From: an uncultured Dehalococcoidia bacterium
GTDB taxonomy: Bacteria; Chloroflexota; Dehalococcoidia; Bin125
Length of the DNA stretch: 64,000 nt
NCBI GenBank assembly: GCA_958295515.1
Contig: CATQGW010000001.1
Location: forward strand, 248,001-312,000
Direction of reading: 5' to 3'
Both the position numbers and the translations under genes were made by a program. Positions 1 through 64,000 of the stretch are shown in pieces; the stretch's first letter is position 1; the number at the start of each line of letters is the position of its first letter. The notes beneath the pieces were generated by a model, which saw only the letters and a program-made list of their open reading frames with translations, was not told the origin of the DNA and made no database searches.

Positions 1-2
1 AC

Positions 3-1500
3 GCGGTCGATCTGGCCGAACTGAGCGCTATCAGTGGGCAGACCGGCTGGAGCGGGACGGGCCGCATACTCGTCGATTTCGGCGAGCATCACCGCAAATT
101 CGGTGTAGTCCCGAACAAGACGATCGATCCGTTCGTGGCCTTGACGCGGTACGCGGCCTCTGCACTCGAAGCGCCAGCCACAGGAGCAGCCGGCGTCCGA
201 GTCGGGTTAGACATCGCTGATGCCGCAGCCATCAGTCGACACGCCTGGGAATACGGCCTCGGCGAAGGGACCATTCGCCAGCGCATCCCGTCGCTTCTGC
301 ATGCGCTAGATCCAAATGAGGAGGTGGCGTTCTTGACCACCGGAGTAGAGGCCAATAAGACCGTCCTCATCGCCTTGACCGATCGGCGCATCATCTGGTC
401 GGACAAGGACCTGGAACAAACCAACGCGATCGATCTGGTCGAACTGAGCACTATCAGTGGGCAGACCGGCCGGTTAGAGTCGGGGGATATACTCGTCGAT
501 TTCGACTGGCATCGCCGCAAATTCGGCTGGGTTCCGAACAAGACGATCGATCCGTTCGTGTCCTTGACGCGGGACGCGGCCTCTGCACTCGAAGCACCCG
601 CGCTCAGCCAGCTTGAGGAATCAGGCGAATCAACAGATGCCTCAACGCCGGCCACAGAAGCGGCCGGCATCCGAGTCAGGTTAGACATCGCTGATGCCGA
701 AGCCATCAATCGACACGCCAGGGAGTACGGCATCCGCGAACGGATCATCCACCAGCGCATCCCGTCGCTTCTGCATGCGCTAGATCATCTAAATGAGGAG
801 GTGGTGTTCTTGACCAGCGGACGACATGCTACCGGAGACGTCCTCATCGCCTTGACCGATCGGTACATCATCTGGTCGGACAAGGGCCTGGAACAAACCA
901 ACGCGATCGATCTGGTCGAACTGAGCACTATCAGTGGGCAGACCGGCGGGTTAGGGTCGGGGCATATACTCGTCGTTTTCGACGGGCATCACCGCAAATT
1001 TGATGTAGTCCCGAATGAGACGATCGATCCGTTCGTGGCCTTGACGCGGGACGCGGCCTCTGCACTCGAAACGCCAGCCACAGGAGCGGCCGGCATCCGA
1101 TTCAGGTTAGACATCGCTGATGCCGAAGCCATCAGTCGATACGCCAGGGAATACGGCATCCAGGAAGGGACCATCCGCCAGCGCATCCCGTCGCTTCTGC
1201 ATGCGCTAGATCCAAATGAGGGGGTGGTGTTCTTGACCACCGGAGTAGAGGCCAATAAGACCGTCCTCATCGTCTTGACCGATCGGCGCATCGTCTGGTC
1301 GGACAAGGACCCACAACAAACCAACACGATCGATCTGGTCGAACTGAGCACTATCAGTGGGCAGACCGGCCGGTTAGGGTCGGGGCATATACTCGTCGAT
1401 TTCGACTGGCATCGCCGCAAATTTGATGTAGTCCCGAATGAGACGATCGATCTGTTCGTGGCCTTGACGCGGGACGCGGCCTCTGCGCTCGGAGCGCCAG
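3..1500 (+). repeat. In-frame tandem repeat, ~423 bp (141 aa) unit, one longer 477 bp unit; 3 full copies plus one partial at the edge
   Basis: 'acgatcgatccgttcgtg' or a 1-nt variant at 120, 543, 1020 and 1443 (spacings 423, 477, 423). Confidence 0.9.
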
Positions 1501-2150
1501 CCACAGAAGCGGACCGCACAGTAACGCCATTCAAGCCAGTTGCGATCAAAGAGCTGAGCGATCAAGACCGCGCGGATGTGTACCGCCGGCTCGCGACCGA
1601 GATTGGCGACAGCAGGCTCATGACCCGAGGTGAGCTTGATCACCTGCCGACAGTCATGATGCCTGATGAACTCCTTTTGTGGTTCGCCTCAGGAGAACTA
1701 CAAAGCACTGGTAAAGAGCAACGTACGGGTGGTTTCGCGCTCGTCGCCCTCACGGATCGTCGCATCCTCATTCTCGACAAGAAGTTCCTTGCGGGTATTC
1801 AGACCATTGCCATCGATCTTGATCGTGTCAACTCGATCACTGGCGACACCGGGCTTTTTTTCGGCAATGTGAAGATCCAGGACGGCGGCGACGAACGTAA
1901 AGTTGGACTGATCAGGAACGACACAGTTCAACCATTCGTCGCTCGTGTGCAAGAGGCGATCCAACAACGAAAGCAGCACCTTCACGACCAACAAGCTGCG
2001 GCCATCGCAGCAGCATCGGCGCCAACGACCGCGCCGCCCGCCGCCGTCAATGTCGCTGACCAGCTAGAGAAGCTGGCCTCGCTGATGGAGCGTGGCATCC
2101 TCACGCCCGAGGAGTTTGCGCAGCAGAAAGCGAAGCTGCTTCAGGGGTAG
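3..2150 (+). CDS. Tandem-repeat bacterial PH-like (YokE/bPH_3-like) domain protein with C-terminal SHOCT domain; 5' end truncated by window edge
   Basis: Frame of the 135..2150 ORF stays open to base 3 (AVDLAELSAISGQTGWSGTGRILVDFGEHHRKFGVVPNKTIDPFVALTR...). Repeats of 'VFLTTG...LIALTDRRIIWSDKDLEQTNAIDLVELSTISGQTG'; C-term 'ADQLEKLASLMERGILTPEEFAQQKAKLLQG' is SHOCT-like. Confidence 0.8.
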   Translation, partial: AVDLAELSAISGQTGWSGTGRILVDFGEHHRKFGVVPNKTIDPFVALTRYAASALEAPATGAAGVRVGLDIADAAAISRHAWEYGLGEGTIRQRIPSLLHALDPNEEVAFLTTGVEANKTVLIALTDRRIIWSDKDLEQTNAIDLVELSTISGQTGRLESGDILVDFDWHRRKFGWVPNKTIDPFVSLTRDAASALEAPALSQLEESGESTDASTPATEAAGIRVRLDIADAEAINRHAREYGIRERIIHQRIPSLLHALDHLNEEVVFLTSGRHATGDVLIALTDRYIIWSDKGLEQTNAIDLVELSTISGQTGGLGSGHILVVFDGHHRKFDVVPNETIDPFVALTRDAASALETPATGAAGIRFRLDIADAEAISRYAREYGIQEGTIRQRIPSLLHALDPNEGVVFLTTGVEANKTVLIVLTDRRIVWSDKDPQQTNTIDLVELSTISGQTGRLGSGHILVDFDWHRRKFDVVPNETIDLFVALTRDAASALGAPATEADRTVTPFKPVAIKELSDQDRADVYRRLATEIGDSRLMTRGELDHLPTVMMPDELLLWFASGELQSTGKEQRTGGFALVALTDRRILILDKKFLAGIQTIAIDLDRVNSITGDTGLFFGNVKIQDGGDERKVGLIRNDTVQPFVARVQEAIQQRKQHLHDQQAAAIAAASAPTTAPPAAVNVADQLEKLASLMERGILTPEEFAQQKAKLLQG

Positions 2151-2352
2151 CTCGGCGGGAGTCGCCTGAGCTTTGCTCCGATGGTGAGCACTCTCTTGGT
2201 CGCTGTCGCAGGGAGGGGTGTGAGAGACCGGGTGGCGCGACAGAGCGCGCGTGTGAGAGTACCGGTCAGTGGCGTTCTCCGCCAACGGGGCAACACGGAT
2301 CGGTTTATGCTCCGAGTCTGTAGGCCGCCGGCCCGAACTGTGAGGAACCACG

Positions 2353-2658
2353 GTGACCACCCAAACGCTCGCGAACGAATCACTACTTGACGGCAGCGCG
2401 CTGCTCGATACGCTCGCGCTGGAGCAGAGCGCCGTCACTCTCGATCTGGAGGCCGCGACTATCCTGGCCAGGATTTTCGAGCGTGGCCATGCCACCTGTG
2501 AGGATCTGGCGGACTGGCTGGAAGCGCCTGAAGAGTGGATCGCCTTCTCACGCCTGCAGCGTGCGCGTCTGCTCTACGACGCGGGCACGGAGTTCACCGT
2601 TTCACCGGCGGGGCGTCAGCTCATCCAGAGACTGCTGAATGAGAGCGACGGGGAGTGA
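2353..2658 (+). CDS. Small winged-helix-like hypothetical protein
   Basis: 101 aa; C-term 'FTVSPAGRQLIQRLL' resembles the end of a wHTH wing; GTGA overlap with the next gene. Confidence 0.6.
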   Translation: MTTQTLANESLLDGSALLDTLALEQSAVTLDLEAATILARIFERGHATCEDLADWLEAPEEWIAFSRLQRARLLYDAGTEFTVSPAGRQLIQRLLNESDGE

Positions 2659-3221
2659 CCGAAGGTCGCTCGCGCATTGAGCGAGATGTTCAGAAGCGAG
2701 TCAGTGTGCGCCGTGCCATCGAGGAGTCGGTGGCGCTGGAGGTCACGTTGCTTGGCGACGGGAGAGGGATGCCGGAGTACCAGAAGCGCTTGGAGTTGCG
2801 AGACCGCCTGAAGCGACATCGTTTCGTCGCGAATGTCGCGATCCCAGAGATCTTGCATGACGACAATCCGGAGGCGACACCCGACGAAATCGAGATGAGC
2901 GCCATTGAGCAGGCCGACGTCGTGCTCTGCCTTGAGGGGCCGCGGCGAGCGCCGCTTGGCCTCTACACCGAAGCGCGCCTCTATTTCGACAGATCGAAGC
3001 CGGACAAGTGGTACCGGTGTCGGCCGACGGAGCGAGCCGACTCGACGGGGGAAGACGCGTTGATCGCCGCCTTGGCCGGCGATCCGCTCATGCGCATTGA
3101 GACGTTCAACTACGATCCAAAGGAGTGGGAGGAGTGTGGGCGCATCACCGCCGAGTGCATGCGGCGCATTGAGCTCATGGCAGCGCGAGAGATAGACCGG
3201 CACGTCGCCCAAGCGGAGTGA
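2655..3221 (+). CDS. Hypothetical protein, possible nucleoside deoxyribosyltransferase/TIR/SLOG-like Rossmannoid
   Basis: 188 aa; 'ALEVTLLGDG' strand, then 'EQADVVLCLEGPRRAPLGLYTEARLYF', similar to the NDT 'ADVVL...GT..E.G' pattern. Confidence 0.5.
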   Translation: MTEGRSRIERDVQKRVSVRRAIEESVALEVTLLGDGRGMPEYQKRLELRDRLKRHRFVANVAIPEILHDDNPEATPDEIEMSAIEQADVVLCLEGPRRAPLGLYTEARLYFDRSKPDKWYRCRPTERADSTGEDALIAALAGDPLMRIETFNYDPKEWEECGRITAECMRRIELMAAREIDRHVAQAE

Positions 3222-3292
3222 CGAGCAGCGTGGGGACGACCGCCGCGATTGGGTAGACTGTGCGGGAATGCGCTGTGTGGATGGAGGCTGCT

Positions 3293-4273
3293 GTGCCTGA
3301 GATGCCTGACGCTTTGCCGATGTATGACCAGCTGCCCTATCGGGAGAGGAATCCGGCGAAGACGGCTTGGGGGTTGTTTGGGGATGATGACCAGGTGGGG
3401 ATGTTCAACCTGCAGACGCCGGAGCGGATTGTGCAGGCGGCTCAGCTGGTGCGGAAGGGGGCGATGTTCCCGATGAATTGGGATCAGTCGCAGCCTTCGC
3501 CGCCGCTCTACAACCGGGGGGCGGTGCGGCACACGGTGATGCGGCGGGCGGGCTTTGGGCACCACGGCGACGATGTGCTGGACAATCTCTACACGCAGCA
3601 GTCGTCGCAGTGGGACGCGCTGACGCATGTGGGGGATTTCGAGCACGGCTTCTGGGGCGGGGTGACGAACGAGTGGCTGATTGAGAACCGCGACAATCCC
3701 AAGCTGGGGATCGAACACTGGGCGCGGCGCGGGATCGCGGGGCGCGCGGTGCTGCTGGACCTCGGCCGCTGGTATGAGGCGCAGGGGCGGCCGCTGCCCT
3801 TCGACGAGACGTTCCGCATCCCCGTCGACGATGTGGAGGCCTGCCGCGCGGCGCAGGGGGTGGAGTTCCAGGTGGGCGATGTGGTGCTGATTCGGCTGGG
3901 CTGGATTTCGTGGTACGAGCAGCAGGGGATGGGCGTGAAGCAGGCGCTCGCGCAGATGCCCAACCTGGCCTTCCCGGGGCTGGCCTGCGCGGAGGAGATG
4001 GCGGCCTACTGGTTTGACCATCATGTTGCGGCGCTCTGCTCCGACAACCCGGCGCTGGAAGCCTGGCCGCCGCCGAACTTTGCGGACCCCGACGGCTTCC
4101 TGCACCACTGGATCATCGGCCGCTTCGGGATGGCGATCGGCGAGATGTTCGTGCTCGATCAGCTCGCCGACGACTGCGCCGAGGACGGGGTCTACGAAAG
4201 CTTTTTCGCCGCGGCGCCGCTCAATGTGACCGGCGGTACGGGCAGCCCGCCCAACGCGCTGGCGATCAAATAG
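3293..4273 (+). CDS. Cyclase family protein (kynurenine formamidase-like)
   Basis: 'NRGAVRHTVMRRAGFGHHGDDVLDNLYTQQSSQWDALTHVGDFEHGFWGG'; GTG start chosen for GGAGG 5 nt upstream; ORF-track start is 3260. Confidence 0.8.
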   Translation: MPEMPDALPMYDQLPYRERNPAKTAWGLFGDDDQVGMFNLQTPERIVQAAQLVRKGAMFPMNWDQSQPSPPLYNRGAVRHTVMRRAGFGHHGDDVLDNLYTQQSSQWDALTHVGDFEHGFWGGVTNEWLIENRDNPKLGIEHWARRGIAGRAVLLDLGRWYEAQGRPLPFDETFRIPVDDVEACRAAQGVEFQVGDVVLIRLGWISWYEQQGMGVKQALAQMPNLAFPGLACAEEMAAYWFDHHVAALCSDNPALEAWPPPNFADPDGFLHHWIIGRFGMAIGEMFVLDQLADDCAEDGVYESFFAAAPLNVTGGTGSPPNALAIK

Positions 4274-4332
4274 GCAAGCAGGAGAGCGCGCGCAGCACAG
4301 CCGCGAGCCGGAACGGGAGCAGGACCGCGCGT

Positions 4333-4866
4333 ATGCCGGACACGCAGATCGAAGTCGTGCAGGGCGATATCGCCGCGCAGGACACCGAGGCCATCGTCAA
4401 CGCCGCGAACAACCATCTCTGGATGGGCGCGGGCTCGGCCGGCGCAATTGTGCGCGCGGGGGGGCGCGAGATCGAGGATGAGGCGATCCGCCAGGGGCCG
4501 ATCGCGGTGGGGGAGTCGGTCGTCACCGGCGGCGGCAGGCTGCCCGCGCAGCATGTGATTCACGCGGCGGCGATGGGGCAGGATCTGTCCACATCGGAAG
4601 AAAACATCCGCGCCGCGACGGACAGCGCGCTGCGCCGCGCGGAGGAGCTGCAGATCGCGTCGGTTTCTTTCCCGGCGCTGGGCACGGGGGTGGGCGGCTT
4701 TCCGCTGGACCAGGCGGCAAAAATCATGATCGGCGTGGCGCGGCGGCATTCGGGCGGGCAGCGCTCGGTGCGCATGGTGCGCTTTGTGCTGTTCGACGAG
4801 GCGGCTTTCGCCGCATTCCGCGCCGCGGCGGACGCCGACGGAGAAGGGGAAGGTTCGGAATCATGA
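4333..4866 (+). CDS. Macro domain (ADP-ribose binding/hydrolase) protein
   Basis: 'IEVVQGDIAAQDTEAIVNAANNHLWMGAGSAGAIVRAGG' and 'FPALGTGVGGFPLDQAA'. Confidence 0.92.
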   Translation: MPDTQIEVVQGDIAAQDTEAIVNAANNHLWMGAGSAGAIVRAGGREIEDEAIRQGPIAVGESVVTGGGRLPAQHVIHAAAMGQDLSTSEENIRAATDSALRRAEELQIASVSFPALGTGVGGFPLDQAAKIMIGVARRHSGGQRSVRMVRFVLFDEAAFAAFRAAADADGEGEGSES

Positions 4867-5216
4867 GCCGAAAAATTGAGTCCTGCACGCTCGAGGTGCG
4901 CGAGGGCGCGGAGTGGCGCGCCGTGACCGCGCTGAGCGACGCGGAATGGACGGGCTTTGCGCCGGCGGGCTGCGGGGTCGATCAGGGCCGAGTGATCGCG
5001 GTGCCCGCCGAGCCGCAGCATGCGATCCTGGACCCCAACGCGCCGGATCGCGACTTTCGCCTGATTCACCCCGACGGCGAGCCGCTTTTTGCGTTCCTGG
5101 GCTACGTTGACGACCGCCGCCCGCGCCCGAAAGGGGCGATCATTCTGGGCATCAGCACGACGCCGGAGCTGCTCGGGGAGTGGACGCAGGAGCTCGCCGC
5201 GTCGAGCGGAGACTGA
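4863..5216 (+). CDS. Hypothetical protein
   Basis: ATGA overlap with the macro-domain gene; no family recognised. Confidence 0.6.
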   Translation: MSRKIESCTLEVREGAEWRAVTALSDAEWTGFAPAGCGVDQGRVIAVPAEPQHAILDPNAPDRDFRLIHPDGEPLFAFLGYVDDRRPRPKGAIILGISTTPELLGEWTQELAASSGD

Positions 5217-5235
5217 CGCTCGGTAGACTGCGGAT

Positions 5236-5796
5236 ATGCCCCATTACACCCGATCGGGGGACGACGGCACGACCACGCTGTGGGGCGGCGGGCGGATTCC
5301 CAAATCGCACCCGCAGCCTGAGGCCTTTGGAGCGATTGATGAAGCGACCAGCGCGATCGGCCTCGGCCGGGCGCTGGCCTGCGGAGCGCGCACCAACGAG
5401 ATCGCCGTCGGCCTCCAGCGACGCCTCTATCTGATCATGGCCGAGCTGGCGGTTGCGGCGGGCAAGCCGATTCCCGACGATTTCGCCACTCAGGCCGAGC
5501 ACGTGACGCAGCTGGAAGCGTGGGCGGCGGAGCTGGAACGGCTGGCGCCGCCGCCGCGCGAGTTTGTGATCCCCGGCGAAGCAGCGGGGGCGGCGGCGCT
5601 GGACCTGGCGCGCACTACGGTGCGCCGCGCCGAGCGCGAGACGATCCGTCTGCGCGAGGCTGAACACCCCGTTAACCCGGAGACGCTGCGCTGGCTGAAC
5701 CGAGCCTCTTCGGTGCTGTTCGACCTGGCGCGCTACGAAGAGGCGGAGGCCGGCCGCCAGAGCCGCCCCGCCGCCGCGCGCGACAACGAGTCCTGA
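5236..5796 (+). CDS. Cob(I)yrinic acid a,c-diamide adenosyltransferase, PduO type
   Basis: 'YTRSGDDGTTTLWGGGRIPKSHPQPEAFGAIDEATSAIGLGRAL'; C-term 'LRWLNRASSVLFDLARYEEA'. Confidence 0.92.
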   Translation: MPHYTRSGDDGTTTLWGGGRIPKSHPQPEAFGAIDEATSAIGLGRALACGARTNEIAVGLQRRLYLIMAELAVAAGKPIPDDFATQAEHVTQLEAWAAELERLAPPPREFVIPGEAAGAAALDLARTTVRRAERETIRLREAEHPVNPETLRWLNRASSVLFDLARYEEAEAGRQSRPAAARDNES

Positions 5797-5807
5797 GCGA
5801 TGGCCGC

Positions 5808-7016
5808 ATGACATCCGAGAGCACTCTGGCCTTCATCTCCGAGGACGCCAGCCTGCAGCTGGCGCGGGTTGATGCGGACGGCGCGTCGACGCCGAAAACG
5901 CGGCTGGCCATGGAGCGCGAGGGTCTGCTGTTCATGTGGCCGACCTGGTCGCCCGACGGACAGACGATCGCGGTCAGCGCCAGCTCGCACCGGCGCGACA
6001 ATCCGCGGCTGGAACTCTGGCGCGTCTCACTCGAGGAGGGCGCGGCGGAGACGATGTATGCGAACCCGCCCGACGCGCGGCAGATCGTCGCGCCGGGGCT
6101 GGCGCACTACGTCAATTGGTCTCCCAGCGGGCGGGTGCTGGCGGTGGTCGGCAATGTCGGCAACGGTCTGGCCGCCAGCCTGGTCGCGGAGAGCGGGCGG
6201 GTGGAGCCGCGCCGGTTGATCGACGGCGCGCCGCTCTACTTCGCCTGGTCGCCCGACGGGCGCGCGGTGCTGGTGCATCGCGGGGCGCAGCTGCAGCTGC
6301 TCGATTTGGCCGCCGACGGAGGCGAACGCCAGCTGCTCCGCGCGCGCGCCTGCTTCCGCACGCCGGTCTGGAGCGTGGACGGCCAGCGCTTCGTCTACGC
6401 CGCGCCGCGGGCGGGCGGCGGCTGCACGCTGATCGGCGGCTGGCGCGCCTCGGAAGAGCGCGATGAGCTGCTTGAGGTGGGCGGCGAGGGAAGCGGCGCA
6501 AGCGCCAGCGGCGTCGCCTTTGTTCGCGCGCCCGGGCGCAACCGACTGGCGATCCTGCCGCTGCCGGACGGGGACACCGACTCGCTCGGCCTGCTCAGCT
6601 ACGACCTCGACACGCGCGAGCAGCGCACGCTGAGCGAGCGGCCGGCCAACGCGGTCTGCTGGGCGCCCGACGGCGAATCGCTCTTTGCTTTTGAGCCGAT
6701 GCCCGGCACGACGCTGATCGCGCTCTCCCGCTACGCCGCCGACGGGCGCTCAGAGCGGCTGGCGCGCTTCCAGCCCAGCGCCGAATTCGCCTCGATGCTC
6801 GCCTTCTTCGACCAGTTCGCGCAGTCGCACCAGATCGTCTCGCCGGACGGACGCTGGATCACCTTTTCGGGGCTGGCGCTCTCCAACGGAGGTTCGGGGC
6901 GGCGCGGCTTCGGTCCGCAGAACGGCTGCTACATCGTCCCGACCGACGGCTCGGCGGCGCCGCAGCGGGTCGGCGCGGGCAGCATCGGCTTCTTTCCCGG
7001 GGCGGGGGTGCGCTGA
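5808..7016 (+). CDS. WD40/TolB-like beta-propeller (PD40) protein
   Basis: Repeated 'W(S)PDG(R/Q)' motifs. Confidence 0.75.
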   Translation: MTSESTLAFISEDASLQLARVDADGASTPKTRLAMEREGLLFMWPTWSPDGQTIAVSASSHRRDNPRLELWRVSLEEGAAETMYANPPDARQIVAPGLAHYVNWSPSGRVLAVVGNVGNGLAASLVAESGRVEPRRLIDGAPLYFAWSPDGRAVLVHRGAQLQLLDLAADGGERQLLRARACFRTPVWSVDGQRFVYAAPRAGGGCTLIGGWRASEERDELLEVGGEGSGASASGVAFVRAPGRNRLAILPLPDGDTDSLGLLSYDLDTREQRTLSERPANAVCWAPDGESLFAFEPMPGTTLIALSRYAADGRSERLARFQPSAEFASMLAFFDQFAQSHQIVSPDGRWITFSGLALSNGGSGRRGFGPQNGCYIVPTDGSAAPQRVGAGSIGFFPGAGVR

Positions 7017-7462
7017 TGGCTTGCCGCACCGATTCGACGCAGCTGCTGCGACGCCACCATCTGCGTGTCACGCAGCAGCGGCTGGCGCTGCTGGAAGCGC
7101 TGCGGCACAGCGGCGAGCACGCGACCGCGGTGGACCTGCTCGACCAGGCGCGCGCGGACATCGCCGAGATTGATCCCAGCACCGTCTACCGCACGCTCGG
7201 CCAGCTGCGCGACCTTGGGCTCGTCTCGCAGACCGACCTCGGCGCGGGCGAGCGGATCTACCACTGGCGCGGCGACACGCCGCACCATCACCTCGTCTGC
7301 ACCGGCTGCGGGCAGATCACCGAGCTTCCGCACGATCTGCTGCACAGCATCGCCGACCGCCTGCAGCGCGATTTCGGCTTCCAGGCTGAAATTGACCACT
7401 GGGCGGTCTATGGACGCTGCCGCGACTGCGCGGATGACCAGACCGACGGAGCACACTCGTGA
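7016..7462 (+). CDS. Fur family transcriptional regulator
   Basis: 'RVTQQRLALLEAL', 'DPSTVYRTLGQLRDLGLV', 'HHHLVCTGCGQI', 'CRDC' zinc motifs. Confidence 0.93.
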   Translation: MACRTDSTQLLRRHHLRVTQQRLALLEALRHSGEHATAVDLLDQARADIAEIDPSTVYRTLGQLRDLGLVSQTDLGAGERIYHWRGDTPHHHLVCTGCGQITELPHDLLHSIADRLQRDFGFQAEIDHWAVYGRCRDCADDQTDGAHS

Positions 7463-8511
7463 CCGCCCTCCCCGACGCGCTCTCCCGCCACGCCGCCGCT
7501 GTGGAAGCAGAGATGCGCGCCACGGTTGACGCGGCGGCGGCGGGCGGCGGACTGGATCTGCCGATCCACGACATGGCGCGCTACACGCTGGGCTGGATTG
7601 ACCAGCACGGGCAGCCTGCGCAGGCGGCGGGCAAGCGCGCCCGACCTGCGCTCTGCATGCTTGGCGCGGCTGCCATCTCCGACGATCCCGCTACCCACGC
7701 TCGCGCCCTGCACGGCGCGGCGGCGGTGGAATTTGTACACAACTTCTCGCTCGTTCACGACGACATCCAGGATCAGGATGAGCAGCGCCGGGGGCGACCC
7801 ACCGTCTGGACCATCTGGGGCGTCAGCCAGGCGATTAACGCCGGCGACGCGGTGCGCGAACTGGCTGATCTCGCGCTGCTTCGAGCCCGCAATGCCGGCG
7901 CGCCGGCTGAGGCGATCCTCGACGCCGCCGCGCGGCTGAACAGCGCGACGCTGCGGATGATCGAGGGGCAGTACCTCGATCTGACCTTCGAGCAGCGGCT
8001 CGATGTTGAGCTTGAGGAATATCTACAGATGGTGGAGCGCAAGACCGGCGCGATGATGGGGGTGAGCCTGGCGATCGGCGCGACTCTGGCGGGCGCGTCC
8101 GCGCAGCAGGCCGATGCGCTGCAGCTGGCCGGTCAGCGGCTGGGGCGCTGCTTCCAAATCCGCGACGACTGGCTCGGCGTCTGGGGCGACGCGGCGGCGC
8201 TGGGCAAATCGACCGACAGCGACATCCGCCGCAAGAAAAAGGCTTACCCGGTGCTCTGGACGCTGCGCAACGCTCCTGTCGGGGCCCGCGACGCGCTGCT
8301 CGATGCCTGGCGGCTTGATGAGCTCTCCGATGAGGATGTGTCGGCTGTCCACTCGCTGCTCGACGAGAGCGGCGCGTCGGAGGCGGCGAACGAGGCCGCT
8401 GAGCATGAGTACGAGGCCTTCCGCAGCGCGCTGCTCGACTGCCGACCGCGAGCGCAGGCGGTCGTTGAACTGGAAGCGGTCGCCGCCTTTAGCTTGCAAC
8501 GGGATCGTTAG
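7459..8511 (+). CDS. Polyprenyl (farnesyl/geranylgeranyl) diphosphate synthase
   Basis: 'GKRARPAL', 'VHDDIQDQDEQRRGRPT', second motif 'QIRDDWLGVWGD'. Confidence 0.92.
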   Translation: MTALPDALSRHAAAVEAEMRATVDAAAAGGGLDLPIHDMARYTLGWIDQHGQPAQAAGKRARPALCMLGAAAISDDPATHARALHGAAAVEFVHNFSLVHDDIQDQDEQRRGRPTVWTIWGVSQAINAGDAVRELADLALLRARNAGAPAEAILDAAARLNSATLRMIEGQYLDLTFEQRLDVELEEYLQMVERKTGAMMGVSLAIGATLAGASAQQADALQLAGQRLGRCFQIRDDWLGVWGDAAALGKSTDSDIRRKKKAYPVLWTLRNAPVGARDALLDAWRLDELSDEDVSAVHSLLDESGASEAANEAAEHEYEAFRSALLDCRPRAQAVVELEAVAAFSLQRDR

Positions 8512-8513
8512 CG

Positions 8514-10445
8514 ATGACGGCGGCCGAGGCGCCGGCGGACGCCGACCTGCGCAGGGCGATCGAGCGCGCTCAGGAGTGGCTGCTGGCCGAGCAGGATGCG
8601 GCCGGCTTTTGGTGGGGCGAACTGGAATCGAACGCCTCGATCACCGCCGAGTATCTGCTGCTGACTCACCATCTGGGCATCGGGGATCGCGAGCTGTGGA
8701 GCGGCATCGCGCGTTACCTGCGCGCGCAGCAGCGCGGCGAGGGGTACTGGGCGCAGTACCTGGACGGCCCGGGCGATATCAGCACCTCGGTGGAGGCCTA
8801 TTTCGCGCTGAAGCTGGCGGGCGACGATCCGGACGCGCCGCATATGCAGCGCGCCCGCGAGTGGATTCTGGCGCAGGGGGGGATTGCCTCGGCGCGGGTC
8901 TTCACCAAAATCTGGCTCGCGCTGTTCGGGCAGTACGACTGGGAACAGCTGCCGGCGATGCCGGTCTGGATCAACCTGCTGCCCAACTGGTTCCCGGTCA
9001 ATCTGTACGAGTTCGCGTCCTGGGCGCGGGCGACGATCGTGGGGATCACGGTGATCATGGCGCTGCGTCCGACGGCCAACCTGCCGGCCGGGGCGGCGGT
9101 GCCGGAGCTTTGGGCGCGGCCGGGCGACCGCGCGCGCTTCGCGGTGCCGCCGCCGCGCAAGCGGCTCTCCTGGGAGAGCGCGTTCATGGCGGTGGACAGC
9201 GCGCTGCGCTTCTTGGATCGCAACCACATCCGCCCCTTTGAGCGGCGGGCGCTGGCGCAGGCGGAGCGCTGGCTGCTGGATCGGCAGGAGGCGGACGGCT
9301 GCTGGGGCGGGATTCAGCCGCCCTGGGTCTACGCGATTCTGGCGCTGCGGGCGATGGGCTACTCGCTCGATCACCCGGTGCTGCAGCGGGCGCTGCGCGG
9401 CTTCGGGCGCTTCACCCACCACGCCGACGACGCCTCGGGCGGGCGCATGACCTGGACCGAGTCCTGCCAGTCGCCCGTCTGGGACACCTGTCTCGCGGCC
9501 GTCGGCCTGCTCGACTCCGGCCTCGACCCCCAGCACGACGCGCTCCAGCGCGCGGCTCGCTGGATGCTCGGCGAACAGGTGCTCAGCGGCGGCGATTGGC
9601 AGGTCAAGAACCCCGATGTCCCGCCGGGCGGCTGGGCGTTTGAGTTCGACAACGACATCTATCCCGATGTGGACGACGCGGCGGTGGTGATGACTGCGTT
9701 GCAGCGCATCCCGCTGCCCGACGCGGCTTCCGAGCGCGAGCTGGCGCTGGAGCGCGGGCTGCGCTGGATGCTCTCGATGCAGAGCGCCAACGGCGGCTGG
9801 GCGGCCTTCGATGTGGACAACGATCGGGAATTTCTCAAGTCGATTCCGTTCGCCGATTTCGGCGAGCTGCTCGATCCGCCCACGGCGGATGTCACGGCGC
9901 ATGCGCTGGAGCTGCTGGGGCTGCTCGGCTACAGCGGCGAATACCCGCCGGCTCAACGGGGCCTGCGCTTTCTCTACGAGCTGCAAGAGTCGGACGGTTC
10001 CTGGTGGGGGCGCTGGGGCGTGAACTACATCTACGGGCTCGGCGCGGCGCTGCCGGCGCTGGCGGCGCTGGGCGAACCGATGACCAGCCCGGCGGTGCGG
10101 CGCGGCGTTGAGTGGTTAATCCGTCACCAGCTGCCCGACGGCGGCTGGGGTGAAAGCTGCGACAGCTACGCCGATCCCGAGCTGCGCGGCGCCGGACCAT
10201 CAACGCCCTCGCAGACCGCGTGGGCGCTGATGGCGCTGCTCGCGGCCGGTGAGGCCGAGCACGACGCCGTCGCGCGGGGCGTCGATTACCTGCTCCGCCA
10301 GCAGCGCAGCGACGGCACGTGGGACGAGGAGCTCTTCACCGGCACGGGTTTCCCCTCCGATTTCATGATCAACTACCATCTCTACCGCCACTATTTCCCG
10401 TTGACGGCGCTGGGGCGCTACGAGCAGGCGACCGCAGCGCGTTAG
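8514..10445 (+). CDS. shc: Squalene-hopene cyclase
   Basis: QW-type repeats ('DGSWWGRWGVNYIYG', 'DGGWGES', 'DGTWDEELFTGTGFPSDFMINYHLYRHYFP') and catalytic 'DVDDAA'. Confidence 0.95.
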   Translation: MTAAEAPADADLRRAIERAQEWLLAEQDAAGFWWGELESNASITAEYLLLTHHLGIGDRELWSGIARYLRAQQRGEGYWAQYLDGPGDISTSVEAYFALKLAGDDPDAPHMQRAREWILAQGGIASARVFTKIWLALFGQYDWEQLPAMPVWINLLPNWFPVNLYEFASWARATIVGITVIMALRPTANLPAGAAVPELWARPGDRARFAVPPPRKRLSWESAFMAVDSALRFLDRNHIRPFERRALAQAERWLLDRQEADGCWGGIQPPWVYAILALRAMGYSLDHPVLQRALRGFGRFTHHADDASGGRMTWTESCQSPVWDTCLAAVGLLDSGLDPQHDALQRAARWMLGEQVLSGGDWQVKNPDVPPGGWAFEFDNDIYPDVDDAAVVMTALQRIPLPDAASERELALERGLRWMLSMQSANGGWAAFDVDNDREFLKSIPFADFGELLDPPTADVTAHALELLGLLGYSGEYPPAQRGLRFLYELQESDGSWWGRWGVNYIYGLGAALPALAALGEPMTSPAVRRGVEWLIRHQLPDGGWGESCDSYADPELRGAGPSTPSQTAWALMALLAAGEAEHDAVARGVDYLLRQQRSDGTWDEELFTGTGFPSDFMINYHLYRHYFPLTALGRYEQATAAR

Positions 10446-10487
10446 ACTGCGCGGACGAAGCGAGTCGAGCGGAGAGGGGAGGACCGC

Positions 10488-11162
10488 ATGCCGAGCCACA
10501 ACTTGGACATCGATCTGCGTGAGCTCCCCCTGGACATCTCGCTGGGCGGGCACGACATCCACCTGCGCTCGCTGCAAATCGGCGATGAAGAGGCGCTGCT
10601 GGCATTCGGACGCCGCCAGCCGGACAATGACCTGCTCTTCCTCGAGCGCGACATCACCGACCACGACGAAGTCGCCGCCTGGGCCGAAGACACGGACGCC
10701 GGCCGGGTGCAATCCTTTGTCGCCTTCGAAGATCAGCAGCTGCTCGGCTACGCGACGATCGAGCGCGGGCACCTGCGCTGGACCCGCCATGTGGCGGAAA
10801 TCCGCGTGATGGTCGACACCAGCGCGCGCCGGCTCGGTCTCGGGCACGTGCTGCTGGGGATCGCCTTCGAGGGCGCGCTGGCGGCCGACGTCTCCAAGAT
10901 TGTGGCGCAGATGACGCCGATTCAGGTCGGCGCGCGCAAGCTCTTCGAGGGTCTCGGCTTCGAGGAAGACGCGGTGCTCTCGAAGCATGTCGCGTCGCGC
11001 GACGGTGAGCGGCACGACCTCGTGGTGATGCGTTTCGACACGACCCAGCGGCAGGTCTGCGAGGCCTGCGGGCAAGCGGTGCTGACGCTGATTCCGCTGG
11101 CCGGCCGGCAGCTCTGCTGGTCCTGTTACGAGCTCGAAGATGTCGAGATGGGGGCCGGCTAA
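10488..11162 (+). CDS. GNAT family N-acetyltransferase with C-terminal Cys-pair tail
   Basis: 'AEIRVMVDTSARRLGLGHVLLGIAFEGA'; C-term 'CEACGQAVLTLIPLAGRQLCWSC'. Confidence 0.8.
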   Translation: MPSHNLDIDLRELPLDISLGGHDIHLRSLQIGDEEALLAFGRRQPDNDLLFLERDITDHDEVAAWAEDTDAGRVQSFVAFEDQQLLGYATIERGHLRWTRHVAEIRVMVDTSARRLGLGHVLLGIAFEGALAADVSKIVAQMTPIQVGARKLFEGLGFEEDAVLSKHVASRDGERHDLVVMRFDTTQRQVCEACGQAVLTLIPLAGRQLCWSCYELEDVEMGAG

Positions 11163-11195
11163 CGCCCCCCACCAGATGGGCAGAAAGGCTGCATC

Positions 11196-11435
11196 ATGGC
11201 CGAACGCCGCGACCACACCTACAAGATCATCGAACTGGTCGGCTCCTCCCCCGACGGGGTCGATACGGCGATCCGCAACGCCATGGAGCGCGCCGGCGAG
11301 ACGATCAAAAACATCGACTGGTTCGAGGTGCGCGAGATCCGCGGGGCGATGAACGAGGGCGAGATCGGCTGGTTCCAGGTCAAGCTCGGCGTGGGCTTCC
11401 GCGTGCTGGACCCCGCCGATCTGACCGACGACTAG
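11196..11435 (+). CDS. Dodecin family protein
   Basis: 'YKIIELVGSSPDGVDTAIRNAMERAGETIKNIDWFEVREIRGAMNEGEIGWFQVKLGVGFRV'. Confidence 0.95.
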   Translation: MAERRDHTYKIIELVGSSPDGVDTAIRNAMERAGETIKNIDWFEVREIRGAMNEGEIGWFQVKLGVGFRVLDPADLTDD

Positions 11436-11460
11436 CGCATTCGCGCCCGCCAACCGCGCG

Positions 11461-12342
11461 ATGGTCGCCGCAGAACTCGCCGCCGCCGATCTGCCCAGCG
11501 CGCAGCGCTGGTGCGAGCGCTACAGCCGCGAGCACCAGGAAAACTTCACTGTCGTCTCCTGGTTTTTGCCGCGCGAACTGCACGCGCCGATGTTCGCGGT
11601 CTACGCCTTTTGCCGCTACACCGACGATCTCGGCGACGAGGCGGAGGGCGACCGGCTGGCGTTGCTCGACGAGTGGGAGACGGAGCTGCGCAGCGCGTTC
11701 GGAGGATCGCCCAGGCATCCGATCAGCGTCGCGCTCGCCGATCTCGCTGAGCGCAAGCCGCTGGAGCCGGAGCCGTTTCTGCGGCTGATCGAGGCGAACC
11801 GCCTGGACCAAACGAAAACGCGCTACGCCGATTTTCAGGAGGTGTTGGGCTACTGCGAACTCTCGGCCAATCCTGTGGGGGAGATGGTGCTGGCGCTCTG
11901 GGGGATCACCGACACGGAGCGGCGGGCGCTCTCCGACGCCACCTGCACCGCGCTCCAGCTGGCCAACCACTGGCAGGATGTGCGCCGCGACTGGCAGGCC
12001 GGGCGGCTCTACCTGCCGCTCGAAGACTTGCAGCGCTTCGGCGTGAGCGAGGAGCAGCTCGCGGAGCAGATTGCCGAGCGGCGCGGCGGCCGCGCCTTCC
12101 GCGAGCTGATGCGCTTCCAGGTGGACCGCGCCGAGGCCTATTTCCGGCGCGGCGAGGCGCTGGTGCGTCTTGTGCCCCGCGAGCTGGCTGTGGATCTGCG
12201 CCTCTTTTCGGACGGCGGGCGCGCGGTGCTGCGGGCGATCGCGGCGCAAGACTACGATGTGCTGGCCGCCCGCCCGCGCGTGGGGAAGGGGCGCCGCGCC
12301 TGGCTCGCGCTCCGCGCCGCCGCCGCGCTCAAGCTGGGATAG
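11461..12342 (+). CDS. hpnC: Squalene/hydroxysqualene synthase family protein HpnC
   Basis: 'HQENFTVVSWFLPRELHAPMFAVYAFCRYTDDLGDEAEGD'; 'QLANHWQDVRRDWQAGRLYLP'. Confidence 0.88.
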   Translation: MVAAELAAADLPSAQRWCERYSREHQENFTVVSWFLPRELHAPMFAVYAFCRYTDDLGDEAEGDRLALLDEWETELRSAFGGSPRHPISVALADLAERKPLEPEPFLRLIEANRLDQTKTRYADFQEVLGYCELSANPVGEMVLALWGITDTERRALSDATCTALQLANHWQDVRRDWQAGRLYLPLEDLQRFGVSEEQLAEQIAERRGGRAFRELMRFQVDRAEAYFRRGEALVRLVPRELAVDLRLFSDGGRAVLRAIAAQDYDVLAARPRVGKGRRAWLALRAAAALKLG

Positions 12343-12349
12343 CGCTCCC

Positions 12350-13243
12350 ATGCCGTCGGACATTGACCGCGCCTATGACCGCTGCCGCCGCTTCGCGCGC
12401 CGTCGCGCGACCAACTTCTACCTCGCCTTCTCGGTGCTGCCCGAGGACAAGCGCCGTGCGATTTACGCCGCCTACGCCTTCTCCGGCACAGCTGACGATG
12501 CGGTGGACGACGCCGGCAGCGAAGCCGAACGGCGCGCGGCGCTGGATGACGCGCGCCGAACGCTGGCCGCCGCCTACGAGGGCGGCGGCGCGGAGGACGA
12601 CTGGCTGGCGCTGGCACTCGGCGACGCCGCCCAACGCTTCGCGATTCCCCGCGAGCACTTCGAGGAGTTGCTGGTCGGCATGGAGCAGGATCTCGTGCAA
12701 ACCCGCTACGAAACGTACGCAGAGGTCGAGCAGTACTGCTACCGGGCGGCCTCGGTGATCGGGCTGATCTGCATTGCGATCTTTGGATACGACGAGCAGG
12801 ACGCGGAAGAAGTGACGGAACGTGCGATCGCGATGGGCAAGGCGCTGCAAATCACCAACATTATGCGCGATATCGCGGAGGACGCGGAGCGGGACCGGAT
12901 CTATCTCGCGCAGGAAGATTTGGCGCGGCACGGCTACAGCGAAGCGGATCTGTTCAACCAGGCGCGCAGCCCTGAATTTCGGGCGCTGATGGCGGAATAT
13001 GCGCAACGCGCCTACGCCTGCTACGAGCAGGGGCGTCCGCTGCTCAAGCTGCTGCACGGCCCGCGCAGTCGGATGTGCTGCAACGGGCTGCAGGGCGTCT
13101 ACCGCGGCATCCTGGACGCGATTGTGGCTGCCGATTACGACGTCTACAGCGGCCGCGTTGGCGCTTCCAAGGTGCAGCGCGTTGGGCAACTCCTGAGCCT
13201 TTGGGGGCTTGGCGCTCTGCCTAATCGGATTCGGCCGTCGTAA
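12350..13243 (+). CDS. hpnD: Presqualene diphosphate/squalene synthase HpnD
   Basis: 'ATNFYLAFSVLPEDKRRAIYAAYAFSGTADDAVDDAG'; 'ALQITNIMRDIAEDAERDRIYLAQEDL'; start reset from 12170 to ATG 12350. Confidence 0.88.
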   Translation: MPSDIDRAYDRCRRFARRRATNFYLAFSVLPEDKRRAIYAAYAFSGTADDAVDDAGSEAERRAALDDARRTLAAAYEGGGAEDDWLALALGDAAQRFAIPREHFEELLVGMEQDLVQTRYETYAEVEQYCYRAASVIGLICIAIFGYDEQDAEEVTERAIAMGKALQITNIMRDIAEDAERDRIYLAQEDLARHGYSEADLFNQARSPEFRALMAEYAQRAYACYEQGRPLLKLLHGPRSRMCCNGLQGVYRGILDAIVAADYDVYSGRVGASKVQRVGQLLSLWGLGALPNRIRPS

Positions 13244-13288
13244 CCGCCTTGAGCGGGAAGCTCTGTGGCGGGGCTTTGGAGGTTGGAC

Positions 13289-13390
13289 GGCGAGATACCC
13301 GCGGCGGAGCGCGGGTATGACGGAGGCGGAGCGCGGGTATGACGGAAAGGGGGAGTGGGTGTGACGGAAGGGGGGTGGGTATGGCGGGGG
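13289..13390 (+). repeat. Intergenic hairpin repeat (ATACCCGCG..CGCGGGTAT) followed by decaying GCGGGTATGACGG copies
   Basis: 9-bp perfect stem 13295-13303/13310-13318; degenerate copies follow. Confidence 0.8.
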
Positions 13391-13395
13391 GAGGG

Positions 13396-14031
13396 TTAGT
13401 CGTTGAAGGGGGTGCGGTTTTGGGGTTCCAGGCTGCTGCGGGCGTTGCCGGTGGCGAGGCGGAGGAAGTAGAGCAGTGCGCCGACGAAGGCTACGCCGAT
13501 CAGGATCGCGACCGTCCAGAGCACCAGGCCTTGCGAGGACTTGGTCTCGGAGGCTGCTGCGCTCGGGGCTTCCAGGCCGGCGATCGTGGGGTTCACGGTG
13601 AAGGTGTAGCTGCCGCGCACCTGGTCCAGCCCGCCGCCGGCGGTGGAGAAGAGCACCGAGTAGCGCACTTCCAGCTCGCCCTCGGCGTGGCCCTCGAGCG
13701 GCACGATCAGCGTGCGCGTGCTGTAGGTGGAAACCGTTGCCTCGCCCGAGTCGACGCGGTGGCCCGCTTCATCGAGCACCTCGACATGGTGCGCGTCGCG
13801 CAGCAGCGCCAGGCCGCGGTCGAACGTGAGCACCACGTTGTGGGGCGTTTCGGCGGTGACGCCGTCGGGATGCGGCTCGGCCTGGATCAGCTCCTCGCTG
13901 CTCAGCGAGGTCAGAGTCAGCGCGGACAGCGCGAGCGCCAATGCCAACACCGCCGCGCCGCGCATCAGCAATCGTCGCATTGTTCCGCGCCTCCAAAGGG
14001 AGATGCTACGAAGCGGCGTGCGCAGGGGCAA
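13396..14031 (-). CDS. CopC domain-containing protein with C-terminal TM segment
   Basis: 'AEPHPDGVTAETPHNVVLTFDRGL...VPLEGHAEGELEVRYSVLFSTAGGGLDQVRGSYTFTV'; C-term 'LVLWTVAILIGVAFVGALLYFLRLA'. Confidence 0.75.
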   Translation of the reverse strand: MPLRTPLRSISLWRRGTMRRLLMRGAAVLALALALSALTLTSLSSEELIQAEPHPDGVTAETPHNVVLTFDRGLALLRDAHHVEVLDEAGHRVDSGEATVSTYSTRTLIVPLEGHAEGELEVRYSVLFSTAGGGLDQVRGSYTFTVNPTIAGLEAPSAAASETKSSQGLVLWTVAILIGVAFVGALLYFLRLATGNARSSLEPQNRTPFND

Positions 14032-14039
14032 GGCGCGCG

Positions 14040-15140
14040 CTAGACGTAGACGCGGCGCACGCGGGGAGCGATGCCGGTGAGCACTTCGTAGGAGATCATC
14101 CCGGCCTGCTGAGCCAGGTCCGCCGTGCGGATTCGCTCATCGCCGTCCTGCCCGATCAGCGTCGCCGCGTCGCCCTCGACCGCGTCCGGGATATCGGTCA
14201 GATCGATCATCGTCATATCCATGCCGATGGTTCCGGTGATCGGGGCGCGTCGGCCGCGCACCAGCATTTCGGCGCGGTCCCAGAGCGAGCTGCGCAGGCC
14301 GTCGGCGTAGCCCACGCCGACGACGCCGATTCGCGAGTCGCGCTGCGCCGTCCAACGCCCGCCGTAGGAGACTGATGCGCCGGCCGGGACATTGCGGACG
14401 GCCAGCAGCGGCGCGCGCCAGGAGAGGGCGGGACGCAGCTCGCAGGCGGCGTCGGCGAAGGGCGGCTCGCCGTAGAGCGCGATGCCGGGGCGCACCAGCT
14501 CCAGCGCCATTTCGGGGAAGCGCAGCATGGCGGCGCTGGCGGCGGCGTGGCGCAGCGGCGCGCCGATCTGGTCGGCGGTTTCGAGGAAGCGGGCGAAGGC
14601 TGCGCGGGTTGGCGTCGGATCGGCGTTCGCGGCGCTGGGGAAATGTGTGTACACGCCCTCGAGCCGGAGCGAGTCGTGGGCGCGCAGCTCGTTGGCGAGC
14701 GCGAGCGCCTCCGCCGCCTCCAGCCCCAGACGTTGCATGCCGCTGTCGAGATTGAGATGCACTGCGGTGCGGCGGGCGGCGGCCTGTGACGCCTCGGCGC
14801 ACTCGCGCACTTCGTTGATGCTGCGCAGGGAGACGGTCAGGCCCAGCTGCACCGCCGGCTCAGCGCCGCCGCGCGGCAGCGGTCCGAGCAGCAGGATCGG
14901 CGCTTCGATCTTGGCCTCGCGCAGTGCGGCGGCCTCGCGCAGCGCGAAGACGCAGAGTCGTTCTGCGCCGCCCTCGAGGGCGGCGCGGGCGACCGCCGCC
15001 GCGCCGTGCCCGTAGCCGTCCGCTTTGACCACCGCCGCGACCGCCGCGCCGCCGGCGATGCGGCGCAGCACCGCTGTGTTGCGGCGCAGTGCGGCCAGAT
15101 CGATCTCCGCCCAGCTGCCCTCGTCAGTCGTTGCAGTCAC
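14040..15140 (-). CDS. alr: Alanine racemase
   Basis: 'AVVKADGYGHGAAAVARAAL', 'HLNLDSGMQRLGL', 'VGVGYADGL', 'TGTIGMDMTMIDLT'. Confidence 0.95.
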   Translation of the reverse strand: MTATTDEGSWAEIDLAALRRNTAVLRRIAGGAAVAAVVKADGYGHGAAAVARAALEGGAERLCVFALREAAALREAKIEAPILLLGPLPRGGAEPAVQLGLTVSLRSINEVRECAEASQAAARRTAVHLNLDSGMQRLGLEAAEALALANELRAHDSLRLEGVYTHFPSAANADPTPTRAAFARFLETADQIGAPLRHAAASAAMLRFPEMALELVRPGIALYGEPPFADAACELRPALSWRAPLLAVRNVPAGASVSYGGRWTAQRDSRIGVVGVGYADGLRSSLWDRAEMLVRGRRAPITGTIGMDMTMIDLTDIPDAVEGDAATLIGQDGDERIRTADLAQQAGMISYEVLTGIAPRVRRVYV

Positions 15141-17572
15141 GCCCCGCTCCGAACCGCCCCGGCGCCCGAATCGACGCTAGCACAGCCGGCCTCGCCGTAA
15201 GGCGCTATCCTCAGTGGTGGCGGGGCTTCCTTGAGCGGCTGCATCTCATCGCAATCCCACGACCGACCCTCCGGCTGGCGATCTCGGCGCTGTTCGGCCT
15301 CTGGCTGCTGACGCTGGCTGCCTGCGGCGGCGACGATCCGCCGCCGGTTCAGCAGGAACAGGCCGCGCCGCCGCCCGTTCAGCAAGCGCCGCCGCCGGCG
15401 CGGCAGCAGGCGCAACCCGCGCCCGCCGCGCCGCCGCCGGCGCGCGAGAGCCGCAGCCCGGCGCAGCTGCTGTTGGCCGAGGCCGACGCGCTGGAGCGCA
15501 ACGGTTTCTGGGAAGACGCGCTGTCGAGCCGCGAGCGGGCGCTGGCGAGTCCCGGCGGGCTGGCTGAGGGTGAATATCCGGCCGGGCAGCTTGATCAGGC
15601 GCGGCTGCTGCTCAGGCTGGAGCGCGCGGCCGAGACCGACGAACTGCTGCGCGGCATCGCTGCGGACAACTTGCCTGATGATCTCGCCCAGCTACACGCG
15701 CTGCTCAGCGCTCGGGCTGCGCTGGCGCTGGACGAGCCCGGCCCGGCGCTGGAGGCGTTCGATCGCTATCTCGCGCTCAGCGGTCCGGCGCGGGCGTACA
15801 TCAATCTCGAACGCGCCCGCGTCCTGGAACGTCTGGGGCGGCTCGACGACGCCCGCCACGCTGCGGACCGGGCGGCGGCGCACCCCTCGCTGCCGGGCGT
15901 GCTGCGGCGCAGCGCGAACTGGTTCGCCGCCACGCTGCTGGACGACCAGGGCGACGCGGAGGCGGCGATCAGCCGCTATGAGGAGGCGATCGAGGCCGCG
16001 CCCTGGGAGGGGCATCCCGACATTCCGGCGGCGATCGCGCGGATCGCGGCGCTCAGCGCCGAGTTGGGCGACACGGAGACGGCGGAGGCGGGCTGGCGCA
16101 GGTTGGTGAGCGAATTTCCGCGCCGCGCAGAGGCGCTGACTGCGGTCGAACAGCTGCGCAGCCGCGGCGCGGCGGCCGACCCGCTCGCGGCGGGCCTCGT
16201 CTACTACCGCCACGGCCAGTTCGGGGCTGCCCGCGAGCGGATGATCATCGTGCTCAGCGATCCGCCGAGCACTGCGGAGGCGATGGCGGCGGAGTACTAC
16301 ATCGCGGCGATGAACGAGGATCTCGGTGATCCGGACAGCGCGATCCTCGGCTACCTCGCGGCGGTGGAGCGTGATCCGTCGCAGGCGCTCGCCGCCGACG
16401 CGCGCTGGTGGGCGGCGGAGCTGCTGGAGGCGCGCGGCGAGAGTGCGGAGCAGCTCTATCTCGAACTGTTTCAGCAGAAGCCGCTTTCGCGCTTCGCGCC
16501 GGACGCGGCGGCGCGGCACGCGATGTATGCGCTCGAGCGGGAGGAGTGGGACGAGGCGGCGCAGCGCTTCCGCGATGCGGCCAACGGCGGCGCGGACTAT
16601 TGGTCGCTGGTTGAGCGCCAGCGGCTGCTGCTCTGGAGCGGCATTGCTTATCAGCAGGCGGGCGACGAGGCCAACGCGCGGCTGACCTGGGAGCGGACGA
16701 TCAATCTGTCGCCGGGCGACTGGTACGCGCTGCGCGCCGCCGCCTGGCTAGGTCTGCCCGCGCCCGCGCTGGACGCCGCGCTGGTGGCTGACGAGTGGCT
16801 GGCCGAGCGGGCCGGCGCCCAACCCGAAGCGATCGCGCTGGATCCCACGCAGTGGGACGCGGCGCGGCAGCTGCGCCGCGCCGGCTACGACGATGCCGCC
16901 GACGCGCACTTCTTCCGCTGGGTCGCCGACTACGAGGGCGAGCCCTGGCCGCTGTTGGTGATCGCCCGCTCACTGAGCGCGGTGGGCGAGACCAGCGCCG
17001 CGGCTGCGGCCGCGGCGGCCTGTCTGCGCGCGGTTGAGGCCGGCTGGTGGGAAGCGCCGGCGGCGATCCTGCGCTTCGCCTACCCCACGCCGTGGTTCGA
17101 TCTGGTCGCGCCCACGGCATCCGGCGAGGGCGTCGATCCGCTGTTGTTCTACGGCCTGATTCGGCGCGAGAGCCTCTACGACCCCGATGCGCGCGGTCTG
17201 GCCGGCGAGATCGGCCTGACGCAGGTGATTCCGCCGACGGGCGCGGACATCGCGCAGGCGCTGGGCGAAGAGCACGACCATGAGCGGCTGGCGCGTCCCG
17301 AGACCTCGATTCGCTACGGCTCGTGGTATCTGGGCGCGCAGCTGCGGGGCTTCGACGGTGTGACTACGATCGCGCTCTCGGCCTACAACGGAGGGCCGGG
17401 CAACGCGGCGCGCTGGCTGAATGCGGCGGCGGCGGCAATCGCGGTGCTGCCCGAAGCGGCGCTGCCGGATGCGTTCTTGGCGGCGATGGATTTCCCGGGC
17501 ACGAAAACGTATGTGCGCACTGTGATGGAGGCGTGGACGATCTATCGGGCGTTGGCGGCGGCGGAGCAGTAG
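15089..17572 (+). CDS. Soluble lytic murein transglycosylase-like lipoprotein with TPR-like region; start uncertain
   Basis: 'LFGLWLLTLAACGGD' lipobox; C-term 'YGLIRRESLYDPDARGLAGEIGLTQVIPPTG...NGGPGNAARWL' SLT fold. Confidence 0.88.
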   Translation: MRPDRSPPSCPRQSLQSRPAPNRPGARIDASTAGLAVRRYPQWWRGFLERLHLIAIPRPTLRLAISALFGLWLLTLAACGGDDPPPVQQEQAAPPPVQQAPPPARQQAQPAPAAPPPARESRSPAQLLLAEADALERNGFWEDALSSRERALASPGGLAEGEYPAGQLDQARLLLRLERAAETDELLRGIAADNLPDDLAQLHALLSARAALALDEPGPALEAFDRYLALSGPARAYINLERARVLERLGRLDDARHAADRAAAHPSLPGVLRRSANWFAATLLDDQGDAEAAISRYEEAIEAAPWEGHPDIPAAIARIAALSAELGDTETAEAGWRRLVSEFPRRAEALTAVEQLRSRGAAADPLAAGLVYYRHGQFGAARERMIIVLSDPPSTAEAMAAEYYIAAMNEDLGDPDSAILGYLAAVERDPSQALAADARWWAAELLEARGESAEQLYLELFQQKPLSRFAPDAAARHAMYALEREEWDEAAQRFRDAANGGADYWSLVERQRLLLWSGIAYQQAGDEANARLTWERTINLSPGDWYALRAAAWLGLPAPALDAALVADEWLAERAGAQPEAIALDPTQWDAARQLRRAGYDDAADAHFFRWVADYEGEPWPLLVIARSLSAVGETSAAAAAAAACLRAVEAGWWEAPAAILRFAYPTPWFDLVAPTASGEGVDPLLFYGLIRRESLYDPDARGLAGEIGLTQVIPPTGADIAQALGEEHDHERLARPETSIRYGSWYLGAQLRGFDGVTTIALSAYNGGPGNAARWLNAAAAAIAVLPEAALPDAFLAAMDFPGTKTYVRTVMEAWTIYRALAAAEQ

Positions 17573-17597
17573 GGCTGTGCGCGGCCTTGCTGCCGGG

Positions 17598-17660
17598 CAC
17601 GGCGAGATACCCGCGGCAAGCGCGGGTATGACGGAGATTGGCAAGGGTGGGTATGGCGGA
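17598..17660 (+). repeat. Intergenic hairpin repeat, same family
   Basis: 'cacggcgagatacccgcggcaagcgcgggtatgacgg' identical to 29527-29563. Confidence 0.85.
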
Positions 17661-17782
17661 TTTGGCGGGGTGGGGATGGGCTTGCTTGCCGCTGGTGGGG
17701 GGCGGCGTATACTGACGGTCCAAACCTGCATCCAGATCCACCAGCAGGGATAGTGCGCCCTGGTTCGTGTGGGGGAGATCTC

Positions 17783-17923
17783 ATGCCGAAACGCACGTAC
17801 CAACCCAAACGGATTCCGCGGAAGCGCGAGCACGGCTTTCGCAAGCGGATGGCGTCGCGCGGCGGCCGAGCCGTGCTGAAGCGCCGCCGCCTGCGCGGGC
17901 GGAAGCGGCTGACTGTCGTCTGA
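17783..17923 (+). CDS. rpmH: 50S ribosomal protein L34
   Basis: Not in ORF track (46 aa): [46 protein letters not shown]. Confidence 0.97.
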
Positions 17924-17941
17924 GCGCTACATCCGTCTCCG

Positions 17942-18295
17942 GTGCAACGCGATCAACGCCTGCGCGAGCGGCGGGATTTTGATGCCGTCTTTCGCGACGG
18001 TGTCCGGCTGTCTCGCGGGGTGCTCACGCTGCGCGCGCGGGCGCGCGGCGACGACGGGCCGGGGCGCTTCGGCTTCGCGGTCAGCTCGCGGCTCGGCGGC
18101 GCGGTGGTACGCAACCGGATCAAACGCCGCCTGCGCGAATCGGCCCGCCGCAGCGATGCGCCCGGTCTCGATCTCGTCGTGACCGCCCGCGACGGCGCTC
18201 AGCAGGCCGATTTCCAGACGCTGCACGAATCGCTCAGCGAGCTGATCCGTCTGGCCGTCCAACGCAGCCGCACAGGAGGCGGCGGCGACCGATGA
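17942..18295 (+). CDS. rnpA: Ribonuclease P protein component
   Basis: '[15 protein letters not shown]', '[25 protein letters not shown]'; follows rpmH. Confidence 0.95.
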
Positions 18296-18594
18296 ATTCG
18301 CATCAACACCCCACGCTTTCGCCGCCGGCGCGCCTGCTGATTGCGGCGCTGCGCGGCTATCAGGCGTGGCTTTCGCCGCTCTTCGGGGCGCTCGGCGCGC
18401 ACTGCCGCTTTGAGCCGTCCTGCTCGCAATACGCGGTCGATGCGGTGCAGGCGCGCGGTCCGCTGCGCGGCCTCGGGCTGGCGCTCTGGCGGCTGCTGCG
18501 CTGCAACCCCTTCCATGCGGGCGGCTACGACCCGGTGCTCGCCGCCGCCGCCGACAAGCAGACCGAGCGGCCGGGGACGCGGTGTTTCACGTGA
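18292..18594 (+). CDS. yidD: Membrane protein insertion efficiency factor
   Basis: '[37 protein letters not shown]...[14 protein letters not shown]'. Confidence 0.95.
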
Positions 18595-19784
18595 AACGCC
18601 GCCGCCTGCTGCTGCTGCCGATTCTGCTGCTGGTTCCCTTGCTGATCGCCTGCGAGATCGCCGACGCGCCCGACGGTTGGGCCGCGCCCACCGCTGATCC
18701 GAACGAATCCGAGACCGTCCTGCTGCCGACCGGCGAAGGGCGGGTGGTGGCGATCGACCTGTTGAGCAGCAACGCCCGCTGGCAATTCCCCAGCGAGGAC
18801 GACACCTTCACGGGGCTCGACGGCGAGCTCGATCCCACGGCGTTCTACGCCAACCCGGTCTGGTCGGACTACACCAACGAATGGCTGATCGCGGAGTACG
18901 ACCAGGGCGTGCTGTACGGGATTCACCCGCGCGGCGACAGCGCGCGGGTGGTGTTCAGCGCCGCCGAACTGTTCGACGAGGCGCGAATCGTCGCCGACCC
19001 GCTGCTCGATCCCCAGAATCCCGAGCTCGTCTACCTCGTGACCACGGACAACCGCGTGCATGCGGTCAACATCGAAATCCCGCCCGCCGGTGTCGATGAT
19101 CTGGTCTGGACCTGGCAGGGCGAGTCGGAGCATCCGATCTGGGGCTCGCCGGCGCTGGTCGAGAGCGACGACGGGCGTGTGTTGGTGGTCGGCGGGCTGG
19201 GCGGACAGCTGACGGCGCTGCGGCTCGACGGGGAGGAGGCGGGCGAGGTCGCCTGGACGCGGCGGCTCGGCTCGGGCATCGCCTCTGCGCTGCTGGCGCA
19301 CGAGGGGCGGCTCTACTTCGGCGCGTTCGACCGCACCTTCTACGCGTTGGACCCGCGCGGCGGCGACACGATCTGGTCCGCGCAGGGGAGCAACTGGTTC
19401 TGGTCCACGCCGCTGATCGACGAGGGCGTGGTCTACGCGGCCGATCTCGACGGCGACCTCTACGCCTGGGACGCGGCCAGCGGCTTTCCGCGCTGGGACA
19501 CGCCTTACGCAGCGGGCGAACGCATCCGCGCACAGCCGATCGTGGTGCGCGGCGACAGCGGGGCGACGATCGTACTGATCTCGCGCGACGGCGTGGTGCA
19601 TCAACTCGACGCGGCGACGGGCGTCAGCCTCTGGCGCAGCTCGGAGCTGGTCAACGACGACGTGCTAGCCGACGCGCTGTACCGCGACGGTCAGATTTAC
19701 ATCAGCAACGAATCAGGGCGGCTCTTCAGCGTGGTGCTCGGAATCAACGCGGCCACGCAGATTTACCCACGTCAGGACGGCTAG
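18582..19784 (+). CDS. PQQ/BamB-like beta-propeller lipoprotein
   Basis: Signal/lipobox '[19 protein letters not shown]'; '[26 protein letters not shown]', '[18 protein letters not shown]'. Confidence 0.85.
18583..18598. promoter_or_regulatory. parS-like site TGTTTCACGTGAAACG
   Basis: 15/16 match to TGTTTCACGTGAAACA. Confidence 0.85.
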
Positions 19785-19790
19785 CGGGCG

Positions 19791-20792
19791 ATGATCGACT
19801 TCATTTGGAACGACATCATGATCAACCCGATCATGAACGGGTTGATCATCATCGCCAACGCGCTTGGTGACAATTTCGGGCTGGCGATCATCGCCTTCAC
19901 CGTGATCGTCCGAGCCGTCACCTACCCGCTGACGCTGCGGCAGCTGCGGGCGACGCGGGCGATGCAGGTGATGCAGCCGCAGATGCAGGCGGTGCAGAAG
20001 AAGTACAAGGATCCGAAGCGCCGCCAGGAAGAGATGATGAAGCTCTACCGCGAGGCGGGCTTCAATCCGCTCGGCTGCCTCTGGCCGATGCTGGTGCAGC
20101 TGCCGGTCTGGATCGCGCTCTACCAAGTGATCCGCCGCACGCTGGGCGACACGCCCGAGCAGCTGCTGGCGCTCTCCGCGCGGCTCTACGACTGGGGCTA
20201 CATCACCCAGGCGATCCCGCTGGACCGCGATTTCCTCTTCCTGGACCTCGGCGCGCGCTCGTTTCAGCAGAACCTGCCGCTGGCGATCATCGTCGCGGTG
20301 ACCGCGTTCATTCAGCAGAAGCTTTCCACGGCGCGCACCTCAACGGGCGACGAGCGGGCGCAGTCGACGACGCGGATGATGCTCTGGCTGTTCCCGATCA
20401 TGTTCGGCTGGTTCACGTTCCAGGTGCCGGCCGGGCTGGGGCTCTACTGGGTGGCGACAAGCGTGTTCACGATCATCACCTCGTACTACTACTACTTCTA
20501 CCGCACGCGCGAGCCGTTCTCGTGGCGCTGGCTGATTTCGCTGGAGCCGCTGCCGGCCGCTACTTCCGCGACGGGCGCGCGCGGCAACGGCGCAGCGCCC
20601 GCCCCGGCCGGCTCCCGCGACCGACGCGATTCGCGCGATGATCGCGATGACGACGACGACGCTGAGCCGATTGAAGCCGAAGCGGATGTTTCCGAAAACG
20701 GTGAAACCGCTCCCGCGCCGCGCTCGCGCGGCTCGACCAGCGCCGCCCGACGACGGCGGCGGCGGCGCAGAGCCGGCCGCAGCACACGATGA
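19791..20792 (+). CDS. yidC: Membrane protein insertase YidC/Oxa1, charged C-terminal extension
   Basis: 'NALGDNFGLAIIAFTVIVRAVTYPLTLRQLRATRAMQVMQPQMQAVQKKYKD', 'FNPLGCLWPMLVQLPVWIALYQVI'. Confidence 0.96.
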   Translation: MIDFIWNDIMINPIMNGLIIIANALGDNFGLAIIAFTVIVRAVTYPLTLRQLRATRAMQVMQPQMQAVQKKYKDPKRRQEEMMKLYREAGFNPLGCLWPMLVQLPVWIALYQVIRRTLGDTPEQLLALSARLYDWGYITQAIPLDRDFLFLDLGARSFQQNLPLAIIVAVTAFIQQKLSTARTSTGDERAQSTTRMMLWLFPIMFGWFTFQVPAGLGLYWVATSVFTIITSYYYYFYRTREPFSWRWLISLEPLPAATSATGARGNGAAPAPAGSRDRRDSRDDRDDDDDAEPIEAEADVSENGETAPAPRSRGSTSAARRRRRRRRAGRSTR

Positions 20793-20837
20793 GACGATGG
20801 CGACCCACACTCCCGCCCCTACCTGCATAGTGGAAAG

Positions 20838-21884
20838 ATGCGACTGATGGCAGACGAATCGATTGAAGCCTCCGGACGTACGGTGGACGACGCGGTGCAG
20901 CGCGCGCTGAAGCGGCTCGGGCTCTCGCGCGCCGAAGTCGATGTCGAGGTGCTCTCGGAGGGCCGCAGCGGCATTCTGGGAATTGGCAACGCCAACGCCA
21001 CGGTGCGGGTCACGCCGAAGCCGGGCGCGGTGGCCAGCGCCGAGCCGTCGCGCGGACGGGCGCCGCTGCCGCGAATCGACGACTACGCGGATCCGCAGGA
21101 GCTCGAACCCGGGCAGGGCCGCGGGAGGCGCGGATCGCAGCGCCGGGTCGTCAACCGCTCGTCCGATGAGGACGAGTCCGAGGCGGTGCAGCCCGACCAC
21201 CGCCGACGCGGGCGGCCGCGCGAAATTCTCAACCGCCCCGGACGCGGCAACGGCGGCGCCACGCCGCCGCCGCGCCAGCGGGACCAGCGCGAACGCTCGC
21301 GCTTCGAGCCGCGCGAGCGGCAGCCGGTGCGCAGCGAGCCGCGCCCGCCGATCCCGCCCTTTGAGCTGCTCGCGGATCCGGACTTCGAGCCGCCCTCGGA
21401 TCCGCGCCAGTTCGCGGCCGAACTGCTGACCGACATCATCCACCTGATGGGCTTCGACGTGATCGTCGAGGTGCGCGATCCGGCGACGCCGATGGACGGC
21501 CTCAACCACTCGATCGCGGTGCTGGATGTGCGGCCCAAGCCGGGCGACGATCTGGGGCTGCTGATTGGTCGGCACGGCTCGCATATCGCGGCGCTGCAGT
21601 ATGTGATCAACGTGATCCTCAGCCACTCGCTGGACGGCAACAACCCGATCACGGTGGACATTGACGGCTACAAGCGCCGCCGCGAGGAAGCGCTGGAGGA
21701 GATCGCGCAGCGCACCAGCGCGGAGGTGCGCGACTACGGCGAACCGGTCGAGCTCAGCCCGATGTCCGCCGCCGAACGTCGGATTATCCACCTGCTGGTC
21801 CAGGATGATCCCGAGCTGACCACCGAATCGATCGGCGACGGCGCCTCCCGCCGCGTGCGGATCGTCTACCGTGAGGACGCCTGA
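20838..21884 (+). CDS. jag: Jag/KhpB RNA-binding protein (Jag-N, KH, R3H)
   Basis: N-term 'IEASGRTVDDAVQRALKRLGLSRAEVDVEVLSEGRSGILGIG'; 'LIGRHGSHIAALQYVINVI'; R3H 'LSPMSAAERRIIHLLVQDDPELTTESIGDGASRRVRI'. Confidence 0.95.
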   Translation: MRLMADESIEASGRTVDDAVQRALKRLGLSRAEVDVEVLSEGRSGILGIGNANATVRVTPKPGAVASAEPSRGRAPLPRIDDYADPQELEPGQGRGRRGSQRRVVNRSSDEDESEAVQPDHRRRGRPREILNRPGRGNGGATPPPRQRDQRERSRFEPRERQPVRSEPRPPIPPFELLADPDFEPPSDPRQFAAELLTDIIHLMGFDVIVEVRDPATPMDGLNHSIAVLDVRPKPGDDLGLLIGRHGSHIAALQYVINVILSHSLDGNNPITVDIDGYKRRREEALEEIAQRTSAEVRDYGEPVELSPMSAAERRIIHLLVQDDPELTTESIGDGASRRVRIVYREDA

Positions 21885-21921
21885 GCCGCCTTCGCGTGCA
21901 GCCGATGGGGAGTGTCCGACG

Positions 21922-22710
21922 ATGACCATCGTCGCGATCGCGAACCAGAAAGGCGGCGTGGGCAAGACCACGACCGCGGTGAACCTCGCCGCCGCGCTGG
22001 CCGAACGCGGCGTCCGCGTGCTGCTCGTCGATGTCGACGCGCAGGGCAACGCGGCCAGCGCGCTGGGCGCGCCGCGCGGGGTGCGGCCCAACATCTTCGA
22101 CGCGCTGCTGGGCGGCGTTGCGCTTGAAGACTGCATTCTCGCCACGGGTACCGAACGGCTCGATTTGGTCCCGTCCTCGCTGGATTTGGCCGGCGCGGAG
22201 CTCGATCTGGCGGCGCTGCCGGAGCGCGAACAGCGCCTCGCTGCGGCGCTCGGCGGGGTGCGCGGGCGCTACGAGATCATTCTGATCGACTGCGGCCCCT
22301 CGCTGGGGCTGATCACGCTCAACGCGCTGACCGCCGCGGACCAGGTGCTGATCCCCGTGCAGTGCGAATATCTGGCGCTGGAAGGTCTGGCGGCGCTGAT
22401 CGACACGATCGCGCGGGTGCGACGCCAGCTCAATCCCTCGCTCTGCATGCTCGGCGTGGTGGCCACGATGTACGACGGGCGCACCCGCCTGGCGCGGGAT
22501 GTAGCCGACGAGCTGCGGCGTCATATCAACACGCTGTTCGAGACGATCATTCCACGCTCGGTGCGGCTCGGCGAAGCGCCCAGCCACCAGATGGCGGTGC
22601 TGCAGTACGCGCCCAACTCGCGGGCGGCGGAGGCCTACCGCGAGCTGGCCGAAGAGGTGCTGGCGCGGCTCAACAGCGGTCTGGCCGCCGCTCCGCAGGC
22701 GAGCGCGTGA
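21922..22710 (+). CDS. parA: Chromosome partitioning ATPase ParA/Soj
   Basis: 'IVAIANQKGGVGKTTTAVNLAAALAERGVRVLLVDVDAQGNAASALG'; start reset from 21871. Confidence 0.97.
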   Translation: MTIVAIANQKGGVGKTTTAVNLAAALAERGVRVLLVDVDAQGNAASALGAPRGVRPNIFDALLGGVALEDCILATGTERLDLVPSSLDLAGAELDLAALPEREQRLAAALGGVRGRYEIILIDCGPSLGLITLNALTAADQVLIPVQCEYLALEGLAALIDTIARVRRQLNPSLCMLGVVATMYDGRTRLARDVADELRRHINTLFETIIPRSVRLGEAPSHQMAVLQYAPNSRAAEAYRELAEEVLARLNSGLAAAPQASA

Positions 22711-23639
22711 GCGGTGCCGGCCGCCCCGCGTTGGGGCGCGGTCTCGACGCGCTCTTTCCCACCGACCAGGCGGAGGAGCAGTCTGTTCGCGAGCTGCCGC
22801 TCGACGCGATCGAGCCCAATCCGCAGCAGCCGCGCCAGTCATTCAGCGATGCGGAGGCTGCGGAGCTGGCGCAGAGCATCCGCGAGCACGGCATCCTGCA
22901 GCCGCTGCTGGTGCGGCGGATTGGGGTGGAGCGCTACCAGCTGGTGGCGGGCGAGCGTCGCTGGCGTGCGGCGCGGGAGGCGGGGCTGGAGCAGGCGCCG
23001 GTGGTGGTGACCGACGCGCCGGACCGCGACATGCTGACGCTGGCGCTGGTTGAAAATCTACAGCGCGAGGATCTCAATCCGCTCGATCAGGCCGCCGCGT
23101 TCCAGTATCTGATCGATGCCGGCCTGACGCAGGCGGAGGTAGCGCGGCGAGTAGGCAAGAGCCGTTCGGCGGTGGCCAACGCGGTGCGTCTGCTGCAGCT
23201 GCCCGACGACCTGCGCCGGCTGATCGTCGAGGGTCGTCTGGGCGAAGGGCACGCGCGGGCGCTGCTCGGCGCGCCGCGGGAGCACTGGCCGCGGCTCGCG
23301 GCGGCGGTAGTCGGCGGCGGTCTCACGGTGCGCCAGGTTGAGGATCAGGCGCGGCGGTTGCAGGGCGCGGTTGAGCCGGGGAGCGGCAGGGAGCGGAGAA
23401 CGACGGCGGCCGACGGAGCGGCGGCTGTCTCGGACGAGTGGCGGCGGGAGGCGGCGGAGCGGCTGGAGCGGGCGTTCAATACGCGGGTGAGCGTGTCGCA
23501 GGAGGGCGCAAAGGGCGGGCGGATTGTGCTGCGTTGGTACTCGTTCGAGCAGTTGGAGCAGCTTGTCCGCCAGCTCTCCGAGGGCGGGGAACTCCCGGGT
23601 GGGGATGATGCTGCGGGTGAGGATCGGATCACGATCTAG
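22707..23639 (+). CDS. parB: Chromosome partitioning protein ParB/Spo0J
   Basis: GTG start overlaps parA stop; 'PRLGRGLDALFPT' variant, 'EPNPQQPRQSF', 'YQLVAGERRWRAAREAGL', 'ALVENLQREDLNPLDQAAAFQYLIDAGLTQAEVARRVGKSRSAVANAVRLLQLP'. Confidence 0.97.
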   Translation: MSGAGRPALGRGLDALFPTDQAEEQSVRELPLDAIEPNPQQPRQSFSDAEAAELAQSIREHGILQPLLVRRIGVERYQLVAGERRWRAAREAGLEQAPVVVTDAPDRDMLTLALVENLQREDLNPLDQAAAFQYLIDAGLTQAEVARRVGKSRSAVANAVRLLQLPDDLRRLIVEGRLGEGHARALLGAPREHWPRLAAAVVGGGLTVRQVEDQARRLQGAVEPGSGRERRTTAADGAAAVSDEWRREAAERLERAFNTRVSVSQEGAKGGRIVLRWYSFEQLEQLVRQLSEGGELPGGDDAAGEDRITI

Positions 23640-23657
23640 GCGATTTGGTCGGGGCGG

Positions 23658-23673
23658 TGTTTCACGTGAAACA
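23658..23673. promoter_or_regulatory. parS site TGTTTCACGTGAAACA
   Basis: Perfect 16-bp palindrome identical to the classical parS sequence, 19 bp after the parB stop. Confidence 0.95.
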
Positions 23674-23744
23674 CCGATCGTGGGGGTTGGGAGGTCGGAG
23701 GCGGAGATTCCCGCTCGGGGGCAGGAATGACGGCAGTGGGGCGC

Positions 23745-24962
23745 TTACTCCGACGGCTGGGAGGGGCCGCGGCGGGGGTTGCGGGCGCGGCGGCGGCGCG
23801 GCGGGGGGGTGGGACCGCCCGGCGCTTCGCTCCGGGGCTGCTCGGCGGCGGAGTGCGGCGGGGAGTCGGTGTTGACCGCGCGACGCCGGCGGCGACGACG
23901 GCGCGGCTCGGGGGACTCGGACTCGCGCCGCTGCTCTTCGGCCGGCTCGCGCTGCTGCTCTTCAGCAGGCTCGCGCTGCTGCTCTTGGGGGGGGTTGGCG
24001 GGCGCGGCGGCGCGGCGCAGCGCTGAGCGCTGTTCGCGCTCGCGTTGTTCTTCGGCCTCGACCAGCGCCTGGTTGGGGGCGTCCTCGGTGCGCACCGCCA
24101 GACCGATCTCGGCGACCGGCACATCCACCCGCTGCGAGTGATCGTCGAGCGAGATCGTCACGTATTGCTGGAGGATGTTCTGCTTGATGACTTTGCCCAT
24201 GCCGGCCGGGGTGCTGACGCGCTTGCCCATTCGGGGCAGGGTGCCGCGCATCTCGCGGTAGACCTCGTGCTCGAAGGTGAGGCAGCAGAGCAGCCGCCCG
24301 CAGACGCCGGAGATGCTGTCGGGGTTGAGCGACAGTCCCTGGTCCTTGGCGGTGCGGACGCCGACTTTGGGGAAGCTGGTCATCCAGGAGGCGCAGCAGA
24401 GGCGCAGGCCGCAGATGTCGTAGCCGTCGACCAGCTTGGCGCGGTCGCGCGGGCCGGCGTGCTGCATATGCAGCTTGAGATCGTGTTCCTGCTCGATCTC
24501 GGCCACGACATCGCGGAAATCCACGTGCTCTTCGGCGTGGAAGTGCCCGGAGCCTTCGTCGCCGGCGAGATTGAGCTGCACGGCGATCGGGTAGAGCGCG
24601 AGATTGTCGCGCATGGCGATGCGTCGCATCTGCTCGACGATTTGCTCGCCGCGCTCGCGCCCTTCGACGGCCCGATCGCGGTCTTCGCGCGTCGCCTGGC
24701 GCAGAATTGGTTTCACCCCGCGGGCGGCGCGGCGCGGCGGCTCATCCGCGTCGTCGGGAACGGTCACCACCCGCGCCATTTCCTCGCCGCGGGCGGTCTC
24801 GACCACGACGTAGTCGCCGGGGAAGAGCGTGTGCGGCTCGGCGCTGTAGTGGTACATCCGCGAGGCCTCGCGGAAGCGCACGCCGATCACCACCTGAGGC
24901 GGCGGTTCGGGGATGAATTCTTCGATCGCGTCGGCGATCGGCTCGGGTTCGAAATCGGTCAT
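23745..24962 (-). CDS. ricT: PSP1/RicT (YaaT) family protein with low-complexity C-terminal tail
   Basis: 'FREASRMYHYSAEPHTLFPGDYVVVETARGEEMARVV', 'HVDFRDVVAEIEQ', 'CGLRLCCASWM', 'CGRLLCCLTFEHEVY'; next to holB. Confidence 0.9.
   Translation of the reverse strand: MTDFEPEPIADAIEEFIPEPPPQVVIGVRFREASRMYHYSAEPHTLFPGDYVVVETARGEEMARVVTVPDDADEPPRRAARGVKPILRQATREDRDRAVEGRERGEQIVEQMRRIAMRDNLALYPIAVQLNLAGDEGSGHFHAEEHVDFRDVVAEIEQEHDLKLHMQHAGPRDRAKLVDGYDICGLRLCCASWMTSFPKVGVRTAKDQGLSLNPDSISGVCGRLLCCLTFEHEVYREMRGTLPRMGKRVSTPAGMGKVIKQNILQQYVTISLDDHSQRVDVPVAEIGLAVRTEDAPNQALVEAEEQREREQRSALRRAAAPANPPQEQQREPAEEQQREPAEEQRRESESPEPRRRRRRRRAVNTDSPPHSAAEQPRSEAPGGPTPPPRRRRARNPRRGPSQPSE
23931..23990 (-). repeat. 24-bp tandem coding repeat (EEQQREPA) in the ricT tail
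   Basis: 'ctgctcttcggccggctcgcgctg ctgctcttcagcaggctcgcgctg ctgctctt'. Confidence 0.8.
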
Positions 24963-24963
24963 G

Positions 24964-26070
24964 TCAGGCTCCGTGCGCTGCCGCCGTCGCGCCGGGCGGT
25001 TGGCCGACGGGGATGCGCAGCAGCATCGCTTCGAGCGCGAGCCGCGTGTTGACCCCGTTGCGCAGATAGCGGCGGGTGCGTTGCAGCGTTTGCAGGAAGC
25101 GGCTGATCTGTTCAGGAGCGTAACGCGCCGCCTGCGCTTCGACGGATTGGCTGAGCGTGCTGTGGACCACTCGCTGCGTTTCGCCGACCCGCGCCAGCCA
25201 GAGATCGCGCCACCAGTCGATCCATGCGCCGAGCATCAGCAGGAGGTCGTCGAGCGCCTGCGGGCCGCTCTGGCCGCCGCGCCCGGCGAGCTGCTCGGCG
25301 GCGGCCAGACGGTCGGCGCGGGAGGCGTCGGCGAGGCGCAGCAGCTCGTCGATCTGCGCCGCGCGGATCGCCAGCGGGTCGCCCTCGGCCAGCTCCTGAT
25401 CGAGCCAGCCGACGCGCCCGCGCGACTGCCGCGCGAGCTGGCGAATCGCGGCGCCGTCCAGATCGGGCAGGCGCTCGCGCAGCCAGGCTTCGGTGCGCTG
25501 CTGGTTGAGCGGGGCCAGCCGCAGCGCGCGGCAGCGCGAGCGAATGGTCTCGGAGAGCAGCGACTCGCGGGCGCTGAGCAGCACGAAATAGACGCCCAGC
25601 GGCGGCTCCTCGAGCGTTTTCAGAAAGGCGTCCGCCGCGTCGCCGGTCAGCGCATCGGCGGGGTCCACGATCACAACCCGATTGGGTCCCTCGAACGGCT
25701 TGATTGAGGTGACGCGCTCGACCCAGCGAATCTGACAGATGCCGACGGTGCGCGAGCGGCTGTGGTCGTGGTCGTTGACGGCGCAGATGCCGCCGGGCTG
25801 CACCAGCGCGACGTCGGTGTGGCGAATCGGCTCGTGGCGGTGCTCGGGATCGAAGATGCGCCGGCAGGGGCGGCAATCGCCGCAGGGCGGACGCTGCGCC
25901 CCGCAGACCACGCCCTGCGCGATTTTGAGCGCCAGCTCGTGCTTGCCGATGCCTTCCGGACCGCTGATCAGCAGCGCGTGCGGCAGCCGCTGGGCGTCGA
26001 TCATCGCTTCCAGCGCGCGCAGCGCGATCGTCTCACCGTGCGCGCCGAATCGTCCCGCTTCAGTCTCCAT
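24964..26070 (-). CDS. holB: DNA polymerase III delta' subunit
   Basis: 'LPHALLISGPEGIGKHELALKIAQGVVCGAQRPPCGDCRPCRRI', 'NRVVIVDPADALTGDAADAFLKTLEEPPLGVYFVLLS'. Confidence 0.93.
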   Translation of the reverse strand: METEAGRFGAHGETIALRALEAMIDAQRLPHALLISGPEGIGKHELALKIAQGVVCGAQRPPCGDCRPCRRIFDPEHRHEPIRHTDVALVQPGGICAVNDHDHSRSRTVGICQIRWVERVTSIKPFEGPNRVVIVDPADALTGDAADAFLKTLEEPPLGVYFVLLSARESLLSETIRSRCRALRLAPLNQQRTEAWLRERLPDLDGAAIRQLARQSRGRVGWLDQELAEGDPLAIRAAQIDELLRLADASRADRLAAAEQLAGRGGQSGPQALDDLLLMLGAWIDWWRDLWLARVGETQRVVHSTLSQSVEAQAARYAPEQISRFLQTLQRTRRYLRNGVNTRLALEAMLLRIPVGQPPGATAAAHGA

Positions 26071-26073
26071 CGT

Positions 26074-27408
26074 TCAGCGGTCCAGCACTTCGTGGGAGAG
26101 CAGGTCCTCGAACGTCTGGCGTCGTCTCACCAGCCGCGCCTCGCCGTCGCGCAGCATCACCACGGCGGGGCGCAGCGCGAGGTTGTAGTTGCTCTCCATC
26201 GCCAGTTGATAAGCGCCGGCGGCGGGCATCGCGATCAGCTCGCCGGGTTGCAGGTCGGGCAGCGCGGCGTCGCGCACCAGCACATCGCCGCTTTCGCAGA
26301 ACTTGCCGGCGATGGTGACGGTGCGGTCGCGGTCGGCGAAGATGCGCTCCGCCGGCAGCGCGCGGTATTGCGAGTCGTACATCGCGGGGCGAATGTTGTC
26401 GGCCATCCCGCCATCGACGGCGACATAGCTGCGCGTGCCGGGAATCTCCTTGCGGCTAACCACGGAGTAGAGCGCGACGCCGGCGCGTCCGACCACCGAG
26501 CGGCCGGGCTCGATATGCACCTCGGGCAGCGGCAGGCGGTGGTCCTCGCAGGCGGCGCGCAAGGCCGCGCCGACGGCCTCGGCGTAGGCCGCGTGCGTGG
26601 GCGGCAGGCGGTCGTCGGTGTAGCCGATCGCGAAGCCGCCGCCGGGGCTGAACTCGCGCCAGCGGTAGCCGTGCCGCTGCTGCATCTCGGCGGCGAAGCC
26701 GGCGGCCACGGCGATGCCGTCGCGGTAGGGCTGGAGGTCGTAGATCGGCGAGCCGAGGTGAATGTGGAAGCCGCTCAGATCCAGTCCCGGCGCGGCCAAC
26801 GCGCGCTCGACGGCGGCGGCGGCCTGACCGCTGGGCAGCGGGAAGCCGAACTTGCTGTCCTTGAGGCCGGTGGTGGTCTTGACGTGCGTTCGCGCGTTGA
26901 CGCCGGGTGTAATTCGCAGCATCACCGTCTGGGTTGCGCCGCGCTCGCGGGTCAGGCGCTCCAGCGCGTCCAACTCGTCGTCGTTGTCGATGATGATCCG
27001 CCCCACGCCGGCGTCGAGCGCCTGCGCCAGTTCGTCGATGCCCTTGGCGTTGCCGTGGAAGCCGATCTGCTCGGCGGGCATGCCGCCGGCCAGCGCGGTG
27101 TACAGCTCGCCGCCGGAGACGACATCCATGCCCAGCCCCTCATCGACGAGGATCTGAGTCAGCGCCGGGCTGAGCCAGGCTTTGGCGGCGTAGAGCACGC
27201 GCAGGCTGGGCAGCTCGGCCTCGAAGGCGCGGCGGTAGGCGCGGCAGGCGGCGCGGATGCTGTGCTCGTCGTAGATGTAGAGCGGCGTGCCGAAGCGCTC
27301 GGCCAGCTCGCGCAGATCGCAGCCGCCGATTGACAGCCGCCCTTCGGCGTCGGCCTCGGCGGTCAGCGGCAGGATGTCGGCGTAGGGGGTCGTTTTCAGC
27401 GTGCTCAT
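26074..27408 (-). CDS. lysA: Diaminopimelate decarboxylase
   Basis: 'FGTPLYIYDEHSIRAACRAY', 'YAAKAWLSPAL', 'GLGMDVVSGGEL', 'IEPGRSVVGRAGV', 'CESGDVLVRDAALP'. Confidence 0.95.
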   Translation of the reverse strand: MSTLKTTPYADILPLTAEADAEGRLSIGGCDLRELAERFGTPLYIYDEHSIRAACRAYRRAFEAELPSLRVLYAAKAWLSPALTQILVDEGLGMDVVSGGELYTALAGGMPAEQIGFHGNAKGIDELAQALDAGVGRIIIDNDDELDALERLTRERGATQTVMLRITPGVNARTHVKTTTGLKDSKFGFPLPSGQAAAAVERALAAPGLDLSGFHIHLGSPIYDLQPYRDGIAVAAGFAAEMQQRHGYRWREFSPGGGFAIGYTDDRLPPTHAAYAEAVGAALRAACEDHRLPLPEVHIEPGRSVVGRAGVALYSVVSRKEIPGTRSYVAVDGGMADNIRPAMYDSQYRALPAERIFADRDRTVTIAGKFCESGDVLVRDAALPDLQPGELIAMPAAGAYQLAMESNYNLALRPAVVMLRDGEARLVRRRQTFEDLLSHEVLDR

Positions 27409-27500
27409 ACCCAGAGTCTACGGGGCGTCTACGGATACGCCTCCGGCTCGCGTAGACTGGCGGAGCGAGCCGCGCATTGGGCGCGCACCGGGAGTCGAAC

Positions 27501-28178
27501 ATGGACGCACATTCCGAGTCCGAACAGCTGCGCATCTACAAGCTGGGCCCCTTCGGCGCGGCCTCCAACAACGCCTTCTTCCTGGTCGACCAGGCGACCG
27601 GCGACGCGGCGATCATCGACGCCGTGGCCAACTACGAAGCGGTGCTGGCGGGCGTGGAGGCGGCGGGCGCGACGCCCAAGATGGTGCTGTTCACCCACTC
27701 GCACCCGGATCACCTGGAGTCGTTCGACGCGCTGCGCGAGCTGCTGCCGGTGCCGTTCTACATGCATCCGGACGACGTGACGGCGGACGCGGAGCACGCC
27801 TGGCTCGATGCGGACCTCGAGGTGGATGTGCATGTCAACGGCGGCGACGACATTCTGCTCGGCGAGACCGAGCTGCGGGTGCTGCACACGCCGGGCCACA
27901 CGACGGGCAGCATCTGCTTCTACGCGCCGCCCTACTGCGTGGTGGGCGACACGCTGTTCCCCGGCGGGCCGGGCTTTACGACCTCCGAGGACAACCTGCG
28001 CACCGTGGTTCGCTCGATTCTCGAGCACCTCTACGCGCTGCCCGGCGACACGCTGACGTTCAACGGTCACGGCGAGGACGCGCTAATCCGCGACAGCCTC
28101 GATGAGGTGGTGAACTGCCTGATGCAGGGCAGTCTGACCCGCGATGGACAGGGCAACACCGCCTGGCAGCCGAACTAG
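27501..28178 (+). CDS. MBL-fold metallo-hydrolase
   Basis: 'LFTHSHPDHLESFDAL', 'HTPGHTTGSICFYAPPYCVVGDTLFPGGPG'; start reset from 27477. Confidence 0.9.
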   Translation: MDAHSESEQLRIYKLGPFGAASNNAFFLVDQATGDAAIIDAVANYEAVLAGVEAAGATPKMVLFTHSHPDHLESFDALRELLPVPFYMHPDDVTADAEHAWLDADLEVDVHVNGGDDILLGETELRVLHTPGHTTGSICFYAPPYCVVGDTLFPGGPGFTTSEDNLRTVVRSILEHLYALPGDTLTFNGHGEDALIRDSLDEVVNCLMQGSLTRDGQGNTAWQPN

Positions 28179-29491
28179 TGCCCGCGCAATTGCGACAGGG
28201 CGAACCGCTCGCCGGCGCCGATCTCACGCCCGATCGGCGCGTGCTGGACAACGGACTGCGGGTGCTCAGCACGCCGATGCCGCACACCCGCTCGGTCACC
28301 GTCTCGTTCTATGTGGGCGCGGGCGCGCGCCACGAGCGCGATGAGCTGGCCGGCGTCTCGCATCTGGTCGAGCATTGCGTCTTCAAGGGCTCCGCGGCGC
28401 GCCCGCAGGCGGTCGACATCTCGATTGCAATCGAGGGCGTGGGCGGCATGATCAACGCCGCCACCGACCGTGAATACACCGTCTATTTCGCCAAGGTCCC
28501 CGCTCCGCAGCTGGACACGGCGCTGGACGTGATTCTCGATCTGGCCTGCCGCCCGATTTTCGACGCGGACGAACTGGAGAAAGAGCGCCAGGTCATTCTG
28601 GAGGAGCTGGCCGCGGTGGAGGACTCGCCGGCGCAGCTGGCCGGGCTGGCGATGGACGCGCTGCTCTGGACCGACACGCCGGTGGGACGCGATATCGCCG
28701 GCACGCCGCAGAGCGTGGCGGAGATTCCCTACGAGGACACGGTGGACTATTGGCGCAACCAGTACGCGCCGTCCAACGCGCTGCTCTCGCTGGCCGGCGC
28801 GCTGGACCCGGCGGTGGTGGCCGCCCGCGCGGCGGAGCTGACCGCCGACTGGAACTTCGGCCGGCCGCAGCCGTGGCTCCCCGCGCCGCTGGCGGCGCAC
28901 GGCGCGCGCACCGCGCTGCGCAACAAGGAGACCGAGCAGACGCACCTCGTGGTCGGGCTGCCCTCGGTCTCCTCGACGCATCCCGACCGCTACGCGATGT
29001 CGCTGCTGATCGGCATTCTCGGCGACGGGATGAGCAGCCGCCTTTTCCTGCGCGTGCGCGAGGAGCTGGGGCTGGCGTATGACGTACACGCCTACGGCTC
29101 GGGGCTTCAGGACTCGGGGGCGATGCACGTGTATCTCGCCGTTGATCCGGAGCGCGCGGTTGAGGCGTTGCAGGCGGCGCTGGGCGAACTGTCCCGCATC
29201 CGCGAGGGGGTGGAGGCGGACGAGTTGGAGCGCGCGCGGCGCTACTCCGAAGGCCGGATGCTGCTGGGGCTTGAAGATACCCGCGCGGTTTCCAGCTGGA
29301 ACGGCGGCCAGGAGCTGCTGCGCGGCGAAATTCACACGGTGGACGAGGTGGCGGCTGCGTACAGCGCGGTGACCAGCGATGATCTGGCGCGGTTGGCCAA
29401 CGAGTACATCCGCGAAGATCTGCTGCGGCTTTCCGTGGTCGGTCCGCACGATGACGTCGAGCCGCTGGAGGCGGCGCTGCGGCTCACGTAG
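28178..29491 (+). CDS. M16 family zinc peptidase (processing peptidase-like)
   Basis: 'HERDELAGVSHLVEHCVFKGSAARP' (HxxEH variant HLVEH), 'LFLRVREELGLAYDVHAY'. Confidence 0.93.
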   Translation: MPAQLRQGEPLAGADLTPDRRVLDNGLRVLSTPMPHTRSVTVSFYVGAGARHERDELAGVSHLVEHCVFKGSAARPQAVDISIAIEGVGGMINAATDREYTVYFAKVPAPQLDTALDVILDLACRPIFDADELEKERQVILEELAAVEDSPAQLAGLAMDALLWTDTPVGRDIAGTPQSVAEIPYEDTVDYWRNQYAPSNALLSLAGALDPAVVAARAAELTADWNFGRPQPWLPAPLAAHGARTALRNKETEQTHLVVGLPSVSSTHPDRYAMSLLIGILGDGMSSRLFLRVREELGLAYDVHAYGSGLQDSGAMHVYLAVDPERAVEALQAALGELSRIREGVEADELERARRYSEGRMLLGLEDTRAVSSWNGGQELLRGEIHTVDEVAAAYSAVTSDDLARLANEYIREDLLRLSVVGPHDDVEPLEAALRLT

Positions 29492-29526
29492 TTGTCAGGA
29501 TGGTTGGATGCAGCCTGGGTGCTGGT

Positions 29527-29612
29527 CACGGCGAGATACCCGCGGCAAGCGCGGGTATGACGGGGGGAAGTGGGCGGGTATGACGGTTTGCAAGCGCGGG
29601 TATGACGGGGGA
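29527..29612 (+). repeat. Intergenic hairpin repeat plus two further GCGGGTATGACGG copies
   Basis: Stem 29536-29544/29550-29558; trailing 'gggcgggtatgacgg', 'gcgcgggtatgacgggg'. Confidence 0.85.
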
Positions 29613-29632
29613 GGTGGGAACAATTACTGCTG

Positions 29633-30511
29633 TTATTGCAGTGGTGCTACGGGAGACTCTCTGCGCTCATCCACTTCCAACCGCTCCCGCATTAGTTCGC
29701 AGTAGTCGGCGTTGATATCAATTCCGATTGCTTGCCTGCGCAGGGCTTGGGCGGCGGCCAGGGTTGAGCCTGAACCGGCGAACGGGTCCAGCACCAGATC
29801 GCCCTCGGCGCTGAACAGGCGGATGAACCAGTCCGGCAGCGTCTCCGGGAAGGCGGCGCTGTGGTTGCGGTTGCCGCACTCTGTCGCCATGTGCAGCACG
29901 TTGGTCGGATAGGCCAGCTTGCGCCCCACCCAGTTGGAGATGTTTTTGCCGAAGCCGCTCTGCACGCGCGACTCGTCGCGCACCTGGTCGGTCGCGCTGA
30001 GATTGCGCAGCCGCCCGTCCGCCCAATCCCCCACCGGCGCCATCACCGCGTCCTGATACATCGCAAACTTGCGCTGCTTGTTGAATTGCAGCAAGCGCTC
30101 CCAGGAATCGCGGAAGCGATTCGGCCACTTGCCCGGGTAGCAGTTCTTCTTGTGCCAGATGAACTCTTCGGTCCATAGCCAGCCGGCCCGGCGCATCGCC
30201 AGAATCAGTTCCAGTACGTAGGTATGGCGCTCGCCCTTGACCGCCTTCTCTTTGATGTTGAGGATGAACGTGCCGTCGGACCGCAGCACGCGCTGAATTT
30301 CACCCGCGAACGGCATGAACCACTCGACATACTCGTCGGGGTGAATGCCTCCGTAGGTGCTGCGCCGCTGGTCTGCGTAGGGCGGCGAGGTAACGACCAG
30401 CTGCACCGACTCGGGCGGCAGGGCGCGCAGCAATTCCGACGCATCGCCTGCGGCGATGCGGATCGGCTGCGCCGCATCGGGCAGCGCGATCGCCGCCGGT
30501 TCGCCGCTCAT
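29633..30511 (-). CDS. Site-specific DNA methyltransferase (N4-C/N6-A, beta-class motif order)
   Basis: 'LVVTSPPYADQRR' precedes 'DLVLDPFAGSGSTLAAAQALRRQAIGIDINADYCE'. Confidence 0.92.
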   Translation of the reverse strand: MSGEPAAIALPDAAQPIRIAAGDASELLRALPPESVQLVVTSPPYADQRRSTYGGIHPDEYVEWFMPFAGEIQRVLRSDGTFILNIKEKAVKGERHTYVLELILAMRRAGWLWTEEFIWHKKNCYPGKWPNRFRDSWERLLQFNKQRKFAMYQDAVMAPVGDWADGRLRNLSATDQVRDESRVQSGFGKNISNWVGRKLAYPTNVLHMATECGNRNHSAAFPETLPDWFIRLFSAEGDLVLDPFAGSGSTLAAAQALRRQAIGIDINADYCELMRERLEVDERRESPVAPLQ

Positions 30512-30536
30512 CGCATTTCCTCTTGAGCTCGGCGGC

Positions 30537-31073
30537 CTACAGCCGCCCCTGCGCGTATTGGTGCAGCAGCGCGCGGAGGTGATTGATTTCGCCCGCGTGG
30601 TACACGTCGTGGATGCTGATCGCGTCCAGGATGCCGCGCGTTTCCCACTGCGCGCCCCAGTAGGTGGGGCGCATCGAGAGCAGCTCCGCGTCGGTGGTCA
30701 GCATCCGCACCTGTGTGATCAGATCGCCGTGGGTGCGCGTCAGCCAGTCCATCAGGTCCTCGAAGGTGGCCTCGCTGACCGCTTCCTCTTTGTCCCAGGC
30801 GGTCCAGAAGGTGCGCGTGGCGTCGCCGAAGGCGTGGTCGACATACATCGATTTGACTGAGCCGCAGTGCACGATCAGATCGCGCATCGTGCGTCCGCCG
30901 CCGGGCGGCAGCTTGTCAAGGTCCGCGCCGGTCACCGAGGAGAGATTGGCCATCAGCGAGTGCTCGGGCTTGCCGTCGAACGACTGATCGAGCTGCCAGA
31001 TCAGATATTGCAGCACATCGCGATCGTCGCGGATGCTGTTGGGCATCGCTGCGCCGGAGTGGTCGTCGGGCAT
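30537..31073 (-). CDS. DinB/YfiT-like family protein
   Basis: 'DVLQYLIWQLDQSFDG', 'RTMRDLIVHCGSVKSMYVDH', 'SIHDVYHAGEINHLRALL'; start reset from 31580 to ATG overlapping the upstream stop. Confidence 0.8.
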   Translation of the reverse strand: MPDDHSGAAMPNSIRDDRDVLQYLIWQLDQSFDGKPEHSLMANLSSVTGADLDKLPPGGGRTMRDLIVHCGSVKSMYVDHAFGDATRTFWTAWDKEEAVSEATFEDLMDWLTRTHGDLITQVRMLTTDAELLSMRPTYWGAQWETRGILDAISIHDVYHAGEINHLRALLHQYAQGRL

Positions 31074-32950
31074 CAGAGCACCACCACCCGCTCGCCCGGC
31101 CCGGCGCGCCGCTGCGCGATCAGGTCGCCGAGCTTCAATTCGCAGAGGTCGGCGGCGTGCTCCATGCCGCAAACATTGCAACCGTCGCGGCAGTCGATGG
31201 TGGTCAGTTCGCGCTGGGTGCGCATCCACTCTTTGCGCAGGAACGCTTCGGAGACGCCGGAGGCGATGTGCATCCAGGGGAAGCGCTCCCACAGATCGCG
31301 CTCGCGGTGGCAGTAGAAGGCCGGATCGATCTGATGCTCGGCGAATGCCGAGTTCCAGGCCGCCTGGTTGAAGTGCTCGCTCCAGGCATCGAAACGCGCG
31401 CCGTTGCGCCAGGCCGTCTCGACGACCGCCGAGAGCCGACGGTCGCCGCGGCTCAGCGCGCCTTCGAGGATCGATTCGCCGGGGTCGTTCCAGGTGAAAT
31501 CGAGCCGCGCGCTGCGGCAGCCGCGGCGCAGCAGCTCGTGTTTGGGCGCAAGCTCCGCGGGCGTCTCCTGACGCGCCCATTGGAACGGCGCGTGCGCCTT
31601 GGGCACGTGATTCGAGGTCGAGACGCGCACCCGCGCGCGCTTGCCCACAATCTCGCGCCCGATCGCCTTGACCTGCGAGGCCCAGTCGACGATGCCCTGC
31701 ACATCAGCCATCGTCTCGGTCGGCAGCCCGACCATGAAGTAGAGCTTGATGCTGCTCCAGCCGTTCTCGAAGGCGTTGCGGGCGGCGTGCAGCAGGTCCT
31801 CGTCGGCCACGACTTTGCTGACTGCGTTGCGCAGCCGCTGGCTGCCGGCCTCGGGCGCGAAGGTCATGCTCGATTTCTTGCGCGGCGCGCAGAGCAGCGC
31901 CGTATCGACGCTGAACGAGTCGACGCGCGTGCTGGGCAGCGAGAGGCCGATCCGATCGCCGAACTCCGCGCGGAGCGCTCGCACGATGTCGTTGATCTGG
32001 CTGTGGTCCGTGCTGCTCAGGGAGACCAGCGAGAGTTCATCGAAGCCGGTGTTGGCGAACAGCTCGCGCGCGCCGGCCACCACTTCTTCCGGGGTGCGCT
32101 CGCGCAGGGGGCGGTAGATCATCCCGGCCTGGCAGAAGCGGCAGCCCTGCGTGCAGCCGCGCTGGATTTCGATCCCCGCGCGGTCATGCACCGTCTGTAG
32201 ATAGGGCACGATCGGCTTGGTCAGGATCGGCGGCAGGCCCTGCATGAAGCGCTTGACGACCGGGATGGGCGCGCCCGGGTCATTGCTGATCACCTCCGCC
32301 GGCGTGCCGTCTTCGGCGTAGCGCCATTCGTAGAAGCGCGGGACGTAGACGCCGGGGATGCGCGCCAGCGCCTGCAAGCGCTCGATTCGGCTCGCGCCCG
32401 ACGCCTTGGCCTCGCGCAGCAGCGCGTTGATCTCCAGCACCACATCCTCGGCCTCGCCGAGCACGAAGGCGTCAATGAACGGCGCGAGCGGCTCCGGTAC
32501 CAGCGCCCCCGAGCCGCCCGCGAAGATCAGCGGATCATCCTCGCTCCGCGCCTCCGAGTGAATCGGAATGCCGGCCAGGTCCAGCATTTCGAGGACGTTG
32601 GTGTAGGTCAGTTCGTAGGAGAGGGAAAAGCCGAGCGCGTCGAACTCGGCCAGCGGGCGGCGGTTTTCGAGGCTGAACAGCGGGGCGCGATGACTCCGCA
32701 GCGAATCGGCCATGTCGGGCCAGGGCGCGTAGCAGCGCTCGGCCAGCGTCGCCGGCGTGTGGTTGAGCAGGTCGTAGAGGATGGCCAGCCCGCCGTTGGA
32801 CTGGCCGATGTCGTAGAGGTCGGGATAAATCAGCGCCCAGCGGGTCTCGGCGTCGTGCCAGGGGCGCTCGATCACGTTCCATTCGCCGCCCACATAGCGG
32901 GCCGGTTTGGAGACGCCCTCCAGCAGCGGGTCGATCTCGAGCCGCGGCAT
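31073..32950 (-). CDS. TIGR03960-like B12-binding/radical SAM protein
   Basis: 'IEIQRGCTQGCRFCQAGMIYRPLRERTPEEVV' radical-SAM CxxxCxxC; 'ALIYPDLYDIGQSNGGLAILYDLLN'. Confidence 0.9.
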   Translation of the reverse strand: MPRLEIDPLLEGVSKPARYVGGEWNVIERPWHDAETRWALIYPDLYDIGQSNGGLAILYDLLNHTPATLAERCYAPWPDMADSLRSHRAPLFSLENRRPLAEFDALGFSLSYELTYTNVLEMLDLAGIPIHSEARSEDDPLIFAGGSGALVPEPLAPFIDAFVLGEAEDVVLEINALLREAKASGASRIERLQALARIPGVYVPRFYEWRYAEDGTPAEVISNDPGAPIPVVKRFMQGLPPILTKPIVPYLQTVHDRAGIEIQRGCTQGCRFCQAGMIYRPLRERTPEEVVAGARELFANTGFDELSLVSLSSTDHSQINDIVRALRAEFGDRIGLSLPSTRVDSFSVDTALLCAPRKKSSMTFAPEAGSQRLRNAVSKVVADEDLLHAARNAFENGWSSIKLYFMVGLPTETMADVQGIVDWASQVKAIGREIVGKRARVRVSTSNHVPKAHAPFQWARQETPAELAPKHELLRRGCRSARLDFTWNDPGESILEGALSRGDRRLSAVVETAWRNGARFDAWSEHFNQAAWNSAFAEHQIDPAFYCHRERDLWERFPWMHIASGVSEAFLRKEWMRTQRELTTIDCRDGCNVCGMEHAADLCELKLGDLIAQRRAGPGERVVVL

Positions 32951-33014
32951 CGCTCTCGCACTCCCTCGCACGCACAAGTGCGTCATTCACGCTATCAGAC
33001 ACCGCGATCTCTTT

Positions 33015-33070
33015 TCCCGCCGTCACTCCCACCCCCAAGCGGGAATGACGGAAGTGGGGGTGGGAGTGAT
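33015..33070. repeat. Composite hairpin: 14-bp perfect stem TCACTCCCACCCCC / GGGGGTGGGAGTGA around an AAGCGGGAATGACGGAAGT core
   Basis: Stem 33023-33036 / 33056-33069; core resembles the GCGGGTATGACGG family. Confidence 0.8.
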
Positions 33071-33079
33071 GAAGGCGGC

Positions 33080-33109
33080 TTGGCAACGACTGCGGCAACG
33101 ATGTATGAT
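33080..33109 (+). promoter_or_regulatory. Sigma70-like promoter TTGGCA-N18-TATGAT
   Basis: Upstream of the yacL-like gene. Confidence 0.5.
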
Positions 33110-33213
33110 GGTCCTGCGCATCACGGTATGTGCCTGGCATCATTCGGCGGGCGACCGCCCCGGTCTGATTGGCGGCCTCATGGCCGCCATTCGACTCTCT
33201 GGGGGTGGGCGGC

Positions 33214-34227
33214 ATGGTCAGCGGCGAAACGGAACTCCCCGAGGCTGCCGAGCAGGGCTGGCGCGAGCGCGCGCTCGCGCGAGCGCTGACGCCCGTGCGT
33301 CGGCTGCGCCACGGCATCCTGCACTCCATCAGCACGCTGGAAATCCTGCTCGGCGGCTTCGGGCTGCTCGCGGCGTTGGTCGTCGCGCTGCTGCTGGCCA
33401 GCGTGCTCGACAACCTGCCCGGGCTGGCCGGCGATGTCGCACCGGTCGGCGTCGCGATTCTGCTCGCGCCGATCGGGATCGGCGTCGCGCTGAGCCGCCG
33501 CGACGAGGTGGAGCGGGCGCTCGACTCGCTGCGCGGGCGCACCCCCGCCGGGCGCGCCGCGCTCGGACTCGCCTCCCCGCCGCCGCCCAGCGAGGCGCTG
33601 CTCGACACCAGCGCGATCATCGACGGGCGGATCGCCGATGTGGTCGAGAGCGGCTTTCTGCTCGCCGACCTCGTAATCCCCCGCTTCGTGCTCGACGAGC
33701 TGCGCCGTGTGGCCGACGGCAGCGACCCGCTCAAGCGCCGCCGCGGGCGGGCCGGCCTCGAACTACTCTCCCGCCTGCAAGCCGGCGATCAGGTCGAGAC
33801 GCTGATCGTCGACGACAGCGGCGATGCGCCCGAGGGCGAGGACGACGCGGCGACCGATGTGGACGCGCGGCTGGTGCGCGTGGCGAGAGCGCGCGGCGCG
33901 GCGCTGATCCTGACCGACTCCAACCTCGCCCGCGTCGCCGAGCTCGAGGGCGTACGCACACTCAACCTGCACAAGCTGGCCAACGCGATCAAGACCGTCA
34001 CGCTGCCCGGCGAGCGGCTGCAGATCGAGCTGGCCGAGCCGGGGCGCGAGCCGGGGCAGGCCGTGGGCTATCTCGCCGACGGCACGATGGTGGTCGTCGA
34101 GGACGCCGCCGAGGCGCTGGGCGCGTCGTGCGAAGTCGTGGTCAAGCGGGTGATCCAGACGCACGCGGGGCGGATGGTCTTCGCCGCGCTGCCGACTTCG
34201 CCCACCGCGTCGGAGCGCGCGCCGTGA
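33214..34227 (+). CDS. PIN/TRAM domain protein (YacL-like)
   Basis: 'LLDTSAIIDGRIADVVESGFLLADLVIPRFVLDELRRVAD...LILTDSNLARVAELEGV' PIN; 'GREPGQAVGYLADGTMVVVEDA' TRAM; start reset from 33169. Confidence 0.9.
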   Translation: MVSGETELPEAAEQGWRERALARALTPVRRLRHGILHSISTLEILLGGFGLLAALVVALLLASVLDNLPGLAGDVAPVGVAILLAPIGIGVALSRRDEVERALDSLRGRTPAGRAALGLASPPPPSEALLDTSAIIDGRIADVVESGFLLADLVIPRFVLDELRRVADGSDPLKRRRGRAGLELLSRLQAGDQVETLIVDDSGDAPEGEDDAATDVDARLVRVARARGAALILTDSNLARVAELEGVRTLNLHKLANAIKTVTLPGERLQIELAEPGREPGQAVGYLADGTMVVVEDAAEALGASCEVVVKRVIQTHAGRMVFAALPTSPTASERAP

Positions 34228-35405
34228 GCGCCGGCTGCGTGCTGCTGGCCGCCGGCCGCAGCGCGCGCATGGGCGGCGGCGACAAGCTCCTCGCCCCGCT
34301 CGCCGGACGCCCCGTCCTCGCCCACTCGCTCGCCGCGCTCGCCGCCTGCGACGAGATCGCGCAGGTCATAATCGTGACCAGCGCCGCCAACCGCGCCGCC
34401 GTCGCCCGCATCGCCGCATCCTGCGGCGGCGGCAAAGTGCGCGCTCTGGTGACGGGCGGCGCGGAGCGCCAGGACTCCGTCGCCGCCGGCCTCGCCGCGC
34501 TGTCCAACGTCGAGCTGATCGCGATCCACGACGGCGCGCGCCCGCTGGTGGAGGCGGCGGACTTCTCCGCCGGGCTCGAAGCTGCCCGCGAGCTGGGCGC
34601 GGCGATCGCCGGCGCGCCGCTGATCGACACGGTCAAGCGCGTCGACGCCGATGAGCGGGTGCTCGGCACGCCGCCGCGCGCCGAGCTGCGCGCCGTCGCC
34701 ACGCCGCAGGTCTTCCGCCGCGAGCTGCTCGAACGCGCGCACCGCGCCGCCGCTGCGGACGGCGTCTCGGCTACCGACGACGCGGCGCTGGTCGAGCGGC
34801 TCGGCGAGCCGGTCGTGGTCTATCCCTCGCGCCGCCGCAATCTCAAGATCACCACCGCCGACGATCTGCTGCTGGCCGAAAGCCTGCTCGGCGCATCGGC
34901 CGGCGTGCAACGCGCCGGCATCGGAATCGATGCGCACCGCTTCAAAGCGGGGCGGCGGCTGGTGCTGGGCGGCGTCGGGATTCCCGACCACGAGGGGCTG
35001 GACGGGCACTCCGACGCCGATGTCCTGACCCATGCGATCATCGACGCGTTGCTCGGCGCGGCGGGGCTGGGCGACATCGGCCAACACTTCCCGCCCGGCG
35101 ATCCGCGCTGGGCCGGCGCGGACAGCATCCTGCTGCTGCGCCGCACGGCCGCGCTGCTCGCGGAGCTCGGCGCGCGCGCCGAGTCGATCGATGCGACCGT
35201 GATCGCCGAGCGACCGCGCCTGCGGCCCTACATCGAGGCGATGCGTGCGCGCCTGGCGGACGCGCTCGGACTGGAGCTGGCGCGGGTCAACGTGAAAGCG
35301 ACGACAGCGGAGCGAATGGGTGCGCTTGGTCGCGCAGAAGGCATTCAGGCGCACGCCCTGGCGAACGTTCGCGTTACGCTGCGCAACGGAGCGACTGACG
35401 GGTAG
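34224..35405 (+). CDS. ispDF: Bifunctional IspD/IspF (MEP pathway) fusion
   Basis: 'SAGCVLLAAGRSARMGGGDKLLAPLAG' IspD; 'RAGIGIDAHRFKAGRRLVLGGVGIPDHEGLDGHSDADVLTHAIIDALLGAAGLGDIGQHFP' IspF in one frame; start reset from 32907. Confidence 0.93.
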   Translation: MSAGCVLLAAGRSARMGGGDKLLAPLAGRPVLAHSLAALAACDEIAQVIIVTSAANRAAVARIAASCGGGKVRALVTGGAERQDSVAAGLAALSNVELIAIHDGARPLVEAADFSAGLEAARELGAAIAGAPLIDTVKRVDADERVLGTPPRAELRAVATPQVFRRELLERAHRAAAADGVSATDDAALVERLGEPVVVYPSRRRNLKITTADDLLLAESLLGASAGVQRAGIGIDAHRFKAGRRLVLGGVGIPDHEGLDGHSDADVLTHAIIDALLGAAGLGDIGQHFPPGDPRWAGADSILLLRRTAALLAELGARAESIDATVIAERPRLRPYIEAMRARLADALGLELARVNVKATTAERMGALGRAEGIQAHALANVRVTLRNGATDG

Positions 35406-35420
35406 GGGAACGCGAGCGAG

Positions 35421-36113
35421 ATGTCGTTACTGGATGACCTGAGGGCGTTTACGCGCACGGTCCAAGCCGATGTGCAGTTCGCGCTCGAGCGCGACCCGGC
35501 GGCGACCAGTGCGCTCGAAGTGCTGCTCGTCTACCCCGGTGTCCACGCGCTCGCGCTGCACCGCGTCGCCGCCGCCCTGCAGCGCGCCGGCGTCTCGCTG
35601 CTGCCGCGCATGCTTTCGCAGTTCACCCGCTGGCTGACCGGCATCGAAATTCACCCCAGCGCGCAGATCGCCTCTCCCTGCCTGATCGACCACGGGATGG
35701 GCGTGGTGATCGGCGAGACGGCCAAAATCGGCGCGCGCTGCCACCTGCACCAGGGCTCCACGCTGGGCGGCGCGAGCCGCCTGCGCACCCAACGCCACCC
35801 GATGCTGGGCGACGATGTGCTGGTCGGCGCGGGCGCGAGCCTGATCGGCGCGATCAGCATCGGCAAGGGCGCGAAGATCGGCGCCGGCGCGGTGGTCGTC
35901 GCCAACGTGCCGCCCTACGCCACCGTGGTCGGCGTGCCCGGCCACATCGTCGCCTACTACGACCCCGGCGACGACACGGTGCTGCGCCTGCCGGACCCGG
36001 AGCATGACCGCATCGAACAGCTCGAACAGCGCGTCGACGCGCTGCAGGCGGAGCTGCGGCGGTTCGAAGAGCGCGCCGCCGGCGGCGCGCCCGCGACCAT
36101 CTCGCGCAGCTGA
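35421..36113 (+). CDS. cysE: Serine O-acetyltransferase
   Basis: 'IHPSAQIASPCLIDHGMGVVIGETAKIGARCHLHQGSTLGG', 'VVVANVPPYATVVGVPGHIV'. Confidence 0.95.
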   Translation: MSLLDDLRAFTRTVQADVQFALERDPAATSALEVLLVYPGVHALALHRVAAALQRAGVSLLPRMLSQFTRWLTGIEIHPSAQIASPCLIDHGMGVVIGETAKIGARCHLHQGSTLGGASRLRTQRHPMLGDDVLVGAGASLIGAISIGKGAKIGAGAVVVANVPPYATVVGVPGHIVAYYDPGDDTVLRLPDPEHDRIEQLEQRVDALQAELRRFEERAAGGAPATISRS

Positions 36114-36140
36114 TCCGCCGCTCAAGCGCAGGAGAATTTC

Positions 36141-37571
36141 GTGCAGCTCTATAACACGCTGACCCGCAGCAAGGACCCGTTCGAGCCGCAGCACGACCCG
36201 ATCACGATGTACGTCTGCGGGATCACGCCCTACGACGACGCACATCTCGGGCACGCGATGAGCATCATCATCTTCGACACGCTGCGCCGCTTCCTCGAGT
36301 GGCGCGGCCGCCGCGTGCGGCTGGTCTACAACTTCACCGATGTCGACGACAAGCTGATCGCCCGCGCGGCCGAGCTGGAGATGAGCGTCGCCGAGCTCGC
36401 CGAACGCCAGATCGCATCGTTCATGGACGAGTGGCGCGAGCTGCAAATCCAGCCCGCCGATGTGCATCCCCGCGCGACCGAGGAAATTCCCCAGATGATC
36501 GAGCTGATCGGCGGGCTGATCGAGCGCGAGATGGCCTACCCGGCGGGCGGCGATGTCTACTTCCGCGTGCGGCGCATGAACGGCTACGGCAAGCTCTCCG
36601 GGCGCGCGCTCGACGACATGATCGCCGCCGAACCGACCGACATCGGCGTCGAGAAGGAACACCCGATGGATTTCACGCTGTGGAAGGGCGCGAAGCCCGG
36701 CGAACCGCAGTGGGAGAGCCCGTGGGGACCCGGCCGCCCCGGCTGGCACATCGAGTGCTCGGCGATGTCGATCCGCTACCTCGGCGAGCAGATCGATCTG
36801 CACGGCGGCGGTATGGACCTGATCTTCCCTCACCACGAAAACGAAATCGCGCAGTCGGAGGCCTACAGCGGCGCTGAGCCCTTCGTCCGCCACTGGGTAC
36901 ACAACGCGATGATGCAGGTCGGCGGCGAGAAGATGTCCAAGTCGACGGGCAAGATCGTGCGCCTGCGCGAGGGCTTGGACCGCTTCGGCGCGGACGGGCT
37001 GCGGATGTTCGTGCTGGGCGGCCACTACCGCTCGCCGCTGACCTACTCGGAGGAGTCGCTGGCGGCCTCGGCGCGCGGCGCGGAGCGGCTGCGCCTGGCC
37101 GCCACGCTGCCGCTGCCCGACGGCGCGGGCGAGCTCGACCCCGCGCCGCTGCGCGAGCAGTTCGTCAAGGTGCTGGAGGACGATCTCAACACGCCGCAGG
37201 CGCTGGCGGTGCTGTTCGAGCTGGCGCGCGCGATCAACCGGGCGCGAGCGGCCGGCGAGCCGGCGGGCGCGGCCCGCGACGCGCTGATCGAGCTGGGCGG
37301 CGTGCTCGGCCTGCAGTTCGCCGAGTCCGGCGGCGGTTCCGCGGACGCCGCGCCCTTCGTCGATCTGCTCGTCGAGGTCCGCTCGGCGCTGCGCACCGCG
37401 CGTCAGTTTGAGCTGGCCGATCAGGTGCGCGATCGCCTCGCCGACCTCGGCATCACGCTGGAGGACAGCCGCGAAGGCACCCGCTGGCGTCGCGCCGAAC
37501 CACTGCTCGAAGCCTCCGAAGAGGCTTCGCCCGAAGAAGAATCGCTGGTGGAAAGCGCTCTGCGCTTCTAG
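36141..37571 (+). CDS. cysS: Cysteinyl-tRNA synthetase
   Basis: 'MYVCGITPYDDAHLGHAMSIIIFDTLRR', 'WHIECSAMSIRYLGEQIDLHGGGMDLIFPHHENEIAQSEA', 'GGEKMSKSTGKIV'. Confidence 0.97.
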   Translation: MQLYNTLTRSKDPFEPQHDPITMYVCGITPYDDAHLGHAMSIIIFDTLRRFLEWRGRRVRLVYNFTDVDDKLIARAAELEMSVAELAERQIASFMDEWRELQIQPADVHPRATEEIPQMIELIGGLIEREMAYPAGGDVYFRVRRMNGYGKLSGRALDDMIAAEPTDIGVEKEHPMDFTLWKGAKPGEPQWESPWGPGRPGWHIECSAMSIRYLGEQIDLHGGGMDLIFPHHENEIAQSEAYSGAEPFVRHWVHNAMMQVGGEKMSKSTGKIVRLREGLDRFGADGLRMFVLGGHYRSPLTYSEESLAASARGAERLRLAATLPLPDGAGELDPAPLREQFVKVLEDDLNTPQALAVLFELARAINRARAAGEPAGAARDALIELGGVLGLQFAESGGGSADAAPFVDLLVEVRSALRTARQFELADQVRDRLADLGITLEDSREGTRWRRAEPLLEASEEASPEEESLVESALRF

Positions 37572-37602
37572 GGGACCTTCAACTCGCGCCCCTCAATCCG
37601 AA

Positions 37603-38064
37603 CTACCCCTGCGCCGCCCGGCGGCGCGCCAGCAGCGTGAGCAGCGAGAGCGTCGAAATGCCCAGCGCCGCTGCTGCGATCAGAGCCGTCGTCTGTGCGC
37701 TGACGCCGTGCTCCAGCAGCCCGCCGGTGCCGGTGATGGGCAGACCGCCGGCGCAGGGCACGACCGCGATCCCCGCGGGCAGGTGCGGCTCGTAGAGCGG
37801 CAGCAGCCCGTGCACCGCGCCGATCGAGACCAGATCGACGCCGCCCGGCTCAACCAGCGTGAGCAGCTCGCCGCCCTCGCCGATCGTCGCAATCAGCGTC
37901 CCGGCCGGGTTGCCGGCCACCTCGGGCACGATGATCTCGTGCGTGCCCGGCTCGAGCGTGAAGCAGATCGGCGGCGCTTGCGCGTGCGCCCCGTTGGAGG
38001 CGAACACGCCGCCCAGGGCGAGGGTGAGCAAAACGGCGGCGGCGATTCGTGCGATTCGTTGCAT
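37603..38064 (-). CDS. Secreted hypothetical protein with LPXTG-like C-terminal sorting signal
   Basis: N-term signal 'IAAAVLLTLALGGVFASNGAHA'; C-term 'LPITGTGG...ALIAAAALGISTLSLLTLLARRR'. Confidence 0.65.
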   Translation of the reverse strand: MQRIARIAAAVLLTLALGGVFASNGAHAQAPPICFTLEPGTHEIIVPEVAGNPAGTLIATIGEGGELLTLVEPGGVDLVSIGAVHGLLPLYEPHLPAGIAVVPCAGGLPITGTGGLLEHGVSAQTTALIAAAALGISTLSLLTLLARRRAAQG

Positions 38065-38258
38065 TGCGCGGGCTTCCTTCAGGTGTGTCGTACGTGTCTT
38101 CCGGGTCTCCGTCTGTGGCCGCGCGCGTGGGGAATGCGGTGGATGGTTTGATCAATGCGCGGGCTGAGGCGTACGATAAGGATAGCGTTCGGTTTCTGTC
38201 AATATCTGACGAAAACGGGCGCGACCCCCGCCGCGGCCGGCGCGATTGGCCACTGCGA

Positions 38259-38334
38259 GCCCAGGTGGCGCAATTGGCAGCGCAGCCGATTTGTAATCGG
38301 CAGGTTGGGGGTTCGAATCCCCCCTTGGGCTCCA
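38259..38334 (+). tRNA. tRNA-Thr(TGT), CCA encoded
   Basis: Acceptor GCCCAGG/CTTGGGC; anticodon arm GCCGA-TTTGTAA-TCGGC; GGTTCGAATCC T-loop. Confidence 0.93.
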
Positions 38335-38383
38335 GCCAGGCGTCGCCCGAGCCGAGCGAGACACGGTTGACGCACACCAGCAT

Positions 38384-38469
38384 GCTGGGGTGGGTGAGTG
38401 GCTAATACCACCGGTCTGTAAAACCGGCGCCGAAAGGCTACGCAGGTTCGAATCCTGCCCCCAGCACCA
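38384..38469 (+). tRNA. tRNA-Tyr(GTA), CCA encoded
   Basis: Acceptor GCTGGGG/CCCCAGC; anticodon loop CTGTAAA; long variable arm. Confidence 0.95.
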
Positions 38470-38523
38470 CCGCCAATTCTTCGGTCGAGCGCTTCGCGCC
38501 GACCGAATCAACAGAGGAACCAG

Positions 38524-38599
38524 GCCCGCATAGCTCAGTCGGTAGAGCGCGTTCTTGGTAAGAACGAGGTCTCCAGTTCAAGTCTGGATGCGGGCTCCA
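38524..38599 (+). tRNA. tRNA-Thr(GGT), CCA encoded
   Basis: Acceptor GCCCGCA/TGCGGGC; anticodon arm CGTTC-TTGGTAA-GAACG. Confidence 0.95.
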
Positions 38600-38644
38600 C
38601 AGCAGCCGCCGGCGAGCGGCAGGGAGCGTAAGGAGAGCGGAGCA

Positions 38645-39847
<1,203 letters not shown>

Positions 39848-39985
39848 CGCCGGCTCGGCTCGGGCGCGCTGCGCAGGCTGCGCCTGGGCGCGCCCAAGCG
39901 CAGCGCAGATCACAGCGCCCAACGCCGCAATCTGCGATGATGGGGACGCAACCCGCAGCCCGCGCGAGCGATTGAGAGGGCGGCC

Positions 39986-40147
39986 ATGGCCAAAGGCGAC
40001 CGAATTTTCATCTCGCTGCGCTGCCGCGAGTGCCAGTCGCACACGTATCACACGACGAAAAACCGCCGCAACGACACGGACCGGCTGGAGCTCCAAAAAT
40101 ATTGCCCGCGCTGCCGCGCGCGGCAGGCCTTCCGCGAGACCCGCTAG
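39986..40147 (+). CDS. rpmG: 50S ribosomal protein L33
   Basis: Not in ORF track (53 aa): [53 protein letters not shown]. Confidence 0.95.
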
Positions 40148-40189
40148 AGCCGCTGCGGCGTTGAGCGCAGCAGAGAGGATCGGTGCAGC

Positions 40190-40645
40190 GTGGCGCGCAA
40201 CAATAATCCGCGACGACGCGGCCGCCGCCGTCAGCGTGGCGCTGCGCCGCGCGCCGCCGCGCCGCTCACCCCGCGCCCCACGCGCGGCGACATCCCCCCC
40301 GCCGAGGAAGCCGAAGACGCCCCTGACGCGGAGGAGCTTGATGTGCAAGCTGCCTCCGCCGGCGCAGCGGCCGCCGCTCTGCCGGCGCGCCCGCGCCGCC
40401 GCATTCAGGCGCAGACGCCGACCACCGAAGACGCGCCCCGCGTGCGCAGTTGGCTGTACCGCATCACCCACCCGCGCCCGGTCATGGGCATCATCGACGA
40501 GCTGCGCAAAGTCGTCTGGCCTTCGCGCCAGGAGACCGCCAACCTGACCGTGGTCGTGCTGGTCGTGGCGATCGCCGTGGGCATCTTCCTCGGCGCGATC
40601 GACTTCGGCCTCAACCGCGTGGTCGAAAACGTCCTGCTGCCCTGA
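40190..40645 (+). CDS. secE: SecE translocase subunit with long N-terminal extension
   Basis: C-term 'IIDELRKVVWPSRQETANLTVVVLVVAIAVGIFLGAIDFGLNRVVENVL'. Confidence 0.93.
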   Translation: MARNNNPRRRGRRRQRGAAPRAAAPLTPRPTRGDIPPAEEAEDAPDAEELDVQAASAGAAAAALPARPRRRIQAQTPTTEDAPRVRSWLYRITHPRPVMGIIDELRKVVWPSRQETANLTVVVLVVAIAVGIFLGAIDFGLNRVVENVLLP

Positions 40646-40706
40646 GTATGGCGTAAGCTGAAACCCACCCTTTGAAACTCACCCTTGTGGAGACGGAAGA
40701 CCAGCT

Positions 40707-41552
40707 ATGGACGAGCAGGCGTCACGCCCGCTGACCAGCGCCGAGCGCGAGCTGCAGGAAGTGCTCGAGATGGCGCGCGCGCTGGGCATTGAGCGCGATG
40801 AGCACGAAACGCCGGTCGATCCCGACGCGACGGTCGTGCAGGCCGTCGCCGAACTCGGCTTGGACCAGCCCGTGGTGGTCGAAGAGCCGACGGTCGCCGC
40901 CTTTCTGACCGAGGATCAGGGCGAGCAGGAAGCCGTCGCGGCGCCCAGCGCCGAATCGGTGCAGAGCGACAACGCCGCCTGGTTCGCGGTCAACACCTAC
41001 ACCGGCCACGAGCGCAAGGTGCGCGAATCGCTCGACCTGCGCATCCGCAACATGGATGTCGCGCACGAGTTCATCGCCCTCAACCCCGAGGAGGAGCGCG
41101 ACGACTCCAAAAACTACGTGCTCGTGCCCACCCAGCAGGAGGTCGAAATCCGCGGCGGCAAGCGCCGCGAGGTCGAGCGCATGCTGCTGCCCGGCTACGT
41201 GCTGGTGCAAATCCGGCTCGATCCCGACACACGCCAGGTCGGCAACAACAGCTGGTATGTGGTCACCGGCACCGCCGGCGTCACCGGCTTTGTCGGCGGC
41301 GAGGATCAGGCCAGCCCGCTGCCGCCCGAAGAGGTCGCCTCGATCATCGGCCAGACCCAGGTCGAAGAGCCGCGCGTGCGCGTCGGTTTCGCGATCGACG
41401 ACAGCGTCCGCGTCACCGACGGTCCCTTCCAGGACTTCATCGCGCAGGTGGACCAGATCAACATCGAAAAGGGCAAAGTGCGGGTGCTGATCTCGATGTT
41501 CGGCCGCGAAACCCCGGTGGAACTCGACTTCGATCAGGTCGAAAAGCAGTAA
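40707..41552 (+). CDS. nusG: Transcription termination/antitermination protein NusG with N-terminal extension
   Basis: 'WFAVNTYTGHERKVRESLDLRI', 'MLLPGYVLVQIRLD', KOW 'VRVTDGPFQDFIAQVDQINIEKGKVRVLISMFGRETPVELDFDQVEK'. Confidence 0.96.
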   Translation: MDEQASRPLTSAERELQEVLEMARALGIERDEHETPVDPDATVVQAVAELGLDQPVVVEEPTVAAFLTEDQGEQEAVAAPSAESVQSDNAAWFAVNTYTGHERKVRESLDLRIRNMDVAHEFIALNPEEERDDSKNYVLVPTQQEVEIRGGKRREVERMLLPGYVLVQIRLDPDTRQVGNNSWYVVTGTAGVTGFVGGEDQASPLPPEEVASIIGQTQVEEPRVRVGFAIDDSVRVTDGPFQDFIAQVDQINIEKGKVRVLISMFGRETPVELDFDQVEKQ

Positions 41553-41621
41553 GCCCCACAGAAAGCCCGTCATGTTGCCCGGCAATCAGCCCGGCAAGAT
41601 CCCCGGAAAGGAAGCGGCAGA

Positions 41622-42047
41622 ATGGCCAAGCGCGTACGAGCGGTTCTGACGTTGCAGCTGGAGGGCGGCAAAGCCAGCCCGGCCCCGCCGGTCGGGCCCG
41701 CCCTCGGTCAGCACGGCGTCAGCATCATGGACTTCGTCAAGAGCTACAACGAGCGCACGGCCAACAAGGCCGGCGAGATCGCCCCCGCCCAGATCACGAT
41801 CTTCGAGGACCGCTCGTTCAGCTTCGAGCTGAAAACCGCGCCCGCCTCGGACCTGATCCGCCGCGCGGCCGGCCTCAGCAAGGGCTCGGCAGAGCCGCGG
41901 CGCGAGCTGGCCGGCTCGATCACCCCCGCCCAGGTGCGCGAGATCGCGCAAACCAAAATGCCCGACCTCAACGCCAACGACATCGAAGCGGCGATGCTGA
42001 TGATCGCCGGCACCGCCCGCAGCATGGGCGTGGAAGTGAAGGACTGA
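41622..42047 (+). CDS. rplK: 50S ribosomal protein L11
   Basis: '[31 protein letters not shown]'. Confidence 0.97.
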
Positions 42048-42048
42048 G

Positions 42049-42765
42049 ATGCCCAAACGCGGCAAGCGCTACCGCGCGCTCGAAGAAGCCTACGACCGCA
42101 GCGCTCACTATCCGCCGACCGAGGCGGTCGCGCTGGTCAAGAAGCTGGCGACCGCCAAGTTCGACGAGAGCATCGAGCTGCACATTCGCACCGGGCTCGA
42201 TGTGCGGCACGCCGATCAGCAGCTGCGCGGCGCTGCGCGGCTGCCTCACGGCCTGGGCAAGGATGTGCGCGTCGCCGTCTTCGCCGAGGGCGAAGCGGCG
42301 CGCAGCGCCGAAGAGGCCGGCGCGGAGGTCGTCGGCGGCGACGACCTGATTGGCCGCGTCCAGAACGACGGCTTCACCGATTTCGATGTGGCCATCGCGC
42401 AGCGCGAGCTGATGGGCAAGGTCGGTCGGCTGGGGCGCATCCTCGGCCCCCGCGGACTGATGCCCAACCCGCGCTCCGGCACCGTCGTGGATGGCGCGGA
42501 CGTTGGCCGGGCAGTCGGCGAGGCCAAGGCCGGCCGCGTCGAATTCCGCACCGACCGCGAAGCCTCGGTCCACGCCCCGATCGGCAAGGCCAGCTTCGAC
42601 GATGAACTGCTGCTCGACAATCTCGCCACGCTCGTCAGCGAGATCGTCAAAGCCAAGCCGTCCGGCTCCAAGGGCGCTTACATCCGCAGCCTCAACCTGG
42701 CTCCCTCAATGGGACCTGGCGTGAAGCTCGAACAGCAGAGTACGCTGGAACTCAACGTCGATTAG
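42049..42765 (+). CDS. rplA: 50S ribosomal protein L1
   Basis: 'RILGPRGLMPNPRSGTVV', 'GSKGAYIRSLNLAPSMGPGVKL'. Confidence 0.97.
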   Translation: MPKRGKRYRALEEAYDRSAHYPPTEAVALVKKLATAKFDESIELHIRTGLDVRHADQQLRGAARLPHGLGKDVRVAVFAEGEAARSAEEAGAEVVGGDDLIGRVQNDGFTDFDVAIAQRELMGKVGRLGRILGPRGLMPNPRSGTVVDGADVGRAVGEAKAGRVEFRTDREASVHAPIGKASFDDELLLDNLATLVSEIVKAKPSGSKGAYIRSLNLAPSMGPGVKLEQQSTLELNVD

Positions 42766-42768
42766 CCG

Positions 42769-42830
42769 CCCGAGACCGCCGCAGGCGCGAGAGCGCCTTA
42801 ATCGTCGGCGCAGGCAGGCCCCCGTCCGAC
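42769..42830 (+). promoter_or_regulatory. Ribosomal protein L10 leader-like RNA element
   Basis: 'CCCGAGACCGCCGCAGGCGCGAGAGCGCCTTAATCGTCGGCGCAGGCAGGC' in the rplA-rplJ gap; resembles L10-leader signature elements. Confidence 0.65.
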
Positions 42831-42906
42831 GCCCACGCCCCTCGCGGGCGCAGAGCGCGGCGCGGTCCGCATTGCTCGGGCGCGCACAGAGGACGGGATA
42901 CAACCG

Positions 42907-43446
42907 ATGGCGACCGAACGCAAAGTCGAACAGGTGGCGCTGCTCGAAGAGCGGCTGCGCCGCGCCACCGTCGCAATCGGCCTCGACTATCGCGGCCTCA
43001 GCGTCGGCGAAATGCAGAATCTGCGCCGCGTGATCCGCAACGAAGCGCCCGAGACCGAACTGCGGGTGATCAAAAACTCGCTCCTCCGCCGCGCCGCCGA
43101 CAACGCCGGCCTGCCCGACGCCGCCCAGGTCGCCCAGGAGGCGACCGCGCTGCTGCTCGGCTACGGCGACCTGACCGACGCGCCGCGCGCGCTGCGCGCC
43201 TACACCCGCGCCGGCGGGCGCGACATCCCGATCCACGGCGTGTTCTTCGAGGGCGCTTTCGCTGAAGGCGAAACCGTCGCCGAGCTGGCCGCAATCCCGC
43301 CCCGCCCGGAGCTGATGGCCAGAGTCGCCGGCGGCCTCAACAGCCCCATCGCCGGCGTCGCCGGCGTGCTCAGCGCCGTCTTCCGCGAGGTCGCCGCCAC
43401 TATCGAAGCCCGCGCCGAACAACTCGAACAGGCCGAGCCCGCCTGA
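42907..43446 (+). CDS. rplJ: 50S ribosomal protein L10
   Basis: 'IGLDYRGLSVGEMQNLRRVIRNEAPETELRVIKNSLLRRA'. Confidence 0.95.
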   Translation: MATERKVEQVALLEERLRRATVAIGLDYRGLSVGEMQNLRRVIRNEAPETELRVIKNSLLRRAADNAGLPDAAQVAQEATALLLGYGDLTDAPRALRAYTRAGGRDIPIHGVFFEGAFAEGETVAELAAIPPRPELMARVAGGLNSPIAGVAGVLSAVFREVAATIEARAEQLEQAEPA

Positions 43447-43485
43447 CTCGCAGCACCGAGAGACCCAAGCCGAAGGAGGCCCCAC

Positions 43486-43863
43486 ATGTCCAAGGTCGAT
43501 GAAGCGTTTGAGCTGATCAGCGCGATGACCATCCTCGAAGCCCGCGATCTGGTCAAAAAGATCGAGGACGAGTTCGGCGTCACCGCCGCCGCGCCGGTCG
43601 CCGTTGCCGCCGTCGCCGCGGACGGCGGCGGCGCGCCCGCCGAGGAAGAGCAGACCGAGTTCAACGTCGTCCTCAAGGACTTCGGCGCGAACAAGATCAA
43701 CGTGATCAAAGCGGTCCGCGCCGTCACCGACCTCGGCCTCAAAGAGGCCAAGGACTTCGTCGAGAGCGCCCCGCAAACCGTCCGCGAGGGCCTCAACAAA
43801 GACGACGCCGACGCGCTGAAGGCCTCGCTCGAAGAAGCCGGCGCCACCGTCGAACTCGCCTGA
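43486..43863 (+). CDS. rplL: 50S ribosomal protein L7/L12
   Basis: '[45 protein letters not shown]'. Confidence 0.97.
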
Positions 43864-43878
43864 CCTGCCGCTGCCCCT

Positions 43879-43914
43879 CGCAACCAGCAGCCGCCGCAGG
43901 CGGTGGGGGTTGCG
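43879..43914 (+). terminator. Possible terminator hairpin after rplL
   Basis: Stem CGCAACC (43879-43885)/GGTTGCG (43908-43914) with inner GCCGCC/GGCGGT; no U tract seen. Confidence 0.35.
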
Positions 43915-43991
43915 CCGGTCGCGCGCGCCGCAAACCAGTTCTCGGCTATCGTTGCCAAAGTACCGCGGGCGCGGGACCTTAGGGGAGAAGC

Positions 43992-44522
43992 ATGGCAGCC
44001 CAAGCCGATTCCGCGTCGCCGGCCGGCGGCGCGGAGCTCAGCTGGTTCTGGCGCATCGCGCTGGTCGGCGGATTGACCCTTGCCGTCGTACTCATCTGGT
44101 CCCTGCGCGAACCCGCAGCGCCGCCCTCGCTGGAAGCAGTAGCAGCCGCTCCCGCGGTGCTCGAAACACGCGCGGCAGCGGCAGCGCCCACAATCGCGGA
44201 ACCGCCGCGGATTGCGGCGGTTCCACAAGCCGCCGCCCCGGCGGCTGAAGCGGCGCTTGAGCAGGCCGCTCCCGTCGAGTGGCCGGAACAGAGCGGGATC
44301 ATCCCCGGCCGCCCCGACCCCGCCGCGCCCCCGCGCCCGGCGGACTTCGAGCGCTACATCGTGCAACGCGGCGAAACCCTCGTGCTGATCGCCGCCCTGC
44401 GCGGCGTCACGCTGGACGACCTGCTGCGCTTCAACCCCGAACTCGGCGACGGCTCGATACTGAACGCCGGCGCGGCGATCTGGATTCCAATCTGGGAGGC
44501 GGTCGATGATGACGCACCGTAG
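43992..44522 (+). CDS. Membrane-anchored LysM domain protein
   Basis: TM 'IALVGGLTLAVVLIWSL'; 'YIVQRGETLVLIAALRGVTLDDLLRFNPELGDGSILNAGAAIWIP'. Confidence 0.85.
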   Translation: MAAQADSASPAGGAELSWFWRIALVGGLTLAVVLIWSLREPAAPPSLEAVAAAPAVLETRAAAAAPTIAEPPRIAAVPQAAAPAAEAALEQAAPVEWPEQSGIIPGRPDPAAPPRPADFERYIVQRGETLVLIAALRGVTLDDLLRFNPELGDGSILNAGAAIWIPIWEAVDDDAP

Positions 44523-45123
44523 CGAGCTGCGCGGCTCCCAGGCTCCCGACGAGCGCCGCGCCCGGCAGGGCGTGATGCGCGCGATCGTCATCTGGACCCC
44601 CGTCTTCGGCGCCTGCACCGGCTTGGCCCTGCTGCTGCTCTTTCAAGCCATCGACGGCGAAAGCGGCGCCTGGTTCGGCTTCTCCCTGCTCGCGCTGATC
44701 GGCATCCTCTCCGGCTACTCCGCGCTCAGCGCCTGGCGCGACCAGTTCAGCGCGGCCATGGAATCCTCCGGCCAGATCGTGCGCAAGTGGCGCAAGTCCG
44801 ATTTCCTCCTCTTCTTCCGCGCCCACTACGTGCTGGTCGACACAATCGGCCAGAAGCGCGTCTTCCGCGTGCGCCCCGACATCTACCAGGAGATGCCCGA
44901 GCCGGGCGGCTGGGTCTGGCTCGAGCACTACCCGCACACCAACGCGCTGGTCGCCTGGCGTCCGCTCGGCGAAGAGGAGCGCCCCCAGGAGGCCAGGGAG
45001 CGCGAGTCCGAGGCCGAAGCGCGTTCCCTGCGCCGAAGCCTCGAACGCATGGAAGACTCCAGCCCCGAGCCCGTCGAGCCCGTCGACCTCCCCCAGTTCG
45101 ACCGCCGCAGCGAGGATCGATGA
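44506..45123 (+). CDS. Hypothetical membrane protein
   Basis: Two hydrophobic segments; ATGA overlap with radC. Confidence 0.6.
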   Translation: MMTHRSELRGSQAPDERRARQGVMRAIVIWTPVFGACTGLALLLLFQAIDGESGAWFGFSLLALIGILSGYSALSAWRDQFSAAMESSGQIVRKWRKSDFLLFFRAHYVLVDTIGQKRVFRVRPDIYQEMPEPGGWVWLEHYPHTNALVAWRPLGEEERPQEARERESEAEARSLRRSLERMEDSSPEPVEPVDLPQFDRRSEDR

Positions 45124-45875
45124 CCGCCGACGAATACGCACCCCCCGACGGCGAGGGCGGCGCGCCCAAGCGCGTACAGGAATTGCCCGCCGACCAGCGC
45201 CCACGCGAGCGGCTGCTCGCGCACGGCCCCGCTGCGCTGCAGGACGATGAACTGCTGCAAATCCTGATCGGCTCCGGTGTGCAGGGACGCGACGTGGTCG
45301 AGATGTCCCAATCGCTGCTGGACGGCTACGGGTTGTCGGGACTGCTGCGCACCCAAGCGGAAGCGCTGCTGGAAGAGCGCGGCCTCGGTCCCGCCACCGT
45401 CACCCGCATTTTGGCCGCCGTCCAGCTCGGCTGGCGCGCCGCCCGCGAGGAGCGCGAAAAGGGCGGACCGATCCGCGGCGCTGAGGATGTCTGGATCCGC
45501 TACGGCTACGAACTCGCCAATCTGCCTCACGAAGAGGTGCGTGTGCTGGTGCTCAATCGCCAGAACAGCGTGATGGCCGACCCCACCGTCTACAAAGGCA
45601 CGGTCCATGGCGCCAACGTACGCATCGCCGAGTTGCTGCGCTGTGTCATCGTCGAGCAAGGCGTGGCGATGATCATGGTCCACAACCACCCCTCCGGCGA
45701 CCCCACGCCTTCGCGCGCCGACCGTGAGACGACCAAGGCGCTGGCTGAGGCTGCCGATCTGATGGATATCGATTTCCTCGATCACATCATCATTGGCGGC
45801 GGAGTCGAACGCTTTCGCTCACTTAAAGCTGCCGGCGTGATCGAAGAATCACACGCCGAATACCGCGCCGACTGA
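45120..45875 (+). CDS. radC: RadC/JAB domain protein
   Basis: 'PRERLLAHGPAALQDDELLQILIGSGVQGRDVVEMSQSLL', 'VMIMVHNHPSGDPTPSRAD' JAMM variant, 'FLDHIIIGGG'; start reset from 44787. Confidence 0.93.
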   Translation: MTADEYAPPDGEGGAPKRVQELPADQRPRERLLAHGPAALQDDELLQILIGSGVQGRDVVEMSQSLLDGYGLSGLLRTQAEALLEERGLGPATVTRILAAVQLGWRAAREEREKGGPIRGAEDVWIRYGYELANLPHEEVRVLVLNRQNSVMADPTVYKGTVHGANVRIAELLRCVIVEQGVAMIMVHNHPSGDPTPSRADRETTKALAEAADLMDIDFLDHIIIGGGVERFRSLKAAGVIEESHAEYRAD

Positions 45876-46023
45876 TCGCCGACGGCTAAACCCCCGCGCG
45901 GAGTTGCGCCGGTTGATCGCCAGTTCGCCGCTCAACCGGTGGGAGGGTTGAAACCTGGTCCGAAATTGCTTAGCTTGCCGCGAATAAGTCGCGCAGGCGA
46001 CGCGAGTGGCGCAGGAGCCCCCC

Positions 46024-47808
46024 ATGAGCGAGCGGAACTACTGGCAGCGGATGCGGTCGAATCGGATGAGCCGGCGCAGCCTGCTGCGCGCCAGCGCCCG
46101 CGCCGGCGTCGGCGCGGCCGGTCTGGCGCTGGTCGGCTGCGGCGACGACGATGACGACGACCAGCCCGCCGCCGCCCAGGCCGAACCGGAGCAGCAGGCC
46201 GACCAGCAGGCGCAGGCCGTGCAGCAGCAGGAAGAACAGCAGGCCGCCGCCGAAGCGCAGGCGCAGCAGGCGGCAGGCGGCTCGAAATACGGCGGCTTCG
46301 TCGCGGTCGCCGGCGACGACGGCGGACTCTTCGACCCCGCAGTGACCATCCACGGCGGCACCGACGCCTCGATTTTCCAGGTCTACGACTTCGTCAACTA
46401 CCTCGACGAGGGCAACGTGCTGACCGACGCGATGGCCGAGCTGCCGGAGGTGATCGACGAACTCAACTTCGTCTACAACATCAAGCCCGATGTCTTCTGG
46501 CAGGACAAGCCGCCGCTGAACGGGCGGCAGTTCACCGCCGAGGACGCGGCCTTCGGCTACACCCGCTTCGGGCAGGACAACCCCGAGTTCGTCTACCAGG
46601 ACCGCTACGCGCGGGTGAGGCGCTTCGAGGCGGTCGACGAGCTGACGATGCACGTCGAGGCCTCGGAGCCGTTCTCGCCGTTGCTGACCGCGATGGCCGA
46701 GTCGGGCGCGCTGATGGTCTCGCGCGATGTCGTCGACCAGTTCGGCGACGCGGAGGTCTCCAGCAACCACGAATTGGCGATCGGCACCGGCTCGATGATG
46801 CTCGAATCGCGCGAGCCGGACGTGCAGACCACGCTGGTGCGCAACCCCAACTACTACCGCGACGGGCTGCCCTACTTCGACGGCTACAACATCTACTGGC
46901 TTCCCGACAACGCCCTTCGCGTCGCCCAGTACGTCGCCGGCGAACTCGATTTCGTCTGGCTCCAGTGGTACGGCGAGCTGCAGGAGATCGAGACGGTGAT
47001 CGCCGAGGCCGGGCCGGACTCGGTCGTCGCGGTGCCCAACCCGGTCGCCTTCGGGCTGGCCACGCACATCCACTGCAAGAAGGAGCCCTACACCGACGCC
47101 CGCGTGCGCACCGCCCTGCACCTGGCGACAAACCGTCCGGCGCTGAACGCGATCACGCTCGGCGCGGGCGTGATCGGCGGGCCGATCGCGGAGACGATCG
47201 CGCCCTACGGCTGGGGGCTGTCCACGCTCGAACAGCTGCCCGGCTACCGCTCCGGCGACGCGCGCGAAGAGGACCTCGGCGAAGGCCGCAAGCTGCTCGA
47301 CGCCAGCGGCTACGACCCCGGCAACGTGCCGCCGATGGAAATCTGGGGCGATTTCGCCTCCGATTTCGGCCAGCTGCTCCAGCAGAACTTCTCGGAGATC
47401 GACTTCAAGGTCGACATCCGCGAGCTGAACACCGCCGACTCGCTGGCGGCGCGGCAGAACCACGAGTTCTCGATGATCACGCTCGGCCAGCAGGCCGCCG
47501 CCGATCCGGACCTGCTCTACAACGACCTGCACACCACCGGCGGCCAGAACTACGGCGAGTTCTCCGACCCCGCGCTGGATGCGCTGTTCGAGGAGGGGCG
47601 TTCGATCTACGGCGTCGAGGAGCGCAAGGCGCTCTACGACGAAGCGCAGGAACAGCTGCTCGAGGTGCACAACCCGCGGCTCTGGTGGCACTGGAGCCTG
47701 CCCACCGTCGGCCACCGCCCCTGGCTCAAGGGCTTCCGCCCCACGCCGGGCATCACCCACACCCACCAGGTGATGAACGCCTGCTGGTTCGAGGGCAAGC
47801 CGTCCTAG
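46024..47808 (+). CDS. ABC transporter substrate-binding protein, family 5 (SBP1), Tat lipoprotein
   Basis: 'MSRRSLLRASARAGVGAAGLALVGCGDDDDDD' Tat + lipobox; 'IKPDVFWQDKPPLNGRQFTAEDAAFGYTRF'. Confidence 0.93.
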   Translation: MSERNYWQRMRSNRMSRRSLLRASARAGVGAAGLALVGCGDDDDDDQPAAAQAEPEQQADQQAQAVQQQEEQQAAAEAQAQQAAGGSKYGGFVAVAGDDGGLFDPAVTIHGGTDASIFQVYDFVNYLDEGNVLTDAMAELPEVIDELNFVYNIKPDVFWQDKPPLNGRQFTAEDAAFGYTRFGQDNPEFVYQDRYARVRRFEAVDELTMHVEASEPFSPLLTAMAESGALMVSRDVVDQFGDAEVSSNHELAIGTGSMMLESREPDVQTTLVRNPNYYRDGLPYFDGYNIYWLPDNALRVAQYVAGELDFVWLQWYGELQEIETVIAEAGPDSVVAVPNPVAFGLATHIHCKKEPYTDARVRTALHLATNRPALNAITLGAGVIGGPIAETIAPYGWGLSTLEQLPGYRSGDAREEDLGEGRKLLDASGYDPGNVPPMEIWGDFASDFGQLLQQNFSEIDFKVDIRELNTADSLAARQNHEFSMITLGQQAAADPDLLYNDLHTTGGQNYGEFSDPALDALFEEGRSIYGVEERKALYDEAQEQLLEVHNPRLWWHWSLPTVGHRPWLKGFRPTPGITHTHQVMNACWFEGKPS

Positions 47809-47906
47809 CGCGGCGGCGCGGATTGTCCGTTGTGGACGCCGCTGATAAAAGGCTAGACTTTCCGCTCCTCACGCACCGCCGTGAGGGGCCAAGGGGGGAA
47901 TGAACC

Positions 47907-49706
47907 ATGAGCGAGCGAAACTACTGGCAGCGGATGCGCTCGAATCAGCTGAGCAGGCGGAGTCTGCTGCGCGCCAGCGCGCGCGCCGGCGTCGGCGCGG
48001 CCGGTCTGGCGCTGGTCGGCTGCGGCGACGACGATGACGACAACCAGCAGACGGCCGCCCAGGCGGAGCCGGATCAGCAGGCCGAGCAACAGGCGCAGGT
48101 CGTGCAGCAGCAGGAAGCATCGCAGCAGGAGCAGCAGGCCGCGGTCGCGCAGGCGCAGTCGTCCGGCGGCCCCAAACGCGGCGGCAACGTGCGGATCGTG
48201 ATGTCCGACGGCGGCATCTTCGACCCGGCGATCGCGATCCACGGCGGCACCTACGCCGGCGTCCATCAGATCTACGACTGGCTCAACTACCTCGACGAAG
48301 GCTTCGTGATCACCGACGGCATGGCCGAACTGCCGGAGGTCGTCGACGAACTCAACTTCGTCTACACGATCAAGCCGAACGTCTTCTGGCACGACAAGCC
48401 GCCCCTGGACGGCCGCCAGTTCACCGCCGAAGACGCAGTCTTCGGCCTCGAGCGGTTCGGGTTCGACAATCCCGAGTTCGTCTTCAAGGACCGCTTCTCG
48501 CTGATCGACAAGTTTGAGGCGACCGACGAACTCACAATGCGCGTCCAGGCCAAAGAGGTGTTCTCGCCGATTCTCTCGGCGATCGCCGAAGACAACATGC
48601 TGATGGTCTCGCGCGATGCGGTGGATGCGTTCGGCGACGGGGCGATCTCCACAGACTTCGAAGCGCAGATTGGCACCGGCGCGATGATGGGCGCCTCGCG
48701 CGAGCCGGAGGTCGAACTGCGGCTTGAGCGCAACCCCAACTACTACAAGGAGGGGCAGCCCTACTTCGACGGCTACGTCGGCCTCGGACTGGTGGACGAC
48801 GCGATTCGAATCGCCGCGTTCGTCAATGGTCAGACCGACTTCCTCAACTACCAGTGGTTCGGCCGACCGGTCGACCTCGATTCGGCCCGCGCAGAACTCG
48901 GCGAAGACGCTGTGACCGGCGTGGCCAATCCGGTGACCTACGGGATGGCGACGCACATCCACTGCGAGGTGGAGCCGTACACCGACCCGCGCGTGCGCAC
49001 CGCAGTCCACCTCGCTACCGACCGCGAACAGCTGATTGCGCTTTCGCTCGGCGAGCTGGTGATCGGCGGCCCGATCGCCGTCGCGATCGCCCCCTACGGG
49101 CGCACCGAGGACGAGCTGCGGCAGCTGCCCGGCTACCGCTCGGGCGACCTGCGTCAGGAAGACCTCGCCGAATCGCGCAACATGCTCGATGCCGCCGGCG
49201 TGGACCTCGGCGGTTTCCCGCCGATGGACATCTGGGCGCCCGACGCCTCCGACTACGCCCAGGTGCTGCAACAGAACCTCCGCGAAGTGGGCATCGACAT
49301 CGGCATCAACGAGCTGACGACTGCCGACGCGCTGGCTGCCCGCCAGAACCGCGAGTTCTCGATGGTCATGCTTGGTCAGCAGGGCGCATCCGACCCCGAC
49401 CTGCTCTACAACGACCTGCACACCACCGGCGGCCAGAACTACGGCAACTTCTCCAATCCCGAATTCGATGCGCTGGTGGAAAAGGGCCGCTCCGTCTTCG
49501 ACGTGCAAGAGCGCGAGGCGATTTACAACGAGGCGCAGGACCGCCTGCTCAACGAGTGGAACCCGCGTCTGTATTGGTCCTGGAGCACGGTGATCGTCGC
49601 CTTCCGCTCCTACCTGAAGGGATTCCGCCCGACGCCGGGACCGACGGCGAGCAACGCGATCCTCTGGGGCATGTGGTTCGACGAGGTTCCGGATGGCGCG
49701 GCCTAG
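47907..49706 (+). CDS. ABC transporter substrate-binding protein, family 5 (SBP2), Tat lipoprotein
   Basis: Tandem paralog of SBP1 with near-identical leader and shared internal blocks. Confidence 0.93.
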   Translation: MSERNYWQRMRSNQLSRRSLLRASARAGVGAAGLALVGCGDDDDDNQQTAAQAEPDQQAEQQAQVVQQQEASQQEQQAAVAQAQSSGGPKRGGNVRIVMSDGGIFDPAIAIHGGTYAGVHQIYDWLNYLDEGFVITDGMAELPEVVDELNFVYTIKPNVFWHDKPPLDGRQFTAEDAVFGLERFGFDNPEFVFKDRFSLIDKFEATDELTMRVQAKEVFSPILSAIAEDNMLMVSRDAVDAFGDGAISTDFEAQIGTGAMMGASREPEVELRLERNPNYYKEGQPYFDGYVGLGLVDDAIRIAAFVNGQTDFLNYQWFGRPVDLDSARAELGEDAVTGVANPVTYGMATHIHCEVEPYTDPRVRTAVHLATDREQLIALSLGELVIGGPIAVAIAPYGRTEDELRQLPGYRSGDLRQEDLAESRNMLDAAGVDLGGFPPMDIWAPDASDYAQVLQQNLREVGIDIGINELTTADALAARQNREFSMVMLGQQGASDPDLLYNDLHTTGGQNYGNFSNPEFDALVEKGRSVFDVQEREAIYNEAQDRLLNEWNPRLYWSWSTVIVAFRSYLKGFRPTPGPTASNAILWGMWFDEVPDGAA

Positions 49707-49761
49707 ACCGCGCCGTTCGAGCCGCCGCCCGAGCCGCTGACGACCGGAAGCGCCGAAGCCG

Positions 49762-50718
49762 ATGCGAGCCTATGTCTTCCGTCGCATGCTGCTGCTGCCG
49801 ATCACGGTGCTGCTGCTCTCGATCTTCGTCTTCGGGCTGATCCGCCTGGTGCCCGGCTCGGTGATCGACGCCCGCCTCTCCGCCGGCTTCCCCGGCACCG
49901 CCGACGCCGACGACCGCGCCAAGCTGGAAGCGCATTTCGGGCTCGATAAGCCGGTGCATATCCAATACGTGAACTGGATCGGGCAGGTGTTCAGCGGCGA
50001 TCTGGGCACCTCCTGGCTGACCAAAGAGTCGATTCTGGACAACTTCGGGCGGCGCATGCCGGTCACGGTCGAGCTGCTGGTGCTGACGCTGCTGATCTAC
50101 ATTCCACTTGGGATCGGAACCGGAGTCTGGTCGGCGGTGCGTCAAAATCGCGCCGATGATTACTCGATTCGCTTCGTGACGATTCTGTTCCTGGCGATTC
50201 CCAACTTCTGGCTGGCGACGCTGGTGGTGGTGATTCCGCTGGTGCTCTGGGGCTATGCGCCGCCGCTGCCCTACCAGCAGCTCTGGGAAGATCCGGGCAA
50301 GAACTTAATTCAGATGATCGTGCCGGCGGTGGTGGCGGCGCTGGCCGGCGCTGCGGTGCTGGGGCGCGTGGCGCGCTCGGAAATGCTGGAGGTGCTGCGC
50401 CAGGACTACGTGCGCACGGCCTACGCCAAAGGCCTCGCCGCCCGCATCGTCGTCACCCGCCATGCCCTGCGCAACACGATGATTCCGCTGATCACCCTGA
50501 TCGGCCTCGTCTTCGCCACCGGCGTCGCCGGGTCGGTGATCGTCGAGCAGGTATTCGCCATTCCCGGCATGGGACGCTACCTGGTGCAATCACTGCTGAC
50601 CAACGATCTGCCCGTCGTCCAGGTCTGGATGTTGATCTTCGGGGCCGCCTTCGTCCTCGTGAACCTGTTGGTCGATCTCAGTTACGGCATGTTTGATCCA
50701 AGGATTCGTTTCCAATGA
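49762..50718 (+). CDS. ABC transporter permease, DppB/OppB-like
   Basis: 'MRAYVFRRMLLLPITVLLLSIFVFGLIRLVPG'; 'LRQDYVRTAYAKGLAARIVVTRHALRNTMIPLIT'. Confidence 0.95.
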   Translation: MRAYVFRRMLLLPITVLLLSIFVFGLIRLVPGSVIDARLSAGFPGTADADDRAKLEAHFGLDKPVHIQYVNWIGQVFSGDLGTSWLTKESILDNFGRRMPVTVELLVLTLLIYIPLGIGTGVWSAVRQNRADDYSIRFVTILFLAIPNFWLATLVVVIPLVLWGYAPPLPYQQLWEDPGKNLIQMIVPAVVAALAGAAVLGRVARSEMLEVLRQDYVRTAYAKGLAARIVVTRHALRNTMIPLITLIGLVFATGVAGSVIVEQVFAIPGMGRYLVQSLLTNDLPVVQVWMLIFGAAFVLVNLLVDLSYGMFDPRIRFQ

Positions 50719-51632
50719 GCGATATTCCCCCGTCACTCGTAGTAGCTGAGGCCGCCGACCGCGTCCAATTCGACGTATACGGGCTGCCGGTGCGGGCGTC
50801 GTGGCGCCGGCGCGGTCTGCGGCTGCTGCGCCAGCATCCGCTCGGCGCATTCGGCCTGTTTGTGGCTCTGTTCGTGATCTTCCTCGCCGCCTTCGGACCG
50901 CTGCTGACCACCGACCCCGCCGCCGTCTCGGCCGAGATTCTCGCCGGCCCCAGCGGCGAGCACTGGTTCGGCACCGACCGGCTCGGGCGCGACTACTTCG
51001 CGCGCGTGATCGCCGGCGCGCGGCTCTCGATGTCGCTGGCGCTCGGCGCGATGCTCATCGGCGTCTCCGCCGCCCTGGTCCTGGGCATGGTCTCGGCCTA
51101 CGCCAAGGGCGCGGTCGACCTCCTCCTGCAGCGCGTCATCGACATGATGCTGGCCTTCCCCGGGCTGGTGCTGCTGCTGCTGCTGGCGCAGGTGATCGGG
51201 CGCGGTTGGCAATCGGTCGCGCTGGGCATGGGGATCATCTTCTCGGTCAGCATGGTGCGGATCATCCGCGCCAGCACACTGTCGACGCTGGCCGAAAGCT
51301 ACGTCGAAGCCGCCCGCATTGTCGGCGCTTCCCCCTACCGCATTCTCTGGCGGCACGTGCTGCCCAACATGGGCCCGCCGCTGCTGATCTACGTCACCAC
51401 GCTGCTGGGCGCGGCAATCCTCTTCGAGGGCGCGCTCTCCTTCCTCGGCCTCGGCGTGCCCCCGCCCGAACCCTCCTGGGGGCGAATGCTGACCGAGGCG
51501 CGCACGCTCTGGAAATACCCGCACCTGAGCATCTTCCCCGGCGTCGCCATGACCATCGCCGTGCTCGGCTTCAACCTGGTCGGCGACTCGATCCGCGACA
51601 TCCTCGACCCGCGCCTGCGCGGCCTGACCTGA
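50715..51632 (+). CDS. ABC transporter permease, DppC/OppC-like
   Basis: 'HWFGTDRLGRDYFARVIAGARLS'; 'YVEAARIVGASPYRILWRHVLPN'; 'GALSFLGLGVPPPEPSWG'. Confidence 0.95.
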   Translation: MSDIPPSLVVAEAADRVQFDVYGLPVRASWRRRGLRLLRQHPLGAFGLFVALFVIFLAAFGPLLTTDPAAVSAEILAGPSGEHWFGTDRLGRDYFARVIAGARLSMSLALGAMLIGVSAALVLGMVSAYAKGAVDLLLQRVIDMMLAFPGLVLLLLLAQVIGRGWQSVALGMGIIFSVSMVRIIRASTLSTLAESYVEAARIVGASPYRILWRHVLPNMGPPLLIYVTTLLGAAILFEGALSFLGLGVPPPEPSWGRMLTEARTLWKYPHLSIFPGVAMTIAVLGFNLVGDSIRDILDPRLRGLT

Positions 51633-51769
51633 GCGCACGTCGCCCGGATCCCGCCCAAGCTCCCGACTGCGCGCACAGGCGCCTGGCGCTGCGTTGACAT
51701 CGTGATCGTGATTTCTTAGCCTTCCGCGAACAAACCACAGCAACAGCGCGGAGCATGCAGGAGAGCGTC

Positions 51770-53524
51770 ATGAGCGAGCGAAACTACTGGGACCAAATCC
51801 GCAGGCGGCGGGTGAGTCGGCGCTCGATGCTGGGCGCAGCCGCGCGGGCCGGCGTTGGCGCGGCCGGCATTGTGCTAGTCGGCTGCGGCGACGATGACGA
51901 CGACGGCCAACAGCAGGCCGCGCCCGCCGCGGCGCAAGCGCAGGCGCAGCAGCAACAGCAGCAAGCGCAACCGGCCGCTCAGCAGCAACAACAGCAGCAA
52001 GCAGCCGCGGTCGCCCAGGCGCAGCAGTCCGACGCCGGCCCGAACCGCGGCGGCAGGCTCATCATGGGCGACCTGCATTCCTTCGAAGATGACGTGACGC
52101 TGCCATACGCGATCGGCGACGGCCGGTCCACCCAGCCGCCGGACTCCGGCGTCTGGGACTGGCTGATGCAGCGCGGGGACACGCTGGAGCCGGAGGCTCG
52201 GCTCGCGGAGGCGTGGGAGCAAAACGGTGACGCCACCGCCACAATCGTCACACTGCGCCCGGGCCTCGAGTTCCACAATGGCAAGCCGCTCAACGCCGAG
52301 GCCGTCAAGCTCAGCTATGAGGCGATGAACTACGAGAGCACACCGAACAGCCAGGTGCGAGCGTTGGCAGCCGCCTACCTCGAATCAATCGACGTGATCG
52401 ACGACCGTACGGTGCAGTTCAACCACGCGAACTGGCCGGGGCCGGTCATCTACGACCTGATCACATTCGCGCCGATCGCCGACGCTGAGACTATTCCGGC
52501 CTTGGCTGCCATGGAGGAGGTCAATGGCAGCGGCCCGTTCAAGTTCGACTTCGACCAATGGGAGCCCGGCGCGAAGTGGGTGGCGGTGCCGCACGAGAAT
52601 GGCTACCTCACGCCGTACCTCGACTCGATCGAGTATCGCACCATCGCGGACGAGGACACCCAGGTGCTGGCCCTCGAGAGCGGGGAACTGGACGTGACCC
52701 ATATTCCCGCCACGCAATTCGCGCGCCTGGGCGCATTGGACCACCTCACCACCGCCATCTTCCCGGCGCTCGGGTACTGGGTCGTCGGACCGACCGGAAC
52801 GGGACTTGGCGGCGGTCACCCCGCGAACGACGATCCGCGCTTCCGCCAAGCGCTGCAAAAGGCGATCGACCGTGAGCGCCTCCATGAGGACATTTTCGAA
52901 GGCATCTATCCCATCTCCAACCAGATGTGGCTGCCGACTTCCCCGGCGTATGACCCGCAGTACGACGTCGTCGCCTACGACCCTGAGGGCGCCAGGGCGC
53001 TGCTGGAGGAGGCCGGTCTCGTAGGCACGGAGATCGGCATCCATTATTTCGAGGGCCAGGTCCCCAGTGGCGCCCCCGAAATCATTCAGGCGAACTTCCA
53101 GGCCATCGGAGTCGACGCTACGCTCGAGGTGATCGACCGCGCGCTGTGGATCGAGTACTTCTTGTCAGGCACGATGCCCGGCCTGTACATGGCGAGCACC
53201 GGCTTCTTCTGGATGAACCCCGAAACGCTGCCGAACATGAACTATCAGTTCCGCAAGGACAACGCGCTTGCCTTCGGGAACAGATCAGATCCGGATCACG
53301 TGGAGTACAACTCCATCATCGATGGCTTTGGCTCACAGCCGTCGCCCGCCGAGCGCGAAGCATTGTTTCAGCGCTGGAACGCGCTCTATGCCGAAGCGCC
53401 GTGGCTGCTCCCGTACTCCGGCTTGGGCCACCTCGCGGCCTACAACAACACCCGTGTCGGAGGATTCCGGTATACGCCGGCGTCCGCGAAATTGCACAAG
53501 GAAGAGCTCTGGCTGATCGCGTAG
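51770..53524 (+). CDS. ABC transporter substrate-binding protein, family 5 (SBP3), Tat lipoprotein
   Basis: 'MSERNYWDQIRRRRVSRRSMLGAAARAGVGAAGIVLVGCGDDDDD', poly-Q linker; start reset from 51755. Confidence 0.93.
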   Translation: MSERNYWDQIRRRRVSRRSMLGAAARAGVGAAGIVLVGCGDDDDDGQQQAAPAAAQAQAQQQQQQAQPAAQQQQQQQAAAVAQAQQSDAGPNRGGRLIMGDLHSFEDDVTLPYAIGDGRSTQPPDSGVWDWLMQRGDTLEPEARLAEAWEQNGDATATIVTLRPGLEFHNGKPLNAEAVKLSYEAMNYESTPNSQVRALAAAYLESIDVIDDRTVQFNHANWPGPVIYDLITFAPIADAETIPALAAMEEVNGSGPFKFDFDQWEPGAKWVAVPHENGYLTPYLDSIEYRTIADEDTQVLALESGELDVTHIPATQFARLGALDHLTTAIFPALGYWVVGPTGTGLGGGHPANDDPRFRQALQKAIDRERLHEDIFEGIYPISNQMWLPTSPAYDPQYDVVAYDPEGARALLEEAGLVGTEIGIHYFEGQVPSGAPEIIQANFQAIGVDATLEVIDRALWIEYFLSGTMPGLYMASTGFFWMNPETLPNMNYQFRKDNALAFGNRSDPDHVEYNSIIDGFGSQPSPAEREALFQRWNALYAEAPWLLPYSGLGHLAAYNNTRVGGFRYTPASAKLHKEELWLIA

Positions 53525-53716
53525 CCGACCGATCGGATTCGTCCGGCTCCCTTCTCACTCTCTTCCGCGCTGCTGGGGAGAGGCCGCGATGTGACAGCGG
53601 GAGGGGCTTGCAACCGCCGGAGAAACCTCCTCCAGCACTAAGGGACAACTCGTCCTACAAGTGGGAGGCGAGGCGCTCTCCGTGCGGTATGGTCAGCCTT
53701 CAGAGGAGCGTCGTGC

Positions 53717-54661
53717 ATGGGTTCGTTCCTAGTCCGCCGCTTCGCGCAAGGCATCTTGACGGTGGTGCTGGCCAGCGTTCTGGTCTTCCTGGTCATGCGC
53801 TTGATTCCGGGCGACCCCGCACTGCTGCTGGTCGGAACGGATGCAAGCCCCGCAGACGTGGAGGCGGTGCGAGAACGGCTCGGGCTCAACGAGCCACTGA
53901 TTGAGCAGTACGCCGATTGGCTGATCGGCGCGCTGCAGGCCGATTTCGGACCGTCGATTAGCAAGGGCACCGAGGTCGGCACCCTGATGAAGGTCGCCGC
54001 CCTGCCAAGCGCGGAGCTCGCAGTGGCCGGGTACCTGTTTGCGCTGGCCTTTGGCATCCCACTCGGAATCGCCGCCGGCCTGAAACCGGGCGGGCTGGGC
54101 GATTACGCCGCGACCGGATTCACCATGGTCACGCTCGGCATCCCGAACTTTGTGCTCGGGATCCTCCTGATCTGGGTGTTAGCGGTCCTGCTCGGCTGGT
54201 TGCCAATCACCGGACGGGTTGCGATCAATGAGGATCCAATCGAGGCGATCAAGTTCCTGATCATGCCGATGATCGCCGTGGGCGCCGGGACGGCGGCCGT
54301 GCTCGCCCGATTCGTGCGCGCCTCGATTATGGAGACATTGAACCAGGATTACGTGCGGACAGCCCGCGCGAAGGGGTTGCGCGAGCGGGCGGTCGTGCTG
54401 CGGCATGCAATGCGCAACGCGCTGATCCCGGTGATCACGGTTGCCGCGCTGCAGATTGGCTTCCTGATCTCCGGCGCGGTGATCGTTGAGGTCGTCTTTG
54501 CGCGGCCAGGCTTCGGGTCGCTGATTATCGCCGGCGTGATCGGCAGGGACTATCAGCTCATTCAGGGCATGCTCGTGGTGCTGGTCACGGTCTTCGTGGT
54601 GGTGAACACGCTCGCCGATGTCCTCTATGGGGTTGCTGACCCCCGGATCCGGGTGAGCTGA
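53717..54661 (+). CDS. ABC transporter permease, DppB-like
   Basis: 'LNQDYVRTARAKGLRERAVVLRHAMRNALIPVIT'. Confidence 0.95.
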   Translation: MGSFLVRRFAQGILTVVLASVLVFLVMRLIPGDPALLLVGTDASPADVEAVRERLGLNEPLIEQYADWLIGALQADFGPSISKGTEVGTLMKVAALPSAELAVAGYLFALAFGIPLGIAAGLKPGGLGDYAATGFTMVTLGIPNFVLGILLIWVLAVLLGWLPITGRVAINEDPIEAIKFLIMPMIAVGAGTAAVLARFVRASIMETLNQDYVRTARAKGLRERAVVLRHAMRNALIPVITVAALQIGFLISGAVIVEVVFARPGFGSLIIAGVIGRDYQLIQGMLVVLVTVFVVVNTLADVLYGVADPRIRVS

Positions 54662-55581
54662 TGGCTGACGTTCAGATTCCGGAGCCGCTCTTCCGCCGTG
54701 CATCGCTTGGTGCGCGGGTCCTGACCTGGCGGCAGCAGTCGCAGTGGTTCGATGTCAGCTACCGCGTGGCCCGCGAGCGGCGAGGCCAGATCGCGCTGCT
54801 CATCCTTGGCGTGTTCCTGATCTGCGCCCTGTTCGCGCCATACATCGCTCCCTACGGCTACGCGGAGCAATTCCGCAGCGCCAAGCTCTTGTCGCCCTCC
54901 TGGACTCATCCCTTCGGCACCGATGAAATCAGCCGCGACCTGCTCAGCCGCATGATCTACGGGGTCCGGATCTCGCTCTTCGTCAGCGCCGGCGCTGTCG
55001 CGATCGGGATGCCGATCGGTGTCGCCATCGGCTACACCGCGGGCTACTTCGGCCGCTGGGCGGACGCAATCTCGATGCGGTTCATCGACACGATGTTGGC
55101 GTTCCCCGGGATTCTCACGGCGCTCGTCGTCTTGGCGGTGCTCGGGACCGGCACGCGAGAGGTGGCGATCACGCTCGGCATTACCGCGATCCCGGTCTTC
55201 GCGCGGCTGGCGCGCGGACAGATGCTGCAAGAGAAAGAGCGCGACTACGTGATGGCGGCGCGCACCCTGGGCGCCGGGCCCACACGAATCATCATGCGCC
55301 ACGTCGCGATCAACACCTTGCCGCCCCTGATGATCCAGGCGGCGCTCTACATGGCGTTCGCGATCATCGCGGAAGCATCGCTGAGCTTCCTCGGCCTGGG
55401 CGCGGCGCCCCCCACGCCGACGATTGGGTTGATCTTGAACGGGGCCAGAGCGTTCCTCACACTCGGCGCGTGGTGGTTCATATTGGCGCCCATCGCAGCG
55501 CTCGCGCTGCTGTTGATTGCGCTGAATTTCCTGGCCGACGCGATCCTCGAGGCCACAAGTCCCTATGTGCGGAACAAGTAG
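54661..55581 (+). CDS. ABC transporter permease, DppC-like
   Basis: 'HPFGTDEISRDLLSRMIYGVRIS'; 'EASLSFLGLGAAPPTPTIG'. Confidence 0.95.
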   Translation: MADVQIPEPLFRRASLGARVLTWRQQSQWFDVSYRVARERRGQIALLILGVFLICALFAPYIAPYGYAEQFRSAKLLSPSWTHPFGTDEISRDLLSRMIYGVRISLFVSAGAVAIGMPIGVAIGYTAGYFGRWADAISMRFIDTMLAFPGILTALVVLAVLGTGTREVAITLGITAIPVFARLARGQMLQEKERDYVMAARTLGAGPTRIIMRHVAINTLPPLMIQAALYMAFAIIAEASLSFLGLGAAPPTPTIGLILNGARAFLTLGAWWFILAPIAALALLLIALNFLADAILEATSPYVRNK

Positions 55582-55591
55582 CGCGCAGCCG

Positions 55592-56008
55592 CTACAGCCT
55601 GAGCAGCGGGCGGTCCGGCGATTCGGGGCGGGGGCTGAGCGTCCGATTCACGCAGTCCGCGACCAGATCGAGTTGCGCCATGACGATCTGGCCAAGCAGC
55701 GCATCCGATCCCTGCGGTACGACGACACAGTCAACAGGCATCCGACGGTCGCCAATGCGGACGGTCAGCGGTCCGGCGATTGGCAGTTCGCCCCGCCGTC
55801 CGTCGGCGTACATGACGGTCGCGCTGCTGACGACCGCCGCGCCAAGCCGTCCCACCACATCCTCGGGCAGCGCCAGCATCACCGCGCCGGTATCCGCGAC
55901 GGCCGAGATGGTGGCCCGTCGAATCTCGTCCTCTGCCCGATAGCCCTCCTCAAACAGCCGACGGTCTCCGGAGTTCTCCAGCTCAATCTCCACGATGATC
56001 TCGCCCAT
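55592..56008 (-). CDS. Clan AA (retropepsin-like) aspartic protease family protein
   Basis: 'ATISAVADTGAVMLALPEDVVGRLG' DTGA motif; 'VDCVVVPQGSDALLGQIVMAQLDLVADCVNRTLSPRP'; start reset from 57460. Confidence 0.75.
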   Translation of the reverse strand: MGEIIVEIELENSGDRRLFEEGYRAEDEIRRATISAVADTGAVMLALPEDVVGRLGAAVVSSATVMYADGRRGELPIAGPLTVRIGDRRMPVDCVVVPQGSDALLGQIVMAQLDLVADCVNRTLSPRPESPDRPLLRL

Positions 56009-56108
56009 CGCCCGCTCTCCGCTCCCTCGCTCCCACTGCTTGCAGCATATCCACGCCCGCGCGGCTCGGCCTGCGCGCATGCATCGCGCATACATATTGA
56101 CGCCGCCC

Positions 56109-56137
56109 GTTGACATCCTGTTCGCAGATCGCGATAT
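56109..56137 (+). promoter_or_regulatory. Sigma70-like promoter TTGACA-N17-GATATT
   Basis: 'gttgacatcctgttcgcagatcgcgatatttcg' upstream of SBP4. Confidence 0.45.
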
Positions 56138-56248
56138 TTCGCAGTACCCGAACGATCCGCGGCGCATCAATCGCGCTCGTGGGTCGCAGCACCGCAGTTG
56201 CCGCAACCGGAATGCCGGCTGAGACGCGGATTGCGGAAGGAGTTCGAG

Positions 56249-58123
56249 ATGAGCCGAGAGAGCCACAGGCAGAGCGACCAGCCGAACTACTGGCAGCGAA
56301 TGCGCCGTTCGCGGATGAGTCGGCGCGCGCTCCTGCGCGCCTCGGGCCGCGCCGGGGTCGGCGCGGCCGGGCTGGCGCTGGTCGGCTGCGGCGACGATGA
56401 CGACGACCAGCCCGCCACCGTCGCGCAGAGCCGCCAGCAACAACAACAGCAGGATCAGCCCGCCCAGCAGCAGGCGATGCAGCAACAACAGCAGGACGCC
56501 GCGCAGCAGGCGATGCAAGCGGATCAGCAGCAGGCGCAAGCCGAGCAGCAGACCGAGCCGGTGCAGTCCGCCCCCTCCGCCCGCGAGGGCGACACCGACT
56601 GGGAGCGCACCGTCACCGTCGCCGTGCCCAACGCCGTCGGCGGCCTCGATGTGCAGGGACCCGGCAACTACACCCTCAAGTGGAACGGGCCGCTGCATGT
56701 CGATCAGCTCCTGCAGTACGACCTGGTCACCCGCGAGATCGTGCCGCATGTGGGGTACTACGAGTGGATCGAGGACTTCACCTCGGTGCTGATGCACGTC
56801 AATCCGGGCCACGCCTGGCACGACGGCACGCCGCTGACGGCGGAGGACGTCAAGTTCTCGATCGACCGCGCGGCCGGGAACGCCCCCTACAACGAGAGCG
56901 GCGGCTACGAAACCGGCGTCGCCTATATCGTCGCCTCGGTCAACGGTGAGGTCAGCGTGATCGACGACCTGACCGCGCGCGTTCCGGTGAAATCCGAGGT
57001 CACCGCGCCGAACAGCATCGGCACCACGATGCCGCTGGTGCCGAAGCACCGGATCGAGGAGCTGGGCGACGACGGCTACAACCGCGACGGGTTGGCGAGC
57101 GGGCCGTTCAAGATGGTCTCCTTCGAGCCCGATATCGAGGTGCGCAGCGTTCGCAACGACGACTACCCGATCGGCTACGACAACCCCAGCCGCAAGCACC
57201 GCGCCTGGGTCAAAGAGATCGTCCAGTCCGTGCGGCCCGAGCCGGTCGCGCGCCTCGCGGCGATCCAGGCCGGCGAGGCCGACGTCGTCCCCTCGCTCGA
57301 GTGGGAGCTCGTGCAGGAGTTCGTCGACGAACCCGGCTTCGAAGTGCTCTTCGACCCGGGCTGCTGCCCGCACACGATCTTCCCCAACACGATCGTGCCG
57401 ATGTTCGAGGACGGCAGCAACCCCTACCGCGACCTGCGCGTGCGGCAGGCGATGAACCACGCGGTCGACGTGCCGACGATCTACGGCACGCTGGGCACCG
57501 GCCGCGAGCAGCGCGCCTACGGCATCGGCAGCCGCCAGCTGGGCGGGATGCAGCCCGACCAGTCAGGTCCGCTGACGATGGAGTACGACATCGAGAAGTC
57601 AATGCAGCTGATGGACGCGGCCGGCTACGCCGACGGCTTCGAGTCCGATTTCTACGGCACCTCCGGCTTCTTCGCGCTGACCGACCAGGTCGCGCTGGCG
57701 GTGCAGCAGTACCTCGAGGTGGTCGGCATTCGCACCAACCTGCAGCTCGATCCGCTGCCCGACTTCCGCGCGCGGATGGCGCAGCGCGATGTGCCGGGCC
57801 TGCACTACTACTTCACCAACCAGTCGCCGGACCCCTTCCAGGTGATCGCTGCGGAGGTGGCGATCGGCGGCACGCTCTCGGTCGCGGAGTACCCCGACAC
57901 CAACATTCAGGAGCTGGTGGACGCGCAAGCGACGGAGTTCGACCCGGCCAGGCGCAAGGTGGCGCTTAACACATTGGCCGAGCGGATCTACACCAACGCT
58001 TCCTGGCTGTTCCTGTTCGAGACCGTCGCCACCGGCCTGATGCGCGACGATCTGGAATGGGACATGATGGGCAACTCGCGCGACTACGGCGGCCTCTGGG
58101 CAATCCGCCCGCTCGTGACCTAG
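56249..58123 (+). CDS. ABC transporter substrate-binding protein, family 5 (SBP4), Tat lipoprotein
   Basis: 'MSRRALLRASGRAGVGAAGLALVGCGDDDDD' + Q-rich linker; start reset from 56198. Confidence 0.93.
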   Translation: MSRESHRQSDQPNYWQRMRRSRMSRRALLRASGRAGVGAAGLALVGCGDDDDDQPATVAQSRQQQQQQDQPAQQQAMQQQQQDAAQQAMQADQQQAQAEQQTEPVQSAPSAREGDTDWERTVTVAVPNAVGGLDVQGPGNYTLKWNGPLHVDQLLQYDLVTREIVPHVGYYEWIEDFTSVLMHVNPGHAWHDGTPLTAEDVKFSIDRAAGNAPYNESGGYETGVAYIVASVNGEVSVIDDLTARVPVKSEVTAPNSIGTTMPLVPKHRIEELGDDGYNRDGLASGPFKMVSFEPDIEVRSVRNDDYPIGYDNPSRKHRAWVKEIVQSVRPEPVARLAAIQAGEADVVPSLEWELVQEFVDEPGFEVLFDPGCCPHTIFPNTIVPMFEDGSNPYRDLRVRQAMNHAVDVPTIYGTLGTGREQRAYGIGSRQLGGMQPDQSGPLTMEYDIEKSMQLMDAAGYADGFESDFYGTSGFFALTDQVALAVQQYLEVVGIRTNLQLDPLPDFRARMAQRDVPGLHYYFTNQSPDPFQVIAAEVAIGGTLSVAEYPDTNIQELVDAQATEFDPARRKVALNTLAERIYTNASWLFLFETVATGLMRDDLEWDMMGNSRDYGGLWAIRPLVT

Positions 58124-58154
58124 GAGGAAACCGCTCCGGGCAGGACGGCGAACC

Positions 58155-59093
58155 ATGGGCGGTGCGAATTTCTGGGCGATCCTCGGCTCGCGCCTGCTCC
58201 AGGGGCTGCTCGTCGTCTTCCTCGTCGTCTCGATCGTCTTCCTCGTCTCCCGCGGCGCGCGCGATCCGGTCGAATACCTCACGACCGACGAGACGACCGA
58301 AGAGGAGAAGCAGCTGCTGCGCGAGCAGCTCGGCCTGAGCGGTCCGCTGGCCGAGCAGTACGGACGCTTTCTGCTCGACGCCGTCCAGCTCGACCTGGGC
58401 AACTCCTTCATCAGCGACCGGCCGGCGATGGATGAAGTCGCCGGTCGATCGGTGAAGACGCTGCAGTTGGGCCTGGCGGCGCTGATCTTTTCGCTCGTGC
58501 TGGGGCTGCCGCTGGGGATCATCGCGGCGCTGCGGCGCGCCTCGCCGACGGACTGGTTCGCGCGCCTGCTGGCGGTGCTGGGGCAGGCCACGCCCAACTT
58601 CTGGCTCGGCCTGATGCTGATCTTCTTCTTCTCCGTCCAGCTCGGCTGGCTGCCGACCGGCGGGAGCGGCAGCTTCAAACACATCATCCTGCCCACGGTG
58701 ACGCTGGGACTGCTGAGCTGCGCGGCCGCGATGCGGCTCACGCGCTCGGGGATGATCGATGTCATGGGCACCGATTTCGTGCGCACCGCCCGCGCCAAGG
58801 GGCTGCGCGAAAGCACGATCATCAGCCGTCATGCGCTGCGCCATGCGCTCCTGCCGGTCGCCACCATCCTGGGCATCCAGGTGGGCCGCCTGATCGCCGG
58901 CTCGGTGATCGTCGAGCAGGTCTTCGCCTGGCCGGGCGTCGGACGGCTGATGCTGCACACAATCACCGTCGGTGATTTTCCGGTCTTGCTGGCCGGCATT
59001 CTCGTCATCTCCGCCGCCATCGTGATCGCGAACATCCTGGTCGATCTGTCCTATCCAATTATCGATCCGCGCATCCGGGCGGGCGCGCGCTGA
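58155..59093 (+). CDS. ABC transporter permease, DppB-like
   Basis: 'MGTDFVRTARAKGLRESTIISRHALRHALLPVAT'. Confidence 0.95.
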   Translation: MGGANFWAILGSRLLQGLLVVFLVVSIVFLVSRGARDPVEYLTTDETTEEEKQLLREQLGLSGPLAEQYGRFLLDAVQLDLGNSFISDRPAMDEVAGRSVKTLQLGLAALIFSLVLGLPLGIIAALRRASPTDWFARLLAVLGQATPNFWLGLMLIFFFSVQLGWLPTGGSGSFKHIILPTVTLGLLSCAAAMRLTRSGMIDVMGTDFVRTARAKGLRESTIISRHALRHALLPVATILGIQVGRLIAGSVIVEQVFAWPGVGRLMLHTITVGDFPVLLAGILVISAAIVIANILVDLSYPIIDPRIRAGAR

Positions 59094-59992
59094 TGGCGGC
59101 GCAGGCGGCGGCGCAGGAGCCGCTCTTCGCCGAGCGCGGCGCGCGCTGGCGAATTTCCTGGCAGCGCGCGCTGCTGCTCACGCCCTCGGTGCTGATCCTC
59201 ACGCTCTTCTTCATCGCCGGTGTCTTCGCCGATCTGCTTTCGGCCTACGACCCGGAGAAGATCGTGCTGATTGAGCGGCTGACGCCGCCGGCGCTGCAGG
59301 AGGGCGGCAGTTGGGCGCATCCGCTGGGCACCGACAACCTCGGCCGCGACATTCTGAGCCGGGTGATGTACGGGGCGCGGGTCTCGCTGCTGGTGGTCGC
59401 GATCTGCATTCCCTCCTCCGCGTTGATCGGCACCCTCGCGGGGCTGATCGCCGGCTGGCGGCTGGGCTGGTGGGACAAAATCCTCATGCGCCTGGTCGAC
59501 ATTCAGCTGGCGCTGCCGGCGATTCTCTTCGCGCTGCTGATCGCGGTGGTCTTCGGAGCCAGCCTGCGCAACGTGATCCTGATCATCATCGTCTTCACCT
59601 GGTCGAGTTACGCGCGGCTGGTGCGGGCCGATGTGCTCTCGCTGCGCGAGCAGGAGTACGTCATCGCTGCGCAGTCGAGCGGCGCCAGCGACAAGCGCAT
59701 CCTCTTCCGCCACATCTTCCCCAATCTGCTCAACACGATCGTGATCATGGCCACCCTCGAAGTGCCGCAGGTGATTCTGATCGAAGCGGCGCTGAGCTTC
59801 CTCAACATCGGCGTCGCCCCCGGCACGCCCTCGTGGGGCGCGATGATCTCCGAGGGCCGCAACTTCATGACCATCGCCTGGTGGCCGATCTGGATGCCCG
59901 GCATCGCCATCCTGCTGGTCTCGCTAACCGGCAACCTGATGGGCGACTGGCTGCGCGATGTGCTCGATCCACGCTTGAGAAACGTGCGCTAG
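59093..59992 (+). CDS. ABC transporter permease, DppC-like
   Basis: 'HPLGTDNLGRDILSRVMYGARVS'; 'EAALSFLNIGVAPGTPSWG'. Confidence 0.95.
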   Translation: MAAQAAAQEPLFAERGARWRISWQRALLLTPSVLILTLFFIAGVFADLLSAYDPEKIVLIERLTPPALQEGGSWAHPLGTDNLGRDILSRVMYGARVSLLVVAICIPSSALIGTLAGLIAGWRLGWWDKILMRLVDIQLALPAILFALLIAVVFGASLRNVILIIIVFTWSSYARLVRADVLSLREQEYVIAAQSSGASDKRILFRHIFPNLLNTIVIMATLEVPQVILIEAALSFLNIGVAPGTPSWGAMISEGRNFMTIAWWPIWMPGIAILLVSLTGNLMGDWLRDVLDPRLRNVR

Positions 59993-60043
59993 GCGAGCGC
60001 AACCTTGCTAGACTGAGCGCCACTTTGAACACGGTCGGGCGCG

Positions 60044-60563
60044 ATGCCGATCGCACCGCACGAAGAGAGTCCGACCGGCTTGCTCTGGGTGATGGGGATG
60101 GTCGGGACGGGGCGCGGCGGCGGGCACCCGGCGCTCGACGACCCGAAGGTGCGGCGCGCGCTGTACCGGGTGATCGACCGTAAGCGGATTACCGCAGAAC
60201 TGTTCGAGGGCCTGTCCGAAGAGCAGAACGTGATCTGGCCGAGTTTTTCGCCGGCCTACGACGAGTCGTTGGACCGCGACTACTTCGACATTGATCATGA
60301 ACTATCAGATGCGGCTGCCCAACTCCTGCGCCTACGACTCGCCGGAGTACCAGGCGGTGATTGACGGCTGGCCCACCGCCGACAGCGAGGCCAAGCGGCA
60401 GGCGCTGCTCGACGAATTCAACAGAATTCTCGATCAAGAGCCCTGGATCGCGCCGATCTGCACCACAGTCACGATCTGGGCATCACGCTCGGGCGTGAAG
60501 GGATTCTGGGACGACGTGGTGGGCCGCCCGCGGCTACAGGACGTCTATTTCGACGAAACGTAG
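60044..60563 (+). pseudogene. Degraded family-5 substrate-binding protein remnant
   Basis: 60044..60290 'VGTGRGGGHPALDDPKVRRALYRVIDRKRITAELFEGLSEEQNVIWPSFSPAYDESLDRDYFD' parallels SBP3 'TGTGLGGGHPANDDPRFRQALQKAIDRERLHEDIFEGIYPISNQMWLPTSPAYDPQYD'; a different frame then continues 'MNYQMRLPNSCAYDSPEYQAVIDGW' (SBP3 'MNYQFRKDNALAFGNRSDPDHVEYNSIIDGF'). Confidence 0.85.
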
Positions 60564-60632
60564 CGCTTCGCCGGGCGCAGCGGCCTGCGACGGGATCGCA
60601 GACAGGGGCGGCTGGCGAGGAGGCGGTCCGGG

Positions 60633-61589
60633 GTGGGCAGATTCCTGATTCGTCGATTCCTCGAAGGCTTACTGGTGGTGTTCCTCGCGAGCATCGCCAT
60701 TTTCCTGATCATCCGCCTGATCCCCGGCGATCCTGCCCAACAGATAGCCGGAGAAGACGCGACGCTGGAGGACATCGAGCGCGTTCGCGAGCAGCTGGGA
60801 CTGAACGACTCGCTGGTGGCGCAGTACGGCAACTGGATTGCCGGAGTAGTGCAGCTCGATTTCGGGCGCTCGTTCACCAAACAGGTACCGGTGCGCGACC
60901 TGATCGAGCAGTCGTTTCCATCGACGATTGAGCTAGCTGTAGCGGCCTACATCTTCGCGCTGGCGATCGGCATTCCCTTGGGCGTAGCGGCGGCGGTCTG
61001 GGCCAAGAAAGCGCCCGACTACGGCGCCAGCGTGTTCAACATCTTCACGCTGGGCATTCCCAACTTCGTGCTCGGCATCATTCTGCTCTGGCTCTTCGCG
61101 GTGGAGCTCGACTGGTTCCCCGTCTCGGGGCGGGTCAGCGTGTTCGAGGACCCGGTCGCGGGACTGCATCGGCTGGTGCTGCCGACGATCGCGGCCGGCG
61201 CCACCATCGCCGCGGTGCTGGCGCGGTTCGTGCGCACCTCGGTCGCGGAAGCCCTGGCCCAGGACTACGTGCGCACCGCCCACGCCAAGGGGCTGCCCAC
61301 GCGGCGCGTGATCCTCTCCCACGCATTGCGCAACGCGCTGATCCCGATTGTCACCGTCGCCGCGCTGCAGATCGGCAATCTGCTCGCCGGCGCGATCGTG
61401 GTCGAGATCGTGTTCACCCGGCCCGGCTTCGGCTTCCTGATCATCGATAGCATTACGGCGCGCGATTACCTGCTGATCCAGGCAATGCTGGCGATTTTGG
61501 TATTCGTCTTTGTGGCCGCAAACACGTTGGCCGATATCACCTACGGATATCTCGACCCGCGCATCCGCGTTTCGGGGCTGGCCGGCTGA
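60633..61589 (+). CDS. ABC transporter permease, DppB-like
   Basis: 'MGRFLIRRFLEGLLVVFLASIAIFLIIRLIPGDPAQQIAG'; 'LAQDYVRTAHAKGLPTRRVILSHALRNALIPIVT'. Confidence 0.95.
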   Translation: MGRFLIRRFLEGLLVVFLASIAIFLIIRLIPGDPAQQIAGEDATLEDIERVREQLGLNDSLVAQYGNWIAGVVQLDFGRSFTKQVPVRDLIEQSFPSTIELAVAAYIFALAIGIPLGVAAAVWAKKAPDYGASVFNIFTLGIPNFVLGIILLWLFAVELDWFPVSGRVSVFEDPVAGLHRLVLPTIAAGATIAAVLARFVRTSVAEALAQDYVRTAHAKGLPTRRVILSHALRNALIPIVTVAALQIGNLLAGAIVVEIVFTRPGFGFLIIDSITARDYLLIQAMLAILVFVFVAANTLADITYGYLDPRIRVSGLAG

Positions 61590-61590
61590 G

Positions 61591-62487
61591 ATGACGCAGT
61601 TCGCTCCCCCGGCGGCGCGTTCACGGCTGCGCGAAATGCGCGATCAGTCGCTCACGGTCGACGCGCTCTATCGCACGGCGACCAACCCCCAGGGGGCGAT
61701 CGGGCTGCTCGTCTTCGGCGGACTCATCTTCCTGGCGATCTTTGCGGACGTGATCGCGCCGCACGGAGAAGCCGAGCAGATTCGCGGCGCGCGGCTATTG
61801 GCGCCCTCAGGTCAGTTCTGGTTCGGCACCGACGACCTCTCGCGAGACATGTTCAGCCGCATCCTGTTCGGCCTCAGGATTTCGCTCTACGTATCGGTCG
61901 CGGGCGTGCTGGGCGGCGGCGCGGTGGGGGTCCTGATCGGCTTCGCGTCCGGCTACGCCGGCGGCTGGCTGGAGACCATTCTGATGCGGCTGGTGGACAC
62001 GATGCTGGCCTTCCCGTTTCTGCTGCTGGGGATCGCGGTGCTGGCGATTTTGGGCACGGGCACCTCGCAGGTGGCGCTGGCTTTGGGGATCGCCAACATC
62101 CCGGTCTTCGCGCGGATCGCGCGCGCGCAGCTGTTGACCGAGAAAGAACGCGACTACGTGCTCGCGGCGCGCTCGATGGGCGCGTCGCCGGTGCGCATCG
62201 TGGGACGCCACATCGCCGCCAACGCGCTGCCGCCGCTGCTGGTGCAGGCGGCGCTGGCGATGGCCTTCGCGGTGATCGCCGAGGCCACGCTCAGCTTCCT
62301 CGGCCTCGGCGCGTCGCCGCCCACGCCGACGCTCGGGATCATCCTGTCCGACGGCCGCCGCTGGCTGTTCACCGGCGCTTGGTGGTTCGTACTCTTCCCC
62401 ACCCTCGGGCTGTCGCTGATTCTGCTTTCGCTCAACTTCCTCGCCGATGCGGTGGTGGAGGCGATCGATCCCCACCGACGCCGCTAA
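61591..62487 (+). CDS. ABC transporter permease, DppC-like
   Basis: 'FWFGTDDLSRDMFSRILFGLRIS'; 'EATLSFLGLGASPPTPTLG'; start reset from 61510. Confidence 0.95.
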   Translation: MTQFAPPAARSRLREMRDQSLTVDALYRTATNPQGAIGLLVFGGLIFLAIFADVIAPHGEAEQIRGARLLAPSGQFWFGTDDLSRDMFSRILFGLRISLYVSVAGVLGGGAVGVLIGFASGYAGGWLETILMRLVDTMLAFPFLLLGIAVLAILGTGTSQVALALGIANIPVFARIARAQLLTEKERDYVLAARSMGASPVRIVGRHIAANALPPLLVQAALAMAFAVIAEATLSFLGLGASPPTPTLGIILSDGRRWLFTGAWWFVLFPTLGLSLILLSLNFLADAVVEAIDPHRRR

Positions 62488-63323
62488 TCGGCGCGGACGC
62501 AGCGGAAGCCGATGTTGCTCGTGCCGGTGTCGGGCGGCAGCCCCATTCGGGCGGCCGGGCGGTAGCGCGCGCAGTAGCTTTCGTGGCAGAGAAATGAGCC
62601 GCCCTTGAGCAGCTTCAGCTCACCTTCGGCGGGGCCGATCGGGTCTTCGCGCGGGTTGGTCTGATGCGCGAACACGTCGAACCAGTCGAAGCACCACTCC
62701 CAGACGTTGCCGGTCATGTTATAGAGGCCGAAATCGTTGGGCGCGAAGGCGTCGGCGGGGCAGGTTCCATACCAGCCGTCGTCCAGCGTGTTGCGCGAGG
62801 GGAACGCGCCCTGCCAGACATTCATCCGATGTTCGCCGCCCGGCGTCAGCTCGTCGCCCCAGGGGAAACGCGCTCGTTCGCGGCCGCCCCGCGCCGCGCG
62901 TTCCCACTGCGCCTCGCTGGGCAGCTGTTTGCCCGCCCAGGCCGCGTAGGCCGCGGCGTCCGCCCAGCTCACGTGGACGACCGGATGATCCTCGCGCCCC
63001 GCAACCCCGCTCGCCGGTCCCTCCGGATGACGCCAGTCCGCGCCCATCACCTGCCGCCACCAGGGCGCATCGGCCGCCGCTCGGGTGAGCGGGAAATCGT
63101 CGGGCAGCAGCCCCGCAAACACGAACGACCAGCCGAAACGCTCGGCGTCGGTTTCGTAACCGCTATCGGCGGCGAACGCTGCGAAATCTGCGTTGGTCAC
63201 CGTGCAGACATCGATGCGGTACGGCGAAACGGCAACCTCACGCACCGGCGCCTCGCCGTCGTCGGGATACGACATCGCGTCGTCGGATCCGATCAGAAAC
63301 GCGCCGCCCGGAATCTCCGCCAT
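62484..63323 (-). CDS. Formylglycine-generating enzyme (SUMF1/FGE) family protein
   Basis: 'MAEIPGGAFLIGSDD', 'HPVVHVSWADAAAYAAWAGKQLPSEAQWERAARGG', 'GNVWEWCFDWFD', active-site 'GGSFLCHESYCARYRPAARMG'. Confidence 0.93.
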   Translation of the reverse strand: MAEIPGGAFLIGSDDAMSYPDDGEAPVREVAVSPYRIDVCTVTNADFAAFAADSGYETDAERFGWSFVFAGLLPDDFPLTRAAADAPWWRQVMGADWRHPEGPASGVAGREDHPVVHVSWADAAAYAAWAGKQLPSEAQWERAARGGRERARFPWGDELTPGGEHRMNVWQGAFPSRNTLDDGWYGTCPADAFAPNDFGLYNMTGNVWEWCFDWFDVFAHQTNPREDPIGPAEGELKLLKGGSFLCHESYCARYRPAARMGLPPDTGTSNIGFRCVRAD

Positions 63324-63409
63324 CGCCCGACCGTCGCCGCAGCGCTGCTCCGACCGCGCAGCGCTGCGCTGCGCGAGGCCGGACGTGCGGGCGGGCGCGC
63401 AACAGCCGC

Positions 63410-64000
63410 TCACTGGCCCGACATCATCTGGCGGAAGCGCCGGCGGCCGGCTTGCTGCGCGGCGCTCGGCGAGGTCCACGGATCAACGACGATCTCCACG
63501 CTGTGGATCACGCCCGTGAACTCGAACGGCGGCTCGTAGGCGTCGCTGACCGGGGAGTAGCCGTCGCGCCCGAACTCCGTCCCGCCGTGGCCGATCAGCA
63601 CGCGATCCGCCACCAGCGGAACCTCGCCCTCGGCGACCGTCTGCCCGTCGATCGACAGCGTGACCCGCGCGGGCGCGGAGGCTCCCTCGCCGCTCATCGC
63701 CGCGCCGATCACGCAGTCGCCCGCCGGCACCGGCGCTGCGGAGCGAATCCGCGCGCCCGCGCCGAATGCGTGGTAGTCGAAGCAGAGCATGTTCTCCTGG
63801 ATGTAGAGCGAGAAGCCTCCGTGAATTCGCCCGCGCGCGACGAGCACTCCGTCGTCGCTCGCGGCGCGCGAGATTGCGGCCTCCAGCGTCCAGTCGCCCA
63901 GATCCGTCGCCGGCGCGACCTCGTGCGGCAGATAGCCGATCGGCGGCGTGTAGCGGTAGCGCAGGCCATGATGCGGTGCGCCCGGGCGCATGATCGGCTG
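63410..64000 (-). CDS. Arylsulfatase C-terminal region (partial; continues past right edge)
   Basis: Open to window edge (QPIMRPGAPHHGLRYRYTPP...); 'DDGVLVARGRIHGGFSLYIQENMLCFDYHAFGAG...FTGVIHSVEI' resembles the sulfatase C-terminal domain. Confidence 0.75.
   Translation of the reverse strand, partial: QPIMRPGAPHHGLRYRYTPPIGYLPHEVAPATDLGDWTLEAAISRAASDDGVLVARGRIHGGFSLYIQENMLCFDYHAFGAGARIRSAAPVPAGDCVIGAAMSGEGASAPARVTLSIDGQTVAEGEVPLVADRVLIGHGGTEFGRDGYSPVSDAYEPPFEFTGVIHSVEIVVDPWTSPSAAQQAGRRRFRQMMSGQ

Follow-up and report, generated by a model that had tools for sequence, protein, structure and literature searches.

Gene extent and domain composition

The window that we analysed is a stretch of 64,000 nt (G000:C1:248001-312000) whose left edge cuts a gene, present there as an open frame of 715 aa at 3-2150 on the plus strand, running off the edge and with its stop codon ending at 2150. 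The contig continues leftward, and after extension in this direction the complete gene was found to encode either 1019 aa from a GTG or 998 aa from an ATG, the latter with an AGGAGG-like site upstream, a plausible ribosome-binding site. The tandem array of PH-like domains that the original prediction saw at the edge was confirmed by this extension: in the protein four similar PH domains (U1-U4) are flanked by one diverged PH domain on either side, and a SHOCT tail follows at the C-terminus, which makes six PH domains in total, four similar and two diverged. The gene occupies a slot between a serine-hydrolase gene on its left and a putative-cyclase gene on its right. The features of the locus are the following (window coordinates, unless a contig is named):

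G000:C1:245861-247090, serine hydrolase, left border of the slot
3..167, plus strand, C-terminal part of U1 (the whole unit, G000:C1:247757-248167, starts left of the window)
180..590, plus strand, U2, PH domain of 137 aa (bPH_3 match at G000:C1:248306-248569, window 306-569)
591..653, plus strand, linker between U2 and U3 with an extra 51 bp (EAPALSQLEESGESTDA), from the alignment; the same 51 bp also precede U1
654..1067, plus strand, U3, PH domain of 138 aa with one inserted His codon (PH fold in the U3-U4 model)
1080..1490, plus strand, U4, PH domain of 137 aa, the modelled unit (bPH_3 match at 1206-1469; AlphaFold)
1518..1967, plus strand, diverged C-terminal PH unit (Pfam bPH_3 core at 1656-1952)
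2058..2141 (approximate), plus strand, SHOCT domain, C-terminal tail (E=4.1e-9 in the window frame)
2353..2658, plus strand, ORF of 101 aa with no family, the first of two extra ORFs in the slot
2655..3221, plus strand, ORF of 188 aa overlapping the 101-aa ORF by 4 bp, with a weak likeness to DUF4406 below the cut-off
3260..4273, plus strand, putative cyclase, conserved, right border of the slot

The curated cut-offs of the Pfam models used are 23 bits for bPH_3 (PF14470) and 27 bits for SHOCT (PF09851). In the 998-aa protein bPH_3 matched in six stretches, above its cut-off (151.5 bits, E=9.4e-45); the single matches in the genome search of G000 ranged from 22.7 to 51.1 bits. SHOCT matched above its cut-off at residues 969-996 (35.8 bits, E=5.9e-9), that is, at the C-terminal end, where a SHOCT-like tail had been predicted. 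The diverged C-terminal PH unit aligns with the C-terminal PH domain of two relatives, G009 and G004. We considered and rejected a wrong reading frame, as the Pfam matches fit the present one, as does the homologous C-terminal module, and no codon position is clearly the freest.

Fold and arrangement of the PH units

The AlphaFold model of U4, for which the input included seven related units, had a pLDDT of 82.7 and a pTM of 0.79. It consists of two N-terminal helices, seven strands and a C-terminal helix, i.e. a PH fold. A fold search of the PDB with this model gave PH-like structures as top matches (Rtt106, Lam6, talin, Sin1); a bacterial PH protein, 3dcx, came out at rank 16 (E=3.7e-4). A search of the PDB by sequence with the array gave no useful relative. 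The model and its fold matches, together with the six bPH_3 stretches, bear out the PH fold that had been predicted.

The model of U3 and U4 together, built from five sequences only, showed two PH folds joined by a linker with pLDDT below 50, with an overall pTM of 0.48. Judging from this model, the linkers of the array are probably flexible for the most part; the five sequences gave no defined arrangement of the domains, and a defined arrangement is possible. We also considered a single-chain ring or arc, in which tandem units would replace homo-oligomeric PH rings and the repeat number would set the ring size. Single bacterial PH proteins do assemble into C5 and C12 rings via strand pairing between neighbours (PMC2817789), the U4 model resembles 3dcx and the chain has six PH domains. 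However, the two-unit model, with its few sequences, is without a defined arrangement, the linker lengths differ, close relatives differ in their number of units (4 and 2), and the ring formers PHb1 and PHb2 belong to another family, bPH_1 (PF08000; 3dcx, 3hsa, 3b77; PMC2817789), so that we hold a ring or arc to be quite improbable. PHb1 and PHb2 have the same overall PH fold as the array unit, but they are single domains in non-covalent rings, whereas the array has six PH domains in one chain. Among the families matching the 998-aa array at E up to 0.1 there was no PF08000, which speaks against membership in bPH_1, and the array of the relative G626 scored 26.4 bits against PF08000, below the cut-off of 27.7. 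No obvious membrane helix was seen in the array protein, the highest 19-residue hydropathy being 1.46.

Repeat units and their history

Pairwise identity among U1-U4 is 88-92% in DNA and 75-84% in protein, and the longest exact repeat within the gene is 61 bp; the description of the copies as near-identical was therefore overstated. The spacing of the repeats is 423, 477 and 423 bp, where the longer period is due to the 51-bp linker plus the 3-bp insertion in U3. Hence, the predicted unit of ~423 bp holds for two of the periods and not for the third. There are two diverged PH domains in place of the one described. An assembly artefact (short-read collapse of the array) is unlikely, since an assembler should resolve an array whose exact repeats are this short.

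The 51-bp linker is common to U1 and U3 and missing from U2 and U4, and U1 and U3 group in the tree of PH units with a support of 88/92. This fits a history in which one unit was duplicated and the pair was then duplicated as a block of 900 bp, although 8 of the 20 informative sites conflict with this order: 12 sites have the pattern 13|24, 6 sites 12|34 and 2 sites 14|23. Exchange between the units is possible from these patterns; as for gene conversion among U1-U4, pattern switching along the units was not significantly clustered (p=0.10).

All length changes in the array are in-frame, and the frame stays open through every unit; the probability of a stop-free array frame by chance alone is about 0.11. 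The original prediction also proposed a phase-variable or length-tunable sensor, which we regard as highly improbable. The array does consist of tandem repeats, and copy number differs between congeneric species; but the period is long (~423 bp), 8-12% of bases differ between the copies, which share only short exact stretches, the frame is always kept with no frame-switching tract seen in the array gene, and the length difference is between species, not inside one population. With units this long and diverged, changes in array length would need rare unequal recombination.

Substitution pattern among the similar units

We compared the units by the Nei-Gojobori method, which gave dN/dS of 0.8-1.6 and dS of 0.07-0.13 among U1-U4. 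Variable sites number 30, 32 and 20 at codon positions one, two and three, the third position being the least variable, and the nonsynonymous share of the changes is 0.79 versus 0.70 expected without selection, a difference that is not significant (p=0.057). From these dN/dS values and this share, amino-acid change among the copies is hardly restrained.

In classical PH domains three loops make the ligand side. Enrichment of the U1-U4 changes in all loops together was not significant (p=0.27), and enrichment in the three canonical ligand loops, which were picked from general knowledge of PH domains after the variable sites had been viewed, was marginal (p=0.06-0.08).

Genomic slot and neighbouring genes

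A search of genome contigs with the array as query found no close relatives, and the slot in the relatives named here was read by using the neighbouring cyclase gene as query. The relatives with the same slot are Chloroflexi/Dehalococcoidia MAGs, presumably from sponge or marine habitats. Our comparison covers the 14 relatives in which both borders could be read. The slot is empty in 12 of them, with 53-62 bp between the border genes. One other (L020) has a slot of 637 bp (L020:9367-10003) filled by unrelated DNA, in which we looked for a remnant of a PH gene and found no PH similarity; a 167-aa ORF lies in it on the opposite strand. The last (L028, the same as G009:C14) carries a PH-SHOCT protein of 839 aa, in which two bPH_3 stretches pass alone and four PH-like segments are recognised by alignment. 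Insertions may have occurred repeatedly at this junction.

The relative G004 has a single PH-SHOCT gene, outside any serine-hydrolase/cyclase neighbourhood. GC3 is 0.61-0.70 in the PH genes versus 0.84-0.89 in the conserved neighbours. For the 188-aa ORF that follows the array gene, no relative was found in the 392 other genomes of the class or in plasmids or phages.

Occurrence of bPH_3 proteins and related systems

A bPH_3 match was found in 3 of 20 genomes of the family, in 48 of 393 genomes of the class (mostly as a single match in a short frame) and in 61 of 400 genomes of the phylum, where at least two matches in one frame occurred only in G000, G626 and G475. These surveys are of sampled genomes with one Pfam model, which diverged units can escape (three of the six units were reported for G000). 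While the surveyed matches are mostly of one PH domain in a short frame, the array has six, of which four go back to a late expansion; the original claim that a domain usually present once had expanded is upheld by this comparison.

Three of the other long frames from the phylum survey, including the single-PH frames of G614 and G496, were rejected as arrays because by eye they look like fusions of one PH domain to an ABC transporter. The cyanophycin metabolism-associated ABC transporters (NCBIfam NF052233) likewise have one N-terminal PH domain joined to an ABC transporter, but they lack both SHOCT and an array; in the 839-aa relative, the PH units at the N-terminus match this model weakly, far below the cut-off. 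In G702 we noted a single PH-SHOCT gene (L074:3009-3632, minus strand) near genes that by eye are DNA-methyltransferase-like and DUF262-like.

The closest likeness in composition is to proteins with bPH_3 (PF14470) and SHOCT, including the "PH domain-containing proteins" of phages (phrog_2700), which have the same PH family and the same C-terminal SHOCT but in most cases a single PH domain. phrog_2700 matches the array with E=1.9e-66, and the C-terminal module of the array is 26-32% identical to the phage proteins. Homologues of this C-terminal module with a single PH domain and SHOCT are found in temperate phages: in Staphylococcus phage vB_SauS_321c the gene lies after an ImmA/IrrE peptidase gene and one gene from the integrase, and in a Streptococcus phage it has a CI-like repressor on one side and the integrase on the other. 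The region between repressor and integrase in temperate phages often holds superinfection-immunity genes. A role of the array in phage conflict is thus a lead that this context would offer. Against a reading as defence, none of the PADLOC defence models matched the 998-aa or the 839-aa protein, and the locus in the window is bordered by genes of metabolic type. In the literature collection that was searched, nothing relevant came up on tandem bacterial PH arrays or on PH proteins in prophage defence.

Comparison of orthologous arrays

G626 and G475, which belong to one genus, have at the same syntenic locus a PH gene with 4 PH units (615 aa) and with 2 (315 aa), respectively. The order at the locus, with genes named by eye, is ABC permease, Rieske-type protein, PH gene, amine oxidase and two GyrI-like genes. 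The first unit of one protein pairs best with the first of the other, and the last with the last. Copy number therefore differs among relatives; an absent PH fold, or a copy number and divergence identical in all relatives, would have counted against the original prediction, and neither was seen.

This single pair of genomes was used to compare rates between orthologues. The flanking genes have dN/dS of 0.05-0.09 and dN of 0.010-0.042, versus 0.28-0.38 and 0.23-0.26 for the PH units, whose dN is 5-25 times that of the flanking genes. The SHOCT tail is 97% identical, with dN/dS of 0.05. As the PH units exceed the flanking genes in dS too (0.59-0.91 versus 0.21-0.44), recombination or a higher local rate may explain part of the difference.

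A tree of 15 PH units clusters them by protein (G626 100/100, G000 U1-U4 98/99, G009 a and b 97/96), with weak deeper branches. Clustering by protein argues for independent expansion, and the simplest reading of the tree is that the arrays grew separately in each of at least three lineages; homogenisation of older arrays would look similar.

We considered at this point whether the data could be explained by relaxed selection, with a mobile PH-SHOCT gene that is heading for loss and in which duplication and drift of the PH part matter little. A dN/dS near 1 among U1-U4, the nonsynonymous share reported above, the patchy presence and the low GC3 would all be expected in this case. The open frame with only in-frame length changes argues the other way, weakly, given how often such a frame would be stop-free by chance. 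In the G626/G475 pair, the PH units with dN/dS below 1 and the strongly conserved SHOCT tail indicate selection there, and arrays arose in at least three lineages. On balance we rate relaxed selection as somewhat unlikely.

Putative function of the array

The reading that we prefer, and to which we give about equal chances of proving right or wrong, is that the array is a soluble cytoplasmic multivalent binding protein, made of flexible PH beads and a constant SHOCT docking tail and under fast change. Precisely, each PH bead would bind a ligand surface, either a lipid head group or a protein, and several beads would engage together, with their weak contacts summing. The constant SHOCT tail would be the docking point of this string, either on a complex associated with the membrane or on a conserved partner in the cell. 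The number of beads would shift through in-frame tandem duplication, and the beads would diverge quickly while the tail would not, as is seen in the orthologous pair G626/G475. Avidity-based binding, which the original prediction had also suggested, is plausible for an array of this sequence. A direct test of SHOCT self-association was not supportive (PMC3581485), so the docking role that we assign to SHOCT is a guess.

As for the pressure behind the fast change, we would look first to a changing target, for example a component of a phage or mobile element, a suggestion which is tentative and on the doubtful side but which the accessory, low-GC, presence/absence distribution fits. Taken further, the array could represent a new class of bacterial conflict proteins, in which an arms race with phages or mobile elements would change the number and the binding surfaces of the PH beads, SHOCT remaining constant as the link to a fixed effector or membrane partner; in this full form the proposal is unlikely. 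If it were true, the PH bead would be the counterpart of the repeat modules in other variable recognition proteins.

A component of the membrane or envelope stress response was considered as well, in which SHOCT would sit at the inner leaflet and the PH beads would sense the state of the lipids; lipids are bound by eukaryotic PH domains. For phage-shock systems it has been proposed that SHOCT-like domains place or anchor other domains at the inner membrane (PMC11237479). Nevertheless, we noted no gene for PspA, Toastrack or band-7 beside the array, and the fast divergence of the PH units is ill-suited to a constant lipid ligand, which leaves this explanation with a slim chance.

Proteins with bPH_3 and SHOCT are widespread in bacteria and little studied. 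If the multivalent binding protein that we prefer is the right reading, the arrays would separate a variable part (the number and surface of the PH domains) from a part that is kept (SHOCT), i.e. a recogniser from its connector to the cell. The G626/G475 locus, with 4 versus 2 beads, offers a ready natural comparison.

Additional observations on the neighbourhood

The serine-hydrolase gene, present in one copy in G000, is found in two tandem copies in L013, L014, L019, L020, L021, L023, L024 and L026. Left of the window, by the array locus, there are three tandem genes (L003:1131-5756, minus strand) that by eye are carboxylesterase-like.
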